Assembly (NCBI RefSeq): GCF_030687575.1
Contig: NZ_CP117439.1
Location: 1,550,001-1,614,000 of the forward strand
Source: Pseudomonas sp. FP2309
GTDB taxonomy: Bacteria; Pseudomonadota; Gammaproteobacteria; Pseudomonadales; Pseudomonadaceae
Direction: 5' to 3'
Length of the DNA: 64,000 nucleotides
A program made the position numbers and the translations under genes. The first letter of the stretch is position 1; each line of letters starts with the position of its first letter. The notes beneath the pieces were generated by a model. The model had not been told where the DNA came from. It saw only the letters and a program-made list of their open reading frames with translations, and made no database searches. Shown here one piece after another: positions 1 through 64,000 of the stretch.

Positions 1-1
1 G

Positions 2-652
2 CCTTCACGTGCACTTGATCCAAAAAAACTCAATCAATTCTACGAACTGGCTGTTGTCGGTAAATCCCGCGTGGCCGGTCGTAATGCAGTGATTGTGTCG
101 ATCACGCCGCGTGACCAATACCGCTACGGTTTTGAACTGCACCTGGATCGTGACACCGCACTGCCGCTCAAGTCGCTGTTGCTCAATGAGCAAGGGCAGT
201 TGTTGGAGCGCTTTCAATTCACTCGGTTGAATACCTCGACCGCACCCGAAGAGCGCGACTTGCAGCCCACTAGCGACTGCAACCCGATCTCCGTCGCTGA
301 TGCTCAGTCGCCGCAGAGCGAGTCTAGCGTGGCGTGGCACTTGGAGTGGTTGCCCCCGGGGTTTGACTTGACCAACAGCACGACCCATAAAGACATCCAT
401 ACCAAAGCCACAGTCGACAGCTTGATGTATGAAGACGGGCTGGCGCGTTTCTCGGTATTTCTAGAGCCGATCAGTGATGTGAGTGTGACCGAGACCCGCA
501 CGCAGCTGGGCCCAACGGTTGCTGTATCTCGTCGGTTGAATACGGTGGACGGGGCGATGATGGTCACGGTCGTCGGTGAAATTCCGATCGGTACCGCCGA
601 GCGCATTGCGCTCTCGGTGCGTGCTGAGAAAAACGCGACCACCAAGCCGTGA
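2..652 (+). CDS. mucB: MucB/RseB, C-terminal part (5' end outside window)
   Basis: The frame is open from the window edge, so the N-terminus is missing. The readable part begins PSRALDPKKLNQFYELAV and ends before a TGA at 650-652. MucB is the periplasmic partner of the anti-sigma factor MucA; it binds MucA, shields it from proteolysis and so holds down the envelope-stress sigma factor AlgU. The identification rests on the RseB-like C-terminal domain (segments resembling GRNAVIVSITPRDQYRYGFE and a DGLARFSVFLE strand) and on mucD following directly. A mucC gene normally lies between mucB and mucD in P. aeruginosa; there is none here. Confidence 0.9.
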   Translation, partial: PSRALDPKKLNQFYELAVVGKSRVAGRNAVIVSITPRDQYRYGFELHLDRDTALPLKSLLLNEQGQLLERFQFTRLNTSTAPEERDLQPTSDCNPISVADAQSPQSESSVAWHLEWLPPGFDLTNSTTHKDIHTKATVDSLMYEDGLARFSVFLEPISDVSVTETRTQLGPTVAVSRRLNTVDGAMMVTVVGEIPIGTAERIALSVRAEKNATTKP

Positions 653-887
653 GTCGTTAATCCTATGTTCATCCAGGTCTTTCAATGTGTGTCTACGCCG
701 GGTTGGCTGTGCGGAAACATGAAATGTCCGGATCAGCATTTTCACTTGCAAAATTCTTCCATGTTTTTTATAGGTCAGGGTCTGTTGGCCCTGGCCTTGT
801 TTCGTTCGCGGAACGAAGACGTCGGTCGTAGTCTCCGGCGCTTATTGAACCCTGTCGCTCAACCCTGCTCGTCGTAACGGGAGCTGT
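653..887 (+). other. mucB-mucD spacer, no convincing gene
   Basis: A 235-bp gap separates mucB from mucD. It holds one open frame of 70 codons (665-877), but the peptide is Cys/Phe-rich, matches nothing I recognise and has no good ribosome-binding site. The spacer probably carries the mucD leader, with a GGGAG ribosome-binding site six bases before the mucD ATG, and perhaps a mucD promoter. I saw no clear AlgU-type promoter. Confidence 0.5.
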
Positions 888-2321
888 ATGTCGATACCAC
901 GTTTGAAATCCTACTTGTCCATTGTCGCCACGGTACTGGTGCTGGGTCAGGCTTTACCTGCGCAAGCGGCCGAGCTGCCTGACTTTACCCAGTTGGTTGA
1001 GCAGGCCTCGCCGGCCGTGGTGAACATCAGTACCACGCAGAAACTGCCGGATCGCAAAGTGTCGAACCAGCAGATGCCCGACCTGGAGGGTCTGCCGCCG
1101 ATGTTGCGCGAGTTCTTCGAGCGCGGCATGCCGCAACCGCGCTCCCCGCGGGGCGGTGGTCAGCGTGAAGCGCAGTCCCTGGGCTCTGGCTTTATCATTT
1201 CGCCGGATGGCTACATCCTCACCAACAACCACGTAATTGCCGACGCCGACGAAATCCTGGTGCGCCTGGCTGACCGCAGTGAGCTCAAAGCCAAATTGGT
1301 GGGCACCGACCCGCGTTCCGACGTCGCGCTGTTGAAGATTGAAGGCAAGGACTTGCCGGTATTGAAGCTGGGCAAGTCCCAGGACCTGAAGGCCGGGCAA
1401 TGGGTCGTCGCCATTGGTTCGCCGTTCGGCTTTGACCACACCGTGACCCAGGGCATCGTCAGTGCCATCGGCCGCAGCCTGCCGAACGAAAACTACGTGC
1501 CTTTCATTCAGACCGACGTGCCGATCAACCCGGGTAACTCCGGTGGTCCGTTGTTCAACCTGGCGGGCGAAGTGGTCGGGATCAACTCGCAGATCTACAC
1601 GCGTTCCGGTGGCTTCATGGGGGTGTCGTTCGCAATCCCGATCGACGTTGCCATGGATGTTTCCAATCAGCTGAAAAGCGGTGGCAAGGTCAGCCGTGGC
1701 TGGTTGGGCGTAGTGATCCAGGAGGTGAACAAAGACCTCGCTGAGTCCTTCGGCCTCGACAAGCCGGCTGGTGCGCTGGTCGCACAGATCCAGGACGGCG
1801 GCCCTGCGGCTAAAGGCGGCCTGCAAGTCGGCGACGTGATCCTGAGCATGAATGGCCAACCTATCGTCATGTCGGCAGACTTGCCGCATCTGGTGGGCGC
1901 ACTCAAAGCCGGCAGCAAAGCCAAACTGGAAGTGATTCGTGACGGCAAGCGCCAGAACGTTGAGCTAACCGTCGGTGCGATTCCCGAGGAAGGCGCAACG
2001 CTGGATGCCCTGGGCAATGCTAAGCCAGGCGCCGAGCGTAGCAGCAACCGTCTGGGTATTGCTGTGGTCGAGCTGACTGAAGAGCAGAAGAAGACCTTCG
2101 ATCTCAAAAGCGGTGTCGTGATCAAGGAAGTCCAGGACGGCCCCGCCGCCTTGATCGGCCTGCAGCCAGGCGACGTGATCACCCACCTGAACAACCAGGC
2201 GATCGACACCACAAAGCAGTTCACAGACATCGCCAAGGCGCTGCCGAAGAACCGCTCGGTGTCAATGCGTGTGTTGCGTCAAGGCCGTGCCAGCTTCATC
2301 ACCTTCAAGCTGGCCGAGTAA
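888..2321 (+). CDS. mucD: MucD, periplasmic serine endoprotease Do/DegP family
   Basis: 477 aa, the usual length of DegP-type proteases. The first 27 or so residues form a Sec signal peptide ending ALPAQAA. The trypsin-like domain shows the catalytic triad His115 (NNHVIAD), Asp145 (RSDVALLK) and Ser218 (GNSGGPLF). Two PDZ domains follow, each with a GxxxGDVI-type signature (GGLQVGDVILSMNG and IGLQPGDVITHLNN). It degrades or refolds damaged envelope proteins and dampens AlgU activity. A GGGAG motif six bases upstream fixes the start. The gene ends in a strong terminator at 2331-2379, which closes the algU-muc operon. Confidence 0.97.
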   Translation: MSIPRLKSYLSIVATVLVLGQALPAQAAELPDFTQLVEQASPAVVNISTTQKLPDRKVSNQQMPDLEGLPPMLREFFERGMPQPRSPRGGGQREAQSLGSGFIISPDGYILTNNHVIADADEILVRLADRSELKAKLVGTDPRSDVALLKIEGKDLPVLKLGKSQDLKAGQWVVAIGSPFGFDHTVTQGIVSAIGRSLPNENYVPFIQTDVPINPGNSGGPLFNLAGEVVGINSQIYTRSGGFMGVSFAIPIDVAMDVSNQLKSGGKVSRGWLGVVIQEVNKDLAESFGLDKPAGALVAQIQDGGPAAKGGLQVGDVILSMNGQPIVMSADLPHLVGALKAGSKAKLEVIRDGKRQNVELTVGAIPEEGATLDALGNAKPGAERSSNRLGIAVVELTEEQKKTFDLKSGVVIKEVQDGPAALIGLQPGDVITHLNNQAIDTTKQFTDIAKALPKNRSVSMRVLRQGRASFITFKLAE

Positions 2322-2330
2322 TCTGCTAGC

Positions 2331-2379
2331 CCAATGAAAAGCCCCGCTTTCGGTTAACGAGAGCGGGGCTTTTCATTGG
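2331..2379. terminator. Bidirectional intrinsic terminator
   Basis: A perfect 18-bp inverted repeat, CCAATGAAAAGCCCCGCT, with a 13-base loop gives a GC-rich stem flanked by A- and T-runs on both sides. It lies between the convergent mucD and M48 protease genes and can end transcription from both. Confidence 0.92.
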
Positions 2380-2388
2380 GCGATGGGT

Positions 2389-3822
2389 TTAGCTCATCAT
2401 CCCTTTAACCAGGCGTTCCTGTTCGATCAACTCACGTTGACGCGCATCGATACGTGACGACAGCGGGAAGTTGTTGCCCGCGCGCCGCTTGGCGAAATCC
2501 AGTTGCTGGATGGCCTGCTGGAAGTCGCCCACCAGAGCAAAGTATTCGGCGCGCGCCTGATGCAGCCCGATGATGTTGCCGGATAAGCCGCGCGTCTCGG
2601 CAACCTGGTACCACACGTCCGGATCGTCCGGGCGAGACTTGAGCAAGCCGTCCAGCGCTTTTTCAGCATCGGCGGTACGGTTTTGCTTGAGCAGCAGGTC
2701 TACACGCATCTGATTCAGCGGATAGTTGCCGGGGTATTGGGTCAGCATCCGGTCGGTGCGTTGCTGGGCATCGGGCAAGCGGTTGTTATCGATATCGAGC
2801 TGAATCTGCGCCAGGTTGTAGGTGATGTCGTTGGGCGCCTTGGCCAGTAAAGGTTGCAGGTTGTCCCGTGCCTGCTTGAACTGTGAGGCTTTGATCTGGG
2901 CGATGGCCAAGCCATAACGCGCGACATCGTTCTTCGGGTTTTCGTCGAGTTGCGCCTGGAAGCGCTTGGCGGCGAGCCCTGATGTGTCCTCGTATTGCAG
3001 TTGCACCCGTGCGCGGATCAGTTGATAGCGCAGGCTGTCTTCTTTGCCGCCTGGCTTGGCTTGTTCGGCGCGGTTGCGGGTGTCGGCAATCCGAGATTCG
3101 GTGACCGGGTGTGTCAGCAAAAACTCCGGCGGCTTGGCGTCGAAGCGGTACTGGCGCCCCAGGCGTTCGAACATGGCGGGCATGGAGCGCGGGTCGTAGC
3201 CGGCTTTTTCCAGGTTGAGGATGCCGATGCGGTCAGCCTCTTGCTCATTCTGTCGGGAGAACCGTCGTTGCTCCTGAATGGCCGCGGCTTGGGTGCCGGC
3301 AATCGCCGCGATCCCCGCATCGCCGGCGCCGGCCGCTGCCGCAATGATGCCACCGAGCAGGGCGGCCATCATCGGCAGTTGCATGCGCTGCTGCGCTTCA
3401 ACGCCTCGGGCGAAGTGACGCTGGGACAAGTGCGCCAATTCGTGGGCCATCACCGAGGCATATTCACCTTCGGTCTGGGCGTTGAGAAACAAGCCGCCGT
3501 TCACGCCAACGATGCCGCCTGGCGCGGCAAAGGCGTTGAGCTGCGGGCTGTTGATCAGGATGAACTCCAGGCGTCGGTCATTGACCTGGCTGGTCTCGAC
3601 CAGTTTGTACACGCTGGTTTCGACGTAGTCCTTGAGCTGCGGGTCGTTCAATTGCGAAACCTGCCCGCGCAGATAGGCCAGCCACGCACGACCCAGTTGA
3701 TATTCCTGTTGTGGCGAGACAATGGCAGAACTGGCGTCGCCAAGCGACGGCAGGTCGTCAGCGAAGCCTGGGGAGGCCAGCAGGCAAGCCAGCGTCAGCA
3801 GGGTGGGGCGCAAAAAAGTCAT
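2389..3822 (-). CDS. BepA/YfgC-type periplasmic M48 metalloprotease with TPR domain
   Basis: The product is 477 aa. The ATG at 3822 is preferred over an in-frame TTG two codons upstream because an AAAGG motif lies eight bases before it. A signal peptide (MTFLRPTLLTLACLLASPGFA) directs export. The zinc-protease motif HELAH is at about residues 127-131, with a downstream glutamate ligand in EQEADRIG. The C-terminal half has TPR-like helices (repeated A..L..LL...P.D). BepA-family proteins act in the periplasm as chaperone and protease for outer-membrane assembly, including LptD. It is convergent with mucD, another envelope quality-control protease. Confidence 0.93.
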   Translation of the reverse strand: MTFLRPTLLTLACLLASPGFADDLPSLGDASSAIVSPQQEYQLGRAWLAYLRGQVSQLNDPQLKDYVETSVYKLVETSQVNDRRLEFILINSPQLNAFAAPGGIVGVNGGLFLNAQTEGEYASVMAHELAHLSQRHFARGVEAQQRMQLPMMAALLGGIIAAAAGAGDAGIAAIAGTQAAAIQEQRRFSRQNEQEADRIGILNLEKAGYDPRSMPAMFERLGRQYRFDAKPPEFLLTHPVTESRIADTRNRAEQAKPGGKEDSLRYQLIRARVQLQYEDTSGLAAKRFQAQLDENPKNDVARYGLAIAQIKASQFKQARDNLQPLLAKAPNDITYNLAQIQLDIDNNRLPDAQQRTDRMLTQYPGNYPLNQMRVDLLLKQNRTADAEKALDGLLKSRPDDPDVWYQVAETRGLSGNIIGLHQARAEYFALVGDFQQAIQQLDFAKRRAGNNFPLSSRIDARQRELIEQERLVKGMMS

Positions 3823-3917
3823 GCACAAAGCCTTTCGACAAAGACCTTACTGTAGCCGGACACTGAGCGTCGGACCAGATATTCTACGCACCCATAACCG
3901 ATGCCCGGAGTAAAACC

Positions 3918-4157
3918 ATGACTGACGCTGTAGCCTTTGATGCCGAACTCGATGCCAGCGGCCTCAATTGTCCTTTGCCGTTGCTCAAGGCCAAGCTGGA
4001 GCTCAATCGACTGGCCAGTGGCGCAGTGCTTAAGGTGATCGCCACGGACGCAGGTTCCCAGCGAGATTTCCGCACATTCGCCAAGTTGGCCGGCCACACC
4101 CTGCTGCACGAAGAAGACGCCGCCGGTGTGTACCGTTATTGGTTGCGCAAGGCCTGA
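3918..4157 (+). CDS. TusA/SirA-family sulfur carrier-like protein
   Basis: 79 aa, the full length for the family. The signature CPLPLLKAK near residues 17-25 carries the active-site cysteine of the CPxP motif. GGAG lies eight bases before the ATG. TusA proteins pass persulfide sulfur for tRNA 2-thiouridine or molybdenum-cofactor synthesis. Pseudomonas genomes encode several TusA paralogues, so the exact acceptor of this copy is not known. The perM-like gene follows after 30 bp. Confidence 0.85.
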   Translation: MTDAVAFDAELDASGLNCPLPLLKAKLELNRLASGAVLKVIATDAGSQRDFRTFAKLAGHTLLHEEDAAGVYRYWLRKA

Positions 4158-4187
4158 ATGGTTTGTCCCTATGTCCGAGGTTGATTG

Positions 4188-5258
4188 ATGTTCAAAGTGT
4201 TACGAGACTGGATCCAGCGCTACTTCTCCGATGAAGAAGCCGTTGTGCTGGCCGTCCTGCTGTTCTTGGCGTTTACGGCCGTGCTCACCTTGGGCGGTAT
4301 GCTCGCGCCGGTCCTGGCGGGGATGGTATTGGCGTATTTGATGCAGGGCCTGGTCACCACCTTGGAGCGCTTGCGCTTGCCGGGTGGCGCGGCGGTGGGG
4401 CTGGTGTTTGCCTTGTTCATGGGGCTGTTGGTGGTGTTTATCGTGGTGGTGTTGCCGCTGCTGTGGCACCAATTCATCACCCTGTTCAACGAGTTGCCGG
4501 GCATGCTTGCCAAGTGGCAGTCGCTGTTGCTGCTGTTGCCGGAGCGCTACCCGCACTTGGTATCGGATGAGCAGGTGCTGCAGGCCATTGAAGTGGCGCG
4601 CGGTGAAATCGGAAAGTTCGGGCAATGGGCACTGACCTTTTCCCTGTCCAGTTTGCCATTGCTGGTCAACATCATGATCTACCTGGTGCTGGTGCCGATC
4701 CTGGTGTTTTTCTTCCTTAAGGATCGCGCGATGATCGGCCGCTGGGTAAGTGGCTACTTGCCGCGTGAACGGGCATTGATTGCCCGGGTGGCGGAGGAAA
4801 TGAACCGGCAGATCGCCAACTACATCCGTGGCAAGGTCATTGAGATCATTATCTGCGGCGGTGTGACGTACATCGCCTTTATCGCCCTGGACCTGAATTA
4901 CGCCGCCCTGCTGGCGTTGCTGGTCGGCATTTCGGTGGTGGTGCCGTATGTGGGCGCGGTGGTTGTGACGGTGCCGGTGGCGTTGATCGCGTTGTTCCAG
5001 TGGGGCTGGAGCGATCAGTTTATTTACCTGATGGCGGTGTACGGCATTATCCAGACCCTGGATGGCAACGTGCTGGTTCCGCTGCTGTTCTCCGAGGCGG
5101 TCAATCTGCACCCGGTGGCGATCATCTGTGCAGTGTTGTTGTTTGGCGGGTTGTGGGGATTCTGGGGGGTGTTCTTTGCAATTCCCCTGGCAACGCTGTT
5201 CAAGGCAGTGTTGGACGCTTGGCCGCGGCGAGAGCCGGTGGTGGCGCCTTTGCTCTGA
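4188..5258 (+). CDS. PerM/AI-2E transporter family inner-membrane protein
   Basis: 356 aa from the ATG at 4188. Roughly eight hydrophobic segments are visible in the AI-2E/PerM arrangement: two N-terminal helices, a helix before a soluble loop (about residues 100-150), then a C-terminal block including LLALLVGISVVVPYVGAVVV. The family signature DGNVLVPLLFSEAVNLHPVAII is present. Most members act as permeases or ion antiporters of unproven substrate; the AI-2 export role is shown for only a few. It is likely co-transcribed with the tusA-like gene upstream. Confidence 0.85.
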   Translation: MFKVLRDWIQRYFSDEEAVVLAVLLFLAFTAVLTLGGMLAPVLAGMVLAYLMQGLVTTLERLRLPGGAAVGLVFALFMGLLVVFIVVVLPLLWHQFITLFNELPGMLAKWQSLLLLLPERYPHLVSDEQVLQAIEVARGEIGKFGQWALTFSLSSLPLLVNIMIYLVLVPILVFFFLKDRAMIGRWVSGYLPRERALIARVAEEMNRQIANYIRGKVIEIIICGGVTYIAFIALDLNYAALLALLVGISVVVPYVGAVVVTVPVALIALFQWGWSDQFIYLMAVYGIIQTLDGNVLVPLLFSEAVNLHPVAIICAVLLFGGLWGFWGVFFAIPLATLFKAVLDAWPRREPVVAPLL

Positions 5259-5295
5259 ATGGGAGCGAGGGAGCCTGGCTCCCCCGCTGACCCGA

Positions 5296-5769
5296 TCAGG
5301 CCTCGTTCAAGGCCTGCGCGGCGGCCAATACAGCGTCAACATGGCCAGGCACTTTCACGCCGCGCCACTCCTGACGCAGCACGCCATTTTTGTCGATCAG
5401 GAAGGTGCTGCGATCAACACCCAGATATTCCTTGCCGTACAGCTTCTTCAGCTTGATCACATCAAACAACTGACAGACGGCCTCATCCTTGTCGCTGATC
5501 AGCTCGAAGGGGAATGCCTGTTTGGCCTTGAAGTTCTCGTGGGACTTCACGCTGTCGCGCGATACACCAAACACTTCGGTATTGGCCGCCTGGAACGCTG
5601 CATAGTGATCGCGAAAGCCCTGGCCTTCAGTGGTGCAGCCCGGGGTGCTGTCCTTCGGATAGAAGTAGATCACGACCTGCTTGCCCTTGAGTGCGGCAAG
5701 GCTGAAGGTCTGGCCGCTGGTGGCCTGGGCCCCGAAATCGGCGACCGGTGTATCGATGACTACCGCCAT
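5296..5769 (-). CDS. bcp: BCP/PrxQ-type thiol peroxiredoxin
   Basis: 157 aa, typical for bacterioferritin comigratory protein. The peroxidatic motif PKDSTPGCTTEGQGFRD carries the P-x3-T-x2-C signature, with Cys at about position 46. The resolving cysteine usual five residues later is replaced by Gly, so this looks like a 1-Cys or distant-resolving-Cys form; another Cys is in EAVCQLFD. It reduces peroxides in the cytosol using thioredoxin. The gene is 10 bp downstream of gcvR on the same strand, the common Pseudomonas order. Confidence 0.93.
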   Translation of the reverse strand: MAVVIDTPVADFGAQATSGQTFSLAALKGKQVVIYFYPKDSTPGCTTEGQGFRDHYAAFQAANTEVFGVSRDSVKSHENFKAKQAFPFELISDKDEAVCQLFDVIKLKKLYGKEYLGVDRSTFLIDKNGVLRQEWRGVKVPGHVDAVLAAAQALNEA

Positions 5770-5779
5770 GAAAGCTTCC

Positions 5780-6340
5780 TTACATTGGGTTCTGTGGGCG
5801 CCATGGCTCGATCAGTGCGTCGAGGTTCAGGGCATCGGCGAAATCCAGGAATTGGTCGCGCAACCAGCTGATCTGCACACCGGCCGGCAAAGTCACGGTA
5901 AACGTGGCGTTGAGCATAGTGCCGCCGGTTTGCGGGGCCTGGTAGGTGTCGCAGGTCAGGTTTTCCAGCTCGACGTTATGGTCGATAAAGAACTGGCACA
6001 GCTCGTTAACGATATCCGAGCGGTAGGCAGAGCTGACGTAGGCCACGTAAGGCAGGGCCTGCGGGCGATTCTCCAGTGCGGCGCTGCGCACCACGTTGAC
6101 GGTGAAGTCGTGCTTCTTGGCCAGGCCCGGCAGGCCGGTCTCCAGGCGCGCCAGGGCATCCCAGGTGCCGGAGATCTGCAACACCAGCGCGCTGCACTCG
6201 CCGTGGCGGGTCAGGCGGGAAGTCACGACGGCGCAGCGGTTTTCATGGCTGGCGCGGCACAGGACGTTGGTCAGCTCCATGGGGTTGGCGCCGAGGGCAC
6301 TGATAACAAGGAATTGTTCGCGAACTGTGGGGGTGGACAT
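5780..6340 (-). CDS. gcvR: Glycine cleavage system transcriptional repressor-like, double ACT domain
   Basis: 186 aa with two ACT domains: VREQFLVISALGANPMELTN near the N-terminus, and NVVRSAALENRPQALPYVAYVSS leading into the second. GcvR-type proteins have no DNA-binding domain; they sense glycine and antagonise the GcvA activator. The adjacent bcp gene and the divergent dapA match the usual Pseudomonas layout. Whether this copy controls gcv genes cannot be read here. Confidence 0.85.
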   Translation of the reverse strand: MSTPTVREQFLVISALGANPMELTNVLCRASHENRCAVVTSRLTRHGECSALVLQISGTWDALARLETGLPGLAKKHDFTVNVVRSAALENRPQALPYVAYVSSAYRSDIVNELCQFFIDHNVELENLTCDTYQAPQTGGTMLNATFTVTLPAGVQISWLRDQFLDFADALNLDALIEPWRPQNPM

Positions 6341-6612
6341 GCAGCCTTCCTAAACGATGAGCGGTCGATACTGTGAGGGCCGTATCGATCAAAGGATCAA
6401 GGGTAGCGAAAAGCGTCGCCAAGGGATAGGAGGTGGCGTTTTCATTGCGTGATCGGCTGGATTTCACCGTGCTGAAACCAGCACTTGTGCCCAATGATGG
6501 CATTGCTCATCGTTTAGTTGCGCCAGAACGCATCCTCACGTGGTACTTCGCTTGTGCAAGCATCTTGGCGCCAGTACCATTACGGCTCTCTTTTTCCGGC
6601 AGGAGCGGTTGC

Positions 6613-7491
6613 ATGATTGCGGGCAGTATGGTGGCACTGGTCACACCCATGGATGCACAAGGTCATCTCGACTGGGACAGCCTGGGCAAACTGGTGGACT
6701 TCCACCTGCAAGAAGGCACCAACGCCATCGTTGCGGTCGGCACCACAGGTGAATCGGCCACTCTCGATGTGGAAGAACACATCAAGGTGATCGAGTTCGT
6801 GGTCAAGCGCGTTGCCGGCCGTATTCCCGTGATCGCCGGTACGGGCGCCAACTCGACGCGTGAAGCGATCGAGCTGACCAAAAACGCCAAGAAGGCCGGG
6901 GCCGACGCCTGCCTGCTGGTAACACCGTACTACAACAAGCCGACCCAGGAAGGCCTGTACCAGCATTTCAAGGCCATCGCCGAAGCCGTCGACATCCCGC
7001 AGATTCTCTATAACGTGCCCGGCCGTACCGCGTGCGATATGCAGGCCGCGACCGTAATTCGCCTGTCCACCGTGCCGAACATCATCGGCATTAAAGAGGC
7101 CACCGGCGACCTGCAGCGTGCCAAGGACATCCTGGCTGGCGTAAACAGCGATTTCCTGCTGTATTCCGGTGATGACGCCACCGCTGTCGAGCTGATCCTG
7201 CTGGGCGGCAAGGGCAATATCTCCGTGACCGCCAACGTGGCCCCGCGTGCCATGAGCGACATGTGCGCCGCCGCGCTCAAGGGTGAGGTCGCTACTGCCC
7301 GAGCGATTCACGAGAAACTGACGCCGCTCAACAAGACTTTGTTTATTGAATCCAACCCTATCCCCGTGAAATGGGCGCTGACTGAAATGGGCCTGATGCC
7401 GGACGGTATCCGTCTGCCGCTCACCCGTCTCAGCGAAGCCTGTCACGAACCGCTGCGACAGGCCCTGCGCCAGTCCGGCGTCCTGGTTTAA
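6613..7491 (+). CDS. dapA: 4-hydroxy-tetrahydrodipicolinate synthase
   Basis: 292 aa from the ATG at 6613. AGGAG seven bases upstream supports this start; an open frame running 180 bases further upstream is not part of the gene. DapA condenses pyruvate with aspartate semialdehyde, the first committed step to diaminopimelate and lysine. Visible signatures are GTTGESATL (phosphate/pyruvate loop), YYNKPTQEGLYQHF, YNVPGRT (catalytic Tyr) and GIKEATGDL with the Schiff-base Lys. It heads the operon-like string dapA-bamC-MBL-purC. Confidence 0.97.
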   Translation: MIAGSMVALVTPMDAQGHLDWDSLGKLVDFHLQEGTNAIVAVGTTGESATLDVEEHIKVIEFVVKRVAGRIPVIAGTGANSTREAIELTKNAKKAGADACLLVTPYYNKPTQEGLYQHFKAIAEAVDIPQILYNVPGRTACDMQAATVIRLSTVPNIIGIKEATGDLQRAKDILAGVNSDFLLYSGDDATAVELILLGGKGNISVTANVAPRAMSDMCAAALKGEVATARAIHEKLTPLNKTLFIESNPIPVKWALTEMGLMPDGIRLPLTRLSEACHEPLRQALRQSGVLV

Positions 7492-7508
7492 TTGAGGAAG
7501 CACTACGC

Positions 7509-8624
7509 ATGAAGCGATTGGCCGGACTTTCCGCACTTGCCTTGATTATCTCCAGCACCAGTGGCTGCGGTTGGGTCTGGGGCCCGGAAGGCTACTTCCG
7601 TGACCGCGGCAGCGATTACCTGGAAGCACAACCCACCAAACCGATGCAACTGCCGCCGAACGTCAACGTCGCCAAGCGTCTTGACCCGTTGCTGCCGATT
7701 CCGCGCAACGTCGCCGACGACACCGCCAAAGGTGAGTACGTCGTGCCACGTCCACAGCCGATCTCGGCCGTGGCCGATGCCAGCGACTACAGCCTGCAGA
7801 AGAGCGGTGACTCGCGCTGGATCGTGGCTCAGCGCCCGCCTGCAGAAGTCTGGCCGGTGGCTGTGCAGTTCTTCCAGGACAACGGTTTTCGCATCGACGA
7901 GCAGCGTCCGCAGACCGGCGAGTTCACCACCGCATGGCAGCAGGGCAGCGAACTCTCCGCCACCATGGCCAAGCGCCTGCAGGCTGGCGGTGTAGCTGCC
8001 GACAGCGAAGCCCGTGTACGGGTGCGCATCGAGCCAGGCGTGCAGCGCAATACCAGTGAAGTCTACGTGGTGAGCGCCGAGCGTCCTGCCGGCAGCACCG
8101 CCAACGTCGATTTCACCAACCGCTCGGTCAACACCGGCGTTGACTCGGCACTCGTCGACGAAATGCTGGCCAGCATGAGCCGTATCTCCGAGAAAGGTGG
8201 TTCCGTCTCCCTGCTCGCCGCACGTGATTACGACACCCCAAGCCGTGTCAGCCTCACCGAGGACGGCAGTGGCAACGTGGTGCTGAACCTGGGTGAAGAC
8301 CTGGACCGTGCCTGGGCCAGCGTCGGCCGCGCGTTGGAGCAGGGGCCTTGGCGCGTTGAAGATATCAACCGCAGCCTGGGCCTGTACTACATCAACGTGG
8401 CTGAAAAGGCCGAGCGCAAAGACGACGAGCCAGGTTTCTTCGGCAAATTGTTCGGCAGCAAGCCGACCAAGGAAGAAATCGAGACCCGCGCCGAGCGTTA
8501 TCAGGTTCGTTTGAGCAAGGTGGGCGAGACCGTACAAGTCACCGTCGAGAAAAACATCAATACCGTTGCGCCGGCTGAAACAGCGCGCAAAGTATTGGGC
8601 GTGATTCAGGACAACCTGGGCTGA
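7509..8624 (+). CDS. bamC: BamC outer-membrane assembly lipoprotein
   Basis: 371 aa. The lipoprotein signal MKRLAGLSALALIISSTSGC has its lipidated Cys at position 20. An unstructured segment (GWVWGPEGYFRDRGSDYLEA...) follows, as in the BamD-binding N-terminus of BamC, then two helix-grip domains. It is an accessory part of the BAM complex that inserts beta-barrel proteins. It starts 17 bp after dapA, the standard gammaproteobacterial dapA-bamC pair. Confidence 0.93.
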   Translation: MKRLAGLSALALIISSTSGCGWVWGPEGYFRDRGSDYLEAQPTKPMQLPPNVNVAKRLDPLLPIPRNVADDTAKGEYVVPRPQPISAVADASDYSLQKSGDSRWIVAQRPPAEVWPVAVQFFQDNGFRIDEQRPQTGEFTTAWQQGSELSATMAKRLQAGGVAADSEARVRVRIEPGVQRNTSEVYVVSAERPAGSTANVDFTNRSVNTGVDSALVDEMLASMSRISEKGGSVSLLAARDYDTPSRVSLTEDGSGNVVLNLGEDLDRAWASVGRALEQGPWRVEDINRSLGLYYINVAEKAERKDDEPGFFGKLFGSKPTKEEIETRAERYQVRLSKVGETVQVTVEKNINTVAPAETARKVLGVIQDNLG

Positions 8625-8628
8625 TCCG

Positions 8629-9387
8629 ATGCGTTTTGCTGTTCTCGGTAGCGGTAGCCAAGGGAACGGCACGCTGGTCGCCCATGACGACACGTACGTA
8701 CTGATCGATTGTGGTTTCTCGTTAAAAGAAACTGAGCGGCGCCTGCTGCGGCTGGGGGTTCACCCCGCGCAGCTGAGCGCGATCCTGGTGACCCACGAAC
8801 ATGCCGACCACGTGCATGGCGTGGGTTTGCTGTCTCGGCGCTACAATCTTCCGGTGTACTTGAGTCGCGGTACCTTGCGCGGGATGCGCAAACCCATTGA
8901 ACCTGCAGGTTTCCTGGCCGGTGGTGAGCAACTGCAGATCGGTGCACTGAGCATCGATGTGATTGCCGTGGCGCATGACGCCCAAGAGCCCACGCAGTAC
9001 GTCTTCAGTGATGGGCAGCGACGGTTCGGTGTGCTGACTGATCTGGGCTCTTATTGCAGCAAGGTGCTGGACGGCTATCGCGACCTCGATGCGTTGATGA
9101 TCGAGTCCAACCACTGCCGAGACCTGCTGGCTCGCGGTCACTACCCGTACTTTCTCAAGCAGCGGGTCGGCGGCGAACTGGGACATTTGAACAATCATCA
9201 GGCAGCGTACCTGGTGTATGAGTTGGGCTGGCAAGACCTGCAACACCTGGTCCTGGCCCACCTGAGCAGCAAGAACAACCTGCCGACGCTTGCCCGGCAA
9301 TGTTTTGTCGACACCCTTGGGTGCGACCCGGACTGGCTGCAACTGGCCGATCAAGATTCAGGGCTCGACTGGCGACACATCGCCTAG
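8629..9387 (+). CDS. Metallo-beta-lactamase-fold hydrolase (YycJ/WalJ-like)
   Basis: 252 aa. The di-metal motif HEHADHVHG sits at about residues 60-68, preceded by LIDCGFSLKETERRL, with later metal ligands in ESNHCRDLL and LVLAHLSSKNN. These match the small MBL hydrolases related to YycJ/WalJ, whose substrates are mostly unknown (nuclease activity is reported for some). It begins 4 bp after bamC and is followed by purC, so it is probably co-transcribed. Confidence 0.88.
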   Translation: MRFAVLGSGSQGNGTLVAHDDTYVLIDCGFSLKETERRLLRLGVHPAQLSAILVTHEHADHVHGVGLLSRRYNLPVYLSRGTLRGMRKPIEPAGFLAGGEQLQIGALSIDVIAVAHDAQEPTQYVFSDGQRRFGVLTDLGSYCSKVLDGYRDLDALMIESNHCRDLLARGHYPYFLKQRVGGELGHLNNHQAAYLVYELGWQDLQHLVLAHLSSKNNLPTLARQCFVDTLGCDPDWLQLADQDSGLDWRHIA

Positions 9388-9414
9388 CCCACCTCACTCA
9401 AAGCGGAGCCCATC

Positions 9415-10128
9415 ATGGAAAAACGTGAAGAACTCTACCGCGGCAAAGCCAAGTCGGTTTACAAGACCGATGACGCTAACCGCTTGATCCTGCTGTTTCG
9501 CAACGACACCTCGGCGTTCGACGGCAAGCGCATCGAACAGCTGGACCGCAAAGGCATGGTGAACAACAAGTTCAACGCCTTCATCATGCAGAAACTCGAA
9601 GAGGCCGGCATTCCGACCCAATTCGACAAACTGCTGGGCGACAACGAATGCCTGGTGAAGAAGCTCGACATGATCCCCGTCGAGTGCGTCGTGCGTAACT
9701 ACGCCGCCGGCAGCCTGGTCAAGCGCTTGGGTGTGGAGGAGGGCATCAAGCTCAACCCTTACACCTTCGAACTGTTTCTGAAGGACGACGCCAAGGGCGA
9801 CCCGTTCATCAACGAATCCCACGTCGTGGCGTTCGGCTGGGGCACCGCTGAGCAACTGGCGCGCATGAAGGAGCTGTCCCTCAAGGTCAACGACGTGCTG
9901 AGCAAGCTGTTCGACGACGCAGGCCTGTTGCTGGTGGACTTCAAGCTGGAATTCGGCGTGTTCCACGACGGCTCCATCGTCCTGGGCGACGAATTCAGCC
10001 CGGACGGCTGCCGCCTGTGGGACAAAGACACCAAGAAGAAGATGGACAAAGACCGCTTCCGCCAGGGCCTCGGTGACGTCATCGAAGCCTACGAAGAAGT
10101 CGCCAATCGTCTCGGCGTACCGCTTTAA
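9415..10128 (+). CDS. purC: SAICAR synthase (phosphoribosylaminoimidazole-succinocarboxamide synthase)
   Basis: 237 aa, the standard bacterial length. The start [18 protein letters not shown] is diagnostic. Other conserved blocks are [38 protein letters not shown] and [14 protein letters not shown]. It uses ATP to join CAIR and aspartate in purine synthesis. tRNA-Ser lies 83 bp downstream. Confidence 0.98.
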
Positions 10129-10211
10129 TCGACGCAAGCATCTGATAGCACGGAAAAAAATCGCTTCCGCGCTTTGCATCCACCAATCATGCTGTTATGA
10201 TGCGCGCCGTT

Positions 10212-10301
10212 GGAGAGATGCCAGAGTGGCCGAATGGGACGGATTCGAAATCCGTTGTACCTTCACCGGTACCTAGGGTTCGAATCCCTATCTCTCCGCC
10301 A
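10212..10301 (+). tRNA. tRNA-Ser (anticodon CGA)
   Basis: A 90-nt class II tRNA. The acceptor GGAGAGA (10212-10218) pairs with TCTCTCC, followed by discriminator G and an encoded CCA. The anticodon stem ACGGA/TCCGT holds loop TTCGAAA, giving anticodon CGA (codon UCG). There is a long variable arm and the T-arm GGGTTCGAATCCC. The 3' part is the insertion target of the following element, which rebuilds the tRNA on this side. Confidence 0.97.
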
Positions 10302-10304
10302 TTA
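10276..10304 (+). repeat. attL core, 29-bp direct repeat in the tRNA-Ser 3' end
   Basis: These 29 bases, from the GGGTTCG of the T-arm to ATTA just past CCA, recur exactly at 58581-58609. A tRNA 3'-end duplication with a tyrosine integrase gene just inside it is the classic footprint of tRNA-targeted integration. Confidence 0.95.
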
Positions 10305-10317
10305 TTGAATAAGACTA

Positions 10318-10355
10318 AGCCCCTGTAATCGTTAGAGATTACAGGGGCTTTTTCG
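10318..10355. terminator. Intrinsic terminator after tRNA-Ser (element side)
   Basis: The 13-bp arms AGCCCCTGTAATC and GATTACAGGGGCT enclose a six-base loop and are followed by TTTTTCG. It replaces the chromosomal terminator that now lies beyond attR at 58614-58652, so the phage supplies a new terminator for the tRNA. Confidence 0.88.
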
Positions 10356-10370
10356 TTTTCGGCGTTTTGT

Positions 10371-10389
10371 TTAGGGCAAATTTAGGGCA
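10371..10389 (+). repeat. Left copy of TTAGGGCA-type arm repeat
   Basis: TTAGGGCAAATTTAGGGCA is itself two TTAGGGCA units. An identical copy in the same orientation lies near the right end (58469-58487), and both copies are followed by a similar ACCGTT-containing stretch. The position just inside each att core suggests integrase or excisionase arm-type sites. Confidence 0.7.
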
Positions 10390-10495
10390 GAAATCCATCG
10401 TGGTAAACCGTTCTATACCGGGCCATGCCTTCCACTGATGCCAATCTGATACTCTCCCGTTAACCGGAATATCGGATTGTCAGGGAGCTAGAAGG

Positions 10496-11344
10496 ATGAG
10501 TTACGACGCTAAGGTTTTTAACGTGATGGTTGCTTCACCTGGGGATGTCCTAGCTGAGCGAGCAGTTTTCCGTGAGGTCATCCACGAATGGAACGCCGTC
10601 CATTCTGAAGCGAGGAAGGTTGTACTCATGCCAGTCGGTTGGGAAACTCATTCTTCTCCGGAAATGGGGGGCGGCCCTCAAGACATCATCAACAAGCAAG
10701 TACTTCACAGCTGCGATCTTTTGGTAGGTATTTTCTGGACTAAAGCCGGCACTCCTACAACGGAGTTTGCCAGTGGAACGATTGAGGAGATTGAAAGGCA
10801 TTTAGCCGCTGGGCGCTTGGCTATGTTGTATTTCTCCAGTACACCAGCTGTGATGGATGATGTTGATCAAGAGCAGTATCAAACTCTGAAGGCATTTAAA
10901 GCATCCTGTCGAGGGCGTGGCCTGTTCGAGTCTTTTGAAAGTCTCGCTGAGTTTCGTAGTAAGTTCTCCAGACAACTGCAACAAAAACTCAACGCTCACG
11001 AAATGTTCAAGCTTGCACAGGTTCAGCTTCCGAGTGCAAAGCCTGGGCCACTAGGCACTTTTCCTGCGGCGACTCAGTCGCTGACGTTGGAAGCTAGAAC
11101 TCTGCTGAAAGAAGCAAGCCAGGATCCGCAGGGCCAGATTATCTATATTCACCTTTTAGGCGGATCTGTGCTGCAATCAAACGGTAAAAGCTTCATAGAG
11201 AGTGCTGAGCGCCGAGTGATTGCAAGGTGGGAGGCTGGGTTGAATCAACTCAAGAGCGAAGGGCTGATCATTCCGCGGGGAAAGGGCGAGATCTTCGAGA
11301 TCACGGCAAAGGGTTATGAGTTCGCCGATAAATTAGACTCCTGA
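10496..11344 (+). CDS. DUF4062/TIR-like domain protein, putative phage-borne defence or stress gene
   Basis: 282 aa. The N-terminal half (KVFNVMVASPGDVLAERAV..., then SCDLLVGIFWTKAGTP and SGTIEEIERHLAAGRLAMLYF) has the alternating strand/helix order of DUF4062/TIR-like domains: an SPGDV loop, a central strand ending in GIFW, and an acidic TIEEIE helix. The C-terminal 100 residues resemble a winged-helix module (VIARWEAGLNQLKSEGLI...FEITAKGYEFADKL). It is transcribed alone, opposite to integrase, in the slot between att and int that often holds accessory genes. Function is unproven; defence is inferred from fold and place. Confidence 0.55.
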   Translation: MSYDAKVFNVMVASPGDVLAERAVFREVIHEWNAVHSEARKVVLMPVGWETHSSPEMGGGPQDIINKQVLHSCDLLVGIFWTKAGTPTTEFASGTIEEIERHLAAGRLAMLYFSSTPAVMDDVDQEQYQTLKAFKASCRGRGLFESFESLAEFRSKFSRQLQQKLNAHEMFKLAQVQLPSAKPGPLGTFPAATQSLTLEARTLLKEASQDPQGQIIYIHLLGGSVLQSNGKSFIESAERRVIARWEAGLNQLKSEGLIIPRGKGEIFEITAKGYEFADKLDS

Positions 11345-11397
11345 AAAGAATGTCAAAATAGACTTGAGATGCGCTGCAACGCATCTCGATCTCTAGT

Positions 11398-12624
11398 TCA
11401 GCCATCATTGTTTTCCCGGAAACCCAGCATCTTCGAAACGATACCCGCCATGCTCTTGGTGTCCTTCGGTATCCATCGCCCGTAATGCTTTCGTACCATA
11501 GTTGTATCGGCGTGCCCCAGTTGCCTGGCCACCCATTCGACCGGAACATAACTTGACAGCATCTGGCTGGCAAACGTGTGGCGGCATTGGTTGGCACCTC
11601 GGTGGCGAACCTCTGCTTTTTTAAGATGGGCAGTGAACCAGTTGCTCAAAGTTTTGCCGTTCCAAAGTAACCCGCTGGTCGAACTGCGGAAAAGGAACCT
11701 GACCTTCATCTTCTTGGACGTGATGTTGTCGCGCTGGATAACGGTGATTTCCTCGGCTACCGTGTCCTTGGCGGCGGCAACTATCTCCCGCATCAGTGCT
11801 AGGGCCGGGTCTATAAGCTCGATGACTCGAACCCTGGAGCGCTCTTTGGGGACTTTGAACTCGCCCACGACCAATGCGCGTCGCACGTGCACCAGGCCGG
11901 CATCCAGGTCTACATCTTCAGCGGCAAGCCCAATTAGCTCTGAAAGGGACATCCCGGTCCAGCAGTTGAACTCAATCATCCTGGTATCAGGCCGGCGGTT
12001 GGTGTCCGTCTTGCTGATCAGTTCGATCTCGGTGCGACTGAAGGGGTCGGCATGCTCCAGGTCGACATCCGATCCGACGTTACTGATCCTGTCGAGTGGA
12101 TTGGCCTTCAAGATGCCGTCGCCGAAGGCGTCCGCCCACACACCACGAACGACGGTGAAAATGTCGTTTACTGTCTTCGGGGCCAGGCCCTGTTTGAGCA
12201 GTTGTGCTTGAAACAACTCAATGTCGCTCTTGCTGATGTCGACGATTCGACGTTTGCCGAACTTCTTTTCTACGTGCACAGCCTTGCTCACGTAGTTGAT
12301 GACAGTGCTCGACGCTTTAAGCGCGCGCTGAACCTCCAGCCAGCGCTCAATGCCTTCCTTTACAGTGCGCTTGAGCGAAGGGCCGCCGGTTCCAGTGAAC
12401 ATCGCGGCCCTTGGCGAGTTGGGAAAGTGAGCCGCATAGTCGAAGCGGCCCTCTTTGATTTCCGCGAGAATGGTGCGCCGCTTGTTGTCGGCATACGAGA
12501 TCGCGGACTTATTGACTTTCGAGATGCCTTCCAAAGGTTCCCTGCACCGCTGGCCGTTAAAGATGAACCAAATGCGTAGCTGCTTGCCATTCATCTCAAC
12601 GCCGGTCGGCATCTTGTCGATCAT
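11398..12624 (-). CDS. int: Tyrosine recombinase/integrase with N-terminal DUF3596-type arm-binding domain
   Basis: 408 aa. The first 65 or so residues (LRIWFIFNGQRCREPL...) form an arm-DNA-binding domain, then a SAM-like core-binding domain (about 75-175) and the catalytic domain. Catalytic-domain marks are QCRHTFASQML (box II Arg-His), RQLGHADTTMV and the nucleophile in RKHYGRWI. At box I, where most family members have TGxR, this protein reads TGMS, so the first catalytic arginine appears to be serine. It overlaps the upstream excisionase gene by 4 bp and should drive insertion at tRNA-Ser. Confidence 0.93.
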   Translation of the reverse strand: MIDKMPTGVEMNGKQLRIWFIFNGQRCREPLEGISKVNKSAISYADNKRRTILAEIKEGRFDYAAHFPNSPRAAMFTGTGGPSLKRTVKEGIERWLEVQRALKASSTVINYVSKAVHVEKKFGKRRIVDISKSDIELFQAQLLKQGLAPKTVNDIFTVVRGVWADAFGDGILKANPLDRISNVGSDVDLEHADPFSRTEIELISKTDTNRRPDTRMIEFNCWTGMSLSELIGLAAEDVDLDAGLVHVRRALVVGEFKVPKERSRVRVIELIDPALALMREIVAAAKDTVAEEITVIQRDNITSKKMKVRFLFRSSTSGLLWNGKTLSNWFTAHLKKAEVRHRGANQCRHTFASQMLSSYVPVEWVARQLGHADTTMVRKHYGRWIPKDTKSMAGIVSKMLGFRENNDG

Positions 12625-12836
12625 GGCTTTCCTTCCATCCAGCGCTCAATGGCCGCGCGGTTGTATACGATCACGTTGGCTGGGTCGTAACGCCAGTGTT
12701 TACCCTCTAGCCACAGGCCTCGGGTGCGATATTTGCGAACCGCTTCGGTGCTTAGGCCGAAGACTGGGTACAGCAGATCCTGGCGAAACCAGGCGCCTGG
12801 TGTGATGTGGAAGTCGAGTTTCTCTGCTGCGCTCAT
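12621..12836 (-). CDS. xis: Excisionase-like / AlpA-type DNA-binding protein
   Basis: 71 aa from the ATG at 12836, which is preceded by AGGAG nine bases away. The sequence (PGAWFRQDLLYPVFGLSTEAVRKYRTRGLWLEGKHWRY...YNRAAIERWMEGKP) is a MerR-like winged helix as in excisionases. It ends inside the integrase start codon (ATGA overlap). Excisionases bend att DNA and steer integrase towards excision. Confidence 0.8.
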   Translation of the reverse strand: MSAAEKLDFHITPGAWFRQDLLYPVFGLSTEAVRKYRTRGLWLEGKHWRYDPANVIVYNRAAIERWMEGKP

Positions 12837-13006
12837 TGTGATTTCTCTCCTGTGCGTCGGCCGATGCCTTCGGCCAGGCGCTGCTTGCTGCACTTCTGGT
12901 GGTTGCCGTGTGCTCGCGACTTGTCGCATTTGTCGCAGCTGACGTTGAGGTCGAGGGGAGGCATTTGTCCGCTACCTATTTGGACTGTTCGGCGACGGAC
13001 GATCAT
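12833..13006 (-). CDS. Small Cys-rich phage protein
   Basis: 57 aa from the ATG at 13006, with an internal ATG 15 codons later as the alternative start. It has CDKCDKSRAHGNHQKC, a CxxC...C pattern that may bind zinc. Its stop overlaps the excisionase ATG (ATGA) and its start overlaps the stop of the upstream gene in the same way, so it fits the coupled operon exactly. Function unknown. Confidence 0.65.
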   Translation of the reverse strand: MIVRRRTVQIGSGQMPPLDLNVSCDKCDKSRAHGNHQKCSKQRLAEGIGRRTGEKSQ

Positions 13007-13422
13007 GCGGCACTTTCCTGTGCTTCCCGTTCCAGAGTGCCTGCCATGGCGAGAGCTTGGTCACGGAGCGCAACGGTATCTCGTTCGAGTTTCTTGCCTG
13101 TGCGAAATGCGCTGAATGTCTCGGCCGCGATACGCAGTTGTTCGGCGATGGCCAGCAAAGTCTGACGTTCCGCTTCCCCAAGTTTTGAGGCGGCCAATGC
13201 GCGCTCGTAGTGGGAATACAGTTGCATATGGCGGTCCTGCGCCTGATCAAGCGACCGCTTTAGGTCCAGGATCGTCTCTGAACTATCTAATTGCTGAATG
13301 GCCTTGCCTTCGTCGGTACCTTCGATGCGGCCATCGTTAAGGCCACCGCGATAGCCTGCCAAATAAGTAAGACCAACAAGTACGGTCAGAACGATCAGTG
13401 CGCAAATCTGAATTGTTGTCAT
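13003..13422 (-). CDS. Phage protein with N-terminal membrane segment and coiled coil
   Basis: 139 aa. Residues 5-25 (QICALIVLTVLVGLTYLAGY) form one membrane helix. The rest is charged and helical with heptad-like spacing (LDSSETILDLKRSLDQAQDRHMQLYSHYERAL...). The ATG lies in the context ACACAGCACATG, which recurs at the 14720 gene and before cII. A CCTCTCACCAAA motif sits 38 bases upstream. Function unknown; possibly an inner-membrane exclusion or partner protein. Confidence 0.65.
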   Translation of the reverse strand: MTTIQICALIVLTVLVGLTYLAGYRGGLNDGRIEGTDEGKAIQQLDSSETILDLKRSLDQAQDRHMQLYSHYERALAASKLGEAERQTLLAIAEQLRIAAETFSAFRTGKKLERDTVALRDQALAMAGTLEREAQESAA

Positions 13423-13459
13423 GTGCTGTGTACCTCGGTAGTGCCTGCCGCCGGACAGT

Positions 13460-13471
13460 TTTGGTGAGAGG
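13460..13471 (-). promoter_or_regulatory. Leader motif CCTCTCACCAAA, copy 1
   Basis: On the minus strand this 12-mer lies 38 bases upstream of the coiled-coil membrane gene. Identical copies occur at 14346-14357, 16461-16472 and 17740-17751, always read 5' to 3' in the direction of the downstream gene. Confidence 0.6.
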
Positions 13472-13499
13472 ACGGCGGCGGGGTGTTGCAGGGAGTTAG

Positions 13500-14321
13500 T
13501 TAGATCGTGGCTTCATAGAGCGGCACATCTTTGATGGCGCTTTCGATCTTGGCGCGCACGGCGTTGTAGGCCTCCTCAAGCACCTTGTCGGCGCGCACCA
13601 GTTCGTACCACATGACCAATCGACCTTCCTGGATGCGGTAGCGGAAGCGAGCGGGCACGCAGAAGGCGTCACCACCGAGGAATGGTTTGAGCGCGATGAA
13701 GAACTCTTCGGGGATACGCAGTTGGCCAGCTTCGCCGGCGCGCCCGTCAATTTCTTCGTTATAGGTCAGTTGCACCTGGCCGTTGTCGAGGCGAGTACCT
13801 TGGCGGAACGTGATGTTCTTCTTTGCTTCCAGGGTGCGGCTGATTTCGAGCATATCGGCAGCGCTTGGGGTGTTCTCATGCTCGGGGTGGTGGGTGATGT
13901 CCTTCACGTTGTCTTCGATGAATTCAGCGAAGGTGGCCTGGTCCATGCGCTTGCGGTCTTTTTCCTTCCAGTTGCCCCATTCCACTGTGGTCGGGCAGCG
14001 GTACGTCGCAACGTGTTCGCGCCAGGCGGGTGCCGCTGGATCGTGGTAGTCGATGACCGCGATGAAAGTGCGGCCCTCTGGGCCGTTGCAAAAAACTGCC
14101 GTGGCCTGGGTGGAAAAGCGATTCACGTAGCTGATGAACGACTCCGCGTCGAGCACAGTGAGCTTCTGCTTGATGCGCGAGGGAGCTGGCAGCAGGTGTT
14201 CCAAGCTTTCGATGCTTACTCCGCTCGGTACGAGTGCCAGCGGGGCAAGGATGCCCGGAACCTCGATTGGTTTGCCGAGGGACTGAGCCAGGGTGACCAG
14301 GTGCTGTAGGGCTTGTTGCAT
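13500..14321 (-). CDS. DUF2303 (YfdQ-like) phage protein
   Basis: 273 aa. The order of conserved blocks (AVFCNGPEGRTFIAVIDYHDP, WREHVATYRCPTTVEWGNW, MDQATFAEFIEDNVKDI, TFRQGTRLDNGQVQLTY, PVPARFRYRI-like end) matches the YfdQ/DUF2303 family of phage early proteins. The biochemical role is unknown; family members sit beside recombination or nucleotide genes. The leader motif CCTCTCACCAAA lies 25 bases upstream of the start. Confidence 0.85.
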   Translation of the reverse strand: MQQALQHLVTLAQSLGKPIEVPGILAPLALVPSGVSIESLEHLLPAPSRIKQKLTVLDAESFISYVNRFSTQATAVFCNGPEGRTFIAVIDYHDPAAPAWREHVATYRCPTTVEWGNWKEKDRKRMDQATFAEFIEDNVKDITHHPEHENTPSAADMLEISRTLEAKKNITFRQGTRLDNGQVQLTYNEEIDGRAGEAGQLRIPEEFFIALKPFLGGDAFCVPARFRYRIQEGRLVMWYELVRADKVLEEAYNAVRAKIESAIKDVPLYEATI

Positions 14322-14345
14322 TGGATGTGCTCCAGTGGGTGACGA

Positions 14346-14357
14346 TTTGGTGAGAGG
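14346..14357 (-). promoter_or_regulatory. Leader motif CCTCTCACCAAA, copy 2
   Basis: Exact 12-bp copy on the minus strand, 25 bases before the DUF2303 ATG and downstream of the preceding gene's stop. See copies at 13460, 16461 and 17740. Confidence 0.6.
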
Positions 14358-14372
14358 TTTGTGGGGTGGGTG

Positions 14373-14720
14373 TTATTGGCTGACCTGGCGCAAAGCTCCA
14401 GGGCCGGGTTCGTCCTCGACACTGCGCAGCGGGATTTCCTGCTGGCGTGGGTCGCGACGGGTGATGTTGCCTTCGGGTGTGAGGAAGAACAGGGACGTGC
14501 CGCGAGCTAGAACGGGCTCTTTGGCTTTAACGTCTGCCTTCACAGTCATCTGGCCGCCGCCATCGGGCTTGTAGGTGAGCTTGATGATCAGGTCGCCACC
14601 TTTGCCGGTCATGCGGATGGCGTCGATCAGGCTGTGCTGTGCCTCTGTCAGTTCGTCCAGCAGGCCGCCGGCCTCGATGTCTCGCAGGGTGTCCATAAAG
14701 GGACGTGCTTTGGTGCTCAT
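14373..14720 (-). CDS. Hypothetical phage early protein
   Basis: 115 aa. The N-terminal half is helical and acidic (FMDTLRDIEAGGLLDELTEAQHSLIDAI), then comes a beta-rich segment with a Gly cluster (LTYKPDGGGQMTVKADVKAKEP). It precedes DUF2303 in the operon and may work with it. The start context GAGGCACAGCACATG nearly matches that of the gene starting at 13422. No function recognised. Confidence 0.7.
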   Translation of the reverse strand: MSTKARPFMDTLRDIEAGGLLDELTEAQHSLIDAIRMTGKGGDLIIKLTYKPDGGGQMTVKADVKAKEPVLARGTSLFFLTPEGNITRRDPRQQEIPLRSVEDEPGPGALRQVSQ

Positions 14721-14774
14721 GTGCTGTGCCTCATTGGCTGTGTCGCCCCTGGTCGGCAGGGGCTACCGTTTGAA

Positions 14775-15017
14775 TCAGGCCGCTTGCTTCGTCGCTTGGG
14801 CGTCGAGGTAGTCAGCCAGGTCGTGCAGGTAAACGACTGGCTTGGCGCGGGCCGAGCAGTGCAGCCGCTTGACCACCAGCGCAATCCGACCGGCCTTGAT
14901 TTCGCTCAGCAGGTAGCGGTCGGTGCGGATGTGCGTGAAGTACTGTTCGCGCACGGCGGTCAAGGTTGGGCACGGTGTGGCGAACTGGCGCCGGAGTTGT
15001 TCCAGGGTGGTGGTCAC
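14775..15017 (-). CDS. PrtN-like (pyocin activator family) regulator
   Basis: 80 aa from a GTG at 15017, preceded by GGAGG and overlapping the upstream stop as GTGA. The block CPTLTAVREQYFTHIRTDRYL, then AGRIALVVKRLHCSARAKPVVYLHDLADYLDA, matches the layout of PrtN: a helix ending YF-H, an IALP-like strand, and V-L-DLA-Y-DA at the end. PrtN activates R/F/S-pyocin genes in P. aeruginosa after DNA damage. Here it may activate phage genes or a host pyocin locus; the target is unknown. Confidence 0.72.
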   Translation of the reverse strand: MTTTLEQLRRQFATPCPTLTAVREQYFTHIRTDRYLLSEIKAGRIALVVKRLHCSARAKPVVYLHDLADYLDAQATKQAA

Positions 15018-15388
15018 GTGCGTTCCTCCCCATGCCCCTCCTTTTGAGGCACCAGCTTGAGGCGGATTAATTCGGCGAGGCCTTCTTTGCTTTTGCCCTT
15101 GGCCGCTGCCAGGACGTTGCCCAGGGCGTCTGCGACGACGGCGCCGTATGGGTATTCCGGGCACTTGACCGGCGTCACGTAGGCGACCTGACCTTCTGCT
15201 ATCACTGCGTCAACGCAGCGGAACACTTCGGCCAACTCGACCGACACGCAGGGCAATGACTCCAGCAATGCGACAGCTTCGGCTGAGGCGCCAATCAGCG
15301 TGGCGCGGCTGATCACCGTCGGGTGGTTGAGGTACATCGGCACCAATTTCAGAGCGCCTACAGCGGAGTTGATGGCGTTCGGCTTCAT
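15014..15388 (-). CDS. Hypothetical phage early protein
   Basis: 124 aa from the ATG at 15388, which overlaps the previous stop (ATGA). Its own stop overlaps the GTG of the PrtN-like gene. The sequence has an Ala/Val-rich helical N-terminal half (VISRATLIGASAEAVALLESL) and an acidic middle. No family recognised. The tight coupling on both sides makes it a genuine gene. Confidence 0.68.
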   Translation of the reverse strand: MKPNAINSAVGALKLVPMYLNHPTVISRATLIGASAEAVALLESLPCVSVELAEVFRCVDAVIAEGQVAYVTPVKCPEYPYGAVVADALGNVLAAAKGKSKEGLAELIRLKLVPQKEGHGEERT

Positions 15389-15660
15389 GCTGCTGCGTCC
15401 TTCTTGGTGATGGTGATGTCCAGCTTCTTGGCGATCCACTCAACACCCGCTTCCTTGACCATCACCACGGAGTAGTGGGTGTAGTTGCTGAGTGTTGGAT
15501 TCCAGCGGCTGCGTGGGTCGGAGAACAGGTATCCGCGCTCGCGGTGCGCGCTGGCCAGATCGCCAGACGAATTGATCACGCCGAGTTCCCGCAACCTGGT
15601 GCGGAAGGCGCGGGGCTTGAGCCCGAGCAAAGCAGCTGTTTGATCCAGGGTGCGGTTCAT
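15385..15660 (-). CDS. KilAC-type antirepressor domain protein
   Basis: 91 aa. It begins with the helix-turn-helix-like TLDQTAALLGLKPRAFRTRLRELGVINS and ends THYSVVMVKEAGVEWIAKKLD, the pattern of the phage antirepressor KilAC C-terminal domain (QVAKxLGxKxxxFxxxLRxxGxL...TxKGxxWI). It is a stand-alone domain without an AntA/Bro/Rha N-terminus. It probably binds DNA or the repressor. It overlaps the next gene by 4 bp. Confidence 0.78.
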   Translation of the reverse strand: MNRTLDQTAALLGLKPRAFRTRLRELGVINSSGDLASAHRERGYLFSDPRSRWNPTLSNYTHYSVVMVKEAGVEWIAKKLDITITKKDAAA

Positions 15661-15670
15661 GGCTGCGACC

Positions 15671-16252
15671 TCAGGCAGACAGCTGTTTTGGTTGTTGCTG
15701 CCGTTCCCGAATCATGAGGAATACCTCATCAAGCGAACGCAAGAACTCCTCGATAGTGCCGTTGTTGAACATCAACAGGTCATCCTTGGTGCCCGCGACA
15801 CCGGCTTCGCTGACGTGGGGATTCACGGCCTGGGCGTCGGCCCGGCTTATGTGAACGATCGTGCCGCCGCGGCGCCTGATGAGGTCAGCTTCGTTCTCAA
15901 AGCGCACGTCGCTGACAACGAAGCCGAGTACCGCCCCGAGAGCCTTCGTCATGTAATCGAGGTTCTGTTCGGCGAGCTTCACCCAGACATCTGGGTGCAC
16001 GGTATTGCGTGCCCACTCGGTACCCATCGACTGCATCAGTTGACGCGGCGAACGCTCCAGCCAGGCCAGAGGCTGCTCCTTGCGGTCGCCTTCGAAGTCG
16101 GTAGGGTCGAGGTTGAAGATCGCCATCAGGCCATCGCGGAGCGGATCAGCGAATGCGTAGTGCTCCAGCAGGTAAGTGCCAACCAGGTGCTCGGCTGCGG
16201 TCGACTTGCCGGAGCGGGCACTGCCAGTGAGGCCAATCAGAAGAGGCTTCAT
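15671..16252 (-). CDS. Deoxynucleoside monophosphate kinase
   Basis: 193 aa from the ATG at 16252, overlapping the preceding stop. A P-loop GSARSGKST is at about residues 10-18. HYAFADPLRDGLMAIF, the Lid-like ERSPRQLMQSMGTEWAR and VVSDVRFENEADLIRRRGG are characteristic of phage dNMP kinases related to T4 gene 1. It should phosphorylate dNMPs for phage DNA synthesis. Confidence 0.88.
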   Translation of the reverse strand: MKPLLIGLTGSARSGKSTAAEHLVGTYLLEHYAFADPLRDGLMAIFNLDPTDFEGDRKEQPLAWLERSPRQLMQSMGTEWARNTVHPDVWVKLAEQNLDYMTKALGAVLGFVVSDVRFENEADLIRRRGGTIVHISRADAQAVNPHVSEAGVAGTKDDLLMFNNGTIEEFLRSLDEVFLMIRERQQQPKQLSA

Positions 16253-16449
16253 GCTGCGTTGCCTCCCCATGGGCCCTGGTCATCGCTGGCAACCGCTGCC
16301 GGGGCGCGTGCAATAGTGGCGCGACCCAGATTGACGATGACCAAAAGGCCAGTGCTGCGCTGGATGCGTTCTACGGCGGCGGGGCTGGTTGCCGCCGCCG
16401 GGTGAAGGTAGACCGGGCAGCGGGTGTTGCTGTGCTGTGTGGTTTGCAT
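16249..16449 (-). CDS. Small first gene of the leftward early operon
   Basis: 66 aa. Pro/Ala-rich ends flank AAVERIQRSTGLLVIVNLGRATI. Its stop overlaps the dNMP kinase ATG. The leader motif CCTCTCACCAAA is only 12 bases upstream of the ATG. No function recognised. It is the first gene after the putative leftward promoter. Confidence 0.6.
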   Translation of the reverse strand: MQTTQHSNTRCPVYLHPAAATSPAAVERIQRSTGLLVIVNLGRATIARAPAAVASDDQGPWGGNAA

Positions 16450-16460
16450 GGCTCGTACTC

Positions 16461-16472
16461 TTTGGTGAGAGG
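16461..16472 (-). promoter_or_regulatory. Leader motif CCTCTCACCAAA, copy 3
   Basis: Exact copy of the 12-mer on the minus strand, just downstream of the candidate leftward promoter and 12 bases before the first gene of the operon. Confidence 0.62.
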
Positions 16473-16491
16473 TAGATACGAGTGCAAAATT

Positions 16492-16528
16492 AGTATTACT
16501 GATTTAATAAGTCAACAGTATCACTTAT
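16492..16528. promoter_or_regulatory. Candidate left operators and leftward early promoter
   Basis: Two related sites, AGTATTACTGAT (16492-16503) and AGTATCACTTAT (16517-16528), lie 25 bp apart. The first contains the perfect palindrome AGTATTACT. A third related site is at 17466-17477 beside cro. On the minus strand TTGACT overlaps this block with an AT-rich -10-like TAATTT 17 bases on, facing the early operon. Binding by CI/Cro is inferred from place and repeat. Confidence 0.55.
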
Positions 16529-16555
16529 AAAATGAGTTAAATAAAAGTAGTAGTC

Positions 16556-16585
16556 GAAAAAAAAAGCCCCAGTGGGGCCTTTTCG
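16556..16585 (-). terminator. Terminator downstream of the cI repressor gene
   Basis: Read on the minus strand, AAGGCCCC-ACT-GGGGCTT is followed by a run of nine T. It lies 12 bp past the repressor stop and separates it from the leftward operon promoter. Confidence 0.85.
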
Positions 16586-16596
16586 ATTGAGGTGAT

Positions 16597-17394
16597 TCAG
16601 AGCATGACGGAATACCAGAACACCTTCCCGATGACGCGTATGTGTTGCTGAACGTAGTCGCCTTCATAGCGCTCGTCTGGATGCTCTTCAGTGTTATAGC
16701 TTCGAAGACGTAGCCCAGAACCTGGCAGCCGGTAAAGGAGCTTCACGCGGAGCTGTCCGTCATGATCGATTGCGTACATCTTTCCGTCTTGAATGGTTGT
16801 GTTCGCAGTGTCTACGCCAACGGTGCTGCCGTCCGGAAGCACGGGTTCCATACTGTTGCCAGTCACTGGTACGCATCCTGCTGCCGCAGGATCAATGCTC
16901 TTTCTCTTCAGCGTTCGCTTGCCAAAACGCAACTTTCGGCCGTTTGTTTCAAGCATCACCTCGGAGCCCTTACCTGCCGACAATTCCACTTCCTTAAAGA
17001 ATGGTAGCTCGACTTCATCAGGGCCGAGCGGGGTGTCATCGTCCCAAGCCTCGATTGGGTGTATTTCCCAATCGGTGTTTCTGGTTTTTTCTGAGGCTCC
17101 CTCCCGATGCCTTAAGCGAGGCATTTCTGCAAGCCCTGCTAGGCGCGGACTGACCTCGTCGAGAGAAAAGCCCAGCACGTTGGCAAATTTGATGAGCGCT
17201 CCGATGTTAAGTGGAATGCGGCCATTCAAGTACTGACTCACGACGCTTTGTCCAGACCACTCGCAGAGATCGGCGATTTTGTCCTGGGTGATGGATGGGT
17301 CTTTCCGCTTGCGATCCTGATAAATAGCCTTCAAGCGCATGGCTTCGGCTTTTCGGGTCTCGTCATCGGCAACAAGTGGGATTGAGATAATCAT
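16597..17394 (-). CDS. cI: CI-like prophage repressor (HTH plus S24 peptidase)
   Basis: 265 aa from the ATG at 17394; a TTG three codons upstream is the alternative. The N-terminal HTH is SITQDKIADLCEWSGQSVVSQYLNGR (about 35-60). The C-terminal half is an S24/LexA-type autopeptidase with Ser in TGNSMEPVLPDG and Lys in LRVKLLYR. An Ala-Gly pair in ELSAGKG, some 40 residues before the Ser, is the likely RecA-triggered cut site. It keeps the prophage silent and makes induction DNA-damage dependent, in line with the SOS genes at the right end. It is divergent from cro. Confidence 0.93.
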   Translation of the reverse strand: MIISIPLVADDETRKAEAMRLKAIYQDRKRKDPSITQDKIADLCEWSGQSVVSQYLNGRIPLNIGALIKFANVLGFSLDEVSPRLAGLAEMPRLRHREGASEKTRNTDWEIHPIEAWDDDTPLGPDEVELPFFKEVELSAGKGSEVMLETNGRKLRFGKRTLKRKSIDPAAAGCVPVTGNSMEPVLPDGSTVGVDTANTTIQDGKMYAIDHDGQLRVKLLYRLPGSGLRLRSYNTEEHPDERYEGDYVQQHIRVIGKVFWYSVML

Positions 17395-17465
17395 GCGTCC
17401 CAATTTATAAGGAAGGCTTATTTTTTCAAAATAGTGATGCGTCTTTTTTCTTGCTGTTTAAAAGA

Positions 17466-17477
17466 AGTAACACTAAT
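17466..17477. promoter_or_regulatory. Candidate right operator beside cro
   Basis: AGTAACACTAAT matches the AGTAnnACTnAT pattern of the two sites at 16492 and 16517. It lies in the cI-cro intergenic region, 35 bases before the cro ATG, where an oR site is expected. Confidence 0.5.
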
Positions 17478-17511
17478 ATCTATGCCGCAACGCCCATTCG
17501 AGGAAACGTGG

Positions 17512-17721
17512 ATGGCTAACGAAATAGGTATCCCTCTGGAGAAATTTGCAGAGGGAAAGACTCAACCAGAGCTGGCTTTACTCATTGGGGTTTCGCAAAG
17601 CGCTGTGTCTCAAATGCTCAACTCGGCTCGGGATATTCGTGTTCGGGTTGACGAGAAAGGGGCGTGTTCTGCGGTAGAGATTCGTCCAATCGGATCTCGA
17701 CGCAAGCCCAAAGCGGCTTAA
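17512..17721 (+). CDS. cro: Cro-like regulator
   Basis: 69 aa from the ATG at 17512, which has GAGGAA six bases before it; an earlier in-frame ATG at 17482 lacks one. The HTH is KTQPELALLIGVSQSAVSQMLNSARDI, with a basic tail RRKPKAA. Divergent from cI and first in the rightward early transcript, it should block repressor synthesis in the lytic cycle. Confidence 0.85.
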   Translation: MANEIGIPLEKFAEGKTQPELALLIGVSQSAVSQMLNSARDIRVRVDEKGACSAVEIRPIGSRRKPKAA

Positions 17722-17739
17722 ACAGGTGTCGAGCTGGGG

Positions 17740-17751
17740 CCTCTCACCAAA
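17740..17751 (+). promoter_or_regulatory. Leader motif CCTCTCACCAAA, copy 4
   Basis: Exact copy on the plus strand, 19 bases after the cro stop and 110 bases before cII. It is the only copy on the rightward transcript and again points in the direction of transcription. Confidence 0.6.
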
Positions 17752-17786
17752 GAATCCCCCAGCCCGACTACGACGATACACAGCAC

Positions 17787-17837
17787 ATGCACATCGGTCG
17801 TGGTCGTAGGATAGGGCGTGCCCGTTTCTATGGCTAG
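17787..17837 (+). CDS. Possible 16-aa arginine-rich leader peptide
   Basis: ATG at 17787 opens MHIGRGRRIGRARFYG and stops at TAG one base before the hairpin at 17838. Five of the 16 residues are Arg. The ATG sits in ACACAGCACATG, the same start context as the real gene at 13422, but the GAGG ribosome-binding site found there is GACG here. Translation is therefore doubtful; the stretch could also be a relic of a copied leader. Confidence 0.3.
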   Translation: MHIGRGRRIGRARFYG

Positions 17838-17860
17838 ACCGTAAAAGGGGTATTTACGGT
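17838..17860 (+). promoter_or_regulatory. Hairpin/operator over the cII ribosome-binding site
   Basis: ACCGTAAA and TTTACGGT are perfect 8-bp arms around AGGGGTA. The loop carries the only Shine-Dalgarno-like AGGGG before the cII ATG at 17862, and the right arm ends one base before that ATG. In RNA this would hold the ribosome site in a loop; in DNA it could be a dimer operator. Confidence 0.65.
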
Positions 17861-17861
17861 T

Positions 17862-18350
17862 ATGAGTCGAACAGATCAATTACCGGCCACCGCGCCGGTT
17901 CTTTCACTTCGCAAAGCCATCTACCGCGCGGCCCATGATTACAAAGGTGGTGTGACCGCCTTGGCGCTCGACATGGTGATGGATTACGACAGCCTGCAAA
18001 AGAAGGTAAAGCACGACTTCGAACAACGCTGGCTGGATCCTGATGAGCTTGAGGAGCTTATCCGGCTTACGGGAAATTCTCTGCTCCTGGATGCGCTCAT
18101 GCGGCCCGCCGGTATGGTCTGGTACAAACCTGAGGCGGCGGCGCCTACCAAGACGGCGTTGCTTGCCGTCAGCAAGGTGCTGCACGAGACTGGCCTGTTC
18201 GTGTCGAGCATGCATGAAGGTGCTGCGGACAACATCTGGGAGCTGCATGAAGTCCAGTTGCTGGAGAAACACGGCGCTGATGTGATCCGTGCTGTGCTCG
18301 GCATCATGGCCGGCGCACGCGACGCCATGGAGGCGCGCGTTCATGGCTGA
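17862..18350 (+). CDS. Phage regulatory CII-family protein
   Basis: 162 aa. The start SLRKAIYRAAHDYKGGVTALALDMVMDYDSLQKKVK and LDPDELEELIRLTGNSLLLDALMRP match the CII/CP76 family of phage regulators (HTH domain near residues 15-65). The C-terminal part is helical (KTALLAVSKVLHETG...AVLGIMAGARDAME). Such proteins promote lysogeny or control early genes. It overlaps the next gene by 8 bp. Confidence 0.85.
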   Translation: MSRTDQLPATAPVLSLRKAIYRAAHDYKGGVTALALDMVMDYDSLQKKVKHDFEQRWLDPDELEELIRLTGNSLLLDALMRPAGMVWYKPEAAAPTKTALLAVSKVLHETGLFVSSMHEGAADNIWELHEVQLLEKHGADVIRAVLGIMAGARDAMEARVHG

Positions 18351-18555
18351 TATGTCTGACATCATCGATGTAGCCAACGAGCAGGCCGAATACTTCCTGC
18401 AAATGGCGCTTGCCCGCCGCCCGCGCCCAACGTACGCCGTCAGCGCGCAAATCTGCGAGGATTGCGACGAACCTATCCCGCTGCTTCGTCAGCAGGCGAT
18501 ACAGGGTTGTGCAACCTGCGTCAGTTGTCAGGGGTTGCGGGAGCGGCGGCGATGA
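18343..18555 (+). CDS. TraR/DksA-family zinc-finger protein
   Basis: 70 aa from the ATG at 18343. The C4 zinc finger is CEDC...CVSC, preceded by ICEDCDEPIPLLRQQAIQGC, typical of short phage TraR proteins. TraR binds the RNA polymerase secondary channel and mimics ppGpp/DksA. Its stop overlaps the ATG of the primase gene. Confidence 0.88.
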   Translation: MADMSDIIDVANEQAEYFLQMALARRPRPTYAVSAQICEDCDEPIPLLRQQAIQGCATCVSCQGLRERRR

Positions 18556-21242
18556 GTGAGCAATCCACCAGCACAGCGATATCGTCCTGGGCTCGCCGTT
18601 ACATCGAAACCTTTAACCTTGCCCTGGTCCCAATTGACCCGGGCGAAAAGGCGCCGAAGGGCATGGGCTGGAACAAGCCGGGTGGTTACATCACTGACCC
18701 GGCGGCCGCCGAAACATTCTGGCAACGCAATCCCAATCACAACATGGGCGTAGTGCTCGGGCCCAGCCGTGTCTGCTCGTTGGACGTGGACGATGTGCAG
18801 TGGACGCGGTTTGTATTGTTCGACCAGATGGGCCTCGATCTAGATGCCATGGCAGTGGTCTATCCGACCATCGTGGGCAACCCTTTGCGGTTCCGCGTGC
18901 TGTTCAAAATGCCGGATGACATTGAGCTGACGCGCCACTCGCTTTCTTGGCCCAATGAGAAAGACCCCGATGGGTCGATTCACAAGGGGTTGATGGCTCG
19001 CGCGAAAGCGGCAAAAGAGCAGGGGAATGCTGCAGGCGAGGCTGCTGCGAAAGCCGAGGCTGATGAATACAAACGCTTCACGGTGTTTGAACTTCGTGCG
19101 GGCCTGGTGCAGGACGTGTTCCCGCCATCGATTCACCCAGGCACTGGCAAGTCGTACACCTGGCGCACGCCGCCGAATGCTGCAGATGGTCTGCCGGTGC
19201 TTACCAACGAGCTGCTGAACATTTGGCAAAATTGGGATGTGTTCAAACGCAACGCCGAGGCCGCGTGCCCTTGGGCACCGAAACCGAAGAAGCCCGCCGC
19301 GAAACCTATCAAGCGTGCTCCACCTGCTGACGGCAAACCTTCGGTGATTGATGAATTCAACCGATGCCACGATGTGGAAGAGCTGTTGCGTGCCCACGAT
19401 TACATCAAGCGCGGTAACAAATGGCTGTATCCACACAGCAGCACCGGGCTACCTGGTGTGACGGTCACCGACCGCAAGGTCTATTCGCACCATGGCGCGG
19501 ATCCGTTGGCCAACGGTCACCAGAATGACGCGTTTGAGGTGTTTTGCCTGCTGGACCACGATGGCGATCAGTCGAAGGCGGTGAAGGAAGCCGCCCGGAT
19601 GTTGGGTATGCAGCATGCGTCGCGCCCAGCCACACAAGATCTTCCCCCGGCCCCATCGGCGGATGCCAGCGAGCCGGACTCCAGTGCGACGGCAAGTGAG
19701 GCCGCTCCTGCTGATGATGGGGGGGCGGGGGAGGTGCTGACCTATGAACAAGTACTGCGGCGTTACGTGCTGGTCGAAGGCACCACGCAAGTGTGGGATC
19801 TCGACAAGGCGCGGGTGATGAAGAAAACCGCGTTTGAGGCTCGCGTCGGCAAGCCATTGGCGAAACAGTGGGTCGACGATACCAGCAAAAAGCTGATCTC
19901 GGATGACAAGGTCAAGGAGATCGAGCAAGCCCGCAAGATGGCTGGCAAGAAGGGTGGTGCACTGAACCTGGAGCCGATTGAACGGTACGTGTACATCGAT
20001 GGTACCAAGGATGTTTGGGACCGGGAAAAGAAGCGGCGGGTTGCCGAAGGCGCGGTCAAGATGGCCCTCGGTGATATGTACGGTATGTGGTTGAACAGCC
20101 CGGAGCGGCGTGTCGTCGACGTAGAGAACATCGTGTTCGACCCGACGATGACCAAGGATCCCAACGTTTACATCAACACGTTCGACGGGCTGCCCATGGA
20201 GCCAGCGCGCGATGATGCCGCGTGCGAGAACCTGCGGTGGTTGATTTCATTCCTTTGCAACCACGACCAGTCGTCACGCGATTGGTTGGTGAAGTGGTTG
20301 GCGTACCCGTTGCAGCACCTGGGCGCGAAGATGGATACGGCTGTCCTGGCTCACTCGACGATGGAGGGCTCGGGCAAAAGCCTGCTGTTCGCCGATGCCT
20401 TCGGTTTGCTCTATGGGCAGTACGCGGCCACGGTCGGGCAAACTCAGCTCGAAAGCAACTTCAACGCCTGGCAAAGCCGCAAGTTGTGGGCGGTGTTCGA
20501 AGAGGTCGTGAGCCGTGATCAGCGTTATAACCAGGTGGGCAAGATCAAACACCTGGTGACCGGCAAGACGGTGCGCATGGAATCGAAGTTCATAAACGGA
20601 TGGGAAGAAGCCAACCACATGAACGCCGCGTTCCTCAGTAACGAGATTATGCCGTGGCCGATCGCGCCGAGTGATCGGCGAATGCTGGTGTTGTGGCCGA
20701 TGGAGACTTTGCCGGTGGAGCGCCAGAAGGCCGTTGGCCGGGAGCTGGAGAGCGGTGGTGTGGCGGCGCTTTATGCGTGGTTGCTGTCCGTTGAGCTGGG
20801 TGACTTCGACCAGCGCACAAGGCCGCCCAGCACTGATGCGCGTGAGCGGCTGGTGTCGTTGAGTCGAGCCAGCTGGCAGACTTTCCTGTTCCTCTGGCAA
20901 TACGGCGAGCTTGGGCGTGATATGTGGGGTGCCTGTTTGTCCACCGACCTCTATGCGATGTTCCTGGAGTGGTGCCACCGCAACAAAGAGCATGTGATGA
21001 GTCAGACGAAGTTCTCGTTGTTCATCAGCTCGGAGGTGGACAAGACCCGCGCCATCCCCTGGACCGATGGCAGCAATCGCAAGTTCGCGGCGTTCTTCTT
21101 TCCCCGCGATGAGCAGGCTTCCCTGCCCCCATCACTCAGCTCGGCCGACCTGGGCAAAGCGGTGGTTGCTTGGCGGGCTGCGGCGCGCCTGGCGGGATGG
21201 AGCGTCGACAACTGGGACCACATTAAGGCGGCTGCAGCATGA
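18552..21242 (+). CDS. Primase-polymerase / SF3-type helicase fusion for phage replication
   Basis: 896 aa from the ATG at 18552 (ATGA overlap). The N-terminal 250 residues are a PrimPol-type (archaeo-eukaryotic) primase: ALVPIDPGEKAPKGMGW, then the metal-binding CSLDVDDV. A Pro/Ala linker at about 370-400 leads into a C-terminal helicase like DUF5906/SF3 with Walker A EGSGKSLLFADAF (about 620-630), VFEEVVSRDQ and a sensor-like AFLSNEIMPWPI. It should open and prime the phage origin, for which the iteron block directly downstream is the obvious candidate. Confidence 0.9.
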   Translation: MSEQSTSTAISSWARRYIETFNLALVPIDPGEKAPKGMGWNKPGGYITDPAAAETFWQRNPNHNMGVVLGPSRVCSLDVDDVQWTRFVLFDQMGLDLDAMAVVYPTIVGNPLRFRVLFKMPDDIELTRHSLSWPNEKDPDGSIHKGLMARAKAAKEQGNAAGEAAAKAEADEYKRFTVFELRAGLVQDVFPPSIHPGTGKSYTWRTPPNAADGLPVLTNELLNIWQNWDVFKRNAEAACPWAPKPKKPAAKPIKRAPPADGKPSVIDEFNRCHDVEELLRAHDYIKRGNKWLYPHSSTGLPGVTVTDRKVYSHHGADPLANGHQNDAFEVFCLLDHDGDQSKAVKEAARMLGMQHASRPATQDLPPAPSADASEPDSSATASEAAPADDGGAGEVLTYEQVLRRYVLVEGTTQVWDLDKARVMKKTAFEARVGKPLAKQWVDDTSKKLISDDKVKEIEQARKMAGKKGGALNLEPIERYVYIDGTKDVWDREKKRRVAEGAVKMALGDMYGMWLNSPERRVVDVENIVFDPTMTKDPNVYINTFDGLPMEPARDDAACENLRWLISFLCNHDQSSRDWLVKWLAYPLQHLGAKMDTAVLAHSTMEGSGKSLLFADAFGLLYGQYAATVGQTQLESNFNAWQSRKLWAVFEEVVSRDQRYNQVGKIKHLVTGKTVRMESKFINGWEEANHMNAAFLSNEIMPWPIAPSDRRMLVLWPMETLPVERQKAVGRELESGGVAALYAWLLSVELGDFDQRTRPPSTDARERLVSLSRASWQTFLFLWQYGELGRDMWGACLSTDLYAMFLEWCHRNKEHVMSQTKFSLFISSEVDKTRAIPWTDGSNRKFAAFFFPRDEQASLPPSLSSADLGKAVVAWRAAARLAGWSVDNWDHIKAAAA

Positions 21243-21255
21243 GTCCGTCTAAAAG

Positions 21256-21544
21256 TGTGTTGGGTGTGTCGGGTATGTGTTGGGTTGGTTTTAGATGCCC
21301 AACACAATTTCAAGCCTTCTATTTCGCGGCTTTCTGCCTTGTGTGTTGGGTGTGTTGGGTTTGGCGTCGCGCACGCGCATGGGCGACGTTATTTGAATCC
21401 ATGGCGGCAAGATTTTTTTCTTATGCGAGAACCGTTAAACCCAACACACCCAACACACTCAACACATTTGATTTAAAACTATTGAATTTAAAGGGTTTTA
21501 GGTGTGTTGGGTTTGTGTTGGGTATGGCGTTTTTTGTGTCGGGT
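21256..21544. repeat. 12-copy iteron array, putative phage replication origin
   Basis: Consensus TGTGTTGGGT. Plus-strand copies start at 21256, 21265, 21276, 21342, 21351, 21503, 21514 and 21535 (21265 and 21535 have C for the fifth T); minus-strand copies start at 21297, 21439, 21448 and 21457 (minor changes in two). Adjacent copies share a base, giving 9- to 11-bp periods. AT-rich tracts (GATTTTTTTC, ATTTGATTTAAAACTATTG) lie between the groups. It starts 14 bp after the primase-helicase gene and fills the 328-bp gap before the next gene. Confidence 0.82.
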
Positions 21545-21570
21545 TGGATTTTGACCGGGGGAGCGGGGCG

Positions 21571-22059
21571 ATGATCGAAGAAATCGAAGAACTGATGCAG
21601 CATTGGGGTAACCAGTTCAACCAGGTAGGTGACGGCGGCGGTCTTGGTAGCCCGATGGCGACAATTATGGAATGGGGCGGCTCTGCCCCTCGCGGCACTC
21701 CGGGATCTCGCGACTTGATGATGGCAACAGGTGGTGGGATGGATCACGCAGCATCGGAGGTCGCGGCTGCCCTCGCGGAGCTGGAGCGGCAGTCCGAAAA
21801 AGGGGCGTTGCTCGCTAAACTGGCGCGTAATCGCTATCTGCCTCGGCCTGCGTGGTCTGTACGCTCTCAGTTGCCATTGTTGGGCTTGGGAGATGATGCG
21901 GATCGGACGTATAGGAACTGGGTCCACGCTTTGCATCAGCAGGTACAGGTGATCTTGACTGTACGCAGTGCGCCAGGTCGGGCACGGAACAAGCGAGTGA
22001 AGTCGCCGGTTACTGACTTAACCCGGGCTTCCGCTGTAGCCCGCGTCAGATCTTGCTGA
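21571..22059 (+). CDS. Q-like late antiterminator candidate
   Basis: 162 aa from the ATG at 21571, with GGAG nine bases before it. It starts MIEEIEELMQHWGNQFNQVG and has a C-terminal block SEVAAALAELERQ...NRYLPRPAWSVRSQLPLLGLGDDADRTYRNWVHALHQQV. The W-G near residue 12 and the helical end resemble phage antitermination Q proteins. Its place, last before the late genes and followed by a terminator and the holin, fits a Q role. Assignment is by pattern and position only. Confidence 0.5.
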   Translation: MIEEIEELMQHWGNQFNQVGDGGGLGSPMATIMEWGGSAPRGTPGSRDLMMATGGGMDHAASEVAAALAELERQSEKGALLAKLARNRYLPRPAWSVRSQLPLLGLGDDADRTYRNWVHALHQQVQVILTVRSAPGRARNKRVKSPVTDLTRASAVARVRSC

Positions 22060-22091
22060 CTGCCGTTCGTCTGGATGGTTTGCCTCAAAGT

Positions 22092-22156
22092 TGCGTCAAC
22101 GTGCGTCAAAGGTGCGTCGAGCGTATCAACCGAAAAACACCCCTTTTCGGTTTTTC
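22092..22156 (+). terminator. Three TGCGTC repeats followed by a terminator (Q-target-like region)
   Basis: TGCGTCAA, TGCGTCAA and TGCGTCGA lie at 22092, 22102 and 22113. Then ACCGAAAA-ACACCCC-TTTTCGGT (22129-22151) is followed by TTTTCC. A stem plus U-run just before the late genes would be the natural target of an antiterminator. A second GC-rich stem with T-run lies near 22260-22290. Confidence 0.62.
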
Positions 22157-22319
22157 CGGAGCGGGGTAAAAAGTCCCCACGATATGGAATTTGCGCCTTG
22201 GCGCTCCCCGAGCACGTGCTGTGCACTCCGTCCTGGCGTTTGTCATGACACTGAAACCCTGCCCCCCCGGCGGGGTTTTCTTTTTTGTGTTCGGCACACT
22301 CCTTCACTTGAGGCACAAC

Positions 22320-22664
22320 ATGACAAATGAGCAGCAAGCGCTGGCAGAGATGCCGATCTGGTTAGTGATCGTTCTGGCCCTGGTCGGCGGTGTTTCGGGG
22401 GAGATGTGGCGAGCCGATAAGGACGGGGCGCGGGGCTGGGCATTGTTACGCCGCCTCGCGTTGCGATCTGGTGCCTGTATTGCCTGCGGTGTGACCGCGA
22501 TGATGTTGATGATTGCCGCCGGCATGTCGATCTGGACGGCAGGCGCTTTGGGTTGCCTGACCGCGATGGCCGGCGCCGATGTCGCCATCGGCCTTTACGA
22601 ACGCTGGGTCGCCAAGCGGCTGGGCGTCAGCGAAGTGTCCGCCGAATCGAATCGCTCTGAATAG
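22320..22664 (+). CDS. Holin
   Basis: 114 aa from the ATG at 22320. Three hydrophobic segments: PIWLVIVLALVGGVSG, GACIACGVTAMMLMIAAG and IWTAGALGCLTAMAGADVAIGLY, with a charged tail. Size and topology fit a class I phage holin. It opens the late region, far from the endolysin at 43762, an arrangement common in Pseudomonas prophages. Confidence 0.8.
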   Translation: MTNEQQALAEMPIWLVIVLALVGGVSGEMWRADKDGARGWALLRRLALRSGACIACGVTAMMLMIAAGMSIWTAGALGCLTAMAGADVAIGLYERWVAKRLGVSEVSAESNRSE

Positions 22665-22701
22665 CTCCCACCCCAGCCACTTATTAAGCAGGTCTCCAGA
22701 A

Positions 22702-23202
22702 ATGAATGTATCCAGGCAGCAGCAGATGCTTGCAGGGCAATCTTCTATTGCTCAAAAAATCTTTGGTTATGTACCGATCCAAACGAGCTGGAGCGTTCCC
22801 GCTATCTACGCCGCCGTTCAGGCAGCAAAAGCCACTGGTGCCACAGCCCCTGCAATACGCCGTGCTCTTGGCGAGCTCAAAGACGCCGGTCTTATCCGCG
22901 AGCCAGTAGCCGGAAAGTTTCAGCGTGATGCCGCCACCCCAAAACCAAAGAAGGAGCAAGTCGTGACTCAGGGAGCCAAGCAGACCATTATTTCGATCAA
23001 GAAGCCTGAGGGCGCATTGGATGTGCTGGCGGCACTGTCTGGTGAGGTGGTGAGTCTTTCGGAAGAGTTCAGCAAGCGCATGAAGGCGTTGGCTGGCCGT
23101 ATTGAAGAGGTAGCCCTATCGGTTGAGGCTGAGCGCGAAAGTAATGCTGAGGCCATCGTCAAAGCCAGACGCCTGCAAGAGGCACTCCGGGAATTTGCGT
23201 AA
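22702..23202 (+). CDS. Winged-helix/coiled-coil phage protein of unknown function
   Basis: 166 aa from the ATG at 22702. Residues 10-70 (SIAQKIFGYVPIQTSWSVPAIYAAVQ...APAIRRALGELKDAGLIREP) look like a winged helix; the last 70 residues (SLSEEFSKRMKALAGRIEEVALSVEAERESNAEAIVKARRLQEAL) are a strong coiled coil. It lies just before the packaging genes and could help regulate late genes or packaging. No family recognised. Confidence 0.65.
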   Translation: MNVSRQQQMLAGQSSIAQKIFGYVPIQTSWSVPAIYAAVQAAKATGATAPAIRRALGELKDAGLIREPVAGKFQRDAATPKPKKEQVVTQGAKQTIISIKKPEGALDVLAALSGEVVSLSEEFSKRMKALAGRIEEVALSVEAERESNAEAIVKARRLQEALREFA

Positions 23203-23448
23203 GCACTCGGCTTTGTGAACCCCGGACCTTCACGCGTGCTGGTGTCGACGAAGCGCCTCCGCCTGTGGGGAGCAGGGATGATGCACCGTTTCGGGGCGCC
23301 GAAAATCGCCGGGGACCCTGGAGGCATCCGACGGACACGGGGCATGAAACCCGCGGGAAAGCGTTAGCGGATGGGCTGCCAGCTTACTGAAATTCAATCC
23401 ATTGAAATTGAAAGGTTTCCATTGAAAAGCCGTTGAAAAGGAGGGCTT
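23203..23448 (+). other. Non-coding block before terminase; cos candidate
   Basis: The gap upstream of the small terminase gene holds a near-symmetric TTTCGGGGCGCCGAAA (23289-23304) and two exact CCATTGAAA repeats 20 bp apart (23399 and 23419), with a CGTTGAAA further on. In lambda, cosN and helically phased R sites of cosB lie just before Nu1, so this is a fitting place for cos. The site itself is not proven. Confidence 0.45.
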
Positions 23449-24045
23449 ATGACGGATCCACTCTTTCTGTCTAAAAGCGCTTTCGCGGCTCGCATCGGCA
23501 GGACGCCGAGCTACATCACTTGGCTCAAAGGTAACAACCGCCTGGTGCTGTCGCCTGACGGCAAGATGGTGGATGTGCTGGCAACCGAAGCGCTGATCCT
23601 CGAAACCGCCGACCCCAGCAAGGTCGCCGTTGCTGCTCGACACCAGCAGGGCCGGATCCAGCGTGACGTTTACAGTCAACTGTCCACCCAGGTCGAGCCG
23701 ACTAACACGGCTGCGCCGCCGCAGCCCATTACCGCCAAGGGTCACGACTTCCAGAAGGCTCGCGCCATGCGCGAACACAACCTGGCGCAACTGGCCGAGA
23801 TCGAGCTGCACAAGGCGCAGGGCTCGCTGGTTGCCAGGGATGCGGTTGAGCTGGGGGCCTATAACGCGGGGCGCCATCTGCGTGACCAGTTGTTCGGCTT
23901 GCTCCCCCAGCTTTCCCACAAGGTGGCAGCCATGACCGATCCCTGGGACATCGAGAAACACCTGGCGGCCACACTTCGTAAATCACTGGAAGAGGCTGAG
24001 CGCATGTCCTCGTCCGACCTTGAACGAGCAATGACAACGAGCTGA
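23449..24045 (+). CDS. Terminase small subunit-like (Nu1-type)
   Basis: 198 aa with GGAGGG before the ATG. The N-terminus LSKSAFAARIGRTPSYITWLKGNNRL is an HTH fit for cos recognition. The C-terminal part (MREHNLAQLAEIELHKAQGSLVARDAVELGAYNAGRHLRDQL) is the helical region seen in Nu1-like and DUF1441-like packaging proteins. The large terminase gene follows after 3 bp. Confidence 0.82.
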   Translation: MTDPLFLSKSAFAARIGRTPSYITWLKGNNRLVLSPDGKMVDVLATEALILETADPSKVAVAARHQQGRIQRDVYSQLSTQVEPTNTAAPPQPITAKGHDFQKARAMREHNLAQLAEIELHKAQGSLVARDAVELGAYNAGRHLRDQLFGLLPQLSHKVAAMTDPWDIEKHLAATLRKSLEEAERMSSSDLERAMTTS

Positions 24046-24048
24046 CCT

Positions 24049-26073
24049 ATGACCACGGAATTTCCTGACGGTGACCGTGCGTACCGTGAGGCGTATTTCC
24101 GTGGGCTGCGACCCGACCCAGACCTCTGGATCGACGAGTGGGCCGACGAGTACATGCGCATCCCGCGAGATACCGGCGCCCCTGAACCCGGCCAGTACCG
24201 CACGGATCGGACGCCGTACGCTCGCGAACCCATGCGCTGCCTGTCACCGGCTCACCCTTGCCGGCGAGTCATCACCATGGTGGCCTCGCAGCTGATGAAA
24301 ACCCAGATCGCCTTGAACTGGATGGGCGGACTGATCCACATGGCACCGTCCAACATCCTGGCGCTGTTGCCCAGTCTGAGTCTGTCCAAGCGGGTGTCCG
24401 GACGGATCAGCAAGACGATCAAGGCGACCCCAGAACTGGCGAAGCGAGTAGCGGCCAGCCGCTCGCGGGATGCCCGCAACACCATGGATACAAAGGAGTT
24501 TGAGGGCGGCGCCTTGTACGTCACCACAGCGGGTTCGGCTGCAAACCTTTCCGAATTGTCGGCACGCTACATCTACGGTGATGAGGTCGACCGATGGGAG
24601 AATGACGTCGGCCAGGAGGGTGATCCCATCGTGCTGGCAGAGACGCGGGCGACCAACTTCGGGCGCAATGCCAAGATCTACTTTTCTAGCTCGCCGACGA
24701 TCAAGGGCGCCTCGCGGATCGCGGACCTGTTCGAGTCCAGCGACCAGCGTTACTACTACGTGCCGTGCCCTTCATGCGGGCATATGCAGGTGCTGGAGTG
24801 GGAGCGGCTGCTCTATAGCAAGGACTACCGCACGGTTCACTACCAGTGCGCCGCGCCTGAATGTGACGTCCTGATCGAGGAGCATCACAAGACCGACATG
24901 CTCGCCCGTGGCGAGTGGCGTGCCCATGGCAGCGGCGATGGCAAGACGGTGGGTTTCCACCTGAATGCCCTCTACTCGCCGATTGGTTGGAAGGACTGGG
25001 CCTCGCTTGCCGAGGAGTTCGAAGACGCCAAGAAGGCCCAGGCCAAGGGTGACATGGGCCTGATGCAGGTGTTCTACAACACCCGACTCGCCAAGGTCTG
25101 GGACAGCGCGCAAGAGCAGACTAAGGCCGAAGTGCTGGTCGCTCGGGCACGGCTGGAGACCTACACCCTCGGCAGCATGCCGGTGGGCGTGCTGATGCTG
25201 ACCGGCGCCGTCGACGTCCAGGCCAACCGCCTGGAACTGATGGTGATGGGCTTCGGTGTCGGCATGGAACGGTGGGTGGTCGACCACCAGGTGATCTGGG
25301 GCGATCCAGCCGATGAGCGCACTTGGGCTGTGTTGGACGAAAAGCTCAAGGTTCGCTACCGGCATCCCTGCGGTGTCGCGCTGGCGATCCTGGCGACGGG
25401 CGTCGACTCTGGCGGTCACCACACCGATGAGGTGTATCAGTTCTGCCGTGTGCGGCGCTGGCGAAACATCTTCGCGATCAAGGGCGCGAGCAAGCCCGGA
25501 AGACCGGTGATTGCTCAGCGGCCTTCTATGGTCGACGTGACTTGGAAGGGCCAAACCGAACGCGGCGGAGCCGAGTTGTGGTTTGTCGGTACCGACACTG
25601 CCAAGGACTGGATCTACAACCGCTACGCCTTCGAGGACGGCCCTGGCTCGCTGCACTTTGCCAACGACTTGCCGGACGAGTTCTTCGCCCAGTGCGTGGC
25701 AGAGCGCAAGGTCGCCCGATACGTCAAAGGCTACAAGCGTATCGAGTGGGTCAAGGGCAAGGCTGAGCGCAACGAGGCGCTCGACCTTATGGTGTATTGC
25801 CTGTCGATGGCGCATTACCTCGGTATCAACCGGTACCAGGAACACGAATGGGAACGGGTGCGGCAAGCGCTGGCTCAGTCCGGTTTGTTCGACGATGTGT
25901 TGGGTGTCAAGCCCGTGCAGGGCGAGCGCGTTGACGCTGACGAAATACCGACACCAGTAGCGGCGCGTCAGTCGCTACCCGCACCGCCACCTGCTGCACC
26001 TGTCGCCCAACCGCGCCCCGCTGCACCCCCTCAACGCCGCAGCTCCACCAGCGGTTACCTGAAGAGACGCTGA
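24049..26073 (+). CDS. Terminase large subunit, lambda GpA family
   Basis: 674 aa. The ATPase has a deviant Walker A around VASQLMKTQIALNW, as usual for GpA, and Walker B RYIYGDEVDRW. A zinc-finger-like CPSCGH...CAAPEC (about 243-275) and nuclease-region acidic residues (TGAVDVQANRLEL, VDSGGHHTDEVY) follow. It cuts concatemers at cos and drives DNA into the head. The tail after residue 620 is Pro/Ala-rich. Confidence 0.95.
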   Translation: MTTEFPDGDRAYREAYFRGLRPDPDLWIDEWADEYMRIPRDTGAPEPGQYRTDRTPYAREPMRCLSPAHPCRRVITMVASQLMKTQIALNWMGGLIHMAPSNILALLPSLSLSKRVSGRISKTIKATPELAKRVAASRSRDARNTMDTKEFEGGALYVTTAGSAANLSELSARYIYGDEVDRWENDVGQEGDPIVLAETRATNFGRNAKIYFSSSPTIKGASRIADLFESSDQRYYYVPCPSCGHMQVLEWERLLYSKDYRTVHYQCAAPECDVLIEEHHKTDMLARGEWRAHGSGDGKTVGFHLNALYSPIGWKDWASLAEEFEDAKKAQAKGDMGLMQVFYNTRLAKVWDSAQEQTKAEVLVARARLETYTLGSMPVGVLMLTGAVDVQANRLELMVMGFGVGMERWVVDHQVIWGDPADERTWAVLDEKLKVRYRHPCGVALAILATGVDSGGHHTDEVYQFCRVRRWRNIFAIKGASKPGRPVIAQRPSMVDVTWKGQTERGGAELWFVGTDTAKDWIYNRYAFEDGPGSLHFANDLPDEFFAQCVAERKVARYVKGYKRIEWVKGKAERNEALDLMVYCLSMAHYLGINRYQEHEWERVRQALAQSGLFDDVLGVKPVQGERVDADEIPTPVAARQSLPAPPPAAPVAQPRPAAPPQRRSSTSGYLKRR

Positions 26074-26074
26074 T

Positions 26075-26281
26075 ATGTCGTTTACCCCGAAGCACCTCGA
26101 AGCCATCGAGCGCGCCATTGCGCGCGGTGAAAAGACCGTGCGCTACAGCGACCGCACGGTGGAGTACCGCTCCATCGACGAACTGCTCAAGGCGCGCGAC
26201 GAGATCCGCACGTCGCTGACCAACGCCGCCGGACCGCGCTCTCGCGTGGTTCGGCTCACTCACGGAGGCAAGGGACTCTAA
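26075..26281 (+). CDS. gpW-like head-tail joining protein
   Basis: 68 aa. Two helices flank a hairpin (LEAIERAIARGEKTVRYSDRTVEYRSIDELLKARDEI), the fold pattern of lambda gpW, and the gene lies between terminase and portal as in lambda. It plugs or extends the portal after packaging. Its TAA shares a base with the portal ATG. Confidence 0.85.
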   Translation: MSFTPKHLEAIERAIARGEKTVRYSDRTVEYRSIDELLKARDEIRTSLTNAAGPRSRVVRLTHGGKGL

Positions 26282-27762
26282 TGGCCCGACATTATCCGAC
26301 GCTGACCCGTAATGGATTCTTGCTGCCGTCGAACATCAAGGCCAGTTACGAAGGCGCCGGTGAGGGCCGACGTTCGGCCAGTTGGGAAGCCACCGACAAC
26401 GGCATCAACAGCATCAACACCCCGGCGCTGCGCAACCTACGGGCACGTTCGCGGGCGGCGGTGCGCAATGACCCGTACGCGTTCAACGTCATCGACAAGC
26501 GCGTCAGCAACCTGATCGGCACCGGCATCACGCCCAGGCCGACCACGGATGACGCGGCACTGCGCAAGCTCAAGCAGCAGCTGTGGGATGACTGGGTGGA
26601 TGAGGCTGACGCCGATGAGCTGACCGACTTCTACGGCATGCAGGCTCTGGTGGCGCGCACCGTTGAAACGGCCGGTGAATGCTTTGTGCGATTGCGGCCC
26701 CGCAGCCCGAGTGAAGGCTTGGCGGTACCGCTGCAGCTGCAGGCGCTGGCCCCTGAGTTTGTCCCCCACGACAAGTTCGAGACCGCCAAAAACGGCAACG
26801 TCATCCGCGCCGGGATCGAGTTCAACCCGGCCGGCAAGCGCGTGGCGTATTGGATGTATCTGTCGCACCCACGTGACTCATCGTCGTTGAACGCTGGTTA
26901 CAACCAGCTGGTGCGTGTGCCGGCGGCGCAGGTGCTGCATATATTCGAACCGATGGAGCCGGGGCAGTTGCGCGGCGTACCGCGTCTGGCGCCGGTGTTG
27001 AAGCGCCTGCGCAGCCTCGACAACTACGACGACGCGGTTCTGTTCCGCCAGGAAGTAGCGAACCTATTTGCTGGTTTCATCAAGCGACCGGCACCGGACA
27101 GCGGGCAGCAACCACGCGATCCGGTGACGGGGCAGTTGCTGACTACCGACCGCGACGGATTCACGCCGATGGTCGCCCTTGAACCCGGCACCATGCAGGA
27201 ACTGGGGCCAGGTGAAGAGGTGGAGTTCTCCACTCCACCGGACGCTGGCAACAACTACCCGGACTTCATGCGGCAGCAGCTGATGGCTGCGGCGGCGGGT
27301 TCGGGCACGCCCTACGAGATCCTCACCGGCGACATGCGCGAGGTCAATGACCGGGCGTTGCGGGTCGTGCTCAACGAGTTTCGCCGACGCCTGGAGCAAC
27401 TGCAATTTGGCGTCTACGTGCATCAACTTTGTCGCCCAGTGCGCTCCGCCTGGATGGATATGGCCGTGCTATCCGGCGCCCTGGTGCTGGACGACTACGC
27501 GCAACGTCGACGCGAATACCTGCGCACCCGTTGGGTACCGCAAGGTTGGGCCTACATCCAGCCGGTGCAGGACGTACAGGCGAGGCGCATGGAAGTGCAA
27601 GCAGGCTTTGCCTCACGCAGCGAGATGGTGCTGCGCACCGGTTACGACGCGGAAACGGTCGACACGGAAAACGCCGCCGACCTCGTTAGGGCCACCAATC
27701 TTGGCCTCAACTACACGACTCTTGAAGCCATCGAGGTGATCGATGACAAGGAACAACCATGA
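26281..27762 (+). CDS. Phage portal protein, lambda gpB family
   Basis: 493 aa. Conserved blocks are NAYGFNVIDKRVSNLIGTGI-like (here DPYAFNVIDKRVSNLIGTGI), FNPAGKRVAYWMYLSHP, GQLRGVPRLAPVLKRL, and DMREVNDRALRVVLNEFRR near the C-terminus. The portal forms the dodecameric ring at the packaging vertex. The next gene overlaps by 4 bp. Confidence 0.95.
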   Translation: MARHYPTLTRNGFLLPSNIKASYEGAGEGRRSASWEATDNGINSINTPALRNLRARSRAAVRNDPYAFNVIDKRVSNLIGTGITPRPTTDDAALRKLKQQLWDDWVDEADADELTDFYGMQALVARTVETAGECFVRLRPRSPSEGLAVPLQLQALAPEFVPHDKFETAKNGNVIRAGIEFNPAGKRVAYWMYLSHPRDSSSLNAGYNQLVRVPAAQVLHIFEPMEPGQLRGVPRLAPVLKRLRSLDNYDDAVLFRQEVANLFAGFIKRPAPDSGQQPRDPVTGQLLTTDRDGFTPMVALEPGTMQELGPGEEVEFSTPPDAGNNYPDFMRQQLMAAAAGSGTPYEILTGDMREVNDRALRVVLNEFRRRLEQLQFGVYVHQLCRPVRSAWMDMAVLSGALVLDDYAQRRREYLRTRWVPQGWAYIQPVQDVQARRMEVQAGFASRSEMVLRTGYDAETVDTENAADLVRATNLGLNYTTLEAIEVIDDKEQP

Positions 27763-28889
27763 GCAAAAAGACAAAGCCCCGCGTTTATGACAAGGCGGGC
27801 AAGCAGGTAACGGTCGCCGATAAAAGCTGGTACACGCTCCAGGCCAGCGGCGAAGCCGAGCAGCGCAATATCGAGATCTTCGTCTACGGCGAGATCGGCG
27901 CCTGGGGAGTCACCGCCAATCAGTTCGTGCAGGATCTGCGCGCCATGGATGACGGCGTGTCGCCGGTGATCGTTGCGTTCAACAGCATCGGCGGTGATCT
28001 GTTCGATGGTCTGGCGATCCACAACGCGCTCTCGCGCCTGGGTGAGCGCTGTACTGGCCGCATTGATGCCCTGGCGGCCAGCGCGGCCAGTGTTGCGGTG
28101 TGCGGCGCGCATCGGGTGGTGATTGCCGCCAATGCCATGCTGATGATTCACAACCCGTACACCTTCACCGGTGGCGATGCCGAAGACTTCCGCCGTGTCG
28201 CCGATGTCCTGGATCAGACCTTGGAAGCGATCATCGCGGCCTACAAAGCCAAGGCGCCGGACATCGACGAAGCCGAGCTGCGGCGCATGGTCAACGCCGA
28301 AACCTGGCTCACTGCCAATGAGGCGGTGGCGCTGGGCCTGGCCGATGAAGTCGGCGACGGCCTCAAGGTCAGCGCCTGTCTCGGCCAGGGCAGCGTGTTG
28401 CAGCGCTTCCAGAATGCCCCGCCCGAGCTGCTCGCCCAACTGAACGAAGAACCGGAAGTTGAACCGCCGGAACCCGATCCGGCCCCCGTGCTGGACGCGG
28501 CCAAACTGGCGCTGCTGGTCACTCAGGGATGTGCAGCGGCAGGTATCAGCAACCTGGTGGACCCGATACTCGCGACGACGAAGCTGGAAAGCGAGGCGAT
28601 AGTCCAGGCGGCGCTAACTAAGGCCAAAGCGCTGCATGGCCTGTGTGTAGCTGCTCGGTTGCCAGAGCTGACCGGCGAGTTTATCAGCGCAGGTTTGGAC
28701 GAGGCGGCCGTTAGGGCGCGCCTGTTCGACAAGCTGGTGGGCAGCGGCGGTGGGTTTGAAATCAACAACAGTTTGCCGCTGGACAATGATCCAGCTCCAA
28801 CGATCAAGGCCAAACAGGTCGATACCCATGCAGTCTGGGCGGCTCGCCAGGCATCACAGAACGGAACCTCGAAAGGAGCAAGAGCATGA
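27759..28889 (+). CDS. ClpP-like head maturation protease with C-terminal scaffold region
   Basis: 376 aa. The ClpP/crotonase-fold protease spans about residues 20-210: FNSIGGDLFDGLAIHNAL, catalytic Ser in ALAASAASVAV, catalytic His in MLMIHNPYTF. An acidic Pro-rich linker (EEPEVEPPEPDPAPV) leads into a C-terminal helical part that, as in lambda gpC/Nu3, probably serves as scaffold. It cuts portal and scaffold during head assembly. Confidence 0.92.
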   Translation: MSKKTKPRVYDKAGKQVTVADKSWYTLQASGEAEQRNIEIFVYGEIGAWGVTANQFVQDLRAMDDGVSPVIVAFNSIGGDLFDGLAIHNALSRLGERCTGRIDALAASAASVAVCGAHRVVIAANAMLMIHNPYTFTGGDAEDFRRVADVLDQTLEAIIAAYKAKAPDIDEAELRRMVNAETWLTANEAVALGLADEVGDGLKVSACLGQGSVLQRFQNAPPELLAQLNEEPEVEPPEPDPAPVLDAAKLALLVTQGCAAAGISNLVDPILATTKLESEAIVQAALTKAKALHGLCVAARLPELTGEFISAGLDEAAVRARLFDKLVGSGGGFEINNSLPLDNDPAPTIKAKQVDTHAVWAARQASQNGTSKGARA

Positions 28890-29224
28890 AAATCGAATCG
28901 ATGCACGCGGGCGAATTCCTGCTGTCCGAAGGCGCTGGCACCATTTCCCGCGAGGCGATCAATGTCGCAGCCGGACCGGCGCTGGAACCGGGCCAGATCC
29001 TGGGATTGATCACTGCCACTGGTGAGTTCGGGCCGTATCAGCCAACTGCTGAAGACGGCACTGAAAACGCTATCGCGATCCTCTACGGTCCGCTGGGGCA
29101 GTCTGATGTTGTCCGTCGCGGTCGCGCTGTCGTGCGGCTGGCCGAGGTCAGCGAAGCTCATTTGACTGGCCTCGACCCCGCTGCCGAAAAGGCTTTGGCC
29201 GCCCATTCCGTGATCGTCCGCTAA
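28886..29224 (+). CDS. Head decoration protein, lambda gpD family
   Basis: 112 aa. FLLSEGAGTISREAINVAAG...LEPGQILGLITATGEF...AIAILYGPLGQ is the gpD fold pattern. It trims the expanded head and stabilises it against DNA pressure. The start overlaps the protease stop by 4 bp. Confidence 0.92.
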   Translation: MKIESMHAGEFLLSEGAGTISREAINVAAGPALEPGQILGLITATGEFGPYQPTAEDGTENAIAILYGPLGQSDVVRRGRAVVRLAEVSEAHLTGLDPAAEKALAAHSVIVR

Positions 29225-29244
29225 GACGCTCACCATGTTTATCC

Positions 29245-29268
29245 ATCCCGCCGAGTGCGGGATTTTTC
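29245..29268 (+). terminator. Terminator-like hairpin between gpD and major capsid genes
   Basis: ATCCCGC-CGAGT-GCGGGAT followed by TTTTCG, 18 bases upstream of the capsid gene start. It is one of a family of short CCCGC/GCGGG hairpins in the late operon (also at 32387, 36829, 42616 and 43726). Confidence 0.75.
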
Positions 29269-29286
29269 GTTTCTGGAGAGTACCCC

Positions 29287-30282
29287 ATGGCCGATATCGC
29301 CATTTTTGAAGACGATGCGTTCAGCGTCTCCTCGTTGACCGCTGCAATCAATGAACAGGAATACCTGCCGGGCCGCATCAGTAGCTTGGGCCTGTTCCGT
29401 GAAGAGGGCATCAGCACGATCACCGTTCAGATCGAGAAGGATGGCGACACCCTGGCCCTGGTGCCTGCCGGTGAGCGCGGCACCTCGGGCCTGGTGGTCG
29501 GTGGCACCAAGCGTACGCTTATCCCTTTCAACACCGTGCACCTGCCGGAACGCTTCACCATCAAGGCCGATGAGATCCAGGGCATCCGCGCCTTCGGCAC
29601 CCGCAGTGAGTTGCAAGCTGTGCAGGATGTGGTTAACAAGCGCCTGGCGAAAGCGCGTCGCCAATTGGACGCTACTCACGAATTTCAACGCATGGGGGCT
29701 TTGAACGGTCAAGTGCTGGACGCCGACGGTAAGACGGTGTTGCTGGATCTCTACAAAACGTTTGGCGTCAATCGCAAAAAAATGTCCATGGGGCTTGGCA
29801 ACCCGGATACGGAACTTCGGGTCCGCGCTGGCGAAGCGCTCGATATGCAAGAGGAAGCTCTGGGTAGTGTCACCAGCAACGGCGCACGCGCGCTTTGCGG
29901 GAAAAACTTCTGGAATAAGCTGATCGTTCACAAGTCTCTCAAAGAAACGTACCTCAACACTCAGCAAGCTGCCGAGTTGCGCGGTGATGGGCGTGAAAGC
30001 TTTGAGTTCGGTGGGATCGTCTGGGAACGCTATCGCGGCAAGATCGCGGGTGTTTCATTCATCCACGACGACAAAGCGCTGCTGATTCCCGAAGGTGTCC
30101 CTGACTTGTACATCTCGTCCTTTGCGCCGGCCGACTACATGGAAACGGTCAATACTCAAGGGATTCCGTACTACAGCAAGATTGAGCCGCTGCCCTTCAA
30201 CAAGGGCGTATCTGGTGAGGCCCAGTCCAACCCGCTGCATATGTGCACTCGACCGCTGGCGCAGATCCTGCTGGAGATGTGA
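29287..30282 (+). CDS. Major capsid protein, lambda gpE family
   Basis: 331 aa with TGGAGAG before the ATG. The GpE pattern is clear: SVSSLTAAINEQEYLPGRISSLGLF, VQIEKDGDTLALVPAGERG, LRGDGRESFEFGGIVWERYRG and PEGVPDLYISSFAPADYMETVNT near the end. It builds the icosahedral shell. Confidence 0.96.
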   Translation: MADIAIFEDDAFSVSSLTAAINEQEYLPGRISSLGLFREEGISTITVQIEKDGDTLALVPAGERGTSGLVVGGTKRTLIPFNTVHLPERFTIKADEIQGIRAFGTRSELQAVQDVVNKRLAKARRQLDATHEFQRMGALNGQVLDADGKTVLLDLYKTFGVNRKKMSMGLGNPDTELRVRAGEALDMQEEALGSVTSNGARALCGKNFWNKLIVHKSLKETYLNTQQAAELRGDGRESFEFGGIVWERYRGKIAGVSFIHDDKALLIPEGVPDLYISSFAPADYMETVNTQGIPYYSKIEPLPFNKGVSGEAQSNPLHMCTRPLAQILLEM

Positions 30283-30284
30283 CC

Positions 30285-30605
30285 GTGGCCTTCCGCGATC
30301 TGATCGACGACCTCGACGATGTGGTCTTCGAAACCTTGGGCGACAGTGCCCAGATCGAAGGCCGCGCCGATCCAGTGTTAGGCATGTTCTCGGCACCGTG
30401 GAAGCAACCAGCGTTTGGCAAGGTCCACTCCGCCATACGCGAGCCTCGCTTTGAGATCCGCGTGAAGGATTCGGAAGGCCTCAGCAAAGGACTGCGGGTC
30501 ACGGTCGACGTACCGGTTTTGGACGGTGGTGGCGAATACGACCTGCTGCAGTTGGAGCCCAACGGTAATGGCCTGGTGGCCCTGATCTTGAGGAAGCGTC
30601 CATGA
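30285..30605 (+). CDS. Head-tail attachment protein, gpFII-like
   Basis: 106 aa from a GTG at 30285 with GGAG eight bases before. It contains FRDLIDDLDDVVFETLGDSAQIEG and a beta-rich end (FEIRVKDSEGL...LQLEPNGNGLVALILRKR) as in lambda gpFII/Phage_attach. Its place directly after the capsid gene supports a head-completion role. Confidence 0.8.
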   Translation: MAFRDLIDDLDDVVFETLGDSAQIEGRADPVLGMFSAPWKQPAFGKVHSAIREPRFEIRVKDSEGLSKGLRVTVDVPVLDGGGEYDLLQLEPNGNGLVALILRKRP

Positions 30606-31258
30606 GTGTCGGCAGCCATGTGCAGCAAAACCGAGATAGCGGGATGATCAACATCCTGCCGTCTGCAGTGGATTCCCAGGCCTTGCGCGAGTTCGGCCAA
30701 CGGGTGCCGAAGGCGGCGGCAGCGGCTCAGCGTCGAGCGATCAATAAGACGTTGGGCCGGCTGCGTACCCACATCGCACGGGCGGTAGGCAAGCAGGAGC
30801 GGATCGCCATCGGCGCCGTCCGGCAACGCTTGCGGGCTTATCCGGTCAGCGGTGGGGCGATGCGCGGTAAGTTGTGGTTTGGGGTCAACGCCATCGAGGC
30901 CAGCCGCATCGGACGGCCTCGGCAATCCCGCACCGGTGTCTCGGTGGCGGGGCGGCGCTACCAGGGGGCGTTCTTCAAACAGGTGTACGGCAGCAGTCCT
31001 GACATCTGGATCCGCACGTCGAGTAAACACTTCAATGCCACGGATTACCCCGAAAGCACGCAGGGTCGGCGCAGCTCTGGCTTCATTGAGGAAAGCGACA
31101 ACCGCTTCCCCTTGGCGAAAGCCAAGGTCTCGCTGGACCAGGTGCGACCGCACTTCGACAACTGGGTGAAGCGCGCCGATGAAATTTTGCTGGAGATCCT
31201 CAAGCAAGAACTCAACTTTGAATTGCAGAAGTACCTCAAGGGGACTGCCCGTGTCTGA
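30602..31258 (+). CDS. Tail completion protein, prophage minor tail Z (GpZ) family
   Basis: 218 aa. ALREFGQRVPKAAAAAQRRAINKTLGRLRTHIARAV and the basic segment GRRYQGAFFKQVYG match GpZ-like tail completion proteins. It overlaps both neighbours and probably acts at the tail top where head and tail join. Confidence 0.8.
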   Translation: MSVGSHVQQNRDSGMINILPSAVDSQALREFGQRVPKAAAAAQRRAINKTLGRLRTHIARAVGKQERIAIGAVRQRLRAYPVSGGAMRGKLWFGVNAIEASRIGRPRQSRTGVSVAGRRYQGAFFKQVYGSSPDIWIRTSSKHFNATDYPESTQGRRSSGFIEESDNRFPLAKAKVSLDQVRPHFDNWVKRADEILLEILKQELNFELQKYLKGTARV

Positions 31259-31769
31259 TCAGCCTTTCAGCCTCGACCGTCTGTATGACGCCATCGAGCA
31301 GCACCTGCAGGAGTACTTGCCGGGCATTCGGGGCGCGTCGTTCTGGCCGGATCTGTCGGCAGACACCAGCATTCCCACGCCGGTGGTGCTGCTGGAAATG
31401 GCCGAGATGGAACCGGCGACGGATATCGGTACCGGTGAAACCGCACTGACCTGCAAGTTTGAGGCGCGGATCATTGTCGATTCGATCAGCGTGGATCCGC
31501 AACGTCAGGCGGTGCAACTGGCCTCACAACTGGCAGTGCTTCTGCGGGCGCAGAGCTGGGGCTTGGAGGTCGCCAGCGCGCAGTTCGTGCGCTCCACCCA
31601 GGACTGGACCAAACCCGAACTGGATGGCTACTTCGTCTGGCTGGTGGAGTGGGATCAGACGGTTTTCCTGGGTGCTGAGGAATGGCCGTGGCCGGATGAG
31701 CCTCCAGGTTCGCTGGTCATCGACCTGGGGCCAGGCGTCGGGCCGATCAACCCGGAGGACCTGCAATGA
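31251..31769 (+). CDS. Phage tail protein of unknown family (tail terminator-like position)
   Basis: 172 aa from a GTG at 31251 inside the end of the previous gene. It starts SLDRLYDAIEQHLQEYLPGI and has a central strand-rich part (TCKFEARIIVDSISVDPQRQAVQLASQLAVLLRAQSWG). Size and place between GpZ and gpV suggest a tail terminator or tube-capping protein. Not confirmed. Confidence 0.65.
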   Translation: MSDQPFSLDRLYDAIEQHLQEYLPGIRGASFWPDLSADTSIPTPVVLLEMAEMEPATDIGTGETALTCKFEARIIVDSISVDPQRQAVQLASQLAVLLRAQSWGLEVASAQFVRSTQDWTKPELDGYFVWLVEWDQTVFLGAEEWPWPDEPPGSLVIDLGPGVGPINPEDLQ

Positions 31770-32371
31770 GCTACGCCAGTGCCGAACATGACCGCATGAT
31801 TGCCGCCATGCTGATGCCCTGTGTGGTGGTCGGTGTGGATCTGGCGGCCCCGGCGGTGCGTGTCAGCAATGGCGAATGGACGAGTGCCTGGGTGCGCTGG
31901 CACAGCCTGGCGGCCGGTAAGGCGCGGCACTGGCGGGCGCCAAGCCTGGGCGAGCAGGGGGTTTTGTTTAACCCAAGCGGCCAGGCTGGCATGGGCACGT
32001 TTATTCCCGGGCTGTACGGCAATGCCGGCGGCCCGCCGGATAATCGTGATCATGTCGAGGTCTGGCGTTTTGATGATGGTGGATCCCTGGTTTATGACTG
32101 GGAGGCCAAGACCTACACAATCACCCTGCCTACCGGCATGGTCACTATCAAGGTGGGTAGCACGGTTGTAACCGTTACGGATAACGCGGTGAATGCCAAG
32201 GTTGGCGGAACCGAGTTCGATCTGGCGCCCGGTTGGGCCGCGATCAAATCGCCTCAAATTGCGTTGATAGGTGCGGTAGAAATCGACGGCACGTTACACG
32301 TAACGAAAAGCATCACCGGCGACGCCGATATTCTGGCGGCCGGTAATAGCGACAATCACCATAAGCATTAA
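31766..32371 (+). CDS. Baseplate assembly protein V (spike)
   Basis: 201 aa. The N-terminal OB-fold part (VRVSNGEWTSAWVRWHSLAAGKARHWRAPSLGEQGVLFNPSGQ) and a C-terminal beta-helix-like run (TYTITLPTGMVTIKVGSTVVTVTDNAVNAKVGG) match P2 gpV. It ends in a His-rich tail (NSDNHHKH), which could bind the iron at the spike tip. From here on the tail is of the contractile type. Confidence 0.9.
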   Translation: MSYASAEHDRMIAAMLMPCVVVGVDLAAPAVRVSNGEWTSAWVRWHSLAAGKARHWRAPSLGEQGVLFNPSGQAGMGTFIPGLYGNAGGPPDNRDHVEVWRFDDGGSLVYDWEAKTYTITLPTGMVTIKVGSTVVTVTDNAVNAKVGGTEFDLAPGWAAIKSPQIALIGAVEIDGTLHVTKSITGDADILAAGNSDNHHKH

Positions 32372-32386
32372 CCAAAAATCACCTAC

Positions 32387-32409
32387 AGCCCGCCGCGTGC
32401 GGGCTTTTT
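32387..32409 (+). terminator. Terminator-like hairpin after gpV
   Basis: AGCCCGC-CGCGT-GCGGGCT followed by TTTTC, 17 bases before the next start. It belongs to the late-operon hairpin family. Confidence 0.72.
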
Positions 32410-32425
32410 CATGCCCGGAGAAATC

Positions 32426-32647
32426 ATGGCCAAGCCCATCGAGAAGCCCGCAACCGAAGAGCAAGCCACTGCCGTGCCGGCGTCTTTGACGTTCCGCGAT
32501 CTGGTCTACACGTCCCGCACGCTGGTTGTGCCTGATACCGAACGCACTTACCCGGTGGTCAAGGGCCTGGTGGTGGTGCCGGAGTCCGACAAAGAGGCTG
32601 TGGCCTTCCTGATGGCTAATAGCGAATACGCCGCCCAGGAGGGCTAA
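32426..32647 (+). CDS. Small phage protein between V and W
   Basis: 73 aa from the ATG at 32426 with GGAG six bases before. It has a Glu/Ala-rich start and a predicted strand-helix end (TYPVVKGLVVVPESDKEAVAFLMANSEYAAQEG). No family recognised; its position suggests a baseplate or tail role. Confidence 0.65.
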   Translation: MAKPIEKPATEEQATAVPASLTFRDLVYTSRTLVVPDTERTYPVVKGLVVVPESDKEAVAFLMANSEYAAQEG

Positions 32648-32652
32648 GCCAG

Positions 32653-32979
32653 ATGATCGGAATGGATCGCCACACCGGGCAACCCATATCCGGCATCGAG
32701 CATTTGCGGCAGTCCATCGCTGACATCTTGAGCACGCCCCTGGGCAGCCGTCGGCAGCGGCCGGAGTACGGCAGCAAGCTACGCGGGTTCGTTGACTTGC
32801 CAATCAATGCCGGCTGGAAAAGCGCGGTCCAGGCCGAAGCGGCCCGTGCCCTCGGTCGTAGTGAGCCGCGCCTGAAGCTTGAGCGAGTGACGGCGCTTTC
32901 GCTGCTGGATGGGAAAATAAACATGCTCGTTGCCGGCGAGTACCTGGGCGACAGTTTTGTTTTGGAGGTAAGCGTATGA
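32653..32979 (+). CDS. Baseplate protein W (GPW/gp25 family)
   Basis: 108 aa. IEHLRQSIADILSTPLGSRRQRPEYGSKLRGFVDLP is the gp25/GPW signature, including the conserved R-x-x-YGS. It helps start sheath assembly at the baseplate. It overlaps gene J by 4 bp. Confidence 0.92.
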   Translation: MIGMDRHTGQPISGIEHLRQSIADILSTPLGSRRQRPEYGSKLRGFVDLPINAGWKSAVQAEAARALGRSEPRLKLERVTALSLLDGKINMLVAGEYLGDSFVLEVSV

Positions 32980-33878
32980 GCATCGTGGACTTGTCGGCCT
33001 TACCGGCGCCGGAGGTGCTTGAGCCGCTGGACTTTGAAGATGTCTACGAAGAAGGGTTGTCAGCGTTCCGCGCCTATATGGGCGACAACTGGAACGCCGC
33101 GCTTGAAAGCGATCCTGTTACCAAGGTGCTGGAGGTTGGGGCCTATAACAAGGTCGGCAACCGCGCCCGGGTTAACGACGCATGCAAGGCGTTGCTGTTG
33201 GCTCACGCGATCAATGGCGACCTCGATCAGCTGGGCGCAAACGTCAACCTTCAGCGCCTGGTGATTCAACCCGAGGATCTTCTGGCTGTTCCACCGGTGG
33301 CTGAAGTCCTTGAGGACAATGATTCGTTCCGCGAGCGTATCCAGTTGGCCTATGAGGGCCTGACTACGGCGGGGCCGCGTAACAGCTACATCCTGCACGC
33401 ACGTAACGCATCCGGGCTCGTGCGGGACGCTACGGCGGAAAGCCCCTCGCCGGCGCACGTTACCGTAACGGTGCTGAGTACCGAAGGGGATGGGACGGCC
33501 ACGCCGGCGCTGTTGGCCACGGTGGCTAAAGCCCTCAATGACGACGACGTGCGGCCGCTGGGGGATCGGGTGACAGTCCAGGGTGCCGAAATTCTGAATT
33601 ACAGAATTGACGCGATCCTGCACATGAACAGCGCCGGACCAGAAGGTGACGCCGCCCTGGCCGAAGCCTTGAGCCGTCTGTCGAAATGGGTCAACCCTCG
33701 TAAACGTCTTGGCGTTGAGGTGGCGCGGTCTGCGGTGGACGCCCAGGTGCATGTTGCCGGCGTTTCGCGTGTCGAGCTGCCCGGGTGGGTCGATCTGGCC
33801 CCTACTAAAGCCCAGGCCGCGTACTGCACGGGTTACAGCGTGAGGTTGGCGGATGAAAAGCCTACTGCCCAGCAATAG
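32976..33878 (+). CDS. Baseplate protein J
   Basis: 300 aa. LPAPEVLEPLDFEDVYEEGLSAF at the start, and DSFRERIQLAYEGLTTAGPRNSYILHA in the middle, match the baseplate J/gp47 family that forms the wedge. The GDRVTVQGAEILNYRIDAIL block near 205-225 also fits. The next gene starts 26 bp inside its 3' end. Confidence 0.92.
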   Translation: MSIVDLSALPAPEVLEPLDFEDVYEEGLSAFRAYMGDNWNAALESDPVTKVLEVGAYNKVGNRARVNDACKALLLAHAINGDLDQLGANVNLQRLVIQPEDLLAVPPVAEVLEDNDSFRERIQLAYEGLTTAGPRNSYILHARNASGLVRDATAESPSPAHVTVTVLSTEGDGTATPALLATVAKALNDDDVRPLGDRVTVQGAEILNYRIDAILHMNSAGPEGDAALAEALSRLSKWVNPRKRLGVEVARSAVDAQVHVAGVSRVELPGWVDLAPTKAQAAYCTGYSVRLADEKPTAQQ

Positions 33879-34458
33879 CACGCAGCTGGAGCGCGCCCTT
33901 GAGGCTGCGCTTTACGAAAAAACCATTGTTTCGTTGCGCACGCTCTACAACGCCGATACCTGTCCGGCCCATTTGCTGCTGCATCTGGCGTGGGCCTGGT
34001 CGGTCGACCGCTGGGATTACCGGTGGAGTGAGGCGACCAAGCGGGCCGCCATCAAGGCCTCGTATTACATCCACAAGCACAAAGGCACGATTGGCGCATT
34101 GCGCCGCGTGGTCGAGCCGCTGGGTTACCTGATCGAGGTCATGGAGTGGTGGCAGACGGTACCCGAGGGGGTACCGGGCACGTTCGCCCTTAAGGTCGGC
34201 GTTCTGGACACCGGCATTACCGAAGAAATGTACGAAGAGCTGACCCGGCTCATTGATGACGCCAAGCCTGTCAGTCGGCACATGACCGGCCTGGCGATAA
34301 GCCTGGAGACCACCGGTTACATCGGCATCGGCGCCTGTGTAAGCGAGGGTGAAGTGATCGACGTTTACCCACCAAGCCCCCGCGATATCGAGGTGACCGG
34401 CACTTATGGCCTGGTCATGTGTATTGATGAAATTGACACCCTGGACGTGTACCCATGA
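33853..34458 (+). CDS. Phage tail protein I
   Basis: 201 aa. CPAHLLLHLAWAWSVDRWDYRWSEATKRAAIKASYYIHKHKGTIGALRRV is the tail protein I signature. It is a baseplate wedge component next to J in P2. It overlaps J by 26 bp and the fibre gene by 4 bp. Confidence 0.92.
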   Translation: MKSLLPSNSTQLERALEAALYEKTIVSLRTLYNADTCPAHLLLHLAWAWSVDRWDYRWSEATKRAAIKASYYIHKHKGTIGALRRVVEPLGYLIEVMEWWQTVPEGVPGTFALKVGVLDTGITEEMYEELTRLIDDAKPVSRHMTGLAISLETTGYIGIGACVSEGEVIDVYPPSPRDIEVTGTYGLVMCIDEIDTLDVYP

Positions 34459-36329
34459 TTGATCAGAACAGTCAGTTTTTTGCCATTCTCACTGCAGTGG
34501 GGGAGGCAAAACAGGCAAACGCAACCGCTCTGGGCCAGCCCTGGACCTTCGCCCAAATGGGCGTGGGTGATGCCAACGGCACCGACCCAATCCCCAACCG
34601 CGCGCAAACGCGCCTGATCAACGAATGGCGCCGCGCTGCGGTCAATCAGGTGCGAACCGATCCGGCCAACCCGAACATCATCATCACCGAGCAGGTTATC
34701 CCGGCCGACGTGGGCGGTAAGTGGATCCGGGAAATCGGCCTGTATGACGCCGACGGCGACATGGTGGCGGTGGCCAACTGTGCCCCGAGCTTCAAACCGT
34801 TGCTGGTGCAGGGTACGGGCAAGACCCAAATCATTCGGATGAATTTCATCGTCGCGAATACCGCGAGCGTCGTCCTGAAGATTGACCCGGCGATTGTCCT
34901 GGCGACCCGCGAATACGTTGACACACAGATTGTTGAAGCCATGGCAAAAATGGACTTCAAGCATTCGGTGTTGGTGGCCACCACGGCCAACATCGCCTTG
35001 AGTGGTGTGCAGACCATCGACGGGGTGCTGTTGCCGGCGGATGCGCGCGTGCTGGTGAAGAATCAGACGGCCGCGAAGGAAAACGGCTTGTACGTGGTTT
35101 CTTCGACCGGCGTTTGGAAGCGTACCCAGGACGCAGACAGTAGCGTCGAGGTGACGCCGGGTCTGTTTGTCAGTGTCGAAACCGGCACGGCCAATGGTGA
35201 CAGCGTTTGGCAGCTGGTGACGGATGCGCCGATTGTTCTGGGCACTACTGCTCTGTCCTTTGAAATGGCCGTGGGTCGCACCGGCGTTAGCGCGGGCTCT
35301 TACGCCAATGTCACCGTCGATAAGTACGGCCGGGTGATCGCTGGTACCAACCCGACCACCTTGGCGGGCCACGGCATTACCGACACTTACACCAAGCCCG
35401 AAATCGCGGCGCTGATCGCCCAGGCCTCGGCGCTGCCAGTGGGCTCGATGATCGGTTTTCCCGTGAATAAGGTCGCGCCGGGCTTTCTTGAGTTGGACGG
35501 CAGCGTCAAAAGCGCGGCCGCTTATCCAGACCTGGCCACGTTCTTGGGCGGGGGGTTTAACAAGGGCGACGAGGGTGCCGGTAACTTTCGCCTGCCCGAG
35601 TCGCGCGGTGAGTTTCTGCGGGGTTGGGATCATGGGCGCGGGGTTGATGCTGGCCGTGCGATTGGTAGCTGGCAGGCTGACGAGATCAAGTCTCACACTC
35701 ACAATATCTCGGCTACGCCCAACCTTTGGGGCGGACGTAACGATACATTGTCGGCGGGTACGGGATTCTATGTGTCAAACCCGCCATCGAACAAAGTTTC
35801 TGACGCTGCAGGCGGTTCTGAGACCCGCCCGCGCAACTTGGCGGTGATCTGGTGCATAAAGGCCTGGAACGCACCGATCAATCAAGGAAACATTGATATT
35901 GCCGCGCTCGTTGCGTTGGCGGCGCAGGCGACCGAAAACAATCAGGGTACAGCAAAGGTCGCCACCCAATCCCAGGTTGATCTGGGCGTTGACGATGCAG
36001 CGATTGTTACGCCAAAGAAAATGCGCTTTGGGTTTCAGTTCATTAAGGGCGTCAATGGGGCGATTGTCTTCCCGACTTGGCTGGGTGGTTGGATCATCCA
36101 GTGGGGACTGACCCCGAGCATTGCCAATTCGTCGGCCGCTTCGTTCAACTACACGATACCTTTCCCTACGGCAGCGATCTGTCCAGGAGCATTTCGTAGC
36201 GGGTCTGGGAATAACTCCGCAACGGTCTCTACAACGCTAAGCCAGATCACTATCGGTAACCGCCCGCACTACACGGCTGATTCATCGAGCACTGCAAACC
36301 CTTATTTCTTCTTCTGTTTCGGTTACTGA
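34455..36329 (+). CDS. Tail fibre protein (P2 gpH-like) with collar domain
   Basis: 624 aa. The N-terminal 150 residues (DQNSQFFAILTAVGEAKQANATALGQPWTF...) match the baseplate-binding P2 gpH/DUF3751 domain. The middle has trimeric-fibre-like repeats. LPVGSMIGFPVNKVAPGFLELDGS...FRLPESRGEFLRGWDHGRG is a phage tail collar domain. The C-terminal about 120 residues should bind the host receptor and are the part most likely to vary between relatives. Confidence 0.9.
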   Translation: MIDQNSQFFAILTAVGEAKQANATALGQPWTFAQMGVGDANGTDPIPNRAQTRLINEWRRAAVNQVRTDPANPNIIITEQVIPADVGGKWIREIGLYDADGDMVAVANCAPSFKPLLVQGTGKTQIIRMNFIVANTASVVLKIDPAIVLATREYVDTQIVEAMAKMDFKHSVLVATTANIALSGVQTIDGVLLPADARVLVKNQTAAKENGLYVVSSTGVWKRTQDADSSVEVTPGLFVSVETGTANGDSVWQLVTDAPIVLGTTALSFEMAVGRTGVSAGSYANVTVDKYGRVIAGTNPTTLAGHGITDTYTKPEIAALIAQASALPVGSMIGFPVNKVAPGFLELDGSVKSAAAYPDLATFLGGGFNKGDEGAGNFRLPESRGEFLRGWDHGRGVDAGRAIGSWQADEIKSHTHNISATPNLWGGRNDTLSAGTGFYVSNPPSNKVSDAAGGSETRPRNLAVIWCIKAWNAPINQGNIDIAALVALAAQATENNQGTAKVATQSQVDLGVDDAAIVTPKKMRFGFQFIKGVNGAIVFPTWLGGWIIQWGLTPSIANSSAASFNYTIPFPTAAICPGAFRSGSGNNSATVSTTLSQITIGNRPHYTADSSSTANPYFFFCFGY

Positions 36330-36339
36330 GGGCTGGGTT

Positions 36340-36771
36340 ATGCGTAAGTATTTGGTTTTGAATGGTGACCGTGAAGTTGTCGCGCAATTGATTGAGGGGG
36401 TCCACGACATCCCTGCCGAGGCTGTAGTGATTGATGCAAAGCGTTGGTATGAGGTTACGCAAGACATCAGCTGCGTTTGGCATTTAAGCGATGCCGACAA
36501 GTTGACCAAGCGACCAAGGCTTTATGTTCTGTCGGAGCCTGCCAATTTTGAGCGGGAGTGGCGCAATCAGGTGGTCGCGTCTACTGAGTGGCTGGTTACG
36601 CGTCACCGTGACGAGCAAGACATTGGCCGGGACACGACCCTCACTGCGGAGCAGTTCGCCGAGTTGCTGCTATATCGGCAGGCTCTGCGCGACTGGCCGG
36701 AATCGCCGGACTTCCCCGGTGTCGAGCATCGCCCCGTAGCACCGGCCTGGATCGCCGACCAAGCCGAATAA
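36340..36771 (+). CDS. Tail fibre assembly / phage tail chaperone family protein
   Basis: 143 aa. REWRNQVVASTEWLVTRHRDEQDIG...TTLTAEQFAELLLYRQALRDWPESPDFP is the typical ending of the Phage_tail_APC family found after Pseudomonas fibre genes. It likely helps fibre folding or attachment. A terminator overlaps its stop codon. Confidence 0.87.
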   Translation: MRKYLVLNGDREVVAQLIEGVHDIPAEAVVIDAKRWYEVTQDISCVWHLSDADKLTKRPRLYVLSEPANFEREWRNQVVASTEWLVTRHRDEQDIGRDTTLTAEQFAELLLYRQALRDWPESPDFPGVEHRPVAPAWIADQAE

Positions 36772-36800
36772 CGCCCCGCACTGACGGGGCGTTTTCTTTT
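36771..36800 (+). terminator. Intrinsic terminator after the fibre genes
   Basis: ACGCCCCG-CACTGA-CGGGGCGT followed by TTTCTTTT. The stem begins in the stop codon of the chaperone gene. It divides the fibre block from the sheath-tube block. Confidence 0.85.
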
Positions 36801-36828
36801 CCGTTACTCGTAACACGAACAACCTACG

Positions 36829-36852
36829 GCCTCGCTTATGCGGGGCTTTTTC
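36829..36852 (+). terminator. Terminator-like hairpin before the sheath gene
   Basis: GCCTCGC-TTAT-GCGGGGC followed by TTTTTCG, about 20 bases before the sheath start. It is a member of the late-operon hairpin family with one G-T pair. Confidence 0.65.
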
Positions 36853-36872
36853 GTTTCTGGAGATTGAGCCTT

Positions 36873-38039
36873 ATGAGTTTCTTTCACGGCGTCACTACCT
36901 CGTTGATCGACACCGGCGCGCGCACTATCTCGCTCCCGTCGTCCTCGATCATCGGCCTTTGTGACACCTTCGCCCCGGGCGTACTCGGTGGCGGTAGCGC
37001 CAAGGCTGGCGAGCTGAAGCTGATCACGTCCGAGCGCGAAGCCATTGCCGCCTTCGGTACTGACTCGGCGATCACCCGGGCTTGTCAGGCGATCTATGTG
37101 CGGGCAAAGGCTGTAATCGTCGCTATTGGCGTGCCTAAGCTTGCTGACGCTGCGCTGCAAACGTCCGCCATCATCGGTGGCGTTCTGGCAGATGGGCAGC
37201 GCACGGGCCTTCAGGCGCTGCTGGACGGCAAGAGCCGACACAATGCCCAGCCCAAGTTGCTGATTGCCCCGGGGCATTCGGCCACCCAGGCGGTGGCCAC
37301 GGCCATGGATGCGCTGGCCGGCAAGTTGCGCGCGATTGCCATTGTGGACGGTCCTAACACCACCGACGAGGCCGCCATGGCCTACGCGTTGAACTTCGGC
37401 AGTAAGCGCATCTATCTGGTGGATCCGGGTGTGCAGTTCTGGAGCACTGTGGAAAGCGCGACCGTGAATGCCCCGGCGTCTGCCTGGGTAGCGGGTTTGT
37501 TTGCCTGGACCGATGCCGAGTACGGCTATTGGGCTTCGCCATCGAACAAGGAGTTTGTTGGCATCACCGGTACCACCCGGCCGGTGGAGTACCTGGACGG
37601 CGACGCCACGTGCCGGGCCAACCTGCTCAATAACGCGAATATCACCACGATCATTCGCGACGGCGGTTATCGCCTGTGGGGTAACCGCACGTGTTCGGCT
37701 GATGCCAAGTGGTCGTTTGTCACCCGTGTGCGTACCTGCGACATCCTCATGGATGCGATCCAGGCGGGCCACAAGTGGGCGGTAGACCGCTCGATCACGA
37801 AAACCTATGTGTCTGAGGTGACCGAAGGGCTTCAGGCATTCATGCGCGACCAGAAAAACGCCGGCGCCGTGATCAACTTTGAGGTGTACGCGGACACCGA
37901 AATGAACACGGCCGCCCAGTTGGAGCAGGGCAAAGTCTACTGGCGCATTCGCTTCACCGACGTGCCGCCGGCCGAAAACCCGAATTTCCTGATCGAGGTC
38001 ACCAACGAGTGGCTGACCGAAGTACTTGAAGCAGCCTAA
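36873..38039 (+). CDS. Contractile tail sheath protein (gpFI)
   Basis: 388 aa from the ATG at 36873. It begins FFHGVTTSLIDTGARTISLPSSSIIGLCDTF, with SKRIYLVDPGVQFW and a conserved C-terminal block (INFEVYADTEMNTAAQLEQGKVYWRIRFTDVPPAENPNF). It matches P2 gpFI, the polymer that contracts to drive the tube into the cell. Confidence 0.95.
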   Translation: MSFFHGVTTSLIDTGARTISLPSSSIIGLCDTFAPGVLGGGSAKAGELKLITSEREAIAAFGTDSAITRACQAIYVRAKAVIVAIGVPKLADAALQTSAIIGGVLADGQRTGLQALLDGKSRHNAQPKLLIAPGHSATQAVATAMDALAGKLRAIAIVDGPNTTDEAAMAYALNFGSKRIYLVDPGVQFWSTVESATVNAPASAWVAGLFAWTDAEYGYWASPSNKEFVGITGTTRPVEYLDGDATCRANLLNNANITTIIRDGGYRLWGNRTCSADAKWSFVTRVRTCDILMDAIQAGHKWAVDRSITKTYVSEVTEGLQAFMRDQKNAGAVINFEVYADTEMNTAAQLEQGKVYWRIRFTDVPPAENPNFLIEVTNEWLTEVLEAA

Positions 38040-38051
38040 GGGGGCCGAGCA

Positions 38052-38555
38052 ATGATTCCTGAAATGTTGACCAACTGCGTCATGTTTGCTGATGGCGTTA
38101 GCTTTTCCGGTGACGTGCCGTCTATGACGCTGCCCAAGCTGTCGATCAAAACCGAGGAATACCGGGGCGGCGGTATGAGCGGCCCGGTCGATCTGCCGAC
38201 CGGCTTGGAAAAGCTGGAGGCGGCGTTCACCACCAACGGCGTGCGTAAAGAGGCACTGAAGTTCTTTGGCCTGGCGGATCAGACCGCGTGCAACCTCGTT
38301 TTTCGTGGATCTTTCAAGGGGCAGAGAGGCACCGTCAAGTCGGTAAACGTAACCCTGCGCGGATCGCTCAAAGAAGTCGATATGGGCGATTGGAAGCCTG
38401 GCGACAAGGCCGAAATCAAGCACGCCGTGGCCGTCACCTACTACAAGCTCGAAATCGATGGTCGTGTGATGTACGAAATCGACTTTGCCAACATGGTGCA
38501 GGTGATCAACGGTGTTGATCAGCTGGCCGCTGAACGTTCGGCCCTGGGCCTCTAA
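38052..38555 (+). CDS. Major tail tube protein (gpFII)
   Basis: 167 aa. It starts MIPEMLTNCVMFADGVSFSGDVPSMTLPKLSIKTEEYRGGGM and ends EIDFANMVQVINGVDQLAAERSALGL, as in P2-type tail tube proteins. It follows the sheath by 12 bp, the usual pair. Confidence 0.95.
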   Translation: MIPEMLTNCVMFADGVSFSGDVPSMTLPKLSIKTEEYRGGGMSGPVDLPTGLEKLEAAFTTNGVRKEALKFFGLADQTACNLVFRGSFKGQRGTVKSVNVTLRGSLKEVDMGDWKPGDKAEIKHAVAVTYYKLEIDGRVMYEIDFANMVQVINGVDQLAAERSALGL

Positions 38556-38566
38556 GGATTGATGAC

Positions 38567-38875
38567 ATGACTGATTCTCTTACTGCGCCGCTGCCGTCCT
38601 GGCTGGTCCTGAGTGATGACGGCGTTACCGTAACGCTCAAGCACAAGGCCAACCTTAACGGTGTTGTGACGGACAAGCTGATGATGCGCGCGCCCAGCGT
38701 AAAGGATGTTATGGCCGCCAAGATCGCCGGCAATGGTGATCATGAAAAAGTGGAGCTGAACCTGTTTTGCAGCTTGCTCACGGCCACCGAGGCAGAACTC
38801 ACGTCCCTCAAATACAAGGACTACATGCGCCTTCAGGCGGGCTATTTTCGCCTGGTTGAGGAAGACGACGTGTAA
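38567..38875 (+). CDS. Tail assembly chaperone E (Mu gp41/P2 gpE-like)
   Basis: 102 aa. APSVKDVMAAKIAGNGDHEKVELNLFCSLLTATEAELTSLKYKDYMRLQAGYFRL matches the phage tail assembly chaperone family with Mu-type gp41. It sits between the tube and tape measure genes, where a pair of chaperones made by frameshifting is expected. The extension follows in another frame at 38877-38987. Confidence 0.88.
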   Translation: MTDSLTAPLPSWLVLSDDGVTVTLKHKANLNGVVTDKLMMRAPSVKDVMAAKIAGNGDHEKVELNLFCSLLTATEAELTSLKYKDYMRLQAGYFRLVEEDDV

Positions 38876-38876
38876 T

Positions 38877-38987
38877 GAGGGCACGCTTAAGGTGCTGGCC
38901 AAGCGCTTGGCAAAAGAGACGGGTTTCTCGTCTGCCGAGATCCTGGCCATGCCCTTTAACGTGATGGTGTGGTGGCTCACGGATTGA
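38877..38987 (+). CDS. E' extension of the tail chaperone, made by frameshifting
   Basis: This frame reads EGTLKVLAKRLAKETGFSSAEILAMPFNVMVWWLTD and stops at 38987. It is the kind of short E'/GpE end that follows the E frame. It lies in the +1 (equal to -2) frame relative to E and overlaps its stop. It has no clear start of its own, so it is likely read as an E-E' fusion. The slip site was not identified. Confidence 0.62.
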   Translation, partial: EGTLKVLAKRLAKETGFSSAEILAMPFNVMVWWLTD

Positions 38988-39023
38988 GCCGCTGTTGATC
39001 TTCCCGACGTATAGGGCGCGCAC

Positions 39024-41519
39024 ATGGCGAATAAACTTGCTCTCGGCCTGGTGATTGGCGGGGCCGTCAGCTCGACGGTAGGGGCGGCGTTCAAGGACGT
39101 CAGCAACAAAATCAAGAAGCTGGAGGAACAAGGTTCCCGCGCGCGGGTGCTGGAAAAAACCATTGGCGAAACCATGCGCTTGCGTGATGAATGGCGCAAG
39201 GCGCACATGGCTGGCGACAAAGGCGCGGACGCGCTACGGCGAAAGCTTGAGAATAATCTGGATGGCCTGCGTAAGCAGGGCGTGGAAGTGCGCAACCTGA
39301 CCAAGGCTTACTCGGCCATGGGGCAGGCGGCGACAAAGGCCGAGTTTAAAGCCAAGGGCCACATGCAGCTCGATGCTGGCAAACAGCGTCTGAAAAGCAG
39401 CATTGGCCAGGCAGCCGCCGCCACGGCAGCAATGGCCGTTCCCACGAAGGTGAGCGCGGACTTTGGCGCAATTGTCCGTGACATTGCGATCAAGGCGAAC
39501 ATTGCCAACAAGCCCGAAGAAGCGCAGATGGCCAAGACAATTGTTGGCACGTCGCGCGATACCGGCATGGCTCGTAATCAGGTGGCCGAGGTGGTCAACG
39601 CCCTGGTGGGGGCTGGCATGGAGCTTGATAAGGCGCTGTCTTATGCGCCGGTGGCGGCCAAGTTTGCCGTGGGCCAGGGTTCGGACGGCGGCGAAACGGC
39701 CCGCATGATCAATGCCCTGGGGCAGAACGCCAAAATCTCCGACCCGGCCGTGATGCAAAAGGCGCTGGAGGCCATCGCCTATCAGGGCCAGGCGGGCAGT
39801 TTTGAAGCGGCCGACATGGCCCGTTGGTTCCCCGAGTTGCTGGCCGGCATGGGCAAGATCGGCATTACTGGCATGGATGCAGTGACGCAACTTGGCTCAA
39901 TGCTTCAAGTGCAAATGAAGACCGCCGGCGGTGCCGACGAAGCGGCCAACAACCTCAAGAACTGGATGGAGAAAATCGGTTCTGGCGATACGGTAAAGGC
40001 CTACAAGGACGCCGGCATTGACTACCAAGCGTCGATGAATACCGGCCTGCAGAACGGTAAATCAACCCTGGAATCCAGCTTTGAGCTGGCACAGAAGTAC
40101 ATTGCGGCAACGGATCCGAAGAAGGCCGCCGCCATGGCGGCCGCTACGGCGAAGATCAGTAAGGAGACTGACCCCGAGAAAGCCAAGGCCATGATTGCCT
40201 CCCTTGAACAGGCTTTGCGTACCGGGGATCTATTCGCGGATATGCAGGTTAAGGGCGCTTTGACGGCCTACATGCAGAACAAAGAGCTGTACGCGCAGCT
40301 CAAGAAAGACTCGGCCAGTGCCATCGGGATCCTTGATAAGAACCTTGAGGAACGCCGGCAGGCGTCAGCGCAAAAATGGGCGGAAATGGCCCAGGGTATG
40401 GACGAGGCCATGCGCGCCATTGGTGACGCATTCCGGCCCGTCACTGACAAAGTGGCGGATGGCTTGGCGTATGTCACCCAGGGGCTGGCCAAGCTGTCGG
40501 ACGAGTCGCCCCGGGTTGTGACCGGCATCGGCGCCGCTGTTGCTGCTGTGATCGCGTTTCAGACCGCTATGAGCGGATTCAAGATCGCCAAGGGCTTACT
40601 CAACCTTGGGCGCGGCTCGCTGATGGGTAATCCGAACATCCCGCAAAAAGTCATTGTCACCAACATGCCCTTGGGCGGATCTGGTGGCATGGGAATGGGC
40701 GACCTCGATGACGCCGGCGGCAAGGACGGGAAGGGCAAAGGCAAGGGCAGGGGCGGCGGCCGTGGTGGCCGAAGCCCTGGGCGCGGCATCGGGGCTGGAA
40801 TCAAGGGGCCGGCCGTACTGGCCGTGATTGAAGCCGGGTTTAAGGTTAAAGACACGTACGACAACGCGGAAACCCAGGACGAGAAAGCCGAGGGCTACGG
40901 TGCTGCTGCTGGCGAACTTGCTGGCACGCTCGCCGGTGCGGCGGCCGGTGCGGCCATTGGTTCGGCAGTGCCGGTAATTGGCACCATCGTGGGCGGTCTG
41001 ATTGGGGGCTATCTGGGCAGCTTGGGCGGTGACGCCCTGGGCGGTGCCATCGGCAAGTCAATGTTTGGCTCTGACGAAAGCAAGAAGGTCATGCCCGTGG
41101 CCGGGCCGCTGATGATGAAGGATGCCGGCAAGGACATCCCGCCGGTGCTGGGGGATATCGCCAAGTCGTTTGCCCCGTCGCGCACTGGGCCGCTCATGTT
41201 GACCAATCCAGGCCAGGGCGCGTTGCCGGCAACGCCGGGCACGGTTAATCCGGGTGATGCCGCGCGCGCCATGATGATGCCTCAGGCCAATGCAGACGCG
41301 CTTGCAGCACCACTTGCGGCGGCCGTGGTGGCGAAGGTCCAGCCGGCGAAGATCGAGCCCAAGGTGGACATTAGCGCGCCCTTCACCCTGACGGTGCAAG
41401 GCGATGTGAAAGACCCGAATGAGCTTGCGGCCAGGTTGCAGCCGCTGCTCGAGCAGCACCGCCGGGAGATCGCCCAGCAGCTCGAAAACCGGCAGCTCTA
41501 CGACGCGCCGCATATCTAA
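39024..41519 (+). CDS. Tail tape measure protein
   Basis: 831 aa, the longest tail gene as expected. The N-terminal half is helical (KIKKLEEQGSRARVLEKTIGETMRLRDEWRKAH) with a TP901-type core (ATAAMAVPTKVSADFGAIVRDIAI...ALVGAGMELDKALSYAPVAAKFAVGQG). A Gly/Arg/Lys-rich linker (about 560-590) leads to a Gly/Ala-rich membrane-like segment (GTLAGAAAGAAIGSAVPVIGTIVGGLIGGYLGSLGGDALGGAIG), which may enter the host inner membrane. Its length sets tail length. Confidence 0.94.
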   Translation: MANKLALGLVIGGAVSSTVGAAFKDVSNKIKKLEEQGSRARVLEKTIGETMRLRDEWRKAHMAGDKGADALRRKLENNLDGLRKQGVEVRNLTKAYSAMGQAATKAEFKAKGHMQLDAGKQRLKSSIGQAAAATAAMAVPTKVSADFGAIVRDIAIKANIANKPEEAQMAKTIVGTSRDTGMARNQVAEVVNALVGAGMELDKALSYAPVAAKFAVGQGSDGGETARMINALGQNAKISDPAVMQKALEAIAYQGQAGSFEAADMARWFPELLAGMGKIGITGMDAVTQLGSMLQVQMKTAGGADEAANNLKNWMEKIGSGDTVKAYKDAGIDYQASMNTGLQNGKSTLESSFELAQKYIAATDPKKAAAMAAATAKISKETDPEKAKAMIASLEQALRTGDLFADMQVKGALTAYMQNKELYAQLKKDSASAIGILDKNLEERRQASAQKWAEMAQGMDEAMRAIGDAFRPVTDKVADGLAYVTQGLAKLSDESPRVVTGIGAAVAAVIAFQTAMSGFKIAKGLLNLGRGSLMGNPNIPQKVIVTNMPLGGSGGMGMGDLDDAGGKDGKGKGKGRGGGRGGRSPGRGIGAGIKGPAVLAVIEAGFKVKDTYDNAETQDEKAEGYGAAAGELAGTLAGAAAGAAIGSAVPVIGTIVGGLIGGYLGSLGGDALGGAIGKSMFGSDESKKVMPVAGPLMMKDAGKDIPPVLGDIAKSFAPSRTGPLMLTNPGQGALPATPGTVNPGDAARAMMMPQANADALAAPLAAAVVAKVQPAKIEPKVDISAPFTLTVQGDVKDPNELAARLQPLLEQHRREIAQQLENRQLYDAPHI

Positions 41520-41528
41520 GGGGGGAAT

Positions 41529-42374
41529 ATGGAATCACTGGCACAGCTACAGTCCGGCCTGAAGTATCTGGCCTCGGCCGGTGAAGCGGGCCGGCGCAGT
41601 ATCGACGGCATGGTGGGGCCGGTAAACGGTGCCATCAGCGAAATCACCGGCGCCGCGAACGAGCTGGAGGATCTGCCGTTCATTGGCCCGGCGGTGGGGG
41701 AGAAGCTTCAGCGGGTTATGCGAGGCATTGCCACCGCCCAGGCCAAGGTTGGCCAGGTGGTGGCGACCTACAACCGTGCCACGCGCGCCCTGTCGCAGAT
41801 TGATGAGCGCCTGGGCACGTTGAAAGAGCAGGCCGGGCGGGCGGCTACCGCGATCAACAAGATCGCCGGCAAGATCGACCCGTCGCTGGCCAACATCCTG
41901 CCCACCGGTGCGTTTGCTACGGACGGCACGCCGGCGAAAGAGGCGGTGAAGCCTTTTCCCCATCTGCTGATCATTCAGCCGCTGGACCCGAAGGCGCAGC
42001 CGTATTACTTCAACCTTGATACGGCGGCCTTTGATTCGCTGCGTCGCTCGACCGAATACCGCTGGGCCTCCCAGGAGCGCCTGACGCGTCGGCCGGCCCA
42101 GCAGGCCGTGGGCATGGGTGACGAGAAAATCACGCTCAAGGGCGATATTTTCCCGGGCTACCGTGGCGGGCTTGAACAGCTCAATACGCTGCGCTCGATG
42201 GGCTCCCAGCTCAAGCCTGTAACCCTGACCACGGGCTATGGCGTTGTGCTGGGCACCTGGTGCCTCAAGACCATTGATGAAGACCAAAGCGCGCTGATGC
42301 AGGGCGGCATCCCCCGCAAACAGGCGTTTATCTTGGAGTTTGTGCGCTATGGCGACGACATGCAGAACATCTGA
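41529..42374 (+). CDS. Tail protein U-like (DNA circularisation/GpU domain)
   Basis: 281 aa. The C-terminal 140 residues (HLLIIQPLDPKAQPYYFNLDTAAFDSLRRSTEYRWASQERLTRRPAQQAVG...LRSMGSQLKPVTLTTGYGVVLGTWCLKTIDE) match P2 gpU. The helical N-terminal 130 residues are an added domain with a GAANELEDLPFIGPAVGEK core. It should complete the tail tube end. Confidence 0.88.
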   Translation: MESLAQLQSGLKYLASAGEAGRRSIDGMVGPVNGAISEITGAANELEDLPFIGPAVGEKLQRVMRGIATAQAKVGQVVATYNRATRALSQIDERLGTLKEQAGRAATAINKIAGKIDPSLANILPTGAFATDGTPAKEAVKPFPHLLIIQPLDPKAQPYYFNLDTAAFDSLRRSTEYRWASQERLTRRPAQQAVGMGDEKITLKGDIFPGYRGGLEQLNTLRSMGSQLKPVTLTTGYGVVLGTWCLKTIDEDQSALMQGGIPRKQAFILEFVRYGDDMQNI

Positions 42375-42555
42375 CGGGGATCTGCTGGACATCATTTGTC
42401 ATAACTTCTATGGCCATCTGGTGGGCAGTGTCGAGGCGGTGCTGGCAGCCAATCAGGGCCTGGCCGATGAGGATCAGCCTTACCGTGCCGGCGTGCTGAT
42501 TGTCTTGCCGGATCTGCCAGGCCCTGTGGATGAGCAAGTGGCCTTGTGGGATTGA
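42349..42555 (+). CDS. Tail protein X (LysM-like)
   Basis: 68 aa from the ATG at 42349. SDGDLLDIICHNFYGHLVGSVEAVLAANQGLADEDQPYRAGVLIVLPDLP is the gpX pattern, a LysM-like fold that clamps the tube at the baseplate hub. It starts inside the end of gene U in another frame. Confidence 0.92.
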   Translation: MATTCRTSDGDLLDIICHNFYGHLVGSVEAVLAANQGLADEDQPYRAGVLIVLPDLPGPVDEQVALWD

Positions 42556-42615
42556 TTCAGTTCGCCGCATCCAGACAGGCCCGGCGTTCATTACGCGTGA
42601 CGCCTCCTTTCCCTA

Positions 42616-42637
42616 AAGCCCGCCCAGTGCGGGTTTT
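42616..42637 (+). terminator. Terminator-like hairpin before gene D
   Basis: AAGCCCGC-CCAGT-GCGGGTTT with one G-T pair, followed by TTTAT. It lies 18 bases before the gene D start and belongs to the late-operon hairpin family. Confidence 0.7.
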
Positions 42638-42654
42638 TTATTGGCCAATGCCCT

Positions 42655-43704
42655 ATGACTCCCCAATTTAGAATCGTCGCGAACGGTTCCGACATTACGT
42701 CGCTGATTAACGATCGGCTCTTGCTGTTGCGCACCACGGACAAGCCCGGCATGGAGTCGGACGAGTTTGAGCTGCGCATTGATGACCGCGACGGCCTAGT
42801 AACGCTGCCTAAGCGTGGCGCCGGGATCGAGGTCTACCTGGGCTATGCCGAAACGTCCCTGGTGCGCCTGGGTCGCTATGTGGTTGATGAAATCGAGGTA
42901 TCCGGTCCGCCGGACACCATCGTTATCCGGGGCAAGGCGAGCGACATGCGCGGTACCGGCAAGTCAATCCGCAGCGGTAGCTGGGAAGACGTGCCGCTGT
43001 CGAAAATTGTTTCCGATATCGCGGCCCGCAATGGCTGGACACCGGCCTGCACCATTGCCACGAAAGTCGCCCGGGCTGACCAGCTCCACGAATCTGACTT
43101 CAGCTTTGTCACGCGCCTGGCCAAGCAATACGACTGCACCGCCAAGGTGGGCGACGGTAAGTTGATGGTTATGCAGCGCCAAGCGGGCCTGAGTGCCAGC
43201 GGCAAGGTGATTGGCGCGATCACCCTCACGCGCAGCGACGTAAGCCGTTGGCAATTCCGGCTTGGAGACCGTAACGCGCATAAGACCGTGGCGGCCAAGC
43301 ATCAGGACAAGAAGACGGGCAAGTTGTCGGTGGTCTCCCTAGACAATGACGACGTGCCGGATGGCCTGCCGGCGGTGCACACCGACCGCCATATTCACCC
43401 GAACAAAACCGCCGCCGAGTCCGCAGCTAAAGCCCGTTTGGCGGCGTTCAACCGCTCCACGGCCGGTGTGCGTCTGGAAATGCCCGGGCGTACGGATCTG
43501 TTTGCTGAGCGCTCAATCAATGCCCAGGGTTTCAAGGTGGGGCTTGATGGCGAGTATCTGGTGGATTCAGTCGAGCAGACATTCACCCAGGCGGGCTGGT
43601 CCACCACCGTTGAGTGCAACGGCGGCAAAAAGGGCAAGGCCAAAGCCAAGGGCAAGAAAACGAAGAAAGCCGCGAAGCCCGTCAAGGTTGTCAGCCTGGC
43701 GTAG
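42655..43704 (+). CDS. Baseplate hub protein D
   Basis: 349 aa. TPQFRIVANGSDITSLINDRLLLLRTTDKPGMESDEFELRIDDRDG...PKRGAGIEVYLGYAE is the P2 gpD (late control D, phage Mu gp44-type hub) signature. HESDFSFVTRLAKQYDC is also typical. The C-terminus is a Lys-rich tail (GGKKGKAKAKGKKTKKAAKP). It ends the tail operon; a decayed CCCGC/GCGGG hairpin without a T-run lies at 43726-43740. Confidence 0.93.
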   Translation: MTPQFRIVANGSDITSLINDRLLLLRTTDKPGMESDEFELRIDDRDGLVTLPKRGAGIEVYLGYAETSLVRLGRYVVDEIEVSGPPDTIVIRGKASDMRGTGKSIRSGSWEDVPLSKIVSDIAARNGWTPACTIATKVARADQLHESDFSFVTRLAKQYDCTAKVGDGKLMVMQRQAGLSASGKVIGAITLTRSDVSRWQFRLGDRNAHKTVAAKHQDKKTGKLSVVSLDNDDVPDGLPAVHTDRHIHPNKTAAESAAKARLAAFNRSTAGVRLEMPGRTDLFAERSINAQGFKVGLDGEYLVDSVEQTFTQAGWSTTVECNGGKKGKAKAKGKKTKKAAKPVKVVSLA

Positions 43705-43761
43705 CGGCGCAGTGCACCATCTATACCCGCCGCGTGCGGGCTATTCACGTTAGGAGCTTGT

Positions 43762-44325
43762 ATGCCAATTACTCAGCAGCAGTTGCAGCAGATCCTCCCG
43801 AACGCCGGCCGCCAAGCCGGCGTTTTTGTATCCGCCCTAAACGCGGCTATGGCGAATCGAAAGATCGACACGCCGAAGCGCCAGGCAGCATTCCTCGCCC
43901 AGGTCGGCCACGAGTCGGGTCAGCTGCAGTACGTGCGTGAACTTGGGGGTGATCAATACCTCAGCAAGTACGACACCGGCGCGCTGGCCGCCAAGTTGGG
44001 GAACACGCCTGCAGCCGACGGTGACGGCCAACGCTATCGCGGTCGTGGCCTGATCCAGATCACCGGCCACGACAACTACCTGCGCTGCAGTCTGGCGTTT
44101 TTCGGTGATGATCGATTGCTACGCACGCCGGAGCTGCTCGAGCAGCCGCAATGGGCGGCTGAATCGGCAGCTTGGTTTTGGTCGGTGAATGGGCTTAACG
44201 CACTCGCGGATCAAGAGCAGTTCAACACCATCACCCGCCGGATCAATGGCGGGCTCAACGGCCTGGAGGATCGGCTGCAGTTGTGGGGCAGGGCGAGGGC
44301 GGTGTTATGCGTCTCTTCGACCTGA
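43762..44325 (+). CDS. Endolysin, glycoside hydrolase family 19
   Basis: 187 aa. QAAFLAQVGHESGQLQYVRE carries the catalytic Glu of GH19 chitinase-like lysozymes, and RYRGRGLIQITGHDNY is the substrate-site block. ESAAWFWSVNGLNALAD and TRRINGGLNGLEDR complete the family pattern. It cleaves peptidoglycan at lysis after the holin opens the membrane. A terminator-like hairpin lies inside its first codons (43801-43828). It overlaps Rz by 19 bp. Confidence 0.93.
   Translation: MPITQQQLQQILPNAGRQAGVFVSALNAAMANRKIDTPKRQAAFLAQVGHESGQLQYVRELGGDQYLSKYDTGALAAKLGNTPAADGDGQRYRGRGLIQITGHDNYLRCSLAFFGDDRLLRTPELLEQPQWAAESAAWFWSVNGLNALADQEQFNTITRRINGGLNGLEDRLQLWGRARAVLCVSST
43801..43828 (+). terminator. Terminator-like hairpin inside the endolysin coding start
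   Basis: AACGCCGGC-CGCCAA-GCCGGCGTT followed by TTTG: a perfect 9-bp stem with a short T-run, starting at codon 14 of the endolysin. The encoded residues are NAGRQAGVF. It has the form of an intrinsic terminator or a translation-coupled attenuator. Confidence 0.6.
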
Positions 44326-44849
44326 TCCCCCCGCAATACCGGCTCGTGGCGGTCAGCATGTTGCTGGTGATGTTGGCGGTCGGATCTGCTGCCTTCGCCT
44401 GGACCGCGCAAGGTTGGCGTTACGGTCAGCAGTTGGAGCGCCAGGCCAGGCTGCACGCCGACACCCTCGGCGAATTATCCCGGGCTGCTGCTGCCCAGCA
44501 ACGCAACGAGCAGGACAAGCGTTTCGCCCTTGAGCAACGCCTGCAAGAAAAAGATGAAACCCACTACAAGGAATTGACCGATGAGCAAACCAAGCAAGCT
44601 CGTCTGCGTGATCGCCTGGCTACTGCTGATCTGCGGCTGTCAGTCGTACTCGCCACCACCGACGCCACCAGCGACTGCTCAGTGCCAACCACCACCGCCA
44701 CCGGCCGCGTGGTTCATGGCCCCACAAGAGCCCAACTTGACCCAGCGCATGCTCAACGAATTATCGGAATCACCGATGCCGGCGACCAGGGATTGATCGC
44801 CCTGCGGGCCTGTCAGGCCTACGCAAAAGAAGTCTCTACACCGAAGTAA
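44307..44849 (+). CDS. i-spanin Rz
   Basis: 180 aa from the ATG at 44307. One N-terminal membrane helix (RLVAVSMLLVMLAVGSAAFAW) is followed by a long periplasmic coiled coil (QLERQARLHADTLGELSRAAAAQQRNEQDKRFALEQRLQEKDETHYKELTDEQTKQARLRDRL). With Rz1 it fuses inner and outer membranes at the last step of lysis. Rz1 is fully nested in it. Confidence 0.88.
   Translation: MRLFDLIPPQYRLVAVSMLLVMLAVGSAAFAWTAQGWRYGQQLERQARLHADTLGELSRAAAAQQRNEQDKRFALEQRLQEKDETHYKELTDEQTKQARLRDRLATADLRLSVVLATTDATSDCSVPTTTATGRVVHGPTRAQLDPAHAQRIIGITDAGDQGLIALRACQAYAKEVSTPK
44581..44796 (+). CDS. o-spanin Rz1 lipoprotein nested in Rz
   Basis: 71 aa in the +1 frame inside Rz. The lipoprotein signal MSKPSKLVCVIAWLLLICGC leads to a Cys at 20. 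The mature part is Pro-rich (SYSPPPTPPATAQCQPPPPP), the hallmark of Rz1. A nested Rz/Rz1 layout as in lambda makes this a real gene despite full overlap. Confidence 0.88.
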   Translation: MSKPSKLVCVIAWLLLICGCQSYSPPPTPPATAQCQPPPPPAAWFMAPQEPNLTQRMLNELSESPMPATRD

Positions 44850-44964
44850 AAGGAGCGGCCGGGCAGGATGCGTCAACATCCAACCCGGCCACCTTCCCCG
44901 CAGAACATCCCTGCAAGTCCAGCCAAGGCTCCTGCTTCGTGCACAAAGCGGAGCGAGCCTAGCA

Positions 44965-44980
44965 CTGTTTATCCATACAG
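44965..44980. promoter_or_regulatory. LexA (SOS) box upstream of dam
   Basis: CTGTTTATCCATACAG fits CTG-N10-CAG with an AT-rich core, 17 bases before the dam ATG. It suggests damage-induced expression of the methylase. The 148-bp gap before dam holds no gene. Confidence 0.75.
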
Positions 44981-44997
44981 CAAAGGTCTTGCTTTTT

Positions 44998-45792
44998 ATG
45001 TCCACACCCATCATCCCTTGGATGGGCGGCAAACGCCGCCTGGCCGACCGCCTTATCCCGCTCTTCCCACCCCACGAATGCTATGTCGAGGTCTTTGCCG
45101 GCGGCGCGGCGCTCTACTTCATGCGTCCCCAGGCCGCGCCGGTTGAAGTCCTCAACGACATCAACGGCGACCTGGTGACGCTGTACCGCGTGGTGCAGAA
45201 CCACTTGGAAGAATTCGTGCGTCAATTCAAATGGGCGCTCAGTTCACGCCAGGTGTTCGAGTGGCAGAAGATGACCCGTCCTGAAACCCTTACCGACATC
45301 CAACGCGCCGCGCGATTCTTCTACCTGCAGCACCATGCCTTTGCCGGCAAGGTGACCGGGCAGACGTTTGGCACCGCCACCACTGGACCGGCCATCAACC
45401 TGCTGCGGATTGAGGAAAACCTATCAGCAGCGTGGCAGCGGTTGTCCGGCACCTACGTTGAAAACCTACCCTGGCTTGCTTGTGCTGAGCGCTACGACCG
45501 TGCCCATACCTTCCACTACATGGATCCACCCTACTGGCAGACCGCCGGTTATGGTGTGGATTTTCCCTTTGAGAATTACGAGCGCATGGCGGACTTTATG
45601 CGTCGCTGCAAAGGCAAGGTCATGGTCAGCATCAATGATCACCCGGACATTCGGCAGGTCTTTGACGGCTTCCATTTTGAAACCGTTGATATTCGCTACA
45701 GCACTACCAACCAGCGGCAGGGAAGGGCCGATGTCAGTGGAGAGTTGGTGATCATGAACTGGGAGCCAGCCGCATTTGGAGGGTTGTTTTGA
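44998..45792 (+). CDS. Phage DNA adenine methylase (D12 class)
   Basis: 264 aa from the ATG at 44998; an in-frame start three codons upstream is possible. IPWMGGKRRLADRLIPLFP is the SAM-binding start, CYVEVFAGGAAL motif I and MDPPYW the catalytic DPPY motif. It methylates adenine, likely at GATC, to protect phage DNA or alter gene control. A LexA box lies just upstream. Confidence 0.93.
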   Translation: MSTPIIPWMGGKRRLADRLIPLFPPHECYVEVFAGGAALYFMRPQAAPVEVLNDINGDLVTLYRVVQNHLEEFVRQFKWALSSRQVFEWQKMTRPETLTDIQRAARFFYLQHHAFAGKVTGQTFGTATTGPAINLLRIEENLSAAWQRLSGTYVENLPWLACAERYDRAHTFHYMDPPYWQTAGYGVDFPFENYERMADFMRRCKGKVMVSINDHPDIRQVFDGFHFETVDIRYSTTNQRQGRADVSGELVIMNWEPAAFGGLF

Positions 45793-45875
45793 TGGTCGCC
45801 ATGTTCGATCTGATTGGCTTGCTATGTGTTTATGGTAGAGCGTTACTGTCGTCACACAAACGAAGGATGAACCCC

Positions 45876-46061
45876 ATGGAAACTGCCTCCCACCATTTGA
45901 ATGTCCTGCCCTCTCAGCTTCTCGCGGCGGCCTCGCGAGGAGAGATTGACCTTAACGAATTGGCTGCTGTTGTGTTGGCTGGTCGTGGGCTTGATCACAA
46001 CGCAACCTGGGTAGGGTTCCCGGCGGCCGCTCAACTGCTCGAGCAGCACTTACAGGGCTAA
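45876..46061 (+). CDS. Small conserved hypothetical protein
   Basis: 61 aa from the ATG at 45876 with AAGGA eight bases before. HHLNVLPSQLLAAASRGEIDLNELAAVVLAGRGLDHNATWVGFPAA resembles small proteins seen repeatedly on Pseudomonas accessory DNA (pattern LA...RGLD..G.WVGF). Function unknown. It is convergent with and overlaps the HMCES-like gene by 4 bp. Confidence 0.7.
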   Translation: METASHHLNVLPSQLLAAASRGEIDLNELAAVVLAGRGLDHNATWVGFPAAAQLLEQHLQG

Positions 46062-46759
46062 TCATCCGCTGATGACAACGGGAGCAGTAGCTCGGCTCCC
46101 TGATGTTTCACGTTCCCTACCTCTTTGCCAACGGCATACCACTCAAAATCCTCGGTTGGCTGGCAGCACTCAGTGGCTATTTCTTGAGCGCGCTCTGGCG
46201 CAAGACCTGGATCCAGCCACTCCCTGGCATGCTCAGGCGTCAGCACCAAAGGCTTGCGATCATGGATGTCCACCATCCCTTGGTCGCTGGCGGCGGTTAT
46301 GATCACGAAACCGTCTCCTTCGTGGGGCTCCAGGCCAAGGCTCACTTGGGCGAGCGCCCCGAAAAACATGGGTTTCTGACTTTTCAGGCGAATGAAGTAA
46401 GGCTGTTTCTTCTTCGGATCGTCAGGGTCTTTGACCCACTCATACCAACCTTCACTCGGCACTACGGCTCGGCCATTCGGCCACAGTTGCTTGAAAAACT
46501 TGCCCGTAGTGACCGTCTCCACGCGGGCGTTGATCGGATCGGGGCGTTTGCCCTTGGCCCAGAACGGCGCCCATCCCCATTTGACGGCATCGATATGCAG
46601 GCCAGTCTCTGCGGCGTGCAGCACTTGCACCCGTGTCGTTGGAGCGACGTTGTAGCGATTGATCGGCACGGCGTCGTACCCACTGAATAGCTCTATCTGT
46701 GGGTTTAGCTCTTCGATAAAGATCGCCATCCCTTCGTACTGCACGAATCTTCCGCACAT
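46058..46759 (-). CDS. SOS response-associated peptidase, YedK/HMCES family
   Basis: 233 aa from the ATG at 46759, so that the start is MCGRF with the catalytic Cys2 exposed after Met removal. NVAPTT, WGWAPFWAK, INARVET and CVVPSEGWYEW-like (AVVPSEGWYEW) blocks match the family, as does DIHDRKPLVL near the end. It forms a covalent thiazolidine crosslink to abasic sites in single-stranded DNA. A LexA box is shared with the divergent umuD. Confidence 0.93.
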   Translation of the reverse strand: MCGRFVQYEGMAIFIEELNPQIELFSGYDAVPINRYNVAPTTRVQVLHAAETGLHIDAVKWGWAPFWAKGKRPDPINARVETVTTGKFFKQLWPNGRAVVPSEGWYEWVKDPDDPKKKQPYFIRLKSQKPMFFGALAQVSLGLEPHEGDGFVIITAASDQGMVDIHDRKPLVLTPEHAREWLDPGLAPERAQEIATECCQPTEDFEWYAVGKEVGNVKHQGAELLLPLSSADD

Positions 46760-46824
46760 ACGCACCTCTCCACTTGTCGAAATCCCCTACAGAAAAATTG
46801 ACCGCAAGCGCCTTACAAAGTTAA

Positions 46825-46840
46825 CTGTACATTCATACAG
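46825..46840. promoter_or_regulatory. LexA (SOS) box between HMCES-like and umuD
   Basis: CTGTACATTCATACAG is a very good match to the LexA consensus CTGTATATATATACAG. It lies 20 bases before umuD and 65 bases before the HMCES-like start, so it can control both. Confidence 0.88.
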
Positions 46841-46860
46841 TAATTGTAAAAGGCCGCATC

Positions 46861-47286
46861 ATGAGCTTCACCATTCTTGGTCCCATCGCAGAAGTCGGCG
46901 CGAAGCTGCCTTTGTGCTCGTTCCAGGTTCCGGCCGGCTTTCCTTCGCCTGCAGCGGATCACATTGAGCAGCACATCTCATTGGATGAGGTCCTGAATAT
47001 CCGTGCGCCCCACGTGTACCTGGTAGCAATCACCGGTGAGAGCATGCAGGGTATCGGGATCTTCGATGGTGACTTGGCCGTGGTGGATCGTGCCATTGAG
47101 CCTATGCATGGGCACGTGGTGGTGGCCCTGCTGAACAATGAGCCTGTCTGCAAGCGCTTGTGTAAGCGCGGCCGGGAGATCGTCCTGCTGTCCGAAAACC
47201 CCAAGTTCCCCGCACGCTACGTTCTTGAAGGCGACGAACTGTCGATCTGGGGCGTCATCACCAGCACAGTGCGCAGCCATGTCTAA
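46861..47286 (+). CDS. umuD: UmuD-like error-prone polymerase V subunit / autopeptidase
   Basis: 141 aa. [22 protein letters not shown] holds the Ala-Gly self-cleavage site. Ser is in [15 protein letters not shown] and Lys in EPVCKRLC. After RecA-assisted cleavage UmuD' joins UmuC to form Pol V. It overlaps umuC by 8 bp. Confidence 0.95.
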
Positions 47287-48556
47287 GCACGAGCCAACCT
47301 TTGCACTGATCGACTGCAATAGCTTCTATGCCAGTTGCGAGCGGGTATTCCGGCCCGACTTGGCGAAGGTGCCCATAGTGGTGCTCAGCAACAACGACGG
47401 TTGTGTCATCGCCCGTAGCTACGACGCCAAGCCTTTCATCAAGATGGGTCAGCCTTATTTCCAAATCAAACACAAGCTCAAGCAGCACGGCATTGTCGCG
47501 TTCTCCTCCAACTATGCGCTTTACGGCGATATGAGCGAGCGTGTGATGAGCCTGATCGAGGCGATGGTGCCGGCAGTTGAGGTGTACAGTATCGACGAGG
47601 CATTCGCCGACCTGACTGGTATAGACGGACTGGATGCCCTAGGCCGGCAGATACGGGCCCAGGTGCTTCGTTGCACTGGTATCCCGGTCGGTGTTGGTAT
47701 CGCTCACACTAAGACCTTGGCGAAGCTCGCAAACCACACCGCGAAGCGCCTGCAGTCCCAAACTGGTGGGGTGGTCAACATCACCGAACCGGTTAAGCGT
47801 GACTGGGTGCTACGCAATACTGACGTGGCGGAAGTTTGGGGCGTTGGCCGCAAGATGAAACTCCATCTTGATGCCATGGGTATCAAGTCAGCTATGGACC
47901 TGGCTAAGGCCGATCCGTGGACGCTCCGTAAGAAGTTCAGCATTGTGATCGAGAAGACGGCCAGGGAGTTGTCCGGTACTCCTTGCCTGGAGCTGGATGA
48001 GCCGGATCCGCCAAAGCAGGAGATCTGCTGCAGCCGCATGTTCGGCAAGAGGCTGACGGAGCTGCCGCCCATCAAAGAGGCGGTGGCCACCTATATGATG
48101 CGTGCATCTGAGAAACTCCGGGCTCAAAACTCGCTTTGCAAGAAGGTACGAGTGTGCATCCGCACTGGCATGTTCAACCCGGAGGAGGCGAAGTATGCCA
48201 ATGGGGTGGTGGTGGATATGCCGTATCCCACTGATGATGTCCGGCTGTTAACGCAGGCAGCAGTGGGTGCGCTTGATCGGATATTTAGGCCCGGCTTCAA
48301 GTACAGCAAGGCAGAGGTTATTTTGCTCAACTTGTGCCAACCCGGCGAGTACTCCGATGATCTGTTTGCAATGTCGCAACCAGCCGAGTCAACTCGAGTA
48401 ATGATGGTGCTGGACGAGATTAATGGTCGGTGGGGTAGAGGGACATTACGCTCGGCCAGTGTGCCGTCGACCCCAGCTTGGGCTATGCGCCGGGAGATGA
48501 TGAGCCAGAGCTACACGACCAAGCTAGATCAGCTTTGGTCGATCACATGCAAATAA
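47279..48556 (+). CDS. umuC: UmuC, DNA polymerase V catalytic subunit
   Basis: 425 aa from the ATG at 47279, full length. [51 protein letters not shown] (catalytic Asp/Glu) and [20 protein letters not shown] are Y-family signatures. It replicates past DNA lesions with mutations. It is the last clear phage-region gene. Confidence 0.96.
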
Positions 48557-48815
48557 CGACATCTTTCGGCGTGCTTGAGCCTAACGTGATACCGCCATGC
48601 AGGAACGTACCGCTGCCGGGCAGCACAGGCAGAAAACGGCCAATAACTGCCATTCGTGAATCGCCGCCTCAGGCCAAAGCGGTTGTACAAGCTGTTCACC
48701 AAGCAGTCCTGTTTCGTCTCCACTTGCTATCGCATTTGTAATGTTGCGTCCAAGGGGCTCAATAGTTCGCTTTAGGGTGTACCATCAGACTCTACTCATC
48801 AGATATCAGTCAGTC
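48557..48815. other. Junction between phage region and cargo, no gene seen
   Basis: A 259-bp gap follows umuC. I searched it for a copy of the tRNA-Ser 3' end, which a tandem insertion would leave, and found none. There is no strong terminator and no strong promoter that I can defend. Confidence 0.6.
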
Positions 48816-49250
48816 ATGTCCACGCTTAGCGAAGAGAGCCGCCAGATCGTAGCTTCTCTGGCGCAGAGTGTCGGTCTTAAAGCTGACACTGCAAGCATCG
48901 CCGAGGCGATTGTTGCGAAATTGCAGGCTATGGACGCAGCCCTTACGCCGATTATTGGCCAGCAAGGGGTTGTCGCCCTGTTCCGGCGCAGTTTGCATCT
49001 TTGTATTTCTGCTAATCCGCGTCTCTCTGGCACCTATGACAGTCTGCCGGCCTCGATGGATGTTACTGCCCTTAAATCCGTACTCGTCGAGCAGCAGGAC
49101 ACCGAAGCACTGTTCTTTGGTGAAGTGTTGTTGACTACTTTCTACGAGCTTCTGACCACACTGATCGGGCCCTCGCTCACCGCTAGTTTGCTTCGTGGCG
49201 TGTGGGAAACTTCTTTGAGCGACACCCCCTCGCAGGAAAATTCGCCATGA
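48816..49250 (+). CDS. KaiC-cluster small helical protein of unknown function
   Basis: 144 aa from the ATG at 48816. It is almost all helical: LSEESRQIVASLAQSVGLKADTASIAEAIVAKLQAM, then LTPIIGQQGVVALFRRSLHLC and FGEVLLTTFYELLTTLIGPSLTASLLRGVWET. It overlaps the KaiC-like start by 4 bp, so the two are translated together. It is not KaiB-like. A role as partner or regulator of the ATPase is inferred from coupling only. Confidence 0.6.
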   Translation: MSTLSEESRQIVASLAQSVGLKADTASIAEAIVAKLQAMDAALTPIIGQQGVVALFRRSLHLCISANPRLSGTYDSLPASMDVTALKSVLVEQQDTEALFFGEVLLTTFYELLTTLIGPSLTASLLRGVWETSLSDTPSQENSP

Positions 49251-50707
49251 GCACCAAAGTGACTATCAACCGTCTGGCCACCGGCGTGCCTGGACTGGAC
49301 GAGGTGCTGGGCGGAGGATTGCCAGAATTTTCGTTCAACTTGATCGCCGGCCCTCCTGGTTGCGGTAAGACCACGCTGGCCCACCAGATGATGTTTGCCC
49401 TGGCAACGCCCGAACGCCCGGCGCTGTTCTTTACCGTTCTAGGTGAACCGCCACTGAAGATGCTACGTTATCAGCAGCAATTCGACTTTTTCGACAGCGA
49501 AGCGATCAACCAGTCAATCCGTTACATCAACCTGGCCGCCGATACCCTAGCCGGGGATCTGGACGAGGTGCTGCGGCGCATAGTCAGCGAAGTCGAAACG
49601 CATTCGCCGGCGCTGGTGTTTGTCGATTCGTTCCGCTCCGTGGTGCTGGCCAGCCAGACCCAGGACAACCCCAACAACAACCTGCCGCAGTTCGTTCAGC
49701 AACTGGGCATGCTGATGACGACTTGGCAAGCGACGACGTTCCTCATCGGCGAGTATTTCACTGAAACCGACACCAACCCGATTTTCACCGTGGCAGATGG
49801 CCTGATCTGGCTTCGACAAAGCGTTCAGCGCAACTCCATGGTACGCAAGCTGGAAATCATGAAGATGCGCGGCCAACCGACGTTGCCGGGCCTGCACACC
49901 TTCCGCATTGCAACTTCCGGGATCAAGGTTTTTGCACCCGTAATAGCTACCCCGTTTGATACGCCGCTGGAATCACCGATCAAGCGCCTGAACATGGGGG
50001 TCGCGCGGCTCGACGAGATGCTGGGGGGTGGCCTGCCTCGGGGCTATTCGTTGCTGGTGGCCGGGCCATCGGGGTCAGGCAAAAGCATTCTCGCAGCGAC
50101 CTTCCTCGCCGAAGGCGCGCGCAATGGCGAAACTGGCGTGATCGCAGTATTCGAACAACGGCCCAATCACTCGCAGAATGCGACCCTATCTGGTTTGATT
50201 GAGAGCGGGCAGGTCGGTCTGGTGGATAGTCGCGCTCCCGATCTTTCGATTGACGAAATTGTCCAGCTATTGCTCGGCGAGATCACCCGGCTGAAAGCCA
50301 CTCGCGTGGTCATCGATTCGCTGTCGGGCTTCGAACTGGCAGTGGCGCCGACCTTTCGCGAGGATTTTCGCGAGTCGCTGTCGCGCATGGTCACGGCGCT
50401 GACCAATTCCGGGGTCAGTGTATTGATGACTTCGGAGCTGGAAGATCGTTACACCGATCTGCGTTTCAGCCCTTACGGCACGGCGTTTCTGACGGATGCA
50501 ATCATCGTCCAGCGCTATATTGAGGTGGAGAGCCGGTTGCTGCGCATCATGGCCGTGGTTAAGGTTCGCGCCAGTGCGCACTCTGATGAGTTACGTCAGT
50601 ACTTCATTGATGATAACGGTCTACACATCGGTGACATGTTGCCGGAGCAAGAAGGTTTGCTCGGTGGGCGACCGACAAGGCAGATTTTGAGCAAGGTCGA
50701 CAGATGA
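49247..50707 (+). CDS. KaiC-like double RecA-fold ATPase
   Basis: 486 aa from the ATG at 49247. Two KaiC/RadA domains: Walker A AGPPGCGKTT (about 34-43) and AGPSGSGKS (272-280); Walker B LVFVDSF (123-129) and VVIDSLS (354-360). The repeated TGVPGLDEVLGGGLPE and GVARLDEMLGGGLPRG mark each domain start. By eye, the KaiC catalytic Glu pairs read GE (LGEPP) and EQ (FEQRP), and the CII autophosphorylation pair Ser-Thr aligns with Ala-Phe before LTDAIIV. So it should bind ATP but not run the cyanobacterial phosphorylation cycle. It stands between a small helical protein and a histidine kinase. Confidence 0.9.
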   Translation: MSTKVTINRLATGVPGLDEVLGGGLPEFSFNLIAGPPGCGKTTLAHQMMFALATPERPALFFTVLGEPPLKMLRYQQQFDFFDSEAINQSIRYINLAADTLAGDLDEVLRRIVSEVETHSPALVFVDSFRSVVLASQTQDNPNNNLPQFVQQLGMLMTTWQATTFLIGEYFTETDTNPIFTVADGLIWLRQSVQRNSMVRKLEIMKMRGQPTLPGLHTFRIATSGIKVFAPVIATPFDTPLESPIKRLNMGVARLDEMLGGGLPRGYSLLVAGPSGSGKSILAATFLAEGARNGETGVIAVFEQRPNHSQNATLSGLIESGQVGLVDSRAPDLSIDEIVQLLLGEITRLKATRVVIDSLSGFELAVAPTFREDFRESLSRMVTALTNSGVSVLMTSELEDRYTDLRFSPYGTAFLTDAIIVQRYIEVESRLLRIMAVVKVRASAHSDELRQYFIDDNGLHIGDMLPEQEGLLGGRPTRQILSKVDR

Positions 50708-50717
50708 GCGAAGAATA

Positions 50718-51743
50718 ATGAGTGAGGCCAGCGGCGAGAATGAACAGGCTTTAGCCACTGCTGCACGCGAACTGCTCCTACTGGGCCGAAAAACGGTCGC
50801 GGCTCGTGCGGTACTCGCGGCGCTGCATAAGGAACTCAGCGAAGCTAACAGCCAGCTTGTTGATAGCTTGCAAGTCGAGCAACTTATTGAGGCCAATCAG
50901 CAGTTAGTGTTGGCAATTTTATCGGCGCAGTCGGATGTTGAATATCAGAAAAACGCTCAGGCAGAACAGCATCTGTACTTGGAAATGCGTGAAGCCAACG
51001 AACAATTGGTTATAGCAGCGCTTAGCGCCCAAGATTTACAAATTGCAGCTGAAAACGCACTGGAGCAGCAGCGCAATGTCCTCTCTCTAGTGGCCCACGA
51101 GCTGCGAAATCCACTGACGCCCATAAGCATGATTGCTGGCCGGCTGGTGCGGGTTCCCCGCGAAGAATTGCCACGCATGCAGCTACTGATTGAGGGCCAA
51201 GTAAAGCAGATGTCCCGATTGGTGGAAGATTTGCTCGACATTGCTCGGGCTACCACCGGTAAATTTCGCCTCAACTACCAAGTTATTAACATGGCTGACA
51301 TCATTAGTGACGCAATAGCAATCTGTACTCCGGTCATGCTCGCCCACGGCTTAAATTTCAGCTCTGAACTCTTGGAATCTCGTTTAGCGGTGAACGGCGA
51401 TCCTGTACGGATGACGCAGGTTCTTGATAATTTGCTGGGTAATGCGGCCAAGTACACGCCGACGGGCGGCACTGTCAAACTTGCCGTTTCCGTTGACGCC
51501 AATCTGCTGGAAATTCGCATTCGGGATTCCGGCATTGGTATCTCAGCCAAAGCGCTGCCTTTCATCTTTGAGCCGTTTGTCCAAGATGTTCATGCCGTGG
51601 GTTTCAATGGAGCGGGCTTAGGCATTGGTCTGACGGTGGTGCGAGAGTTGATTGAAGCCCATAGCGGAACAGTTACTGGCACAAGTGCGGGGGAAGGCAA
51701 GGGAAGCGAATTCGTAGTGAAAATACCGCTGTTAAATCTTTAG
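50718..51743 (+). CDS. Soluble sensor histidine kinase of the KaiC-like cluster
   Basis: 341 aa with no membrane segment. The first 115 residues are coiled coil with three related units (EANSQLVDSLQVEQ, EANQQLVLAILSAQ, EANEQLVIAALSAQ). The H-box LVAHELRNPLTPI has His127; N-box LDNLLGNAAKYTP, G1 IRDSGIGI, F-box FIFEPFVQ and G2 GAGLGIGL follow. No response regulator lies nearby, so it must signal to one elsewhere. Its start is 10 bp after the KaiC-like stop. Input may come from the KaiC-like protein through the coiled coil; that is inference. Confidence 0.9.
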   Translation: MSEASGENEQALATAARELLLLGRKTVAARAVLAALHKELSEANSQLVDSLQVEQLIEANQQLVLAILSAQSDVEYQKNAQAEQHLYLEMREANEQLVIAALSAQDLQIAAENALEQQRNVLSLVAHELRNPLTPISMIAGRLVRVPREELPRMQLLIEGQVKQMSRLVEDLLDIARATTGKFRLNYQVINMADIISDAIAICTPVMLAHGLNFSSELLESRLAVNGDPVRMTQVLDNLLGNAAKYTPTGGTVKLAVSVDANLLEIRIRDSGIGISAKALPFIFEPFVQDVHAVGFNGAGLGIGLTVVRELIEAHSGTVTGTSAGEGKGSEFVVKIPLLNL

Positions 51744-52003
51744 CTTTTCTTTTGCGTCAGCCGGTAAAAACCTAGGAGTTTAGGGCTTGAATCTAACAAG
51801 CGATTTTTTTAGCCGTTACTACTTAATTTAAGAGTGCTCGATTTCAGCTTACGTCGTAATCGCTGTAGGTGCATTTGCTGGTGACTGACCGCTTATGGCC
51901 GATTTCTGCCGCTAGTGACGGGCAGCAATCGGCCAGAAGCGGTCATTTATACGCGTCTACCAAGTTGGCATTCAGAACGGCGCGACAGGCTAGAACCCAC
52001 TAT
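51744..52003. other. Intergenic region with repeat element
   Basis: 260 bp between the convergent kinase and SMP-30 genes. Apart from the inverted repeat at 51886-51945 I see no gene or clear terminator; the stretch after the kinase stop is T-rich. Confidence 0.5.
51886..51945. repeat. REP-like imperfect palindrome
   Basis: TGACCGCTTATGGCCGATTT on the left and its near reverse complement ending GGCCAGAAGCGGTCA on the right enclose a short centre; arms are about 25 bp with a few mismatches. A related half (GGCCGATTGCTGCC) lies near 57941. Such hairpins are scattered between genes in fluorescens-group genomes, and their presence suggests this cargo part has long resided in a Pseudomonas chromosome. 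Confidence 0.7.
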
Positions 52004-52864
52004 TCAGTGCAGTCGTCCTGTAAATCGCTCTTCAGGGGATCCGGCAGCTAAAACGGCTTCGGCTTTTATCAGCGTGCCATCGAAATCTGTCGGCTTATCC
52101 AGCCCTATCCGTGCGCTGGTGCTGTACAGCGTTGCATAACCGGGGCCCCCTAATACTGGGCAAGTGGTCTGAACACACGGGGATTCGATCACACGGTCAA
52201 CTCTGCCGTCTGGCGCGTACCGCACCACCCTGCTGCCGCCCCATTCGGCATTCCAGAGAAAACCCTGCGCATCAATACAAGAACCGTCTGGAGCACCCTG
52301 ACCGTTGACTGTAGTGAATACACGCTGGTTTTCCAGCGACGGGTAATCGCAGCAGAAAATGCATCCTTGCAGGGAGTCCGCGTAATACATGGTGGAACCG
52401 TCCGGGCTAAAACAGATGCTGTTCGGGATCGCCACTGCGGGAAGGTCCAGAGTTTCTGTCTCGAGCGCTGCCGCGTTGAGCCGATGAAATCTGCCTATGG
52501 TTTGCACCTGCTCACCGGCGTCCATTGTGCTGAATACAAAGTTGCCCATGCGGTCGCAGCGGCCATCATTGATCCGGGTTCCTGGCACGCCAGGGGTGGC
52601 TGTGATTTTGCTGAAACGACCAGTACTCAGGTTGCAATAACCCAGGCAGGAGGCCAATCCCATTAGCAATACGTCTGCATTTGTCGTAAGGGCAAACGAT
52701 CCCAGCGGCTCCGGCAGTGACCAGCGCTGCACTTCACCGCTAAAGGGGTCCAGAGCAAGCAACTCGCAGCCGGGGATATCGGTCCAGAACAGGCGTTCGG
52801 TTCTTTCACACCAGACAGGGCACTCGCCAAGAAGACTGGTGGTGCCGGTTAGGGTTTTAAACAT
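52004..52864 (-). CDS. SMP-30/gluconolactonase family hydrolase
   Basis: 286 aa. LGECPVWCERTERLFWTDIPG (metal Glu), RINDGRCDRMGNFVFSTMD, IPNSICFSPDGSTMYYADS and GAPDGSCIDAQGFLWNAEWGG are the six-bladed propeller signatures with the metal Asn and Asp. It hydrolyses a sugar lactone or related ester. It is the last gene of the amidohydrolase/transporter operon. Confidence 0.9.
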   Translation of the reverse strand: MFKTLTGTTSLLGECPVWCERTERLFWTDIPGCELLALDPFSGEVQRWSLPEPLGSFALTTNADVLLMGLASCLGYCNLSTGRFSKITATPGVPGTRINDGRCDRMGNFVFSTMDAGEQVQTIGRFHRLNAAALETETLDLPAVAIPNSICFSPDGSTMYYADSLQGCIFCCDYPSLENQRVFTTVNGQGAPDGSCIDAQGFLWNAEWGGSRVVRYAPDGRVDRVIESPCVQTTCPVLGGPGYATLYSTSARIGLDKPTDFDGTLIKAEAVLAAGSPEERFTGRLH

Positions 52865-52903
52865 GGTTGCGTCCTACGAAACAGGATGGGGCAAACAAGG
52901 CAG

Positions 52904-53377
52904 TCAGTTGGAGAAAAGCGCTGACCACCTGTCACCGAACAGGGCGATGGCCAGTCCTGCGAGCATCACCATCGACCCGGCCAACTTGATGAGAGACACC
53001 GGCCTTTCCGATGCCCCCATCAATCCGAAATGATCGATAACCAGTGAGGAGATAATCTGCCCTGCGATAGCGAGGCCCAGCAGGGCTGACAGGCCGATTT
53101 TTGGCGCAAGCACCACATAACTAAGCAAGGCACCGGCACCCAGCAGACCGCCCAGCAGGCTCCACCAGGGCTGGGCAGGTATAGCCGCCAGTGAGGCCAC
53201 TATCCCGCCACGCATCAATGAAAAGACGCCCAGGAACACCGCTCCGGCAGTAAATGAGAACAGCGCCGCCGCTACGGAATCTCCACCCACACCTTTAGCG
53301 AGTTGACCATTCAGCGTGGTCTGCAGGGTAATGCCAAGCCCCGCGGCGATGGCCAGCAGGTAGTAAGCTGCGTTCAT
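52904..53377 (-). CDS. DMT-superfamily transporter, DUF606/YdcZ family
   Basis: 157 aa with five hydrophobic segments. It begins MNAAYYLLAIAAGLGITLQTTLNGQLAKGVGG, the family's N-terminal repeat, and ends LIKLAGSMVMLAGLAIALFGDRW. It is the half-size form that usually works as a dimer or pair. It is 11 bp after the amidohydrolase, so it likely carries that enzyme's substrate or product. Confidence 0.85.
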   Translation of the reverse strand: MNAAYYLLAIAAGLGITLQTTLNGQLAKGVGGDSVAAALFSFTAGAVFLGVFSLMRGGIVASLAAIPAQPWWSLLGGLLGAGALLSYVVLAPKIGLSALLGLAIAGQIISSLVIDHFGLMGASERPVSLIKLAGSMVMLAGLAIALFGDRWSALFSN

Positions 53378-53388
53378 TTCGCGCCTCC

Positions 53389-54786
53389 TTACTTGGCTGA
53401 CTCAAGCGGCATGAATGTCTCGGCAAAAATATCCGGCTGGTAGCCTGCGGCAGCAAACAGATGCTCACGGGATTCGTCGATTGCTGCACGCAGCCTTTCG
53501 CTGTCCACGCCCAGCACCTTGCCGCCGCGCTTGACGATGCGCCCGCCAATCATGACCGTGTCGACATTGCTGCGTTCGGCCGCGTGTACCACGGTGCCGA
53601 ATGCGTTACCCGACGGGTAAAGGTTGATGTCCTGCGCATTGATAAGGATCAGGTCGGCCTGTTTGCCGGGGGTCAGGGTGCCGACTTTGTCCTGCAATCC
53701 TGCACAGGTGGCGCCGTCAAGAGTGGCGGCTTTGAGCAGGCCATGAGCCGGCAGGGTCACCGGATGATGCTCTGCGCCGCAGCAGCGCTGCTGGTGCATG
53801 CCCATGACGCGTTGCAGGTAGAACGCCACCCGCATCTCCATGAACATGTCACCGCTGTAGGAGGTTTCGTTATCGACACTCAGCCCCGGGCTGATGCCGT
53901 GACGCTGGGCCGACTGCATGGCGAACATTCCATCTTCAATGCCGTAGTGGGCATCTGAACGCGGGCATACGTTGACCCGCACGCCAGCCTCGCGAATGAT
54001 TTTCCAGCCGGCGTCCGGCAGCGCTGTGCAGTGGTTGAAGATGTTGTCGGGGCGCAGCAGACCCTCGCGATGCAAACCCTCCAACTCAGCTGCCATGTCC
54101 CCGCCGAAGAATTCGGTAATGATCGGCAGCCCCAAGCGCCGGGCTTCAGCCCATAGCTCAGGCTCCAGCTGCGCCATTACCGCCAGCGAGAGCAGCGGGT
54201 TGTCAACGTTCTTGACGTATTTCCCCTGGAGACGCTCCAGGTTGCCGGGCCAGTGGGCTTTGTCCCACTCACCAGAAACTGGCGCACCGGAGGCGTGTAC
54301 AGACCGGATACCAGCATCGAGCAGCGCCTCGACCGCGGCGTCGGAGTGCGCGCCGGTGCGGCTGTTGTGCGAGTTATCGACCACGGTCGTGATGCCCGCA
54401 TCGATGCACCCCAATGCAGTCAGTAGATTGCCGATATACATGTCAGCCGGGCGATAGTATTTGGCGAACGAGAAGTGCGTTGCGTTGCAGTAGTCTTCCA
54501 GGGTTTCGGCATTCGGATTGATTCGACGCAGTTGGCCCTCCCAGGAGTGACGATGCGTATCGACCATGCCGGGCATGGCAATCATGCCGGATGCCTCGAT
54601 AACCATAGCGTCGCCGGCCTCGATGTTTTCACCTATGGCCGTGATGGTGCTGCCTTCGATAAGGATATCGCCGCGCGCCAGATTGCCGATATCACCGTCC
54701 ATGCTCAGCACAGTGGCGCCGCGGATAAGGGTGCGGGCGGCCGGAGCGGCCGGGGCCTGCACAATGCTGCGGTTATATTCAGCCAT
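53389..54786 (-). CDS. Amidohydrolase (cytosine deaminase/TRZ-ATZ-like)
   Basis: 465 aa. MPGMVDTHRHSWEGQLR carries the first metal site (HxH), NIFNHCTALPDAGWKII the later His, and SPGLSVDNETSYSGDMFMEMRVA replaces the usual metal Asp/Asn block. GTLTPGKQADLILINAQDINL is the C-terminal signature. Family members hydrolyse or deaminate N-heterocycles such as triazines, guanine or adenosine analogues. It leads the operon and diverges from a LysR gene. Substrate unknown. Confidence 0.88.
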   Translation of the reverse strand: MAEYNRSIVQAPAAPAARTLIRGATVLSMDGDIGNLARGDILIEGSTITAIGENIEAGDAMVIEASGMIAMPGMVDTHRHSWEGQLRRINPNAETLEDYCNATHFSFAKYYRPADMYIGNLLTALGCIDAGITTVVDNSHNSRTGAHSDAAVEALLDAGIRSVHASGAPVSGEWDKAHWPGNLERLQGKYVKNVDNPLLSLAVMAQLEPELWAEARRLGLPIITEFFGGDMAAELEGLHREGLLRPDNIFNHCTALPDAGWKIIREAGVRVNVCPRSDAHYGIEDGMFAMQSAQRHGISPGLSVDNETSYSGDMFMEMRVAFYLQRVMGMHQQRCCGAEHHPVTLPAHGLLKAATLDGATCAGLQDKVGTLTPGKQADLILINAQDINLYPSGNAFGTVVHAAERSNVDTVMIGGRIVKRGGKVLGVDSERLRAAIDESREHLFAAAGYQPDIFAETFMPLESAK

Positions 54787-54931
54787 TTTCTGTACACCTC
54801 TTCAAATTTCGTTGGAAGCAATGTACGCAATGCGATACTGCGGGAAAAAGATGGTTAAACTGTTTTTATTATTCAATATCTACGAATAATAACGACTTTA
54901 CCCGATCACTGCTTTGAGGCTGCTAACAGTC

Positions 54932-55843
54932 ATGGACCGTATTCAAGCGATGCAGGTTTTCGTACGTGTGGCTGAAGCAGGAAGCTTTATCCAGGCGGCG
55001 CAGACGCTCTCTCTGCCGGCCTCGACAGTTACCAGCAGCGTCAAAAATCTTGAGAAGTACTTGCAGGTGCGCCTGCTGAACAGAACAACGCGTCGGGTCA
55101 GCCTGACCTCTGAGGGCGCACAATATCTGGCGCAATGCCGGGAAATATTGGAGCTGATCGAACACACAGAGACCAGCCTGACGGATTCCGTAAAACGGCC
55201 ACAGGGGCGTTTGCGTGTCGATATGCCGGGTGGCATTGCACACTTCATCGTCATGCCAAACCTGCAAGACTTCTACAGGCGCTACCCGGATATCTACCTG
55301 ATGATAGGCGTCAACGATCGGCAGGTTGATCTAGTTCAAGAGGGTGTCGATTGCGTTATTCGTACAGGCGAGCTCGATGACTCAACGCTCGTTGCGCGCC
55401 CACTCGGTCGGTTTCGGTGGGTAACCTGTGCGTCTGCCGCCTATCTCGAAGAGAACGGCACTCCGCAAAATCCGCAAGATTTGTCTCACCACCGGGCCAT
55501 CCATTACTTCTCGGGCCGCGCAAGGCAAGCAGGTGAAATGCGCTTTGCCCGTGGTACCGAAAAAATCTCAGTCCCGGTGAACGGCACAGCGGCCGTCAAC
55601 GAGACTGGGCTTTACATCAAAATGTGCCTTGAAGGCTTCGGGCTGGTGCAGCTCGCTGAGAATGTGGTCAGCGAGCATCTGCGAGAAGGGCGACTGGTCG
55701 AAGTGCTTGCTGGCTGGCAGCCCGCATCGGTTCCTGTGCACCTGCTATACCCGCATCAGCGCTTTTTATCGCCAGCTGTGAGCGCATTCGCTGACTGGAT
55801 TGCTGGGCTTGTTCGCGAAGATGATTCAGCAGATTCAAGTTGA
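54932..55843 (+). CDS. LysR-family regulator
   Basis: 303 aa from the ATG at 54932. MDRIQAMQVFVRVAEAGSFIQAAQTLSLPASTVTSSVKNLEKYLQVRLLNRTTRRVSLT is the HTH of the LysR CrgA-like group, followed by the periplasmic-binding-like effector domain. It is divergent from the amidohydrolase operon across 145 bp and so likely controls it. Its last 88 bp overlap the end of the convergent MFS gene. Confidence 0.92.
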   Translation: MDRIQAMQVFVRVAEAGSFIQAAQTLSLPASTVTSSVKNLEKYLQVRLLNRTTRRVSLTSEGAQYLAQCREILELIEHTETSLTDSVKRPQGRLRVDMPGGIAHFIVMPNLQDFYRRYPDIYLMIGVNDRQVDLVQEGVDCVIRTGELDDSTLVARPLGRFRWVTCASAAYLEENGTPQNPQDLSHHRAIHYFSGRARQAGEMRFARGTEKISVPVNGTAAVNETGLYIKMCLEGFGLVQLAENVVSEHLREGRLVEVLAGWQPASVPVHLLYPHQRFLSPAVSAFADWIAGLVREDDSADSS

Positions 55844-57003
55844 ACGTTGCGCCCGGCCAGCATGCCGGTGAATGCGCCGACTACGGAGATTGCGGCTGTG
55901 ATCAGCAGCGGTGCTGTCCAGCCACCGGTCCAGTCGTGCAGTTGGCCCAGTAGCAATGGGCCTGCGGCTGCCATCAGGTAGCCGACGCACTGCGCCATTC
56001 CTGAAAGTGCCGCCGTGTCACCGGCATTTTTTGTGCGCAAGCCGATGAAGGTCAGGCCGAGCATCATGCTGGCACCAGAGCCGAAGCCCAAGACCGCGGC
56101 CCACAACATGGCGTAGTCTGGCGCGTAAATGAGCCCGATCAGGGATGAGGCGGTTAACAGGCTGACGGTAGCGGCTGCCAGTTTCTGGTCTTTGAGACGG
56201 CGAAGCGTGGCCGCCAGAATCAAGCCGGGAATGGCCGTGGTCAGTTGAAGCGTGCCGTGTACCGTGCCTGCTTGCTCCGGGGATATGCCATGGTCCATCA
56301 GAATGGTCGGCAGCCAGCCGACGGCGACATAAAAAGGCATCGCGTTCAGCCCCATGAACAGTGTGACCTGCCATGCCAGCGGCGAACGCCAGACGGCCAC
56401 GGTTGGCGCTTGTTTCGGACCTGACAGATTTACGTGTTCGTGTTTTTTCAACTGCGGCAGCCACACCACCAGCGCCAACAACGGGGCTGCGACCAACAAA
56501 CTCAGGGCAATCGGCCATCCCCATGATTGGGTCAGCGGAATTATTACGGCTGAACCGACAGCGCCCGCTGCACCCATCGTGATGGAATAAGCGCCGGTCA
56601 TGGACGCCATTTTTGTCGAGAAGTCGCGTTTGATCAGGCCGGGCAGCAGCACGTTGCCCAGGGCGATCCCAGTGCCTATCAATATCGTACCGCCGTACAA
56701 CGCCCACGCGCTGCCTGCGGAGCGGAGCAGGATGCCCGCTGAAATGACCAACAGTGCAGCGAAAAGCGTGCGCTCGATGCCGAACCTGCGGGCGACCGAT
56801 GCGCTGAGCGGGGAGAAGGCTGCAAAGGCAAGTAATGGCAGTGAAGTAAGCAGGCCTAGAGCTGAGGCGCTCAAGCCAAAATCATTCTGGATCAGCGGCA
56901 AAACGGGCGCGATGCTGGTAAAGGGAACGCGCAGGTTCACGGCGATAAGCAGAATGCCTGCGACGAGCGCGATGGCATGCCACTTGTTTTTTGTATCTGA
57001 CAT
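55756..57003 (-). CDS. MFS exporter of the CynX/NimT family
   Basis: 415 aa from the ATG at 57003 with GAGGA upstream; about 12 membrane segments. ILLIAVNLRVPFTSIAPVLPLIQNDFGLSASALGLLTSLPLLAFAAFSPL is the CynX/NimT start. E. coli NimT exports 2-nitroimidazole and pairs with a divergent AraC regulator, NimR, as here. The 3' end overlaps the LysR gene on the other strand by 88 bp. Confidence 0.9.
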   Translation of the reverse strand: MSDTKNKWHAIALVAGILLIAVNLRVPFTSIAPVLPLIQNDFGLSASALGLLTSLPLLAFAAFSPLSASVARRFGIERTLFAALLVISAGILLRSAGSAWALYGGTILIGTGIALGNVLLPGLIKRDFSTKMASMTGAYSITMGAAGAVGSAVIIPLTQSWGWPIALSLLVAAPLLALVVWLPQLKKHEHVNLSGPKQAPTVAVWRSPLAWQVTLFMGLNAMPFYVAVGWLPTILMDHGISPEQAGTVHGTLQLTTAIPGLILAATLRRLKDQKLAAATVSLLTASSLIGLIYAPDYAMLWAAVLGFGSGASMMLGLTFIGLRTKNAGDTAALSGMAQCVGYLMAAAGPLLLGQLHDWTGGWTAPLLITAAISVVGAFTGMLAGRNVQLESAESSSRTSPAIQSANALTAGDKKR

Positions 57004-57062
57004 ATTCTTTATCTGTCCTCTTAAAAGAAGACAACTGTAGAGAACTTCAGAACCGTCTAATA

Positions 57063-57087
57063 TAGATATCAAGACACCTGATATCTA
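57063..57087. promoter_or_regulatory. Perfect inverted repeat between NimT-like and AraC genes
   Basis: TAGATATCA and TGATATCTA are 9-bp perfect arms around AGACACC. The right arm ends five bases before the AraC-type ATG and the block is 60 bases before the exporter. It is a fitting operator for the AraC regulator, controlling itself and the exporter. Confidence 0.78.
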
Positions 57088-57091
57088 AATT

Positions 57092-57886
57092 ATGCCAAGC
57101 TCAAAAAATGTCGTTTCCTCGCCGGAAGATTTCGATTCAGACCTTTTCGCCCAGGCAGCGATTGCCCTCAAGGTTGCGCCTGACCTCAATGATTCGGGTG
57201 CCCGTCCGCATGATCATCGCAAAGGCCAGCTCATCCTGTCTTTGCATGGCGCAGTGAGCTGTGAGGTGCAAAATGCACTCTGGTTTGTCCCTCCCCAGCA
57301 CGCCGTATGGATCCCGGGCGGCACGCCGCACAGTTGCCGAGTGACCGAAAACGCCCGGACCTGCTTTCTGTTCGTTGAGCCCGGTGCGGCAGCCATGCCT
57401 GAAGAATGCTGCACGGTTGCCATTACGCCCCTTGTTCGGGAGATGGTCCTGCATCTCGCTGAACAGGAACCTGCTTACCATTCCGAGGGCAAGACAGCTC
57501 GGCTGGTTGCAGTGCTGCTTGAGCAGCTTTCCGATGCCCCGCTGAAAGAGCTGCATTTGCCGATATCAGACCACCCCAAGATCAAACAAATCGCGGATGC
57601 GCTCTTCTCAGATCCAGGCGACCGAACCACGTTGCGCGAGTGGGCCACTCGGCTTGCAACCAGTGAACGAACGCTGGCCAGGCTTGTAGAAAGCACGACC
57701 GGGCTGAGCTTCGGACGCTGGCGTCAACAATTGCATTTGATGATCGCACTGAGTCATTTGGCGGAGGGGGTATCCGTGCAACGTGTGGCGGGCATCCTGG
57801 GATATGACTCTGTTAATGCATTCATCACGATGTTCAAGAAAGCACTGGGTAAACCGCCTACTCAGTATTTTTCCTCTCTGCGCTAG
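57092..57886 (+). CDS. AraC-family regulator (NimR-like)
   Basis: 264 aa. An N-terminal cupin (HDHRKGQLILSLHGAVSCEV...WFVPPQHAVWIPGGTPHS) is followed by a double-HTH AraC domain (DRTTLREWATRLATSERTLARLVESTTGLSFGRWRQQLHLM...VQRVAGILGYDSVNAFITMFKKALGKPPTQYF). This matches NimR/YeaM-type regulators. It is divergent from the NimT-like exporter. Confidence 0.9.
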   Translation: MPSSKNVVSSPEDFDSDLFAQAAIALKVAPDLNDSGARPHDHRKGQLILSLHGAVSCEVQNALWFVPPQHAVWIPGGTPHSCRVTENARTCFLFVEPGAAAMPEECCTVAITPLVREMVLHLAEQEPAYHSEGKTARLVAVLLEQLSDAPLKELHLPISDHPKIKQIADALFSDPGDRTTLREWATRLATSERTLARLVESTTGLSFGRWRQQLHLMIALSHLAEGVSVQRVAGILGYDSVNAFITMFKKALGKPPTQYFSSLR

Positions 57887-58009
57887 TGCTCTGCTGGCTG
57901 ATACAAAGCGCCGAGGCTGTAGAACGATCTGTCTGCTATTGGCCGATTGCTGCCTGCGAGCACCTTGCGCTGCTCGCGTTGGGATTACCGGCTGCAAACC
58001 TGAGATCGC

Positions 58010-58231
58010 TTAGGCTTGGCCGGAACTCGAGCCCTTGAGCTTGGCTAAGCCCTGTTTGATGTAGCCGGCGTTTTCACCGATCACGAACAGAGCACCACGT
58101 ACGTTATCACCGACCTCGCTTAAGCCTTGCTTCTCGCTTTGGAGGGCCAGCTCCATCACGGCAGCTTCCAACGCAAGCTGATTGTCGTACATTCTTTCGA
58201 GCAAATCCGGTAATGAGTATTCCCCTGACAT
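58010..58231 (-). CDS. Small hypothetical Pseudomonas protein
   Basis: 73 aa from the ATG at 58231. GEYSLPDLLERMYDNQLALEAAVMELALQSEKQGLSEVGDNVRGALFVIGENAGYIKQGLAKLK is helical and of a kind often seen on Pseudomonas islands. No function recognised. It is the last gene before attR. Confidence 0.68.
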   Translation of the reverse strand: MSGEYSLPDLLERMYDNQLALEAAVMELALQSEKQGLSEVGDNVRGALFVIGENAGYIKQGLAKLKGSSSGQA

Positions 58232-58580
58232 GTGCACTGCTCCGTCGAAAATAGCGAAGCATAGCAGTGGTCCGCCAGATTGCAGATTGCTTGGAAATAG
58301 CTTGCAGATCGGCCTCTCCGCGTTTTGCGATCAGCGATAGCGGTAAGGCTGCGTCCGATTTGTCATCGGACGACATGGGAACTCGAACTGTCTACGGTTT
58401 TGTGCATTGTGGCGGATGACACGCTTGCATTGAGTCTCGCAATGCGGCTTCCATATGCGCGCTCAGTCTTAGGGCAAATTTAGGGCAAAACTCAGGCCGC
58501 TGTAGACCGTTTCTGCCCTTGCCGTCCACCCAAAACACAATACAATTGCGGCCTGGAGCGGGGTGTGGGGTGTGCAGGTC
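58232..58580. other. Right end of the element, no gene supported
   Basis: About 350 bp between the last cargo gene and attR. It holds the right arm repeat (58469-58487) and a GT-rich stretch just before the core. An overlapping minus-strand frame (58107-58376) looks like noise. Confidence 0.55.
58469..58487 (+). repeat. Right copy of TTAGGGCA-type arm repeat
   Basis: TTAGGGCAAATTTAGGGCA is identical to 10371-10389 and in the same orientation, 93 bp inside attR. It ties the right border to the left one as ends of one element. Confidence 0.7.
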
Positions 58581-58609
58581 GGGTTCGAATCCCTATCTCT
58601 CCGCCATTA
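58581..58609 (+). repeat. attR core, 29-bp tRNA-Ser 3'-end duplicate
   Basis: Exact copy of 10276-10304, from GGGTTCG to ATTA. It is only the 3' fragment of the tRNA; the sequence before it is not tRNA. It marks the right end of the element. Confidence 0.95.
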
Positions 58610-58613
58610 CACA

Positions 58614-58652
58614 GAAAAAGCCCCGTAGCTGAATAAGCTACGGGGCTTTTTC
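58614..58652. terminator. Chromosomal terminator formerly behind tRNA-Ser
   Basis: AGCCCCGTAGCT-GAATA-AGCTACGGGGCT with A- and T-runs on both sides. It lies five bases past attR, so it was probably the tRNA terminator before insertion and now ends the small gene read from the right. Confidence 0.9.
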
Positions 58653-58671
58653 GTTTCTGTTGTCCGGCAAG

Positions 58672-58857
58672 CTAGCGCGCTCGGACCTTGCTGGTTTCTC
58701 TGACCGCAAACAGTAAACAGCGTACTGCTTCACGGTCCTGGTCCGACAATGAGCGGTAGTAACGTACCAGCCGCTCTTCCTCTCGATTGAGCTGGCGAGG
58801 TCGCAGGGACGTGTTGGGGGCGGTACGCAGTGGGGGAGGAAATGAGTCGTTTGACAT
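58672..58857 (-). CDS. Small conserved hypothetical protein
   Basis: 61 aa with CAGGA just before the ATG. RQLNREEERLVRYYRSLSDQDREAVRCLLFAVRETSKVRAR is a charged helical domain like that seen in short Pseudomonas proteins next to regulatory genes. Function unknown. A longer overlapping frame (58638-58910) is rejected. Confidence 0.62.
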   Translation of the reverse strand: MSNDSFPPPLRTAPNTSLRPRQLNREEERLVRYYRSLSDQDREAVRCLLFAVRETSKVRAR

Positions 58858-59390
58858 GATCCTGATTCTTCACGAGATGAAGGGAGAAGTGGGCTTCTTG
58901 CCCTGAGCATCTCAATAGATAACGTTTATCGGGCAAATGGGCTCGTCATTTTTTGCTATTGCGAGCTTTTTCGGAAAGAGATGTCGGAAGTGGTTGGCAG
59001 AGGTGTAAGAGTAATCTTTCGATAGAGATAAAAAGACCCTCGATAGGGGAGTGGTTTTGTCAGTTTGATGTCCACGCTTCATTTCGTATGTGACACCTTT
59101 GGTGAGCCAGCAAGTGGAATAGAGTCAATCTGGACTGCTTGTGGGAAAATTCGCCAATGGCTTGTCGAAAGTTCCCGATCACGCTTCAGGGGCTAGCAAA
59201 GTTTGATTGAGATGTCTCATTCTGGCGATGAAGGACTTAAGTGCACGGTTTTTAGCACTTTGACCTCATGAAGTGGAATTTATGTACTTTGTTTTGGTGC
59301 ATTGTGTAGCGCCAGTAGAGAACATGGGTTCCAGTCTTGCTGACTTTGCAGCAGTAACTGCTGTTGAAGAAGTACCTGGAGGAATGGGTC
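58858..59390 (+). other. 533-bp leader upstream of the T6SS genes
   Basis: No gene is supported. It is less GC-rich than the flanks. It holds a 15-bp perfect palindrome at 59349-59363 and GGAGGA seven bases before the tssB ATG. A sigma-54 promoter was looked for, but the best GG/GC pair is spaced one base too far. Confidence 0.5.
59349..59363. promoter_or_regulatory. Palindrome before tssB
   Basis: CAGCAGT-A-ACTGCTG is a perfect 7-bp-arm palindrome 27 bases before the tssB ATG, close enough to affect transcription or ribosome access. Confidence 0.45.
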
Positions 59391-59894
59391 ATGGCTTCGA
59401 ATAGCTTTCAGAATGAAGTGCCTAAAGCACGTGTCAATATCAAGCTGGACCTGCACACCGGTGGCGCGCAAAGAAAAGTTGAACTGCCACTTAAGCTGAT
59501 GGTGTTGGGTGACTACAGCAACGGCAAAGAACAACGCTCGCTGTCCGAGCGAAGCAAGGTCAGTATCAATAAAAACAATTTCGACAGTGTCATGGCTGAG
59601 TTCTCTCCTGGTGTGAAGTTTGCGGTGGCCAATACCCTGGCTCATGACGACTCAGAAGCCTCTGTCGAACTGAAGTTTCAACGCATGAAGGATTTCGAAC
59701 CGGAGCAAGTCGTACGGCAGATCCCGCAGTTGCGAGCCTTGTTGGCCATGCGCAACCTGCTGCGCGATCTCAAGTCCAATTTGTTGGATAACGCCACCTT
59801 CCGCCACGAGCTGGAAAATATCGTGAAGGATGACGCATTGAGCGATGAGCTTCGCGCTGAGCTGGCTGCACTGGCGCCAAGCAACGATTGTTAA
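59391..59894 (+). CDS. tssB: T6SS sheath small subunit TssB/VipA
   Basis: 167 aa from the ATG at 59391 with GGAGGA before. VPKARVNIKLDLHTGGAQRKVELPLKLMVLGDYSNG is the TssB start, and DFEPEQVVRQIPQLRALLAMRNLLRDLKSNLLDN the second signature. With TssC it forms the contractile sheath. It opens the visible T6SS operon. Confidence 0.96.
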   Translation: MASNSFQNEVPKARVNIKLDLHTGGAQRKVELPLKLMVLGDYSNGKEQRSLSERSKVSINKNNFDSVMAEFSPGVKFAVANTLAHDDSEASVELKFQRMKDFEPEQVVRQIPQLRALLAMRNLLRDLKSNLLDNATFRHELENIVKDDALSDELRAELAALAPSNDC

Positions 59895-59927
59895 TCTGCC
59901 TCGGTTCGCTTAAAAGGAAGTTATCAA

Positions 59928-61466
59928 ATGTCTGTTGAAAGCTCTAACGTGCAATCGCGCGACGCTGTTGTGTTGTCTGAAGAAAGTAGCGGTGTCTACA
60001 GTTCACTGTTCAGTAAGATCAATTTGAGCCCGGTTTCAGAACTGGGGGATATTGACATGTTTCAGTGTACGGAAGCATTGTCGGAGGCTTCTGCCGATGA
60101 GCGGGTCACCGCTGCAGTCAGTGTGTTCTTGAAGGTGCTCAAAGAATCGTCGCAGAAAGTTGAGCGTCTGGACAAGACGCTGTTGGATGAGCACATCGCA
60201 TCCTTGGATGTTCAAATAAGCCGCCAACTGGATGCGGTGATGCATCATCCAGACTTTCAACGTGTTGAGTCTATCTGGCGTGGCACAAAGTCGCTGATTG
60301 ATCAGACCGACTTTCGTCAGAACGTGAAAATTGAGTTGTTGGATGTCAGTAAAGATCACTTGGTGCAGGACTTTGACGATGCGCCGGAAATTGCCCAGAG
60401 CGGTCTCTACGCGCATACGTACACCCAGGAGTACGACACGCCGGGTGGTGAGCCCATTGCCGCCGCCATTTCCAACTACGAATTCGATAACCAGCCGCAG
60501 GACATCACTCTGTTGCGCAATATTTCCAAGGTGGCTGCCGCGGCGCATATGCCATTCATTGGTTCCGTCGGGCCGGCATTCTTCGGCAAGAAAACCATGG
60601 AGGACGTCGCGGCTATCAAGGACATTGGAAACTATCTGGATCGTGCCGAATACATCAAGTGGCACAGTTTGGCTGCGAGCGATGATGCGCGCTATCTCGG
60701 TCTGCTCACGCCAAGGGTGCTGGGCCGTTTGCCTTACGGGCCGGACACCGCTCCTGTGCGCAGTTTCAACTATGGCGAAAGTGTCAAAGGGCCTGACCAC
60801 GAGAAGTACCTGTGGGTGAGCGCAGCCTTCTCCTTTGCTGCAAACATGGTCAAAAGCTTCATTGCCAATGGTTGGTGTGTGCAGATTCGTGGGCCTCAGT
60901 CCGGTGGTGCGGTCACGGATCTCCCGATTCACCTGTATGACTTGGGCACCGGCAATCAGGTGAAGATCCCTTCCGAGGTGATGATTCCGGAAACTCGCGA
61001 GTTCGAATTTGCCAACCACGGCTTCATTCCACTCTCGTATTACAAAAACCGTGACTACGCGTGCTTCTTTTCTGCCAACTCGGTCCAGAAACCGGCGTTG
61101 TACGACACCCCTGACGCCACCGCCAACAGCCGCATCAACGCCCGCTTGCCCTACGTCTTCCTGTTATCGCGCATCGCTCACTACTTAAAGGTGATCCAGC
61201 GCGAAAACATCGGCACCACCAAAGACCGTCGTTTGCTGGAGTTGGAACTCAATAAATGGATCGGCGGGCTGGTGACCGAAATGACTGATCCCGGCGATGA
61301 CCTGCAGGCCTCACACCCGCTGCGGGATGCGAAGGTGACGGTGGAAGACATCGAGGACAACCCCGGATTCTTCCGTATCAAGTTGTACGCCGTGCCTCAT
61401 TTCCAGGTCGAGGGTATGGACGTGAACCTGTCGTTGGTTTCGCAGATGCCCAAGGCCAAAGCCTGA
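59928..61466 (+). CDS. tssC: T6SS sheath large subunit TssC/VipB
   Basis: 512 aa. LDVQISRQLDAVMHHPDFQRVESIWRGTKSLI, PFIGSVGPAFFGKKTMEDVAAI, WCVQIRGPQSGGAVTDLP and YVFLLSRIAHYLKVIQRENIG are TssC signatures. It lies 33 bp after tssB, the standard pair. Confidence 0.97.
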   Translation: MSVESSNVQSRDAVVLSEESSGVYSSLFSKINLSPVSELGDIDMFQCTEALSEASADERVTAAVSVFLKVLKESSQKVERLDKTLLDEHIASLDVQISRQLDAVMHHPDFQRVESIWRGTKSLIDQTDFRQNVKIELLDVSKDHLVQDFDDAPEIAQSGLYAHTYTQEYDTPGGEPIAAAISNYEFDNQPQDITLLRNISKVAAAAHMPFIGSVGPAFFGKKTMEDVAAIKDIGNYLDRAEYIKWHSLAASDDARYLGLLTPRVLGRLPYGPDTAPVRSFNYGESVKGPDHEKYLWVSAAFSFAANMVKSFIANGWCVQIRGPQSGGAVTDLPIHLYDLGTGNQVKIPSEVMIPETREFEFANHGFIPLSYYKNRDYACFFSANSVQKPALYDTPDATANSRINARLPYVFLLSRIAHYLKVIQRENIGTTKDRRLLELELNKWIGGLVTEMTDPGDDLQASHPLRDAKVTVEDIEDNPGFFRIKLYAVPHFQVEGMDVNLSLVSQMPKAKA

Positions 61467-61488
61467 CTCAGTCGTAGGGAACGATGCC

Positions 61489-62844
61489 ATGAAAATCGAT
61501 CGCCCTCTATGGGCTGCCGGGGCGCTGCTGTGCCCGCAGCAATTCCAGCAGCAGGCGCGCTGGGAGGCTTGGGCCAACGAGCAGCTCGCCCGTCTGACCC
61601 TGGCCCACCCCTGGGGTGTTCAGGTCGCAGGCTTTGACCTGGAGGCTTTGCGGCTGGGCAAACTCAAGGCGACCCAGTTGCGTGCGCGCATGCCCGATGG
61701 TACCTGGATCGACACTGAGCAAGTAGATCGCCTGCCTCCAGCCTTGGAGCTGGCGCAGCTGTTGGGTGATGACGATCACCACGCGTTGCTGCACTTGGCC
61801 TTGCCACTGGAGCAGGCCAATGGCAACAACTGCCTGTTTGAGGGCGGCAGAGTTGATCGCCCGATGCGCTATCGCCAGGCGTGGTGTGAGGTACAAGACA
61901 TCTATGCGGATGAGGTTCAGACAATCGGTGTGATGGAGCACGCGCTGAGCCTGCGCCTGCATCGCGATGACAATGCTGATTACGTGACCTGCCCGATCGC
62001 GCGACTGGTGCGTGACGGGCAGGGCGCCTGGAGCCTCGACCCGGCCTATGTGCCGCCGTTGCTGAGCTTCGCTGCCCATGCCGGGTTGTTAAACCAGTTG
62101 GACAACCTGTTGACGCAGTTATCGGCCAAGCGGCAACGGCTGATGGGCATGCGCCGAGAAAGCAACCAACGCATGGCCGATTTTGCCGTGGCCGATGTGT
62201 CGCTGTTCTGGTTGCTCAATGCCTTGAATACCTATCAACCGGTATTGTCGGACCTTCAGGCGTTTCCCGCACGGCACCCCGAGCAGGTCTATCAGCAACT
62301 GATAAAGCTGGCCGGCAGCCTGCTGACGTTCTCATTGGAGCACGATGTCGACAAGATTCCAGCCTACCGGCACGAGTCTTTGGAGACTGTGTTCCCGCCT
62401 TTGATGCACACCATTTCCCTGTTGCTGGAAGCCAGCCTGCCGTCGCGGGTGATTGCTCTGGAGCTGGACGAGCAGGGCGCCAATCGCTGGCAGGTCACGC
62501 TGAACGACCCGCGCCTGCGCGAGCGTGAGGGGGCTGATTTTTATTTGTCGGTGCGTTGCCGATTGCCCGCCGCGCAGTTGCAGGACCAGTTCCCACGCCT
62601 GTGCAAGATCGGTACGCCTGACGAGGTCAATCACTTGGTCAACGCTGCACTCGACGGCGTTCCACTGCACTCTCTCAGCCATGTGCCGGCGGCGATTCCA
62701 TTGCGCCTGGAGAACCAGTATTTCGCGTTGGACCTCGATCATTCCAAGGGGCAGGCGGTGCTGGACGAAGGGGTATGCGCTTTCTATGTGCCAAGCACTT
62801 TGGTCGACGTGAAGCTTGAACTGTTTGCGGTGCTGCGCTCATGA
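61489..62844 (+). CDS. tssK: T6SS baseplate protein TssK
   Basis: 451 aa. RPLWAAGALLCPQQFQQQARWEAWANEQLARL is the start of the TssK/ImpJ family, and LTFSLEHDVDKIPAYRHESLETVFPPLM a conserved middle. TssK links the baseplate to the membrane complex. It overlaps tssL by 4 bp. Confidence 0.94.
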   Translation: MKIDRPLWAAGALLCPQQFQQQARWEAWANEQLARLTLAHPWGVQVAGFDLEALRLGKLKATQLRARMPDGTWIDTEQVDRLPPALELAQLLGDDDHHALLHLALPLEQANGNNCLFEGGRVDRPMRYRQAWCEVQDIYADEVQTIGVMEHALSLRLHRDDNADYVTCPIARLVRDGQGAWSLDPAYVPPLLSFAAHAGLLNQLDNLLTQLSAKRQRLMGMRRESNQRMADFAVADVSLFWLLNALNTYQPVLSDLQAFPARHPEQVYQQLIKLAGSLLTFSLEHDVDKIPAYRHESLETVFPPLMHTISLLLEASLPSRVIALELDEQGANRWQVTLNDPRLREREGADFYLSVRCRLPAAQLQDQFPRLCKIGTPDEVNHLVNAALDGVPLHSLSHVPAAIPLRLENQYFALDLDHSKGQAVLDEGVCAFYVPSTLVDVKLELFAVLRS

Positions 62845-63524
62845 ACCTGACTGCCTCCAAAGAACGCACAGCGGCGGCTGTGGATATTGATGCGCTGTTG
62901 CAGGACACCTACCTGCTGGTGGTCGAGTTGCGCCAGGGCGCCTCCGTGACGCGCAGCCAGGACCTGTCGCAACTGTGTGTCGAGCAGGTTGAGCACGTTC
63001 GGCAGCAGTTGAAAGTGTCGGGCCTGAGTCAGCGCAGCATCGACCACATCAGTCACGCTCAGTGCGCGTTACTTGATGAGACCGTACTCACTTGCGCCGA
63101 AGGTGACGAGCACGCCTCCTGGGCCAGCGGACCGCTGCAGACCAAGTTCTTCAATCGTCATCAGGCGGGTGAATTTCTGTATGAGGACATGCGCGAAGTC
63201 TTGCGCGAGCCCGCCCCGGATCCACATGTGCTGACGGCCTTTCAGCGGGTATTGATGTTGGGCTTTCGTGGACGCTACCGTGACCTGAGTGATCCTGAGC
63301 GCGAGCAGTTGTTGGTTGCTCTCGGTGCACGGACCACGCCGCTTAACGTCAGTCAAAGCTTGATAACGCAGCCGGGTGGCGGTGAGGTCATTGCAGGTTT
63401 GGCTTGGCTGCGATCACCGCTGATCCACATGGTGGCCGTGGGCTTATTGCTGACAGCCACCTGGTGGGGATTGGATCATCTGTTGAGCGACGCTGTTGCC
63501 TCGCTCTTGCCGGATCAGGGGTAA
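62841..63524 (+). CDS. tssL: T6SS membrane-complex protein TssL/DotU (short form)
   Basis: 227 aa. QCALLDETVLTCAEG, WASGPLQTKFFNRHQAGEFLYEDM and LMLGFRGRYRD are DotU signatures, and a single C-terminal membrane helix follows (PLIHMVAVGLLLTATWWGLDHLL). It lacks the OmpA peptidoglycan-binding end seen in long TssL forms, so another protein must anchor to the wall. Confidence 0.94.
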   Translation: MNLTASKERTAAAVDIDALLQDTYLLVVELRQGASVTRSQDLSQLCVEQVEHVRQQLKVSGLSQRSIDHISHAQCALLDETVLTCAEGDEHASWASGPLQTKFFNRHQAGEFLYEDMREVLREPAPDPHVLTAFQRVLMLGFRGRYRDLSDPEREQLLVALGARTTPLNVSQSLITQPGGGEVIAGLAWLRSPLIHMVAVGLLLTATWWGLDHLLSDAVASLLPDQG

Positions 63525-63531
63525 GGGCGAG

Positions 63532-64000
63532 ATGACCTTGAACCTGCATCGAGCCCTTTGCCTGTGGGCGGGCGCTCTGACCTTCGCTTTGCTGGTCATC
63601 ATTCCACTCGGCCTGTGGGTGCGAGCGTTGGGTGTGTTGATCACAGTGGCTTGTGTTGCGTGGGCCTGGGTACTGTTGGGGCGTCGTGTAGCCCAACGCC
63701 GTGCATTGGTTTCATCGGTTGATAACAGACTCCTGCCTGCGGCAGCCTTTCGCCATCCTGTCGTGCTGGTCTGCGGTGACGGCCAGGATGGCTTGTTCGG
63801 CAGGGTTCCGGCCGAACAAATGGCCTTGCGCGTAACCGAACAAGGTTGCTATATCCGTGTTCCAAGCCTGGAGCAACTGCTGGCCTTCACCGATGGGATC
63901 CTGGCGTTACGCCCAAGCTGGGGTGGGCAACTCAGTGTGATGTTCACCGTTAATCCCGGTGCGCACAGTGATGGTGCTGTACTCGCCGGTCAGGTGCGGG
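63532..64000 (+). CDS. T6SS-associated inner-membrane protein, N-terminal part (cut by window end)
   Basis: The frame is open from the ATG at 63532 to the window edge (156 codons). Two membrane helices (LCLWAGALTFALLVIIPLGLWV and LGVLITVACVAWAWVLLG) precede HPVVLVCGDGQDGLFG and LLAFTDGILALRPSWGGQLSVMFTVNP. The place suggests TssM/IcmF or a T6SS OmpA-type anchor. The Walker-like GDGQDGLF lacks the Lys-Thr/Ser of TssM, and the short tssL would suit a separate OmpA partner, so I lean to the latter. Confidence 0.6.
   Translation, partial: MTLNLHRALCLWAGALTFALLVIIPLGLWVRALGVLITVACVAWAWVLLGRRVAQRRALVSSVDNRLLPAAAFRHPVVLVCGDGQDGLFGRVPAEQMALRVTEQGCYIRVPSLEQLLAFTDGILALRPSWGGQLSVMFTVNPGAHSDGAVLAGQVR

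Follow-up and report, generated by a model that had tools for sequence, protein, structure and literature searches.

A small helical protein, a KaiC-like ATPase and varied kinases form a conserved operon in Pseudomonas and beyond

The kinase SasA carries a KaiB-like N-terminal domain and reads KaiC. Cyanobacterial KaiC itself has Glu-Glu at its catalytic sites and Ser-Thr at its phosphorylation site, as described in the available portion of PMC5520375, and the accessible text of PMC11832031 counts about 50 myxobacterial KaiCs that lack both phosphosites and about 60 that have one. In Pseudomonas, stress and biofilm phenotypes have been published for KaiC-like proteins (Terrettaz et al. 2023, as cited in excerpts of PMC11832031 and PMC11372060), and a 'three-component system' of P. 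putida joins a KaiC to a kinase and a response regulator (PMC2949598, in the part of the article available). Archaeal KaiC-like hubs, finally, tie a KaiC-type ATPase to varied signalling outputs (Makarova et al. 2017, cited in the accessible part of PMC5847659).

The locus described here lies in the window, by which we mean the whole 64,000-nt stretch analysed, from a Pseudomonas genome of 5.66 Mb in one contig. A small helical protein, a double-domain KaiC-like ATPase and a soluble histidine kinase are encoded there in succession on one strand (Table 1). A preliminary description had proposed a tight three-gene unit, which the ORF coordinates bear out: the small gene and the KaiC gene overlap by 4 nt (ATGA), 10 nt separate KaiC from the kinase, and the linkage recurs among Pseudomonas copies. 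Pfam recognizes KaiC twice in the ATPase (PF06745, E 9.9e-63; 212 bits against a cut-off of 26.6, in two stretches) and both HisKA (6e-12) and HATPase_c (1.4e-24) in the kinase, so that phosphoacceptor and ATP-binding domains are both there. The kinase has three N-terminal EANxQLV repeats (EANSQLV, EANQQLV and EANEQLV) and, as the same description had it, is soluble and has no KaiB-like input domain: against NF006800/PRK09303, which we take to be SasA, it scores 116 bits where the cut-off is 342, with an alignment that begins at position 114 of the 383 in the model.

Table 1. Features of the operon and of the element that carries it, in positions of the window
Feature	Position	Strand	Basis
attL: 29-bp 3' end of tRNA-Ser(CGA)	10276..10304	+	repeat search
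Integrase of the element	11398..12624	-	named by eye
5' leader, common to most relatives, TAGGGTGTACCATC ... ATCAGATATCAGT, before the small gene	48772..48815	+	200 nt upstream, 61 sequences
Small helical partner, 144 aa, no named family	48816..49250	+	ORF list; Pfam and other family libraries
Double-domain KaiC-like ATPase, 486 aa; CI Gly66-Glu67, CII Glu303-Gln304, Ala413-Phe414	49247..50707	+	Pfam; alignment with solved KaiCs
Soluble histidine kinase, 341 aa: N-terminal EANxQLV coiled coil, HisKA, HATPase_c	50718..51743	+	ORF list; Pfam
attR: identical 29-bp copy	58581..58609	+	repeat search

Within the genus, the small gene is present in 52 of 298 genomes, the window's own counted. These genomes hold 63 further small genes, 60 of which were retrieved with mostly about 20 kb of surroundings; KaiC lies directly downstream in 57 of the 60 (frameshifted in one, L037), and the count for a downstream kinase is also 57. 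Three copies (L041, L054 and L093) keep the small gene and the kinase with a reduced KaiC, and three others (L056, L058 and L069) have no kinase downstream. Spacing within the trio is near constant in most Pseudomonas copies, and most match the window at 91-94% identity in KaiC and about 60-80% in the small protein and the kinase. The His-box pattern used is missing from 5 of the 57 kinases. Gene distances are correlated between small protein and KaiC (r 0.76 over 78 loci) and, across 51 Pseudomonas loci, both between small protein and KaiC (0.89) and between KaiC and kinase (0.86), with 0 of 999 permutations as high, which reflects joint inheritance and not binding. When 872 ORFs of at least 150 aa from the 60 regions were clustered, no family besides the trio occurred in more than 14 regions. 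The neighbours vary from one Pseudomonas region to another.

The pairing of small gene and KaiC extends far beyond this genus. A wide scan with a six-member KaiC alignment, covering one genome per species and selecting loci by two KaiC peptides, gave at least 590 stretches, 519 of them encoding relatives, and the best 80 of the 519, ranked against the Paracoccus KaiC, were retained. A small-family gene lies upstream and ends within 260 nt of KaiC in 78 of these 80 loci; the other two (L137 and L145) have no more than 28 and 184 nt of contig ahead of the match. The 80 loci fall into 11 phyla (Acidobacteriota 25, Pseudomonadota 18, Verrucomicrobiota 18, Planctomycetota 9, Myxococcota 3, Bacteroidota 2 and five with 1 each), many being metagenome bins for which single phylum assignments are unsure. 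Furthermore, an HMM built from 14 non-Pseudomonas small proteins recovers all 60 of the Pseudomonas ones at E <= 1.2e-6. Two plasmid records, in which the small protein was judged by alignment, show the same core with other partners: a Caballeronia plasmid has small gene, KaiC and GGDEF-kinase, and a Paracoccus plasmid has small gene, KaiC, HWE kinase and response regulator. Among gammaproteobacterial KaiCs found by class and phylum searches, a small gene adjoins G379, G425, G471, G506, G574, G609, G851 and G934, and G314 has a KaiC with no small gene within the 12 kb retrieved. An apparent fusion of small protein and KaiC in G851 (a 797-aa open frame) was rejected, the small gene lying upstream in another frame. 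The second KaiC of the window's genome, which served as a negative control, has no small-family gene within 20 kb.

The small protein itself had been called undescribed, and the family libraries agree: the window protein has no match in Pfam, NCBIfam, PADLOC or PHROG, and six canonical small proteins compared with Pfam gave nothing except one chance match (E 0.17), the other libraries having been queried with the window protein only. When one canonical small protein was searched against protein clusters, 1695 matched, and the names among the 120 matches listed were all 'hypothetical protein'; the window protein found 301, with two stray names (TetR regulator and trehalose synthase) among the 120 matches listed. 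A literature search, which did not cover two key KaiC papers in text, found no paper describing it.

The residue states of the ATPase give further insight into what the operon may do. By eye, the autophosphorylation pair had been read as Ala-Phe and each catalytic pair as keeping one Glu, and an alignment with solved KaiCs had been named as the check. That alignment restores neither the Ser/Thr pair nor the full Glu pairs: it places Ala-Phe at S431/T432, Gly-Glu at the catalytic Glu-Glu site of CI and Glu-Gln at that of CII, where a one-residue gap in the HMMER alignment makes Gln304 either the replacement or its neighbour, with one Glu missing either way. The numbers S431/T432 are those of KaiC and agree with PMC5520375. 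Among 57 Pseudomonas KaiCs (the window's and 56 full-length ones, four shorter copies of the 60 being excluded), CI is Gly-Glu in 57, CII is Glu-Gln in 56 and Glu-Pro in 1, and the phosphosite is Ala-Phe in 57. Both domains of the window KaiC have Walker A and B, and so does every pattern listed for the 80 wide KaiCs and the 57 from Pseudomonas, the list covering the 12 most frequent patterns of each motif.

The 80 wide KaiCs form a different residue class, with Gly-Glu in CI in 80, Glu-Glu in CII in 79 (Glu-Gln in 1) and Ser-Phe at the phosphosite in 80. In the clade that Pseudomonas shares with Caballeronia and with relatives from the same class, the second CII Glu has become Gln, Lys or Pro and the Ser has become Ala, once Cys. 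The altered residues are present as first described, but only Ala and Gln are special to this clade, whereas Phe at the Thr site and Gly in CI belong to the whole subfamily. Three rows break the rule: L175 (Glu-Gln with Ser), L101 (Gly-Glu with Ser) and L191 (Glu-Glu with Gly-Leu, in a doubtful alignment). In a 63-row tree (11 of the 57 Pseudomonas KaiCs, 40 of the 80 wide ones and all 12 others), the 19 rows with both losses form one side of one branch, with support 99/99; the far outgroup L002 was also scored with neither Ser nor second Glu. Because the joint loss is a single event on the tree, it has no independent replicate and gives no independent evidence that the two sites are coupled. 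Its direction is loss and not gain, given the Glu-Glu and Ser-Thr of cyanobacterial KaiC (PMC5520375, in the portion available), and site loss by itself is not new, given the myxobacterial KaiCs without phosphosites in the accessible text of PMC11832031. From these residues, autokinase activity is predicted to have been lost in the Pseudomonas-containing clade: without the last phosphorylatable residue at the site and without the second CII Glu, KaiC should serve there as an ATPase or a switch set by its nucleotide state rather than as an autokinase.

While the core is constant, the kinases vary. Downstream ORFs of at least 240 aa, lying within -60 to +260 nt, were obtained at 55 of the 80 wide loci, the other 25 being left out. 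Pfam finds PAS_4 in 45 of them, HATPase_c in 39, HisKA in 30, a receiver in 16, HWE in 11 and HisKA_2 in 10, with HisKA_3 (5), GGDEF (2) and EAL (1) rarer; the kinases range over PAS-HisKA, HWE, HisKA_3, hybrid and GGDEF-kinase types. A few of the 55 are other enzymes. In the kinase alignment only N143, L146 and L156 (numbering of the L107 kinase) are at least 90% conserved, and they lie in a stretch between PAS and kinase core with the consensus AMNEALLLxSxRQHELxEAA. A strict form of this signature occurs in 17 of the 55 ORFs and a relaxed form, N-[ED]-x-L...RQ, in 31, against 0 of 2750 shuffled sequences, both patterns having been written after the sequences were viewed; the relaxed form is missing from 24. 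The EANxQLV repeats of the window kinase stand at the position corresponding to this stretch, and by pattern we take the two as equivalent, with putative homology. When the first 121 residues of the window kinase were searched in 15 chosen genomes, 23 matched stretches (some being two pieces of one gene) turned up in 11 of them, all at most 4.8 kb from a small gene, and the 4 genomes without the small gene gave no match. A GGDEF motif occurs in 6 of the 57 Pseudomonas kinases, between two EANxQLV repeats in those whose sequence was inspected, so the N-terminus of the window kinase may be the surroundings of a removable domain. The absence of a local regulator, likewise part of the preliminary description, applies to the window, where the ORF list read by eye has no receiver gene beside the trio, but not to relatives, which have linked receivers or c-di-GMP domains.

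The gene linkage, conservation, residue states and kinase signature established here are compatible with a model, which we consider the probable one, in which KaiC is switched by its ATP state under a dedicated small regulator and is read by interchangeable kinases through the coiled-coil signature. Specifically, the KaiC-like protein would assemble into a double ring whose two ATPase domains sense the ATP/ADP state or some other cue, and the helical protein of about 145 aa would form a complex with it as a dedicated regulator, in place of the clock's KaiA/KaiB. The conformation of the ring would then be relayed, in that presumed direction, by the conserved coiled-coil stretch that immediately precedes the core of the soluble histidine kinase. 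In the window's genome the physiological output would run through an unlinked response regulator, and in relatives through the linked receivers or c-di-GMP domains. The signalling operon is real, conserved and modular, and the mechanism proposed for it is drawn from comparison. The chances seem about even for the broader proposal that the small family is a general KaiC partner, forming a two-gene core across at least 11 phyla with KaiCs of at most one phosphosite and interchangeable kinase or c-di-GMP outputs, and that the Pseudomonas-containing clade has given up autophosphorylation for a pure nucleotide-state switch.

In an alternative arrangement, sensing would fall to the small protein, as a ligand- or redox-binding bundle of helices, and KaiC would be a scaffold that amplifies the small protein's state to the kinase. 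Its gene comes first in the operon, a second small-family copy is present in 16 of the 80 wide loci, and in Pseudomonas the small protein has diverged far more quickly than KaiC, which would suit an input component (mean pairwise identities over 51 loci are 66% for the small protein, 65% for the kinase and 89% for KaiC). We nevertheless regard this arrangement as unlikely: no binding fold is recognised in the small protein, as neither of its two models has a Foldseek match to a solved structure at E <= 0.001, and 45 of the 55 downstream ORFs of relatives have a PAS match of their own.

The surroundings of the operon raise another possibility, namely that it is a phage-carried defence or superinfection-exclusion system. 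The 29-bp tRNA-Ser repeat bounds a prophage or island (10276-58609) with the trio inside it, and paired TTAGGGCA repeats near both ends (10371, 10382, 58469 and 58480) resemble arm sites for an integrase. Read by eye, the gene content of the element starts with an integrase and a phage module for a contractile tail, continues with lysis genes and umuD/umuC-like genes, and then comes to the trio, which thus sits behind phage genes, and to catabolic genes. A similar order is seen on one IMG/VR contig, where relatives of the tail and lysis genes are followed by an IS3-like pair (by eye) and then by a small gene and KaiC at the contig end. Support for an empty site is thin, one relative (G011) having the 50 bp after attR directly behind its own tRNA-Ser at 92%; the right flank was not found behind tRNA-Ser in the other relatives searched. 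The mobile setting first described thus holds at the window, but in Pseudomonas the trio is mostly not phage-borne: none of the 60 regions of about 20 kb has tail or lysis proteins of the window at 35% coverage or more, which indicates that the trio is mobile on occasion and phage cargo only rarely, and a single region (L059) has an integrase relative, at 63% and 9 kb away. A link with tRNA or tmRNA genes was tried and dropped, since it appears in 9 of the 60 regions only and without pattern. A role in defence is, moreover, improbable given that PADLOC matches are weak and confined to P-loop or GHKL stretches (best 40.7 bits), that KaiC matches 2 of 50,697 phage records, both RadA at 27%, that four scans of viral contigs yielded two distinct contigs, and that the operon is widely distributed beside PAS kinases. 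Upstream of the trio, TAGGGTGTACnATC and ATCAGATATCAGT in the last 44 nt or so before the start codon are common to most of 61 upstream sequences, with exact AGGGTGTAC in 34 of the 61; this stretch, which has no clear Shine-Dalgarno sequence, is perhaps a promoter (-10) and leader.

The components of the clock were searched for as well. KaiB (PF07689) has no match in the window's genome or in 10 other trio-bearing Pseudomonas genomes (11 of 11), so the absence of KaiB noted at the outset holds more widely, and KaiA (PF07688) has none in the window's genome; as controls, KaiB matched in 6 of 14 genomes, above the cut-off in 1, and KaiA in Synechococcus elongatus only. Outside Pseudomonas, KaiB matches above the cut-off occur in 2 of 4 genomes, 2.7 kb upstream of KaiC in G379 and on another contig in G506, and the small protein is therefore not simply a KaiB substitute everywhere. 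KaiB as a hidden partner was rejected: a single-seed search of limited sensitivity over the scanned loci placed it close to KaiC in G379 and at no other locus. At the C-terminus, the sequence EGLLGGRPTR can be aligned with the final part of clock KaiC, presumably its A-loop. Despite this stretch, the KaiC fold, the KaiB matches in those two relatives and the report that Synechococcus can run a clock on Ser431 alone (accessible text of PMC11832031), a timer or clock of KaiBC type is the least probable reading and a very improbable one, because KaiA and KaiB have no match in the genomes stated, both phosphosites are gone in the Pseudomonas-containing clade, and the window KaiC scores 146 bits against a cut-off of 546.25 for the circadian clock KaiC (TIGR02655), whose adjacent Ser/Thr pair and two catalytic Glu in both CI and CII it does not have.

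A small protein that accompanies one KaiC subfamily through 11 phyla is a candidate for the missing regulator of non-cyanobacterial KaiC, often found without KaiA/KaiB. The natural Glu-Glu/Ser and Glu-Gln/Ala versions pose directly the question of what autophosphorylation adds. The kinase signature, in turn, is a candidate docking site and might account for the many outputs driven by a single ATPase core.

Compared with the described systems, the operon resembles cyanobacterial KaiC and SasA in its pair of fused KaiC domains, each with Walker A and B, and in a kinase beside or reading KaiC. It differs from cyanobacterial KaiC in the missing KaiA and KaiB matches, the Glu lost from each pair and the Ala-Phe in place of Ser-Thr, and from SasA in a kinase with a coiled coil instead of the KaiB-like domain and in the dedicated small partner beside it. 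The Pseudomonas KaiC-like proteins of Terrettaz et al. 2023, as cited elsewhere, come from the same genus and may or may not fall in this subfamily; P. protegens encodes an 89% relative. The P. putida three-component system shares the KaiC beside a sensor kinase (PMC2949598, in the part available), and judged from that description, the second KaiC of the window's genome, with 28% identity and a hybrid kinase downstream, looks closer to it. Like the archaeal hubs, as portrayed in the accessible part of PMC5847659, the operon combines a KaiC-type ATPase with varied signalling outputs, but it is bacterial, has a double-domain KaiC and keeps a fixed small partner. What may be claimed as new here is confined to the small family, the constancy with which it is paired with this subfamily of KaiC, and the signature that the kinases share.

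The trio comprises the 144-aa small helical protein, the double-domain KaiC and the soluble histidine kinase. Trio kinases at six loci (L054, L055, L057, L087, L092 and L093) carry a GGDEF motif, which sits between the EANxQLV repeats in those whose sequence was inspected and which, judged from sequence, may link these kinases to c-di-GMP. A second small-family copy occurs in 16 of the 80 wide loci (the best 80 of 519 relatives), namely L115, L118, L120, L123, L125, L146, L149, L176 and eight more; 15 of the 16 have record titles naming Acidobacteria or a genus thereof. Among the eight copies inspected individually, two lie on the opposite strand. A KaiB-family gene lies 2.7 kb upstream of KaiC in L099 (genome G379), the only locus seen with one that close to this KaiC subfamily.

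In the window, the small gene is preceded by a conserved leader in which a clear Shine-Dalgarno sequence is absent. The prophage genes immediately ahead of the trio appear by eye to be SOS cargo, and further cargo of metabolic type occupies the right part of the element.

Features of the element and of the second KaiC locus (gene names in the element by eye)
Feature	Position	Content
ORF adjoining integrase	10496-11344	resembles a DUF4062-type protein
Genes ahead of trio	46058-48556	SRAP/HMCES-like protein, umuD/umuC-like pair
Leader	48772-48815	
Metabolic cargo	52004-57886	SMP-30-like lactonase, short EamA-like membrane protein, amidohydrolase, LysR and AraC regulators, MFS transporter
Second KaiC locus (L196:8632-12297)	G000:C1 2994631-2998296	

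The window's genome (G000) also encodes another KaiC-like protein, of 28% identity. Its gene is followed immediately downstream by one for a hybrid histidine kinase-receiver, behind which a separate receiver gene lies on the opposite strand. This arrangement resembles the three-component KaiC system of P. putida (KaiC, sensor kinase and response regulator; PMC2949598).
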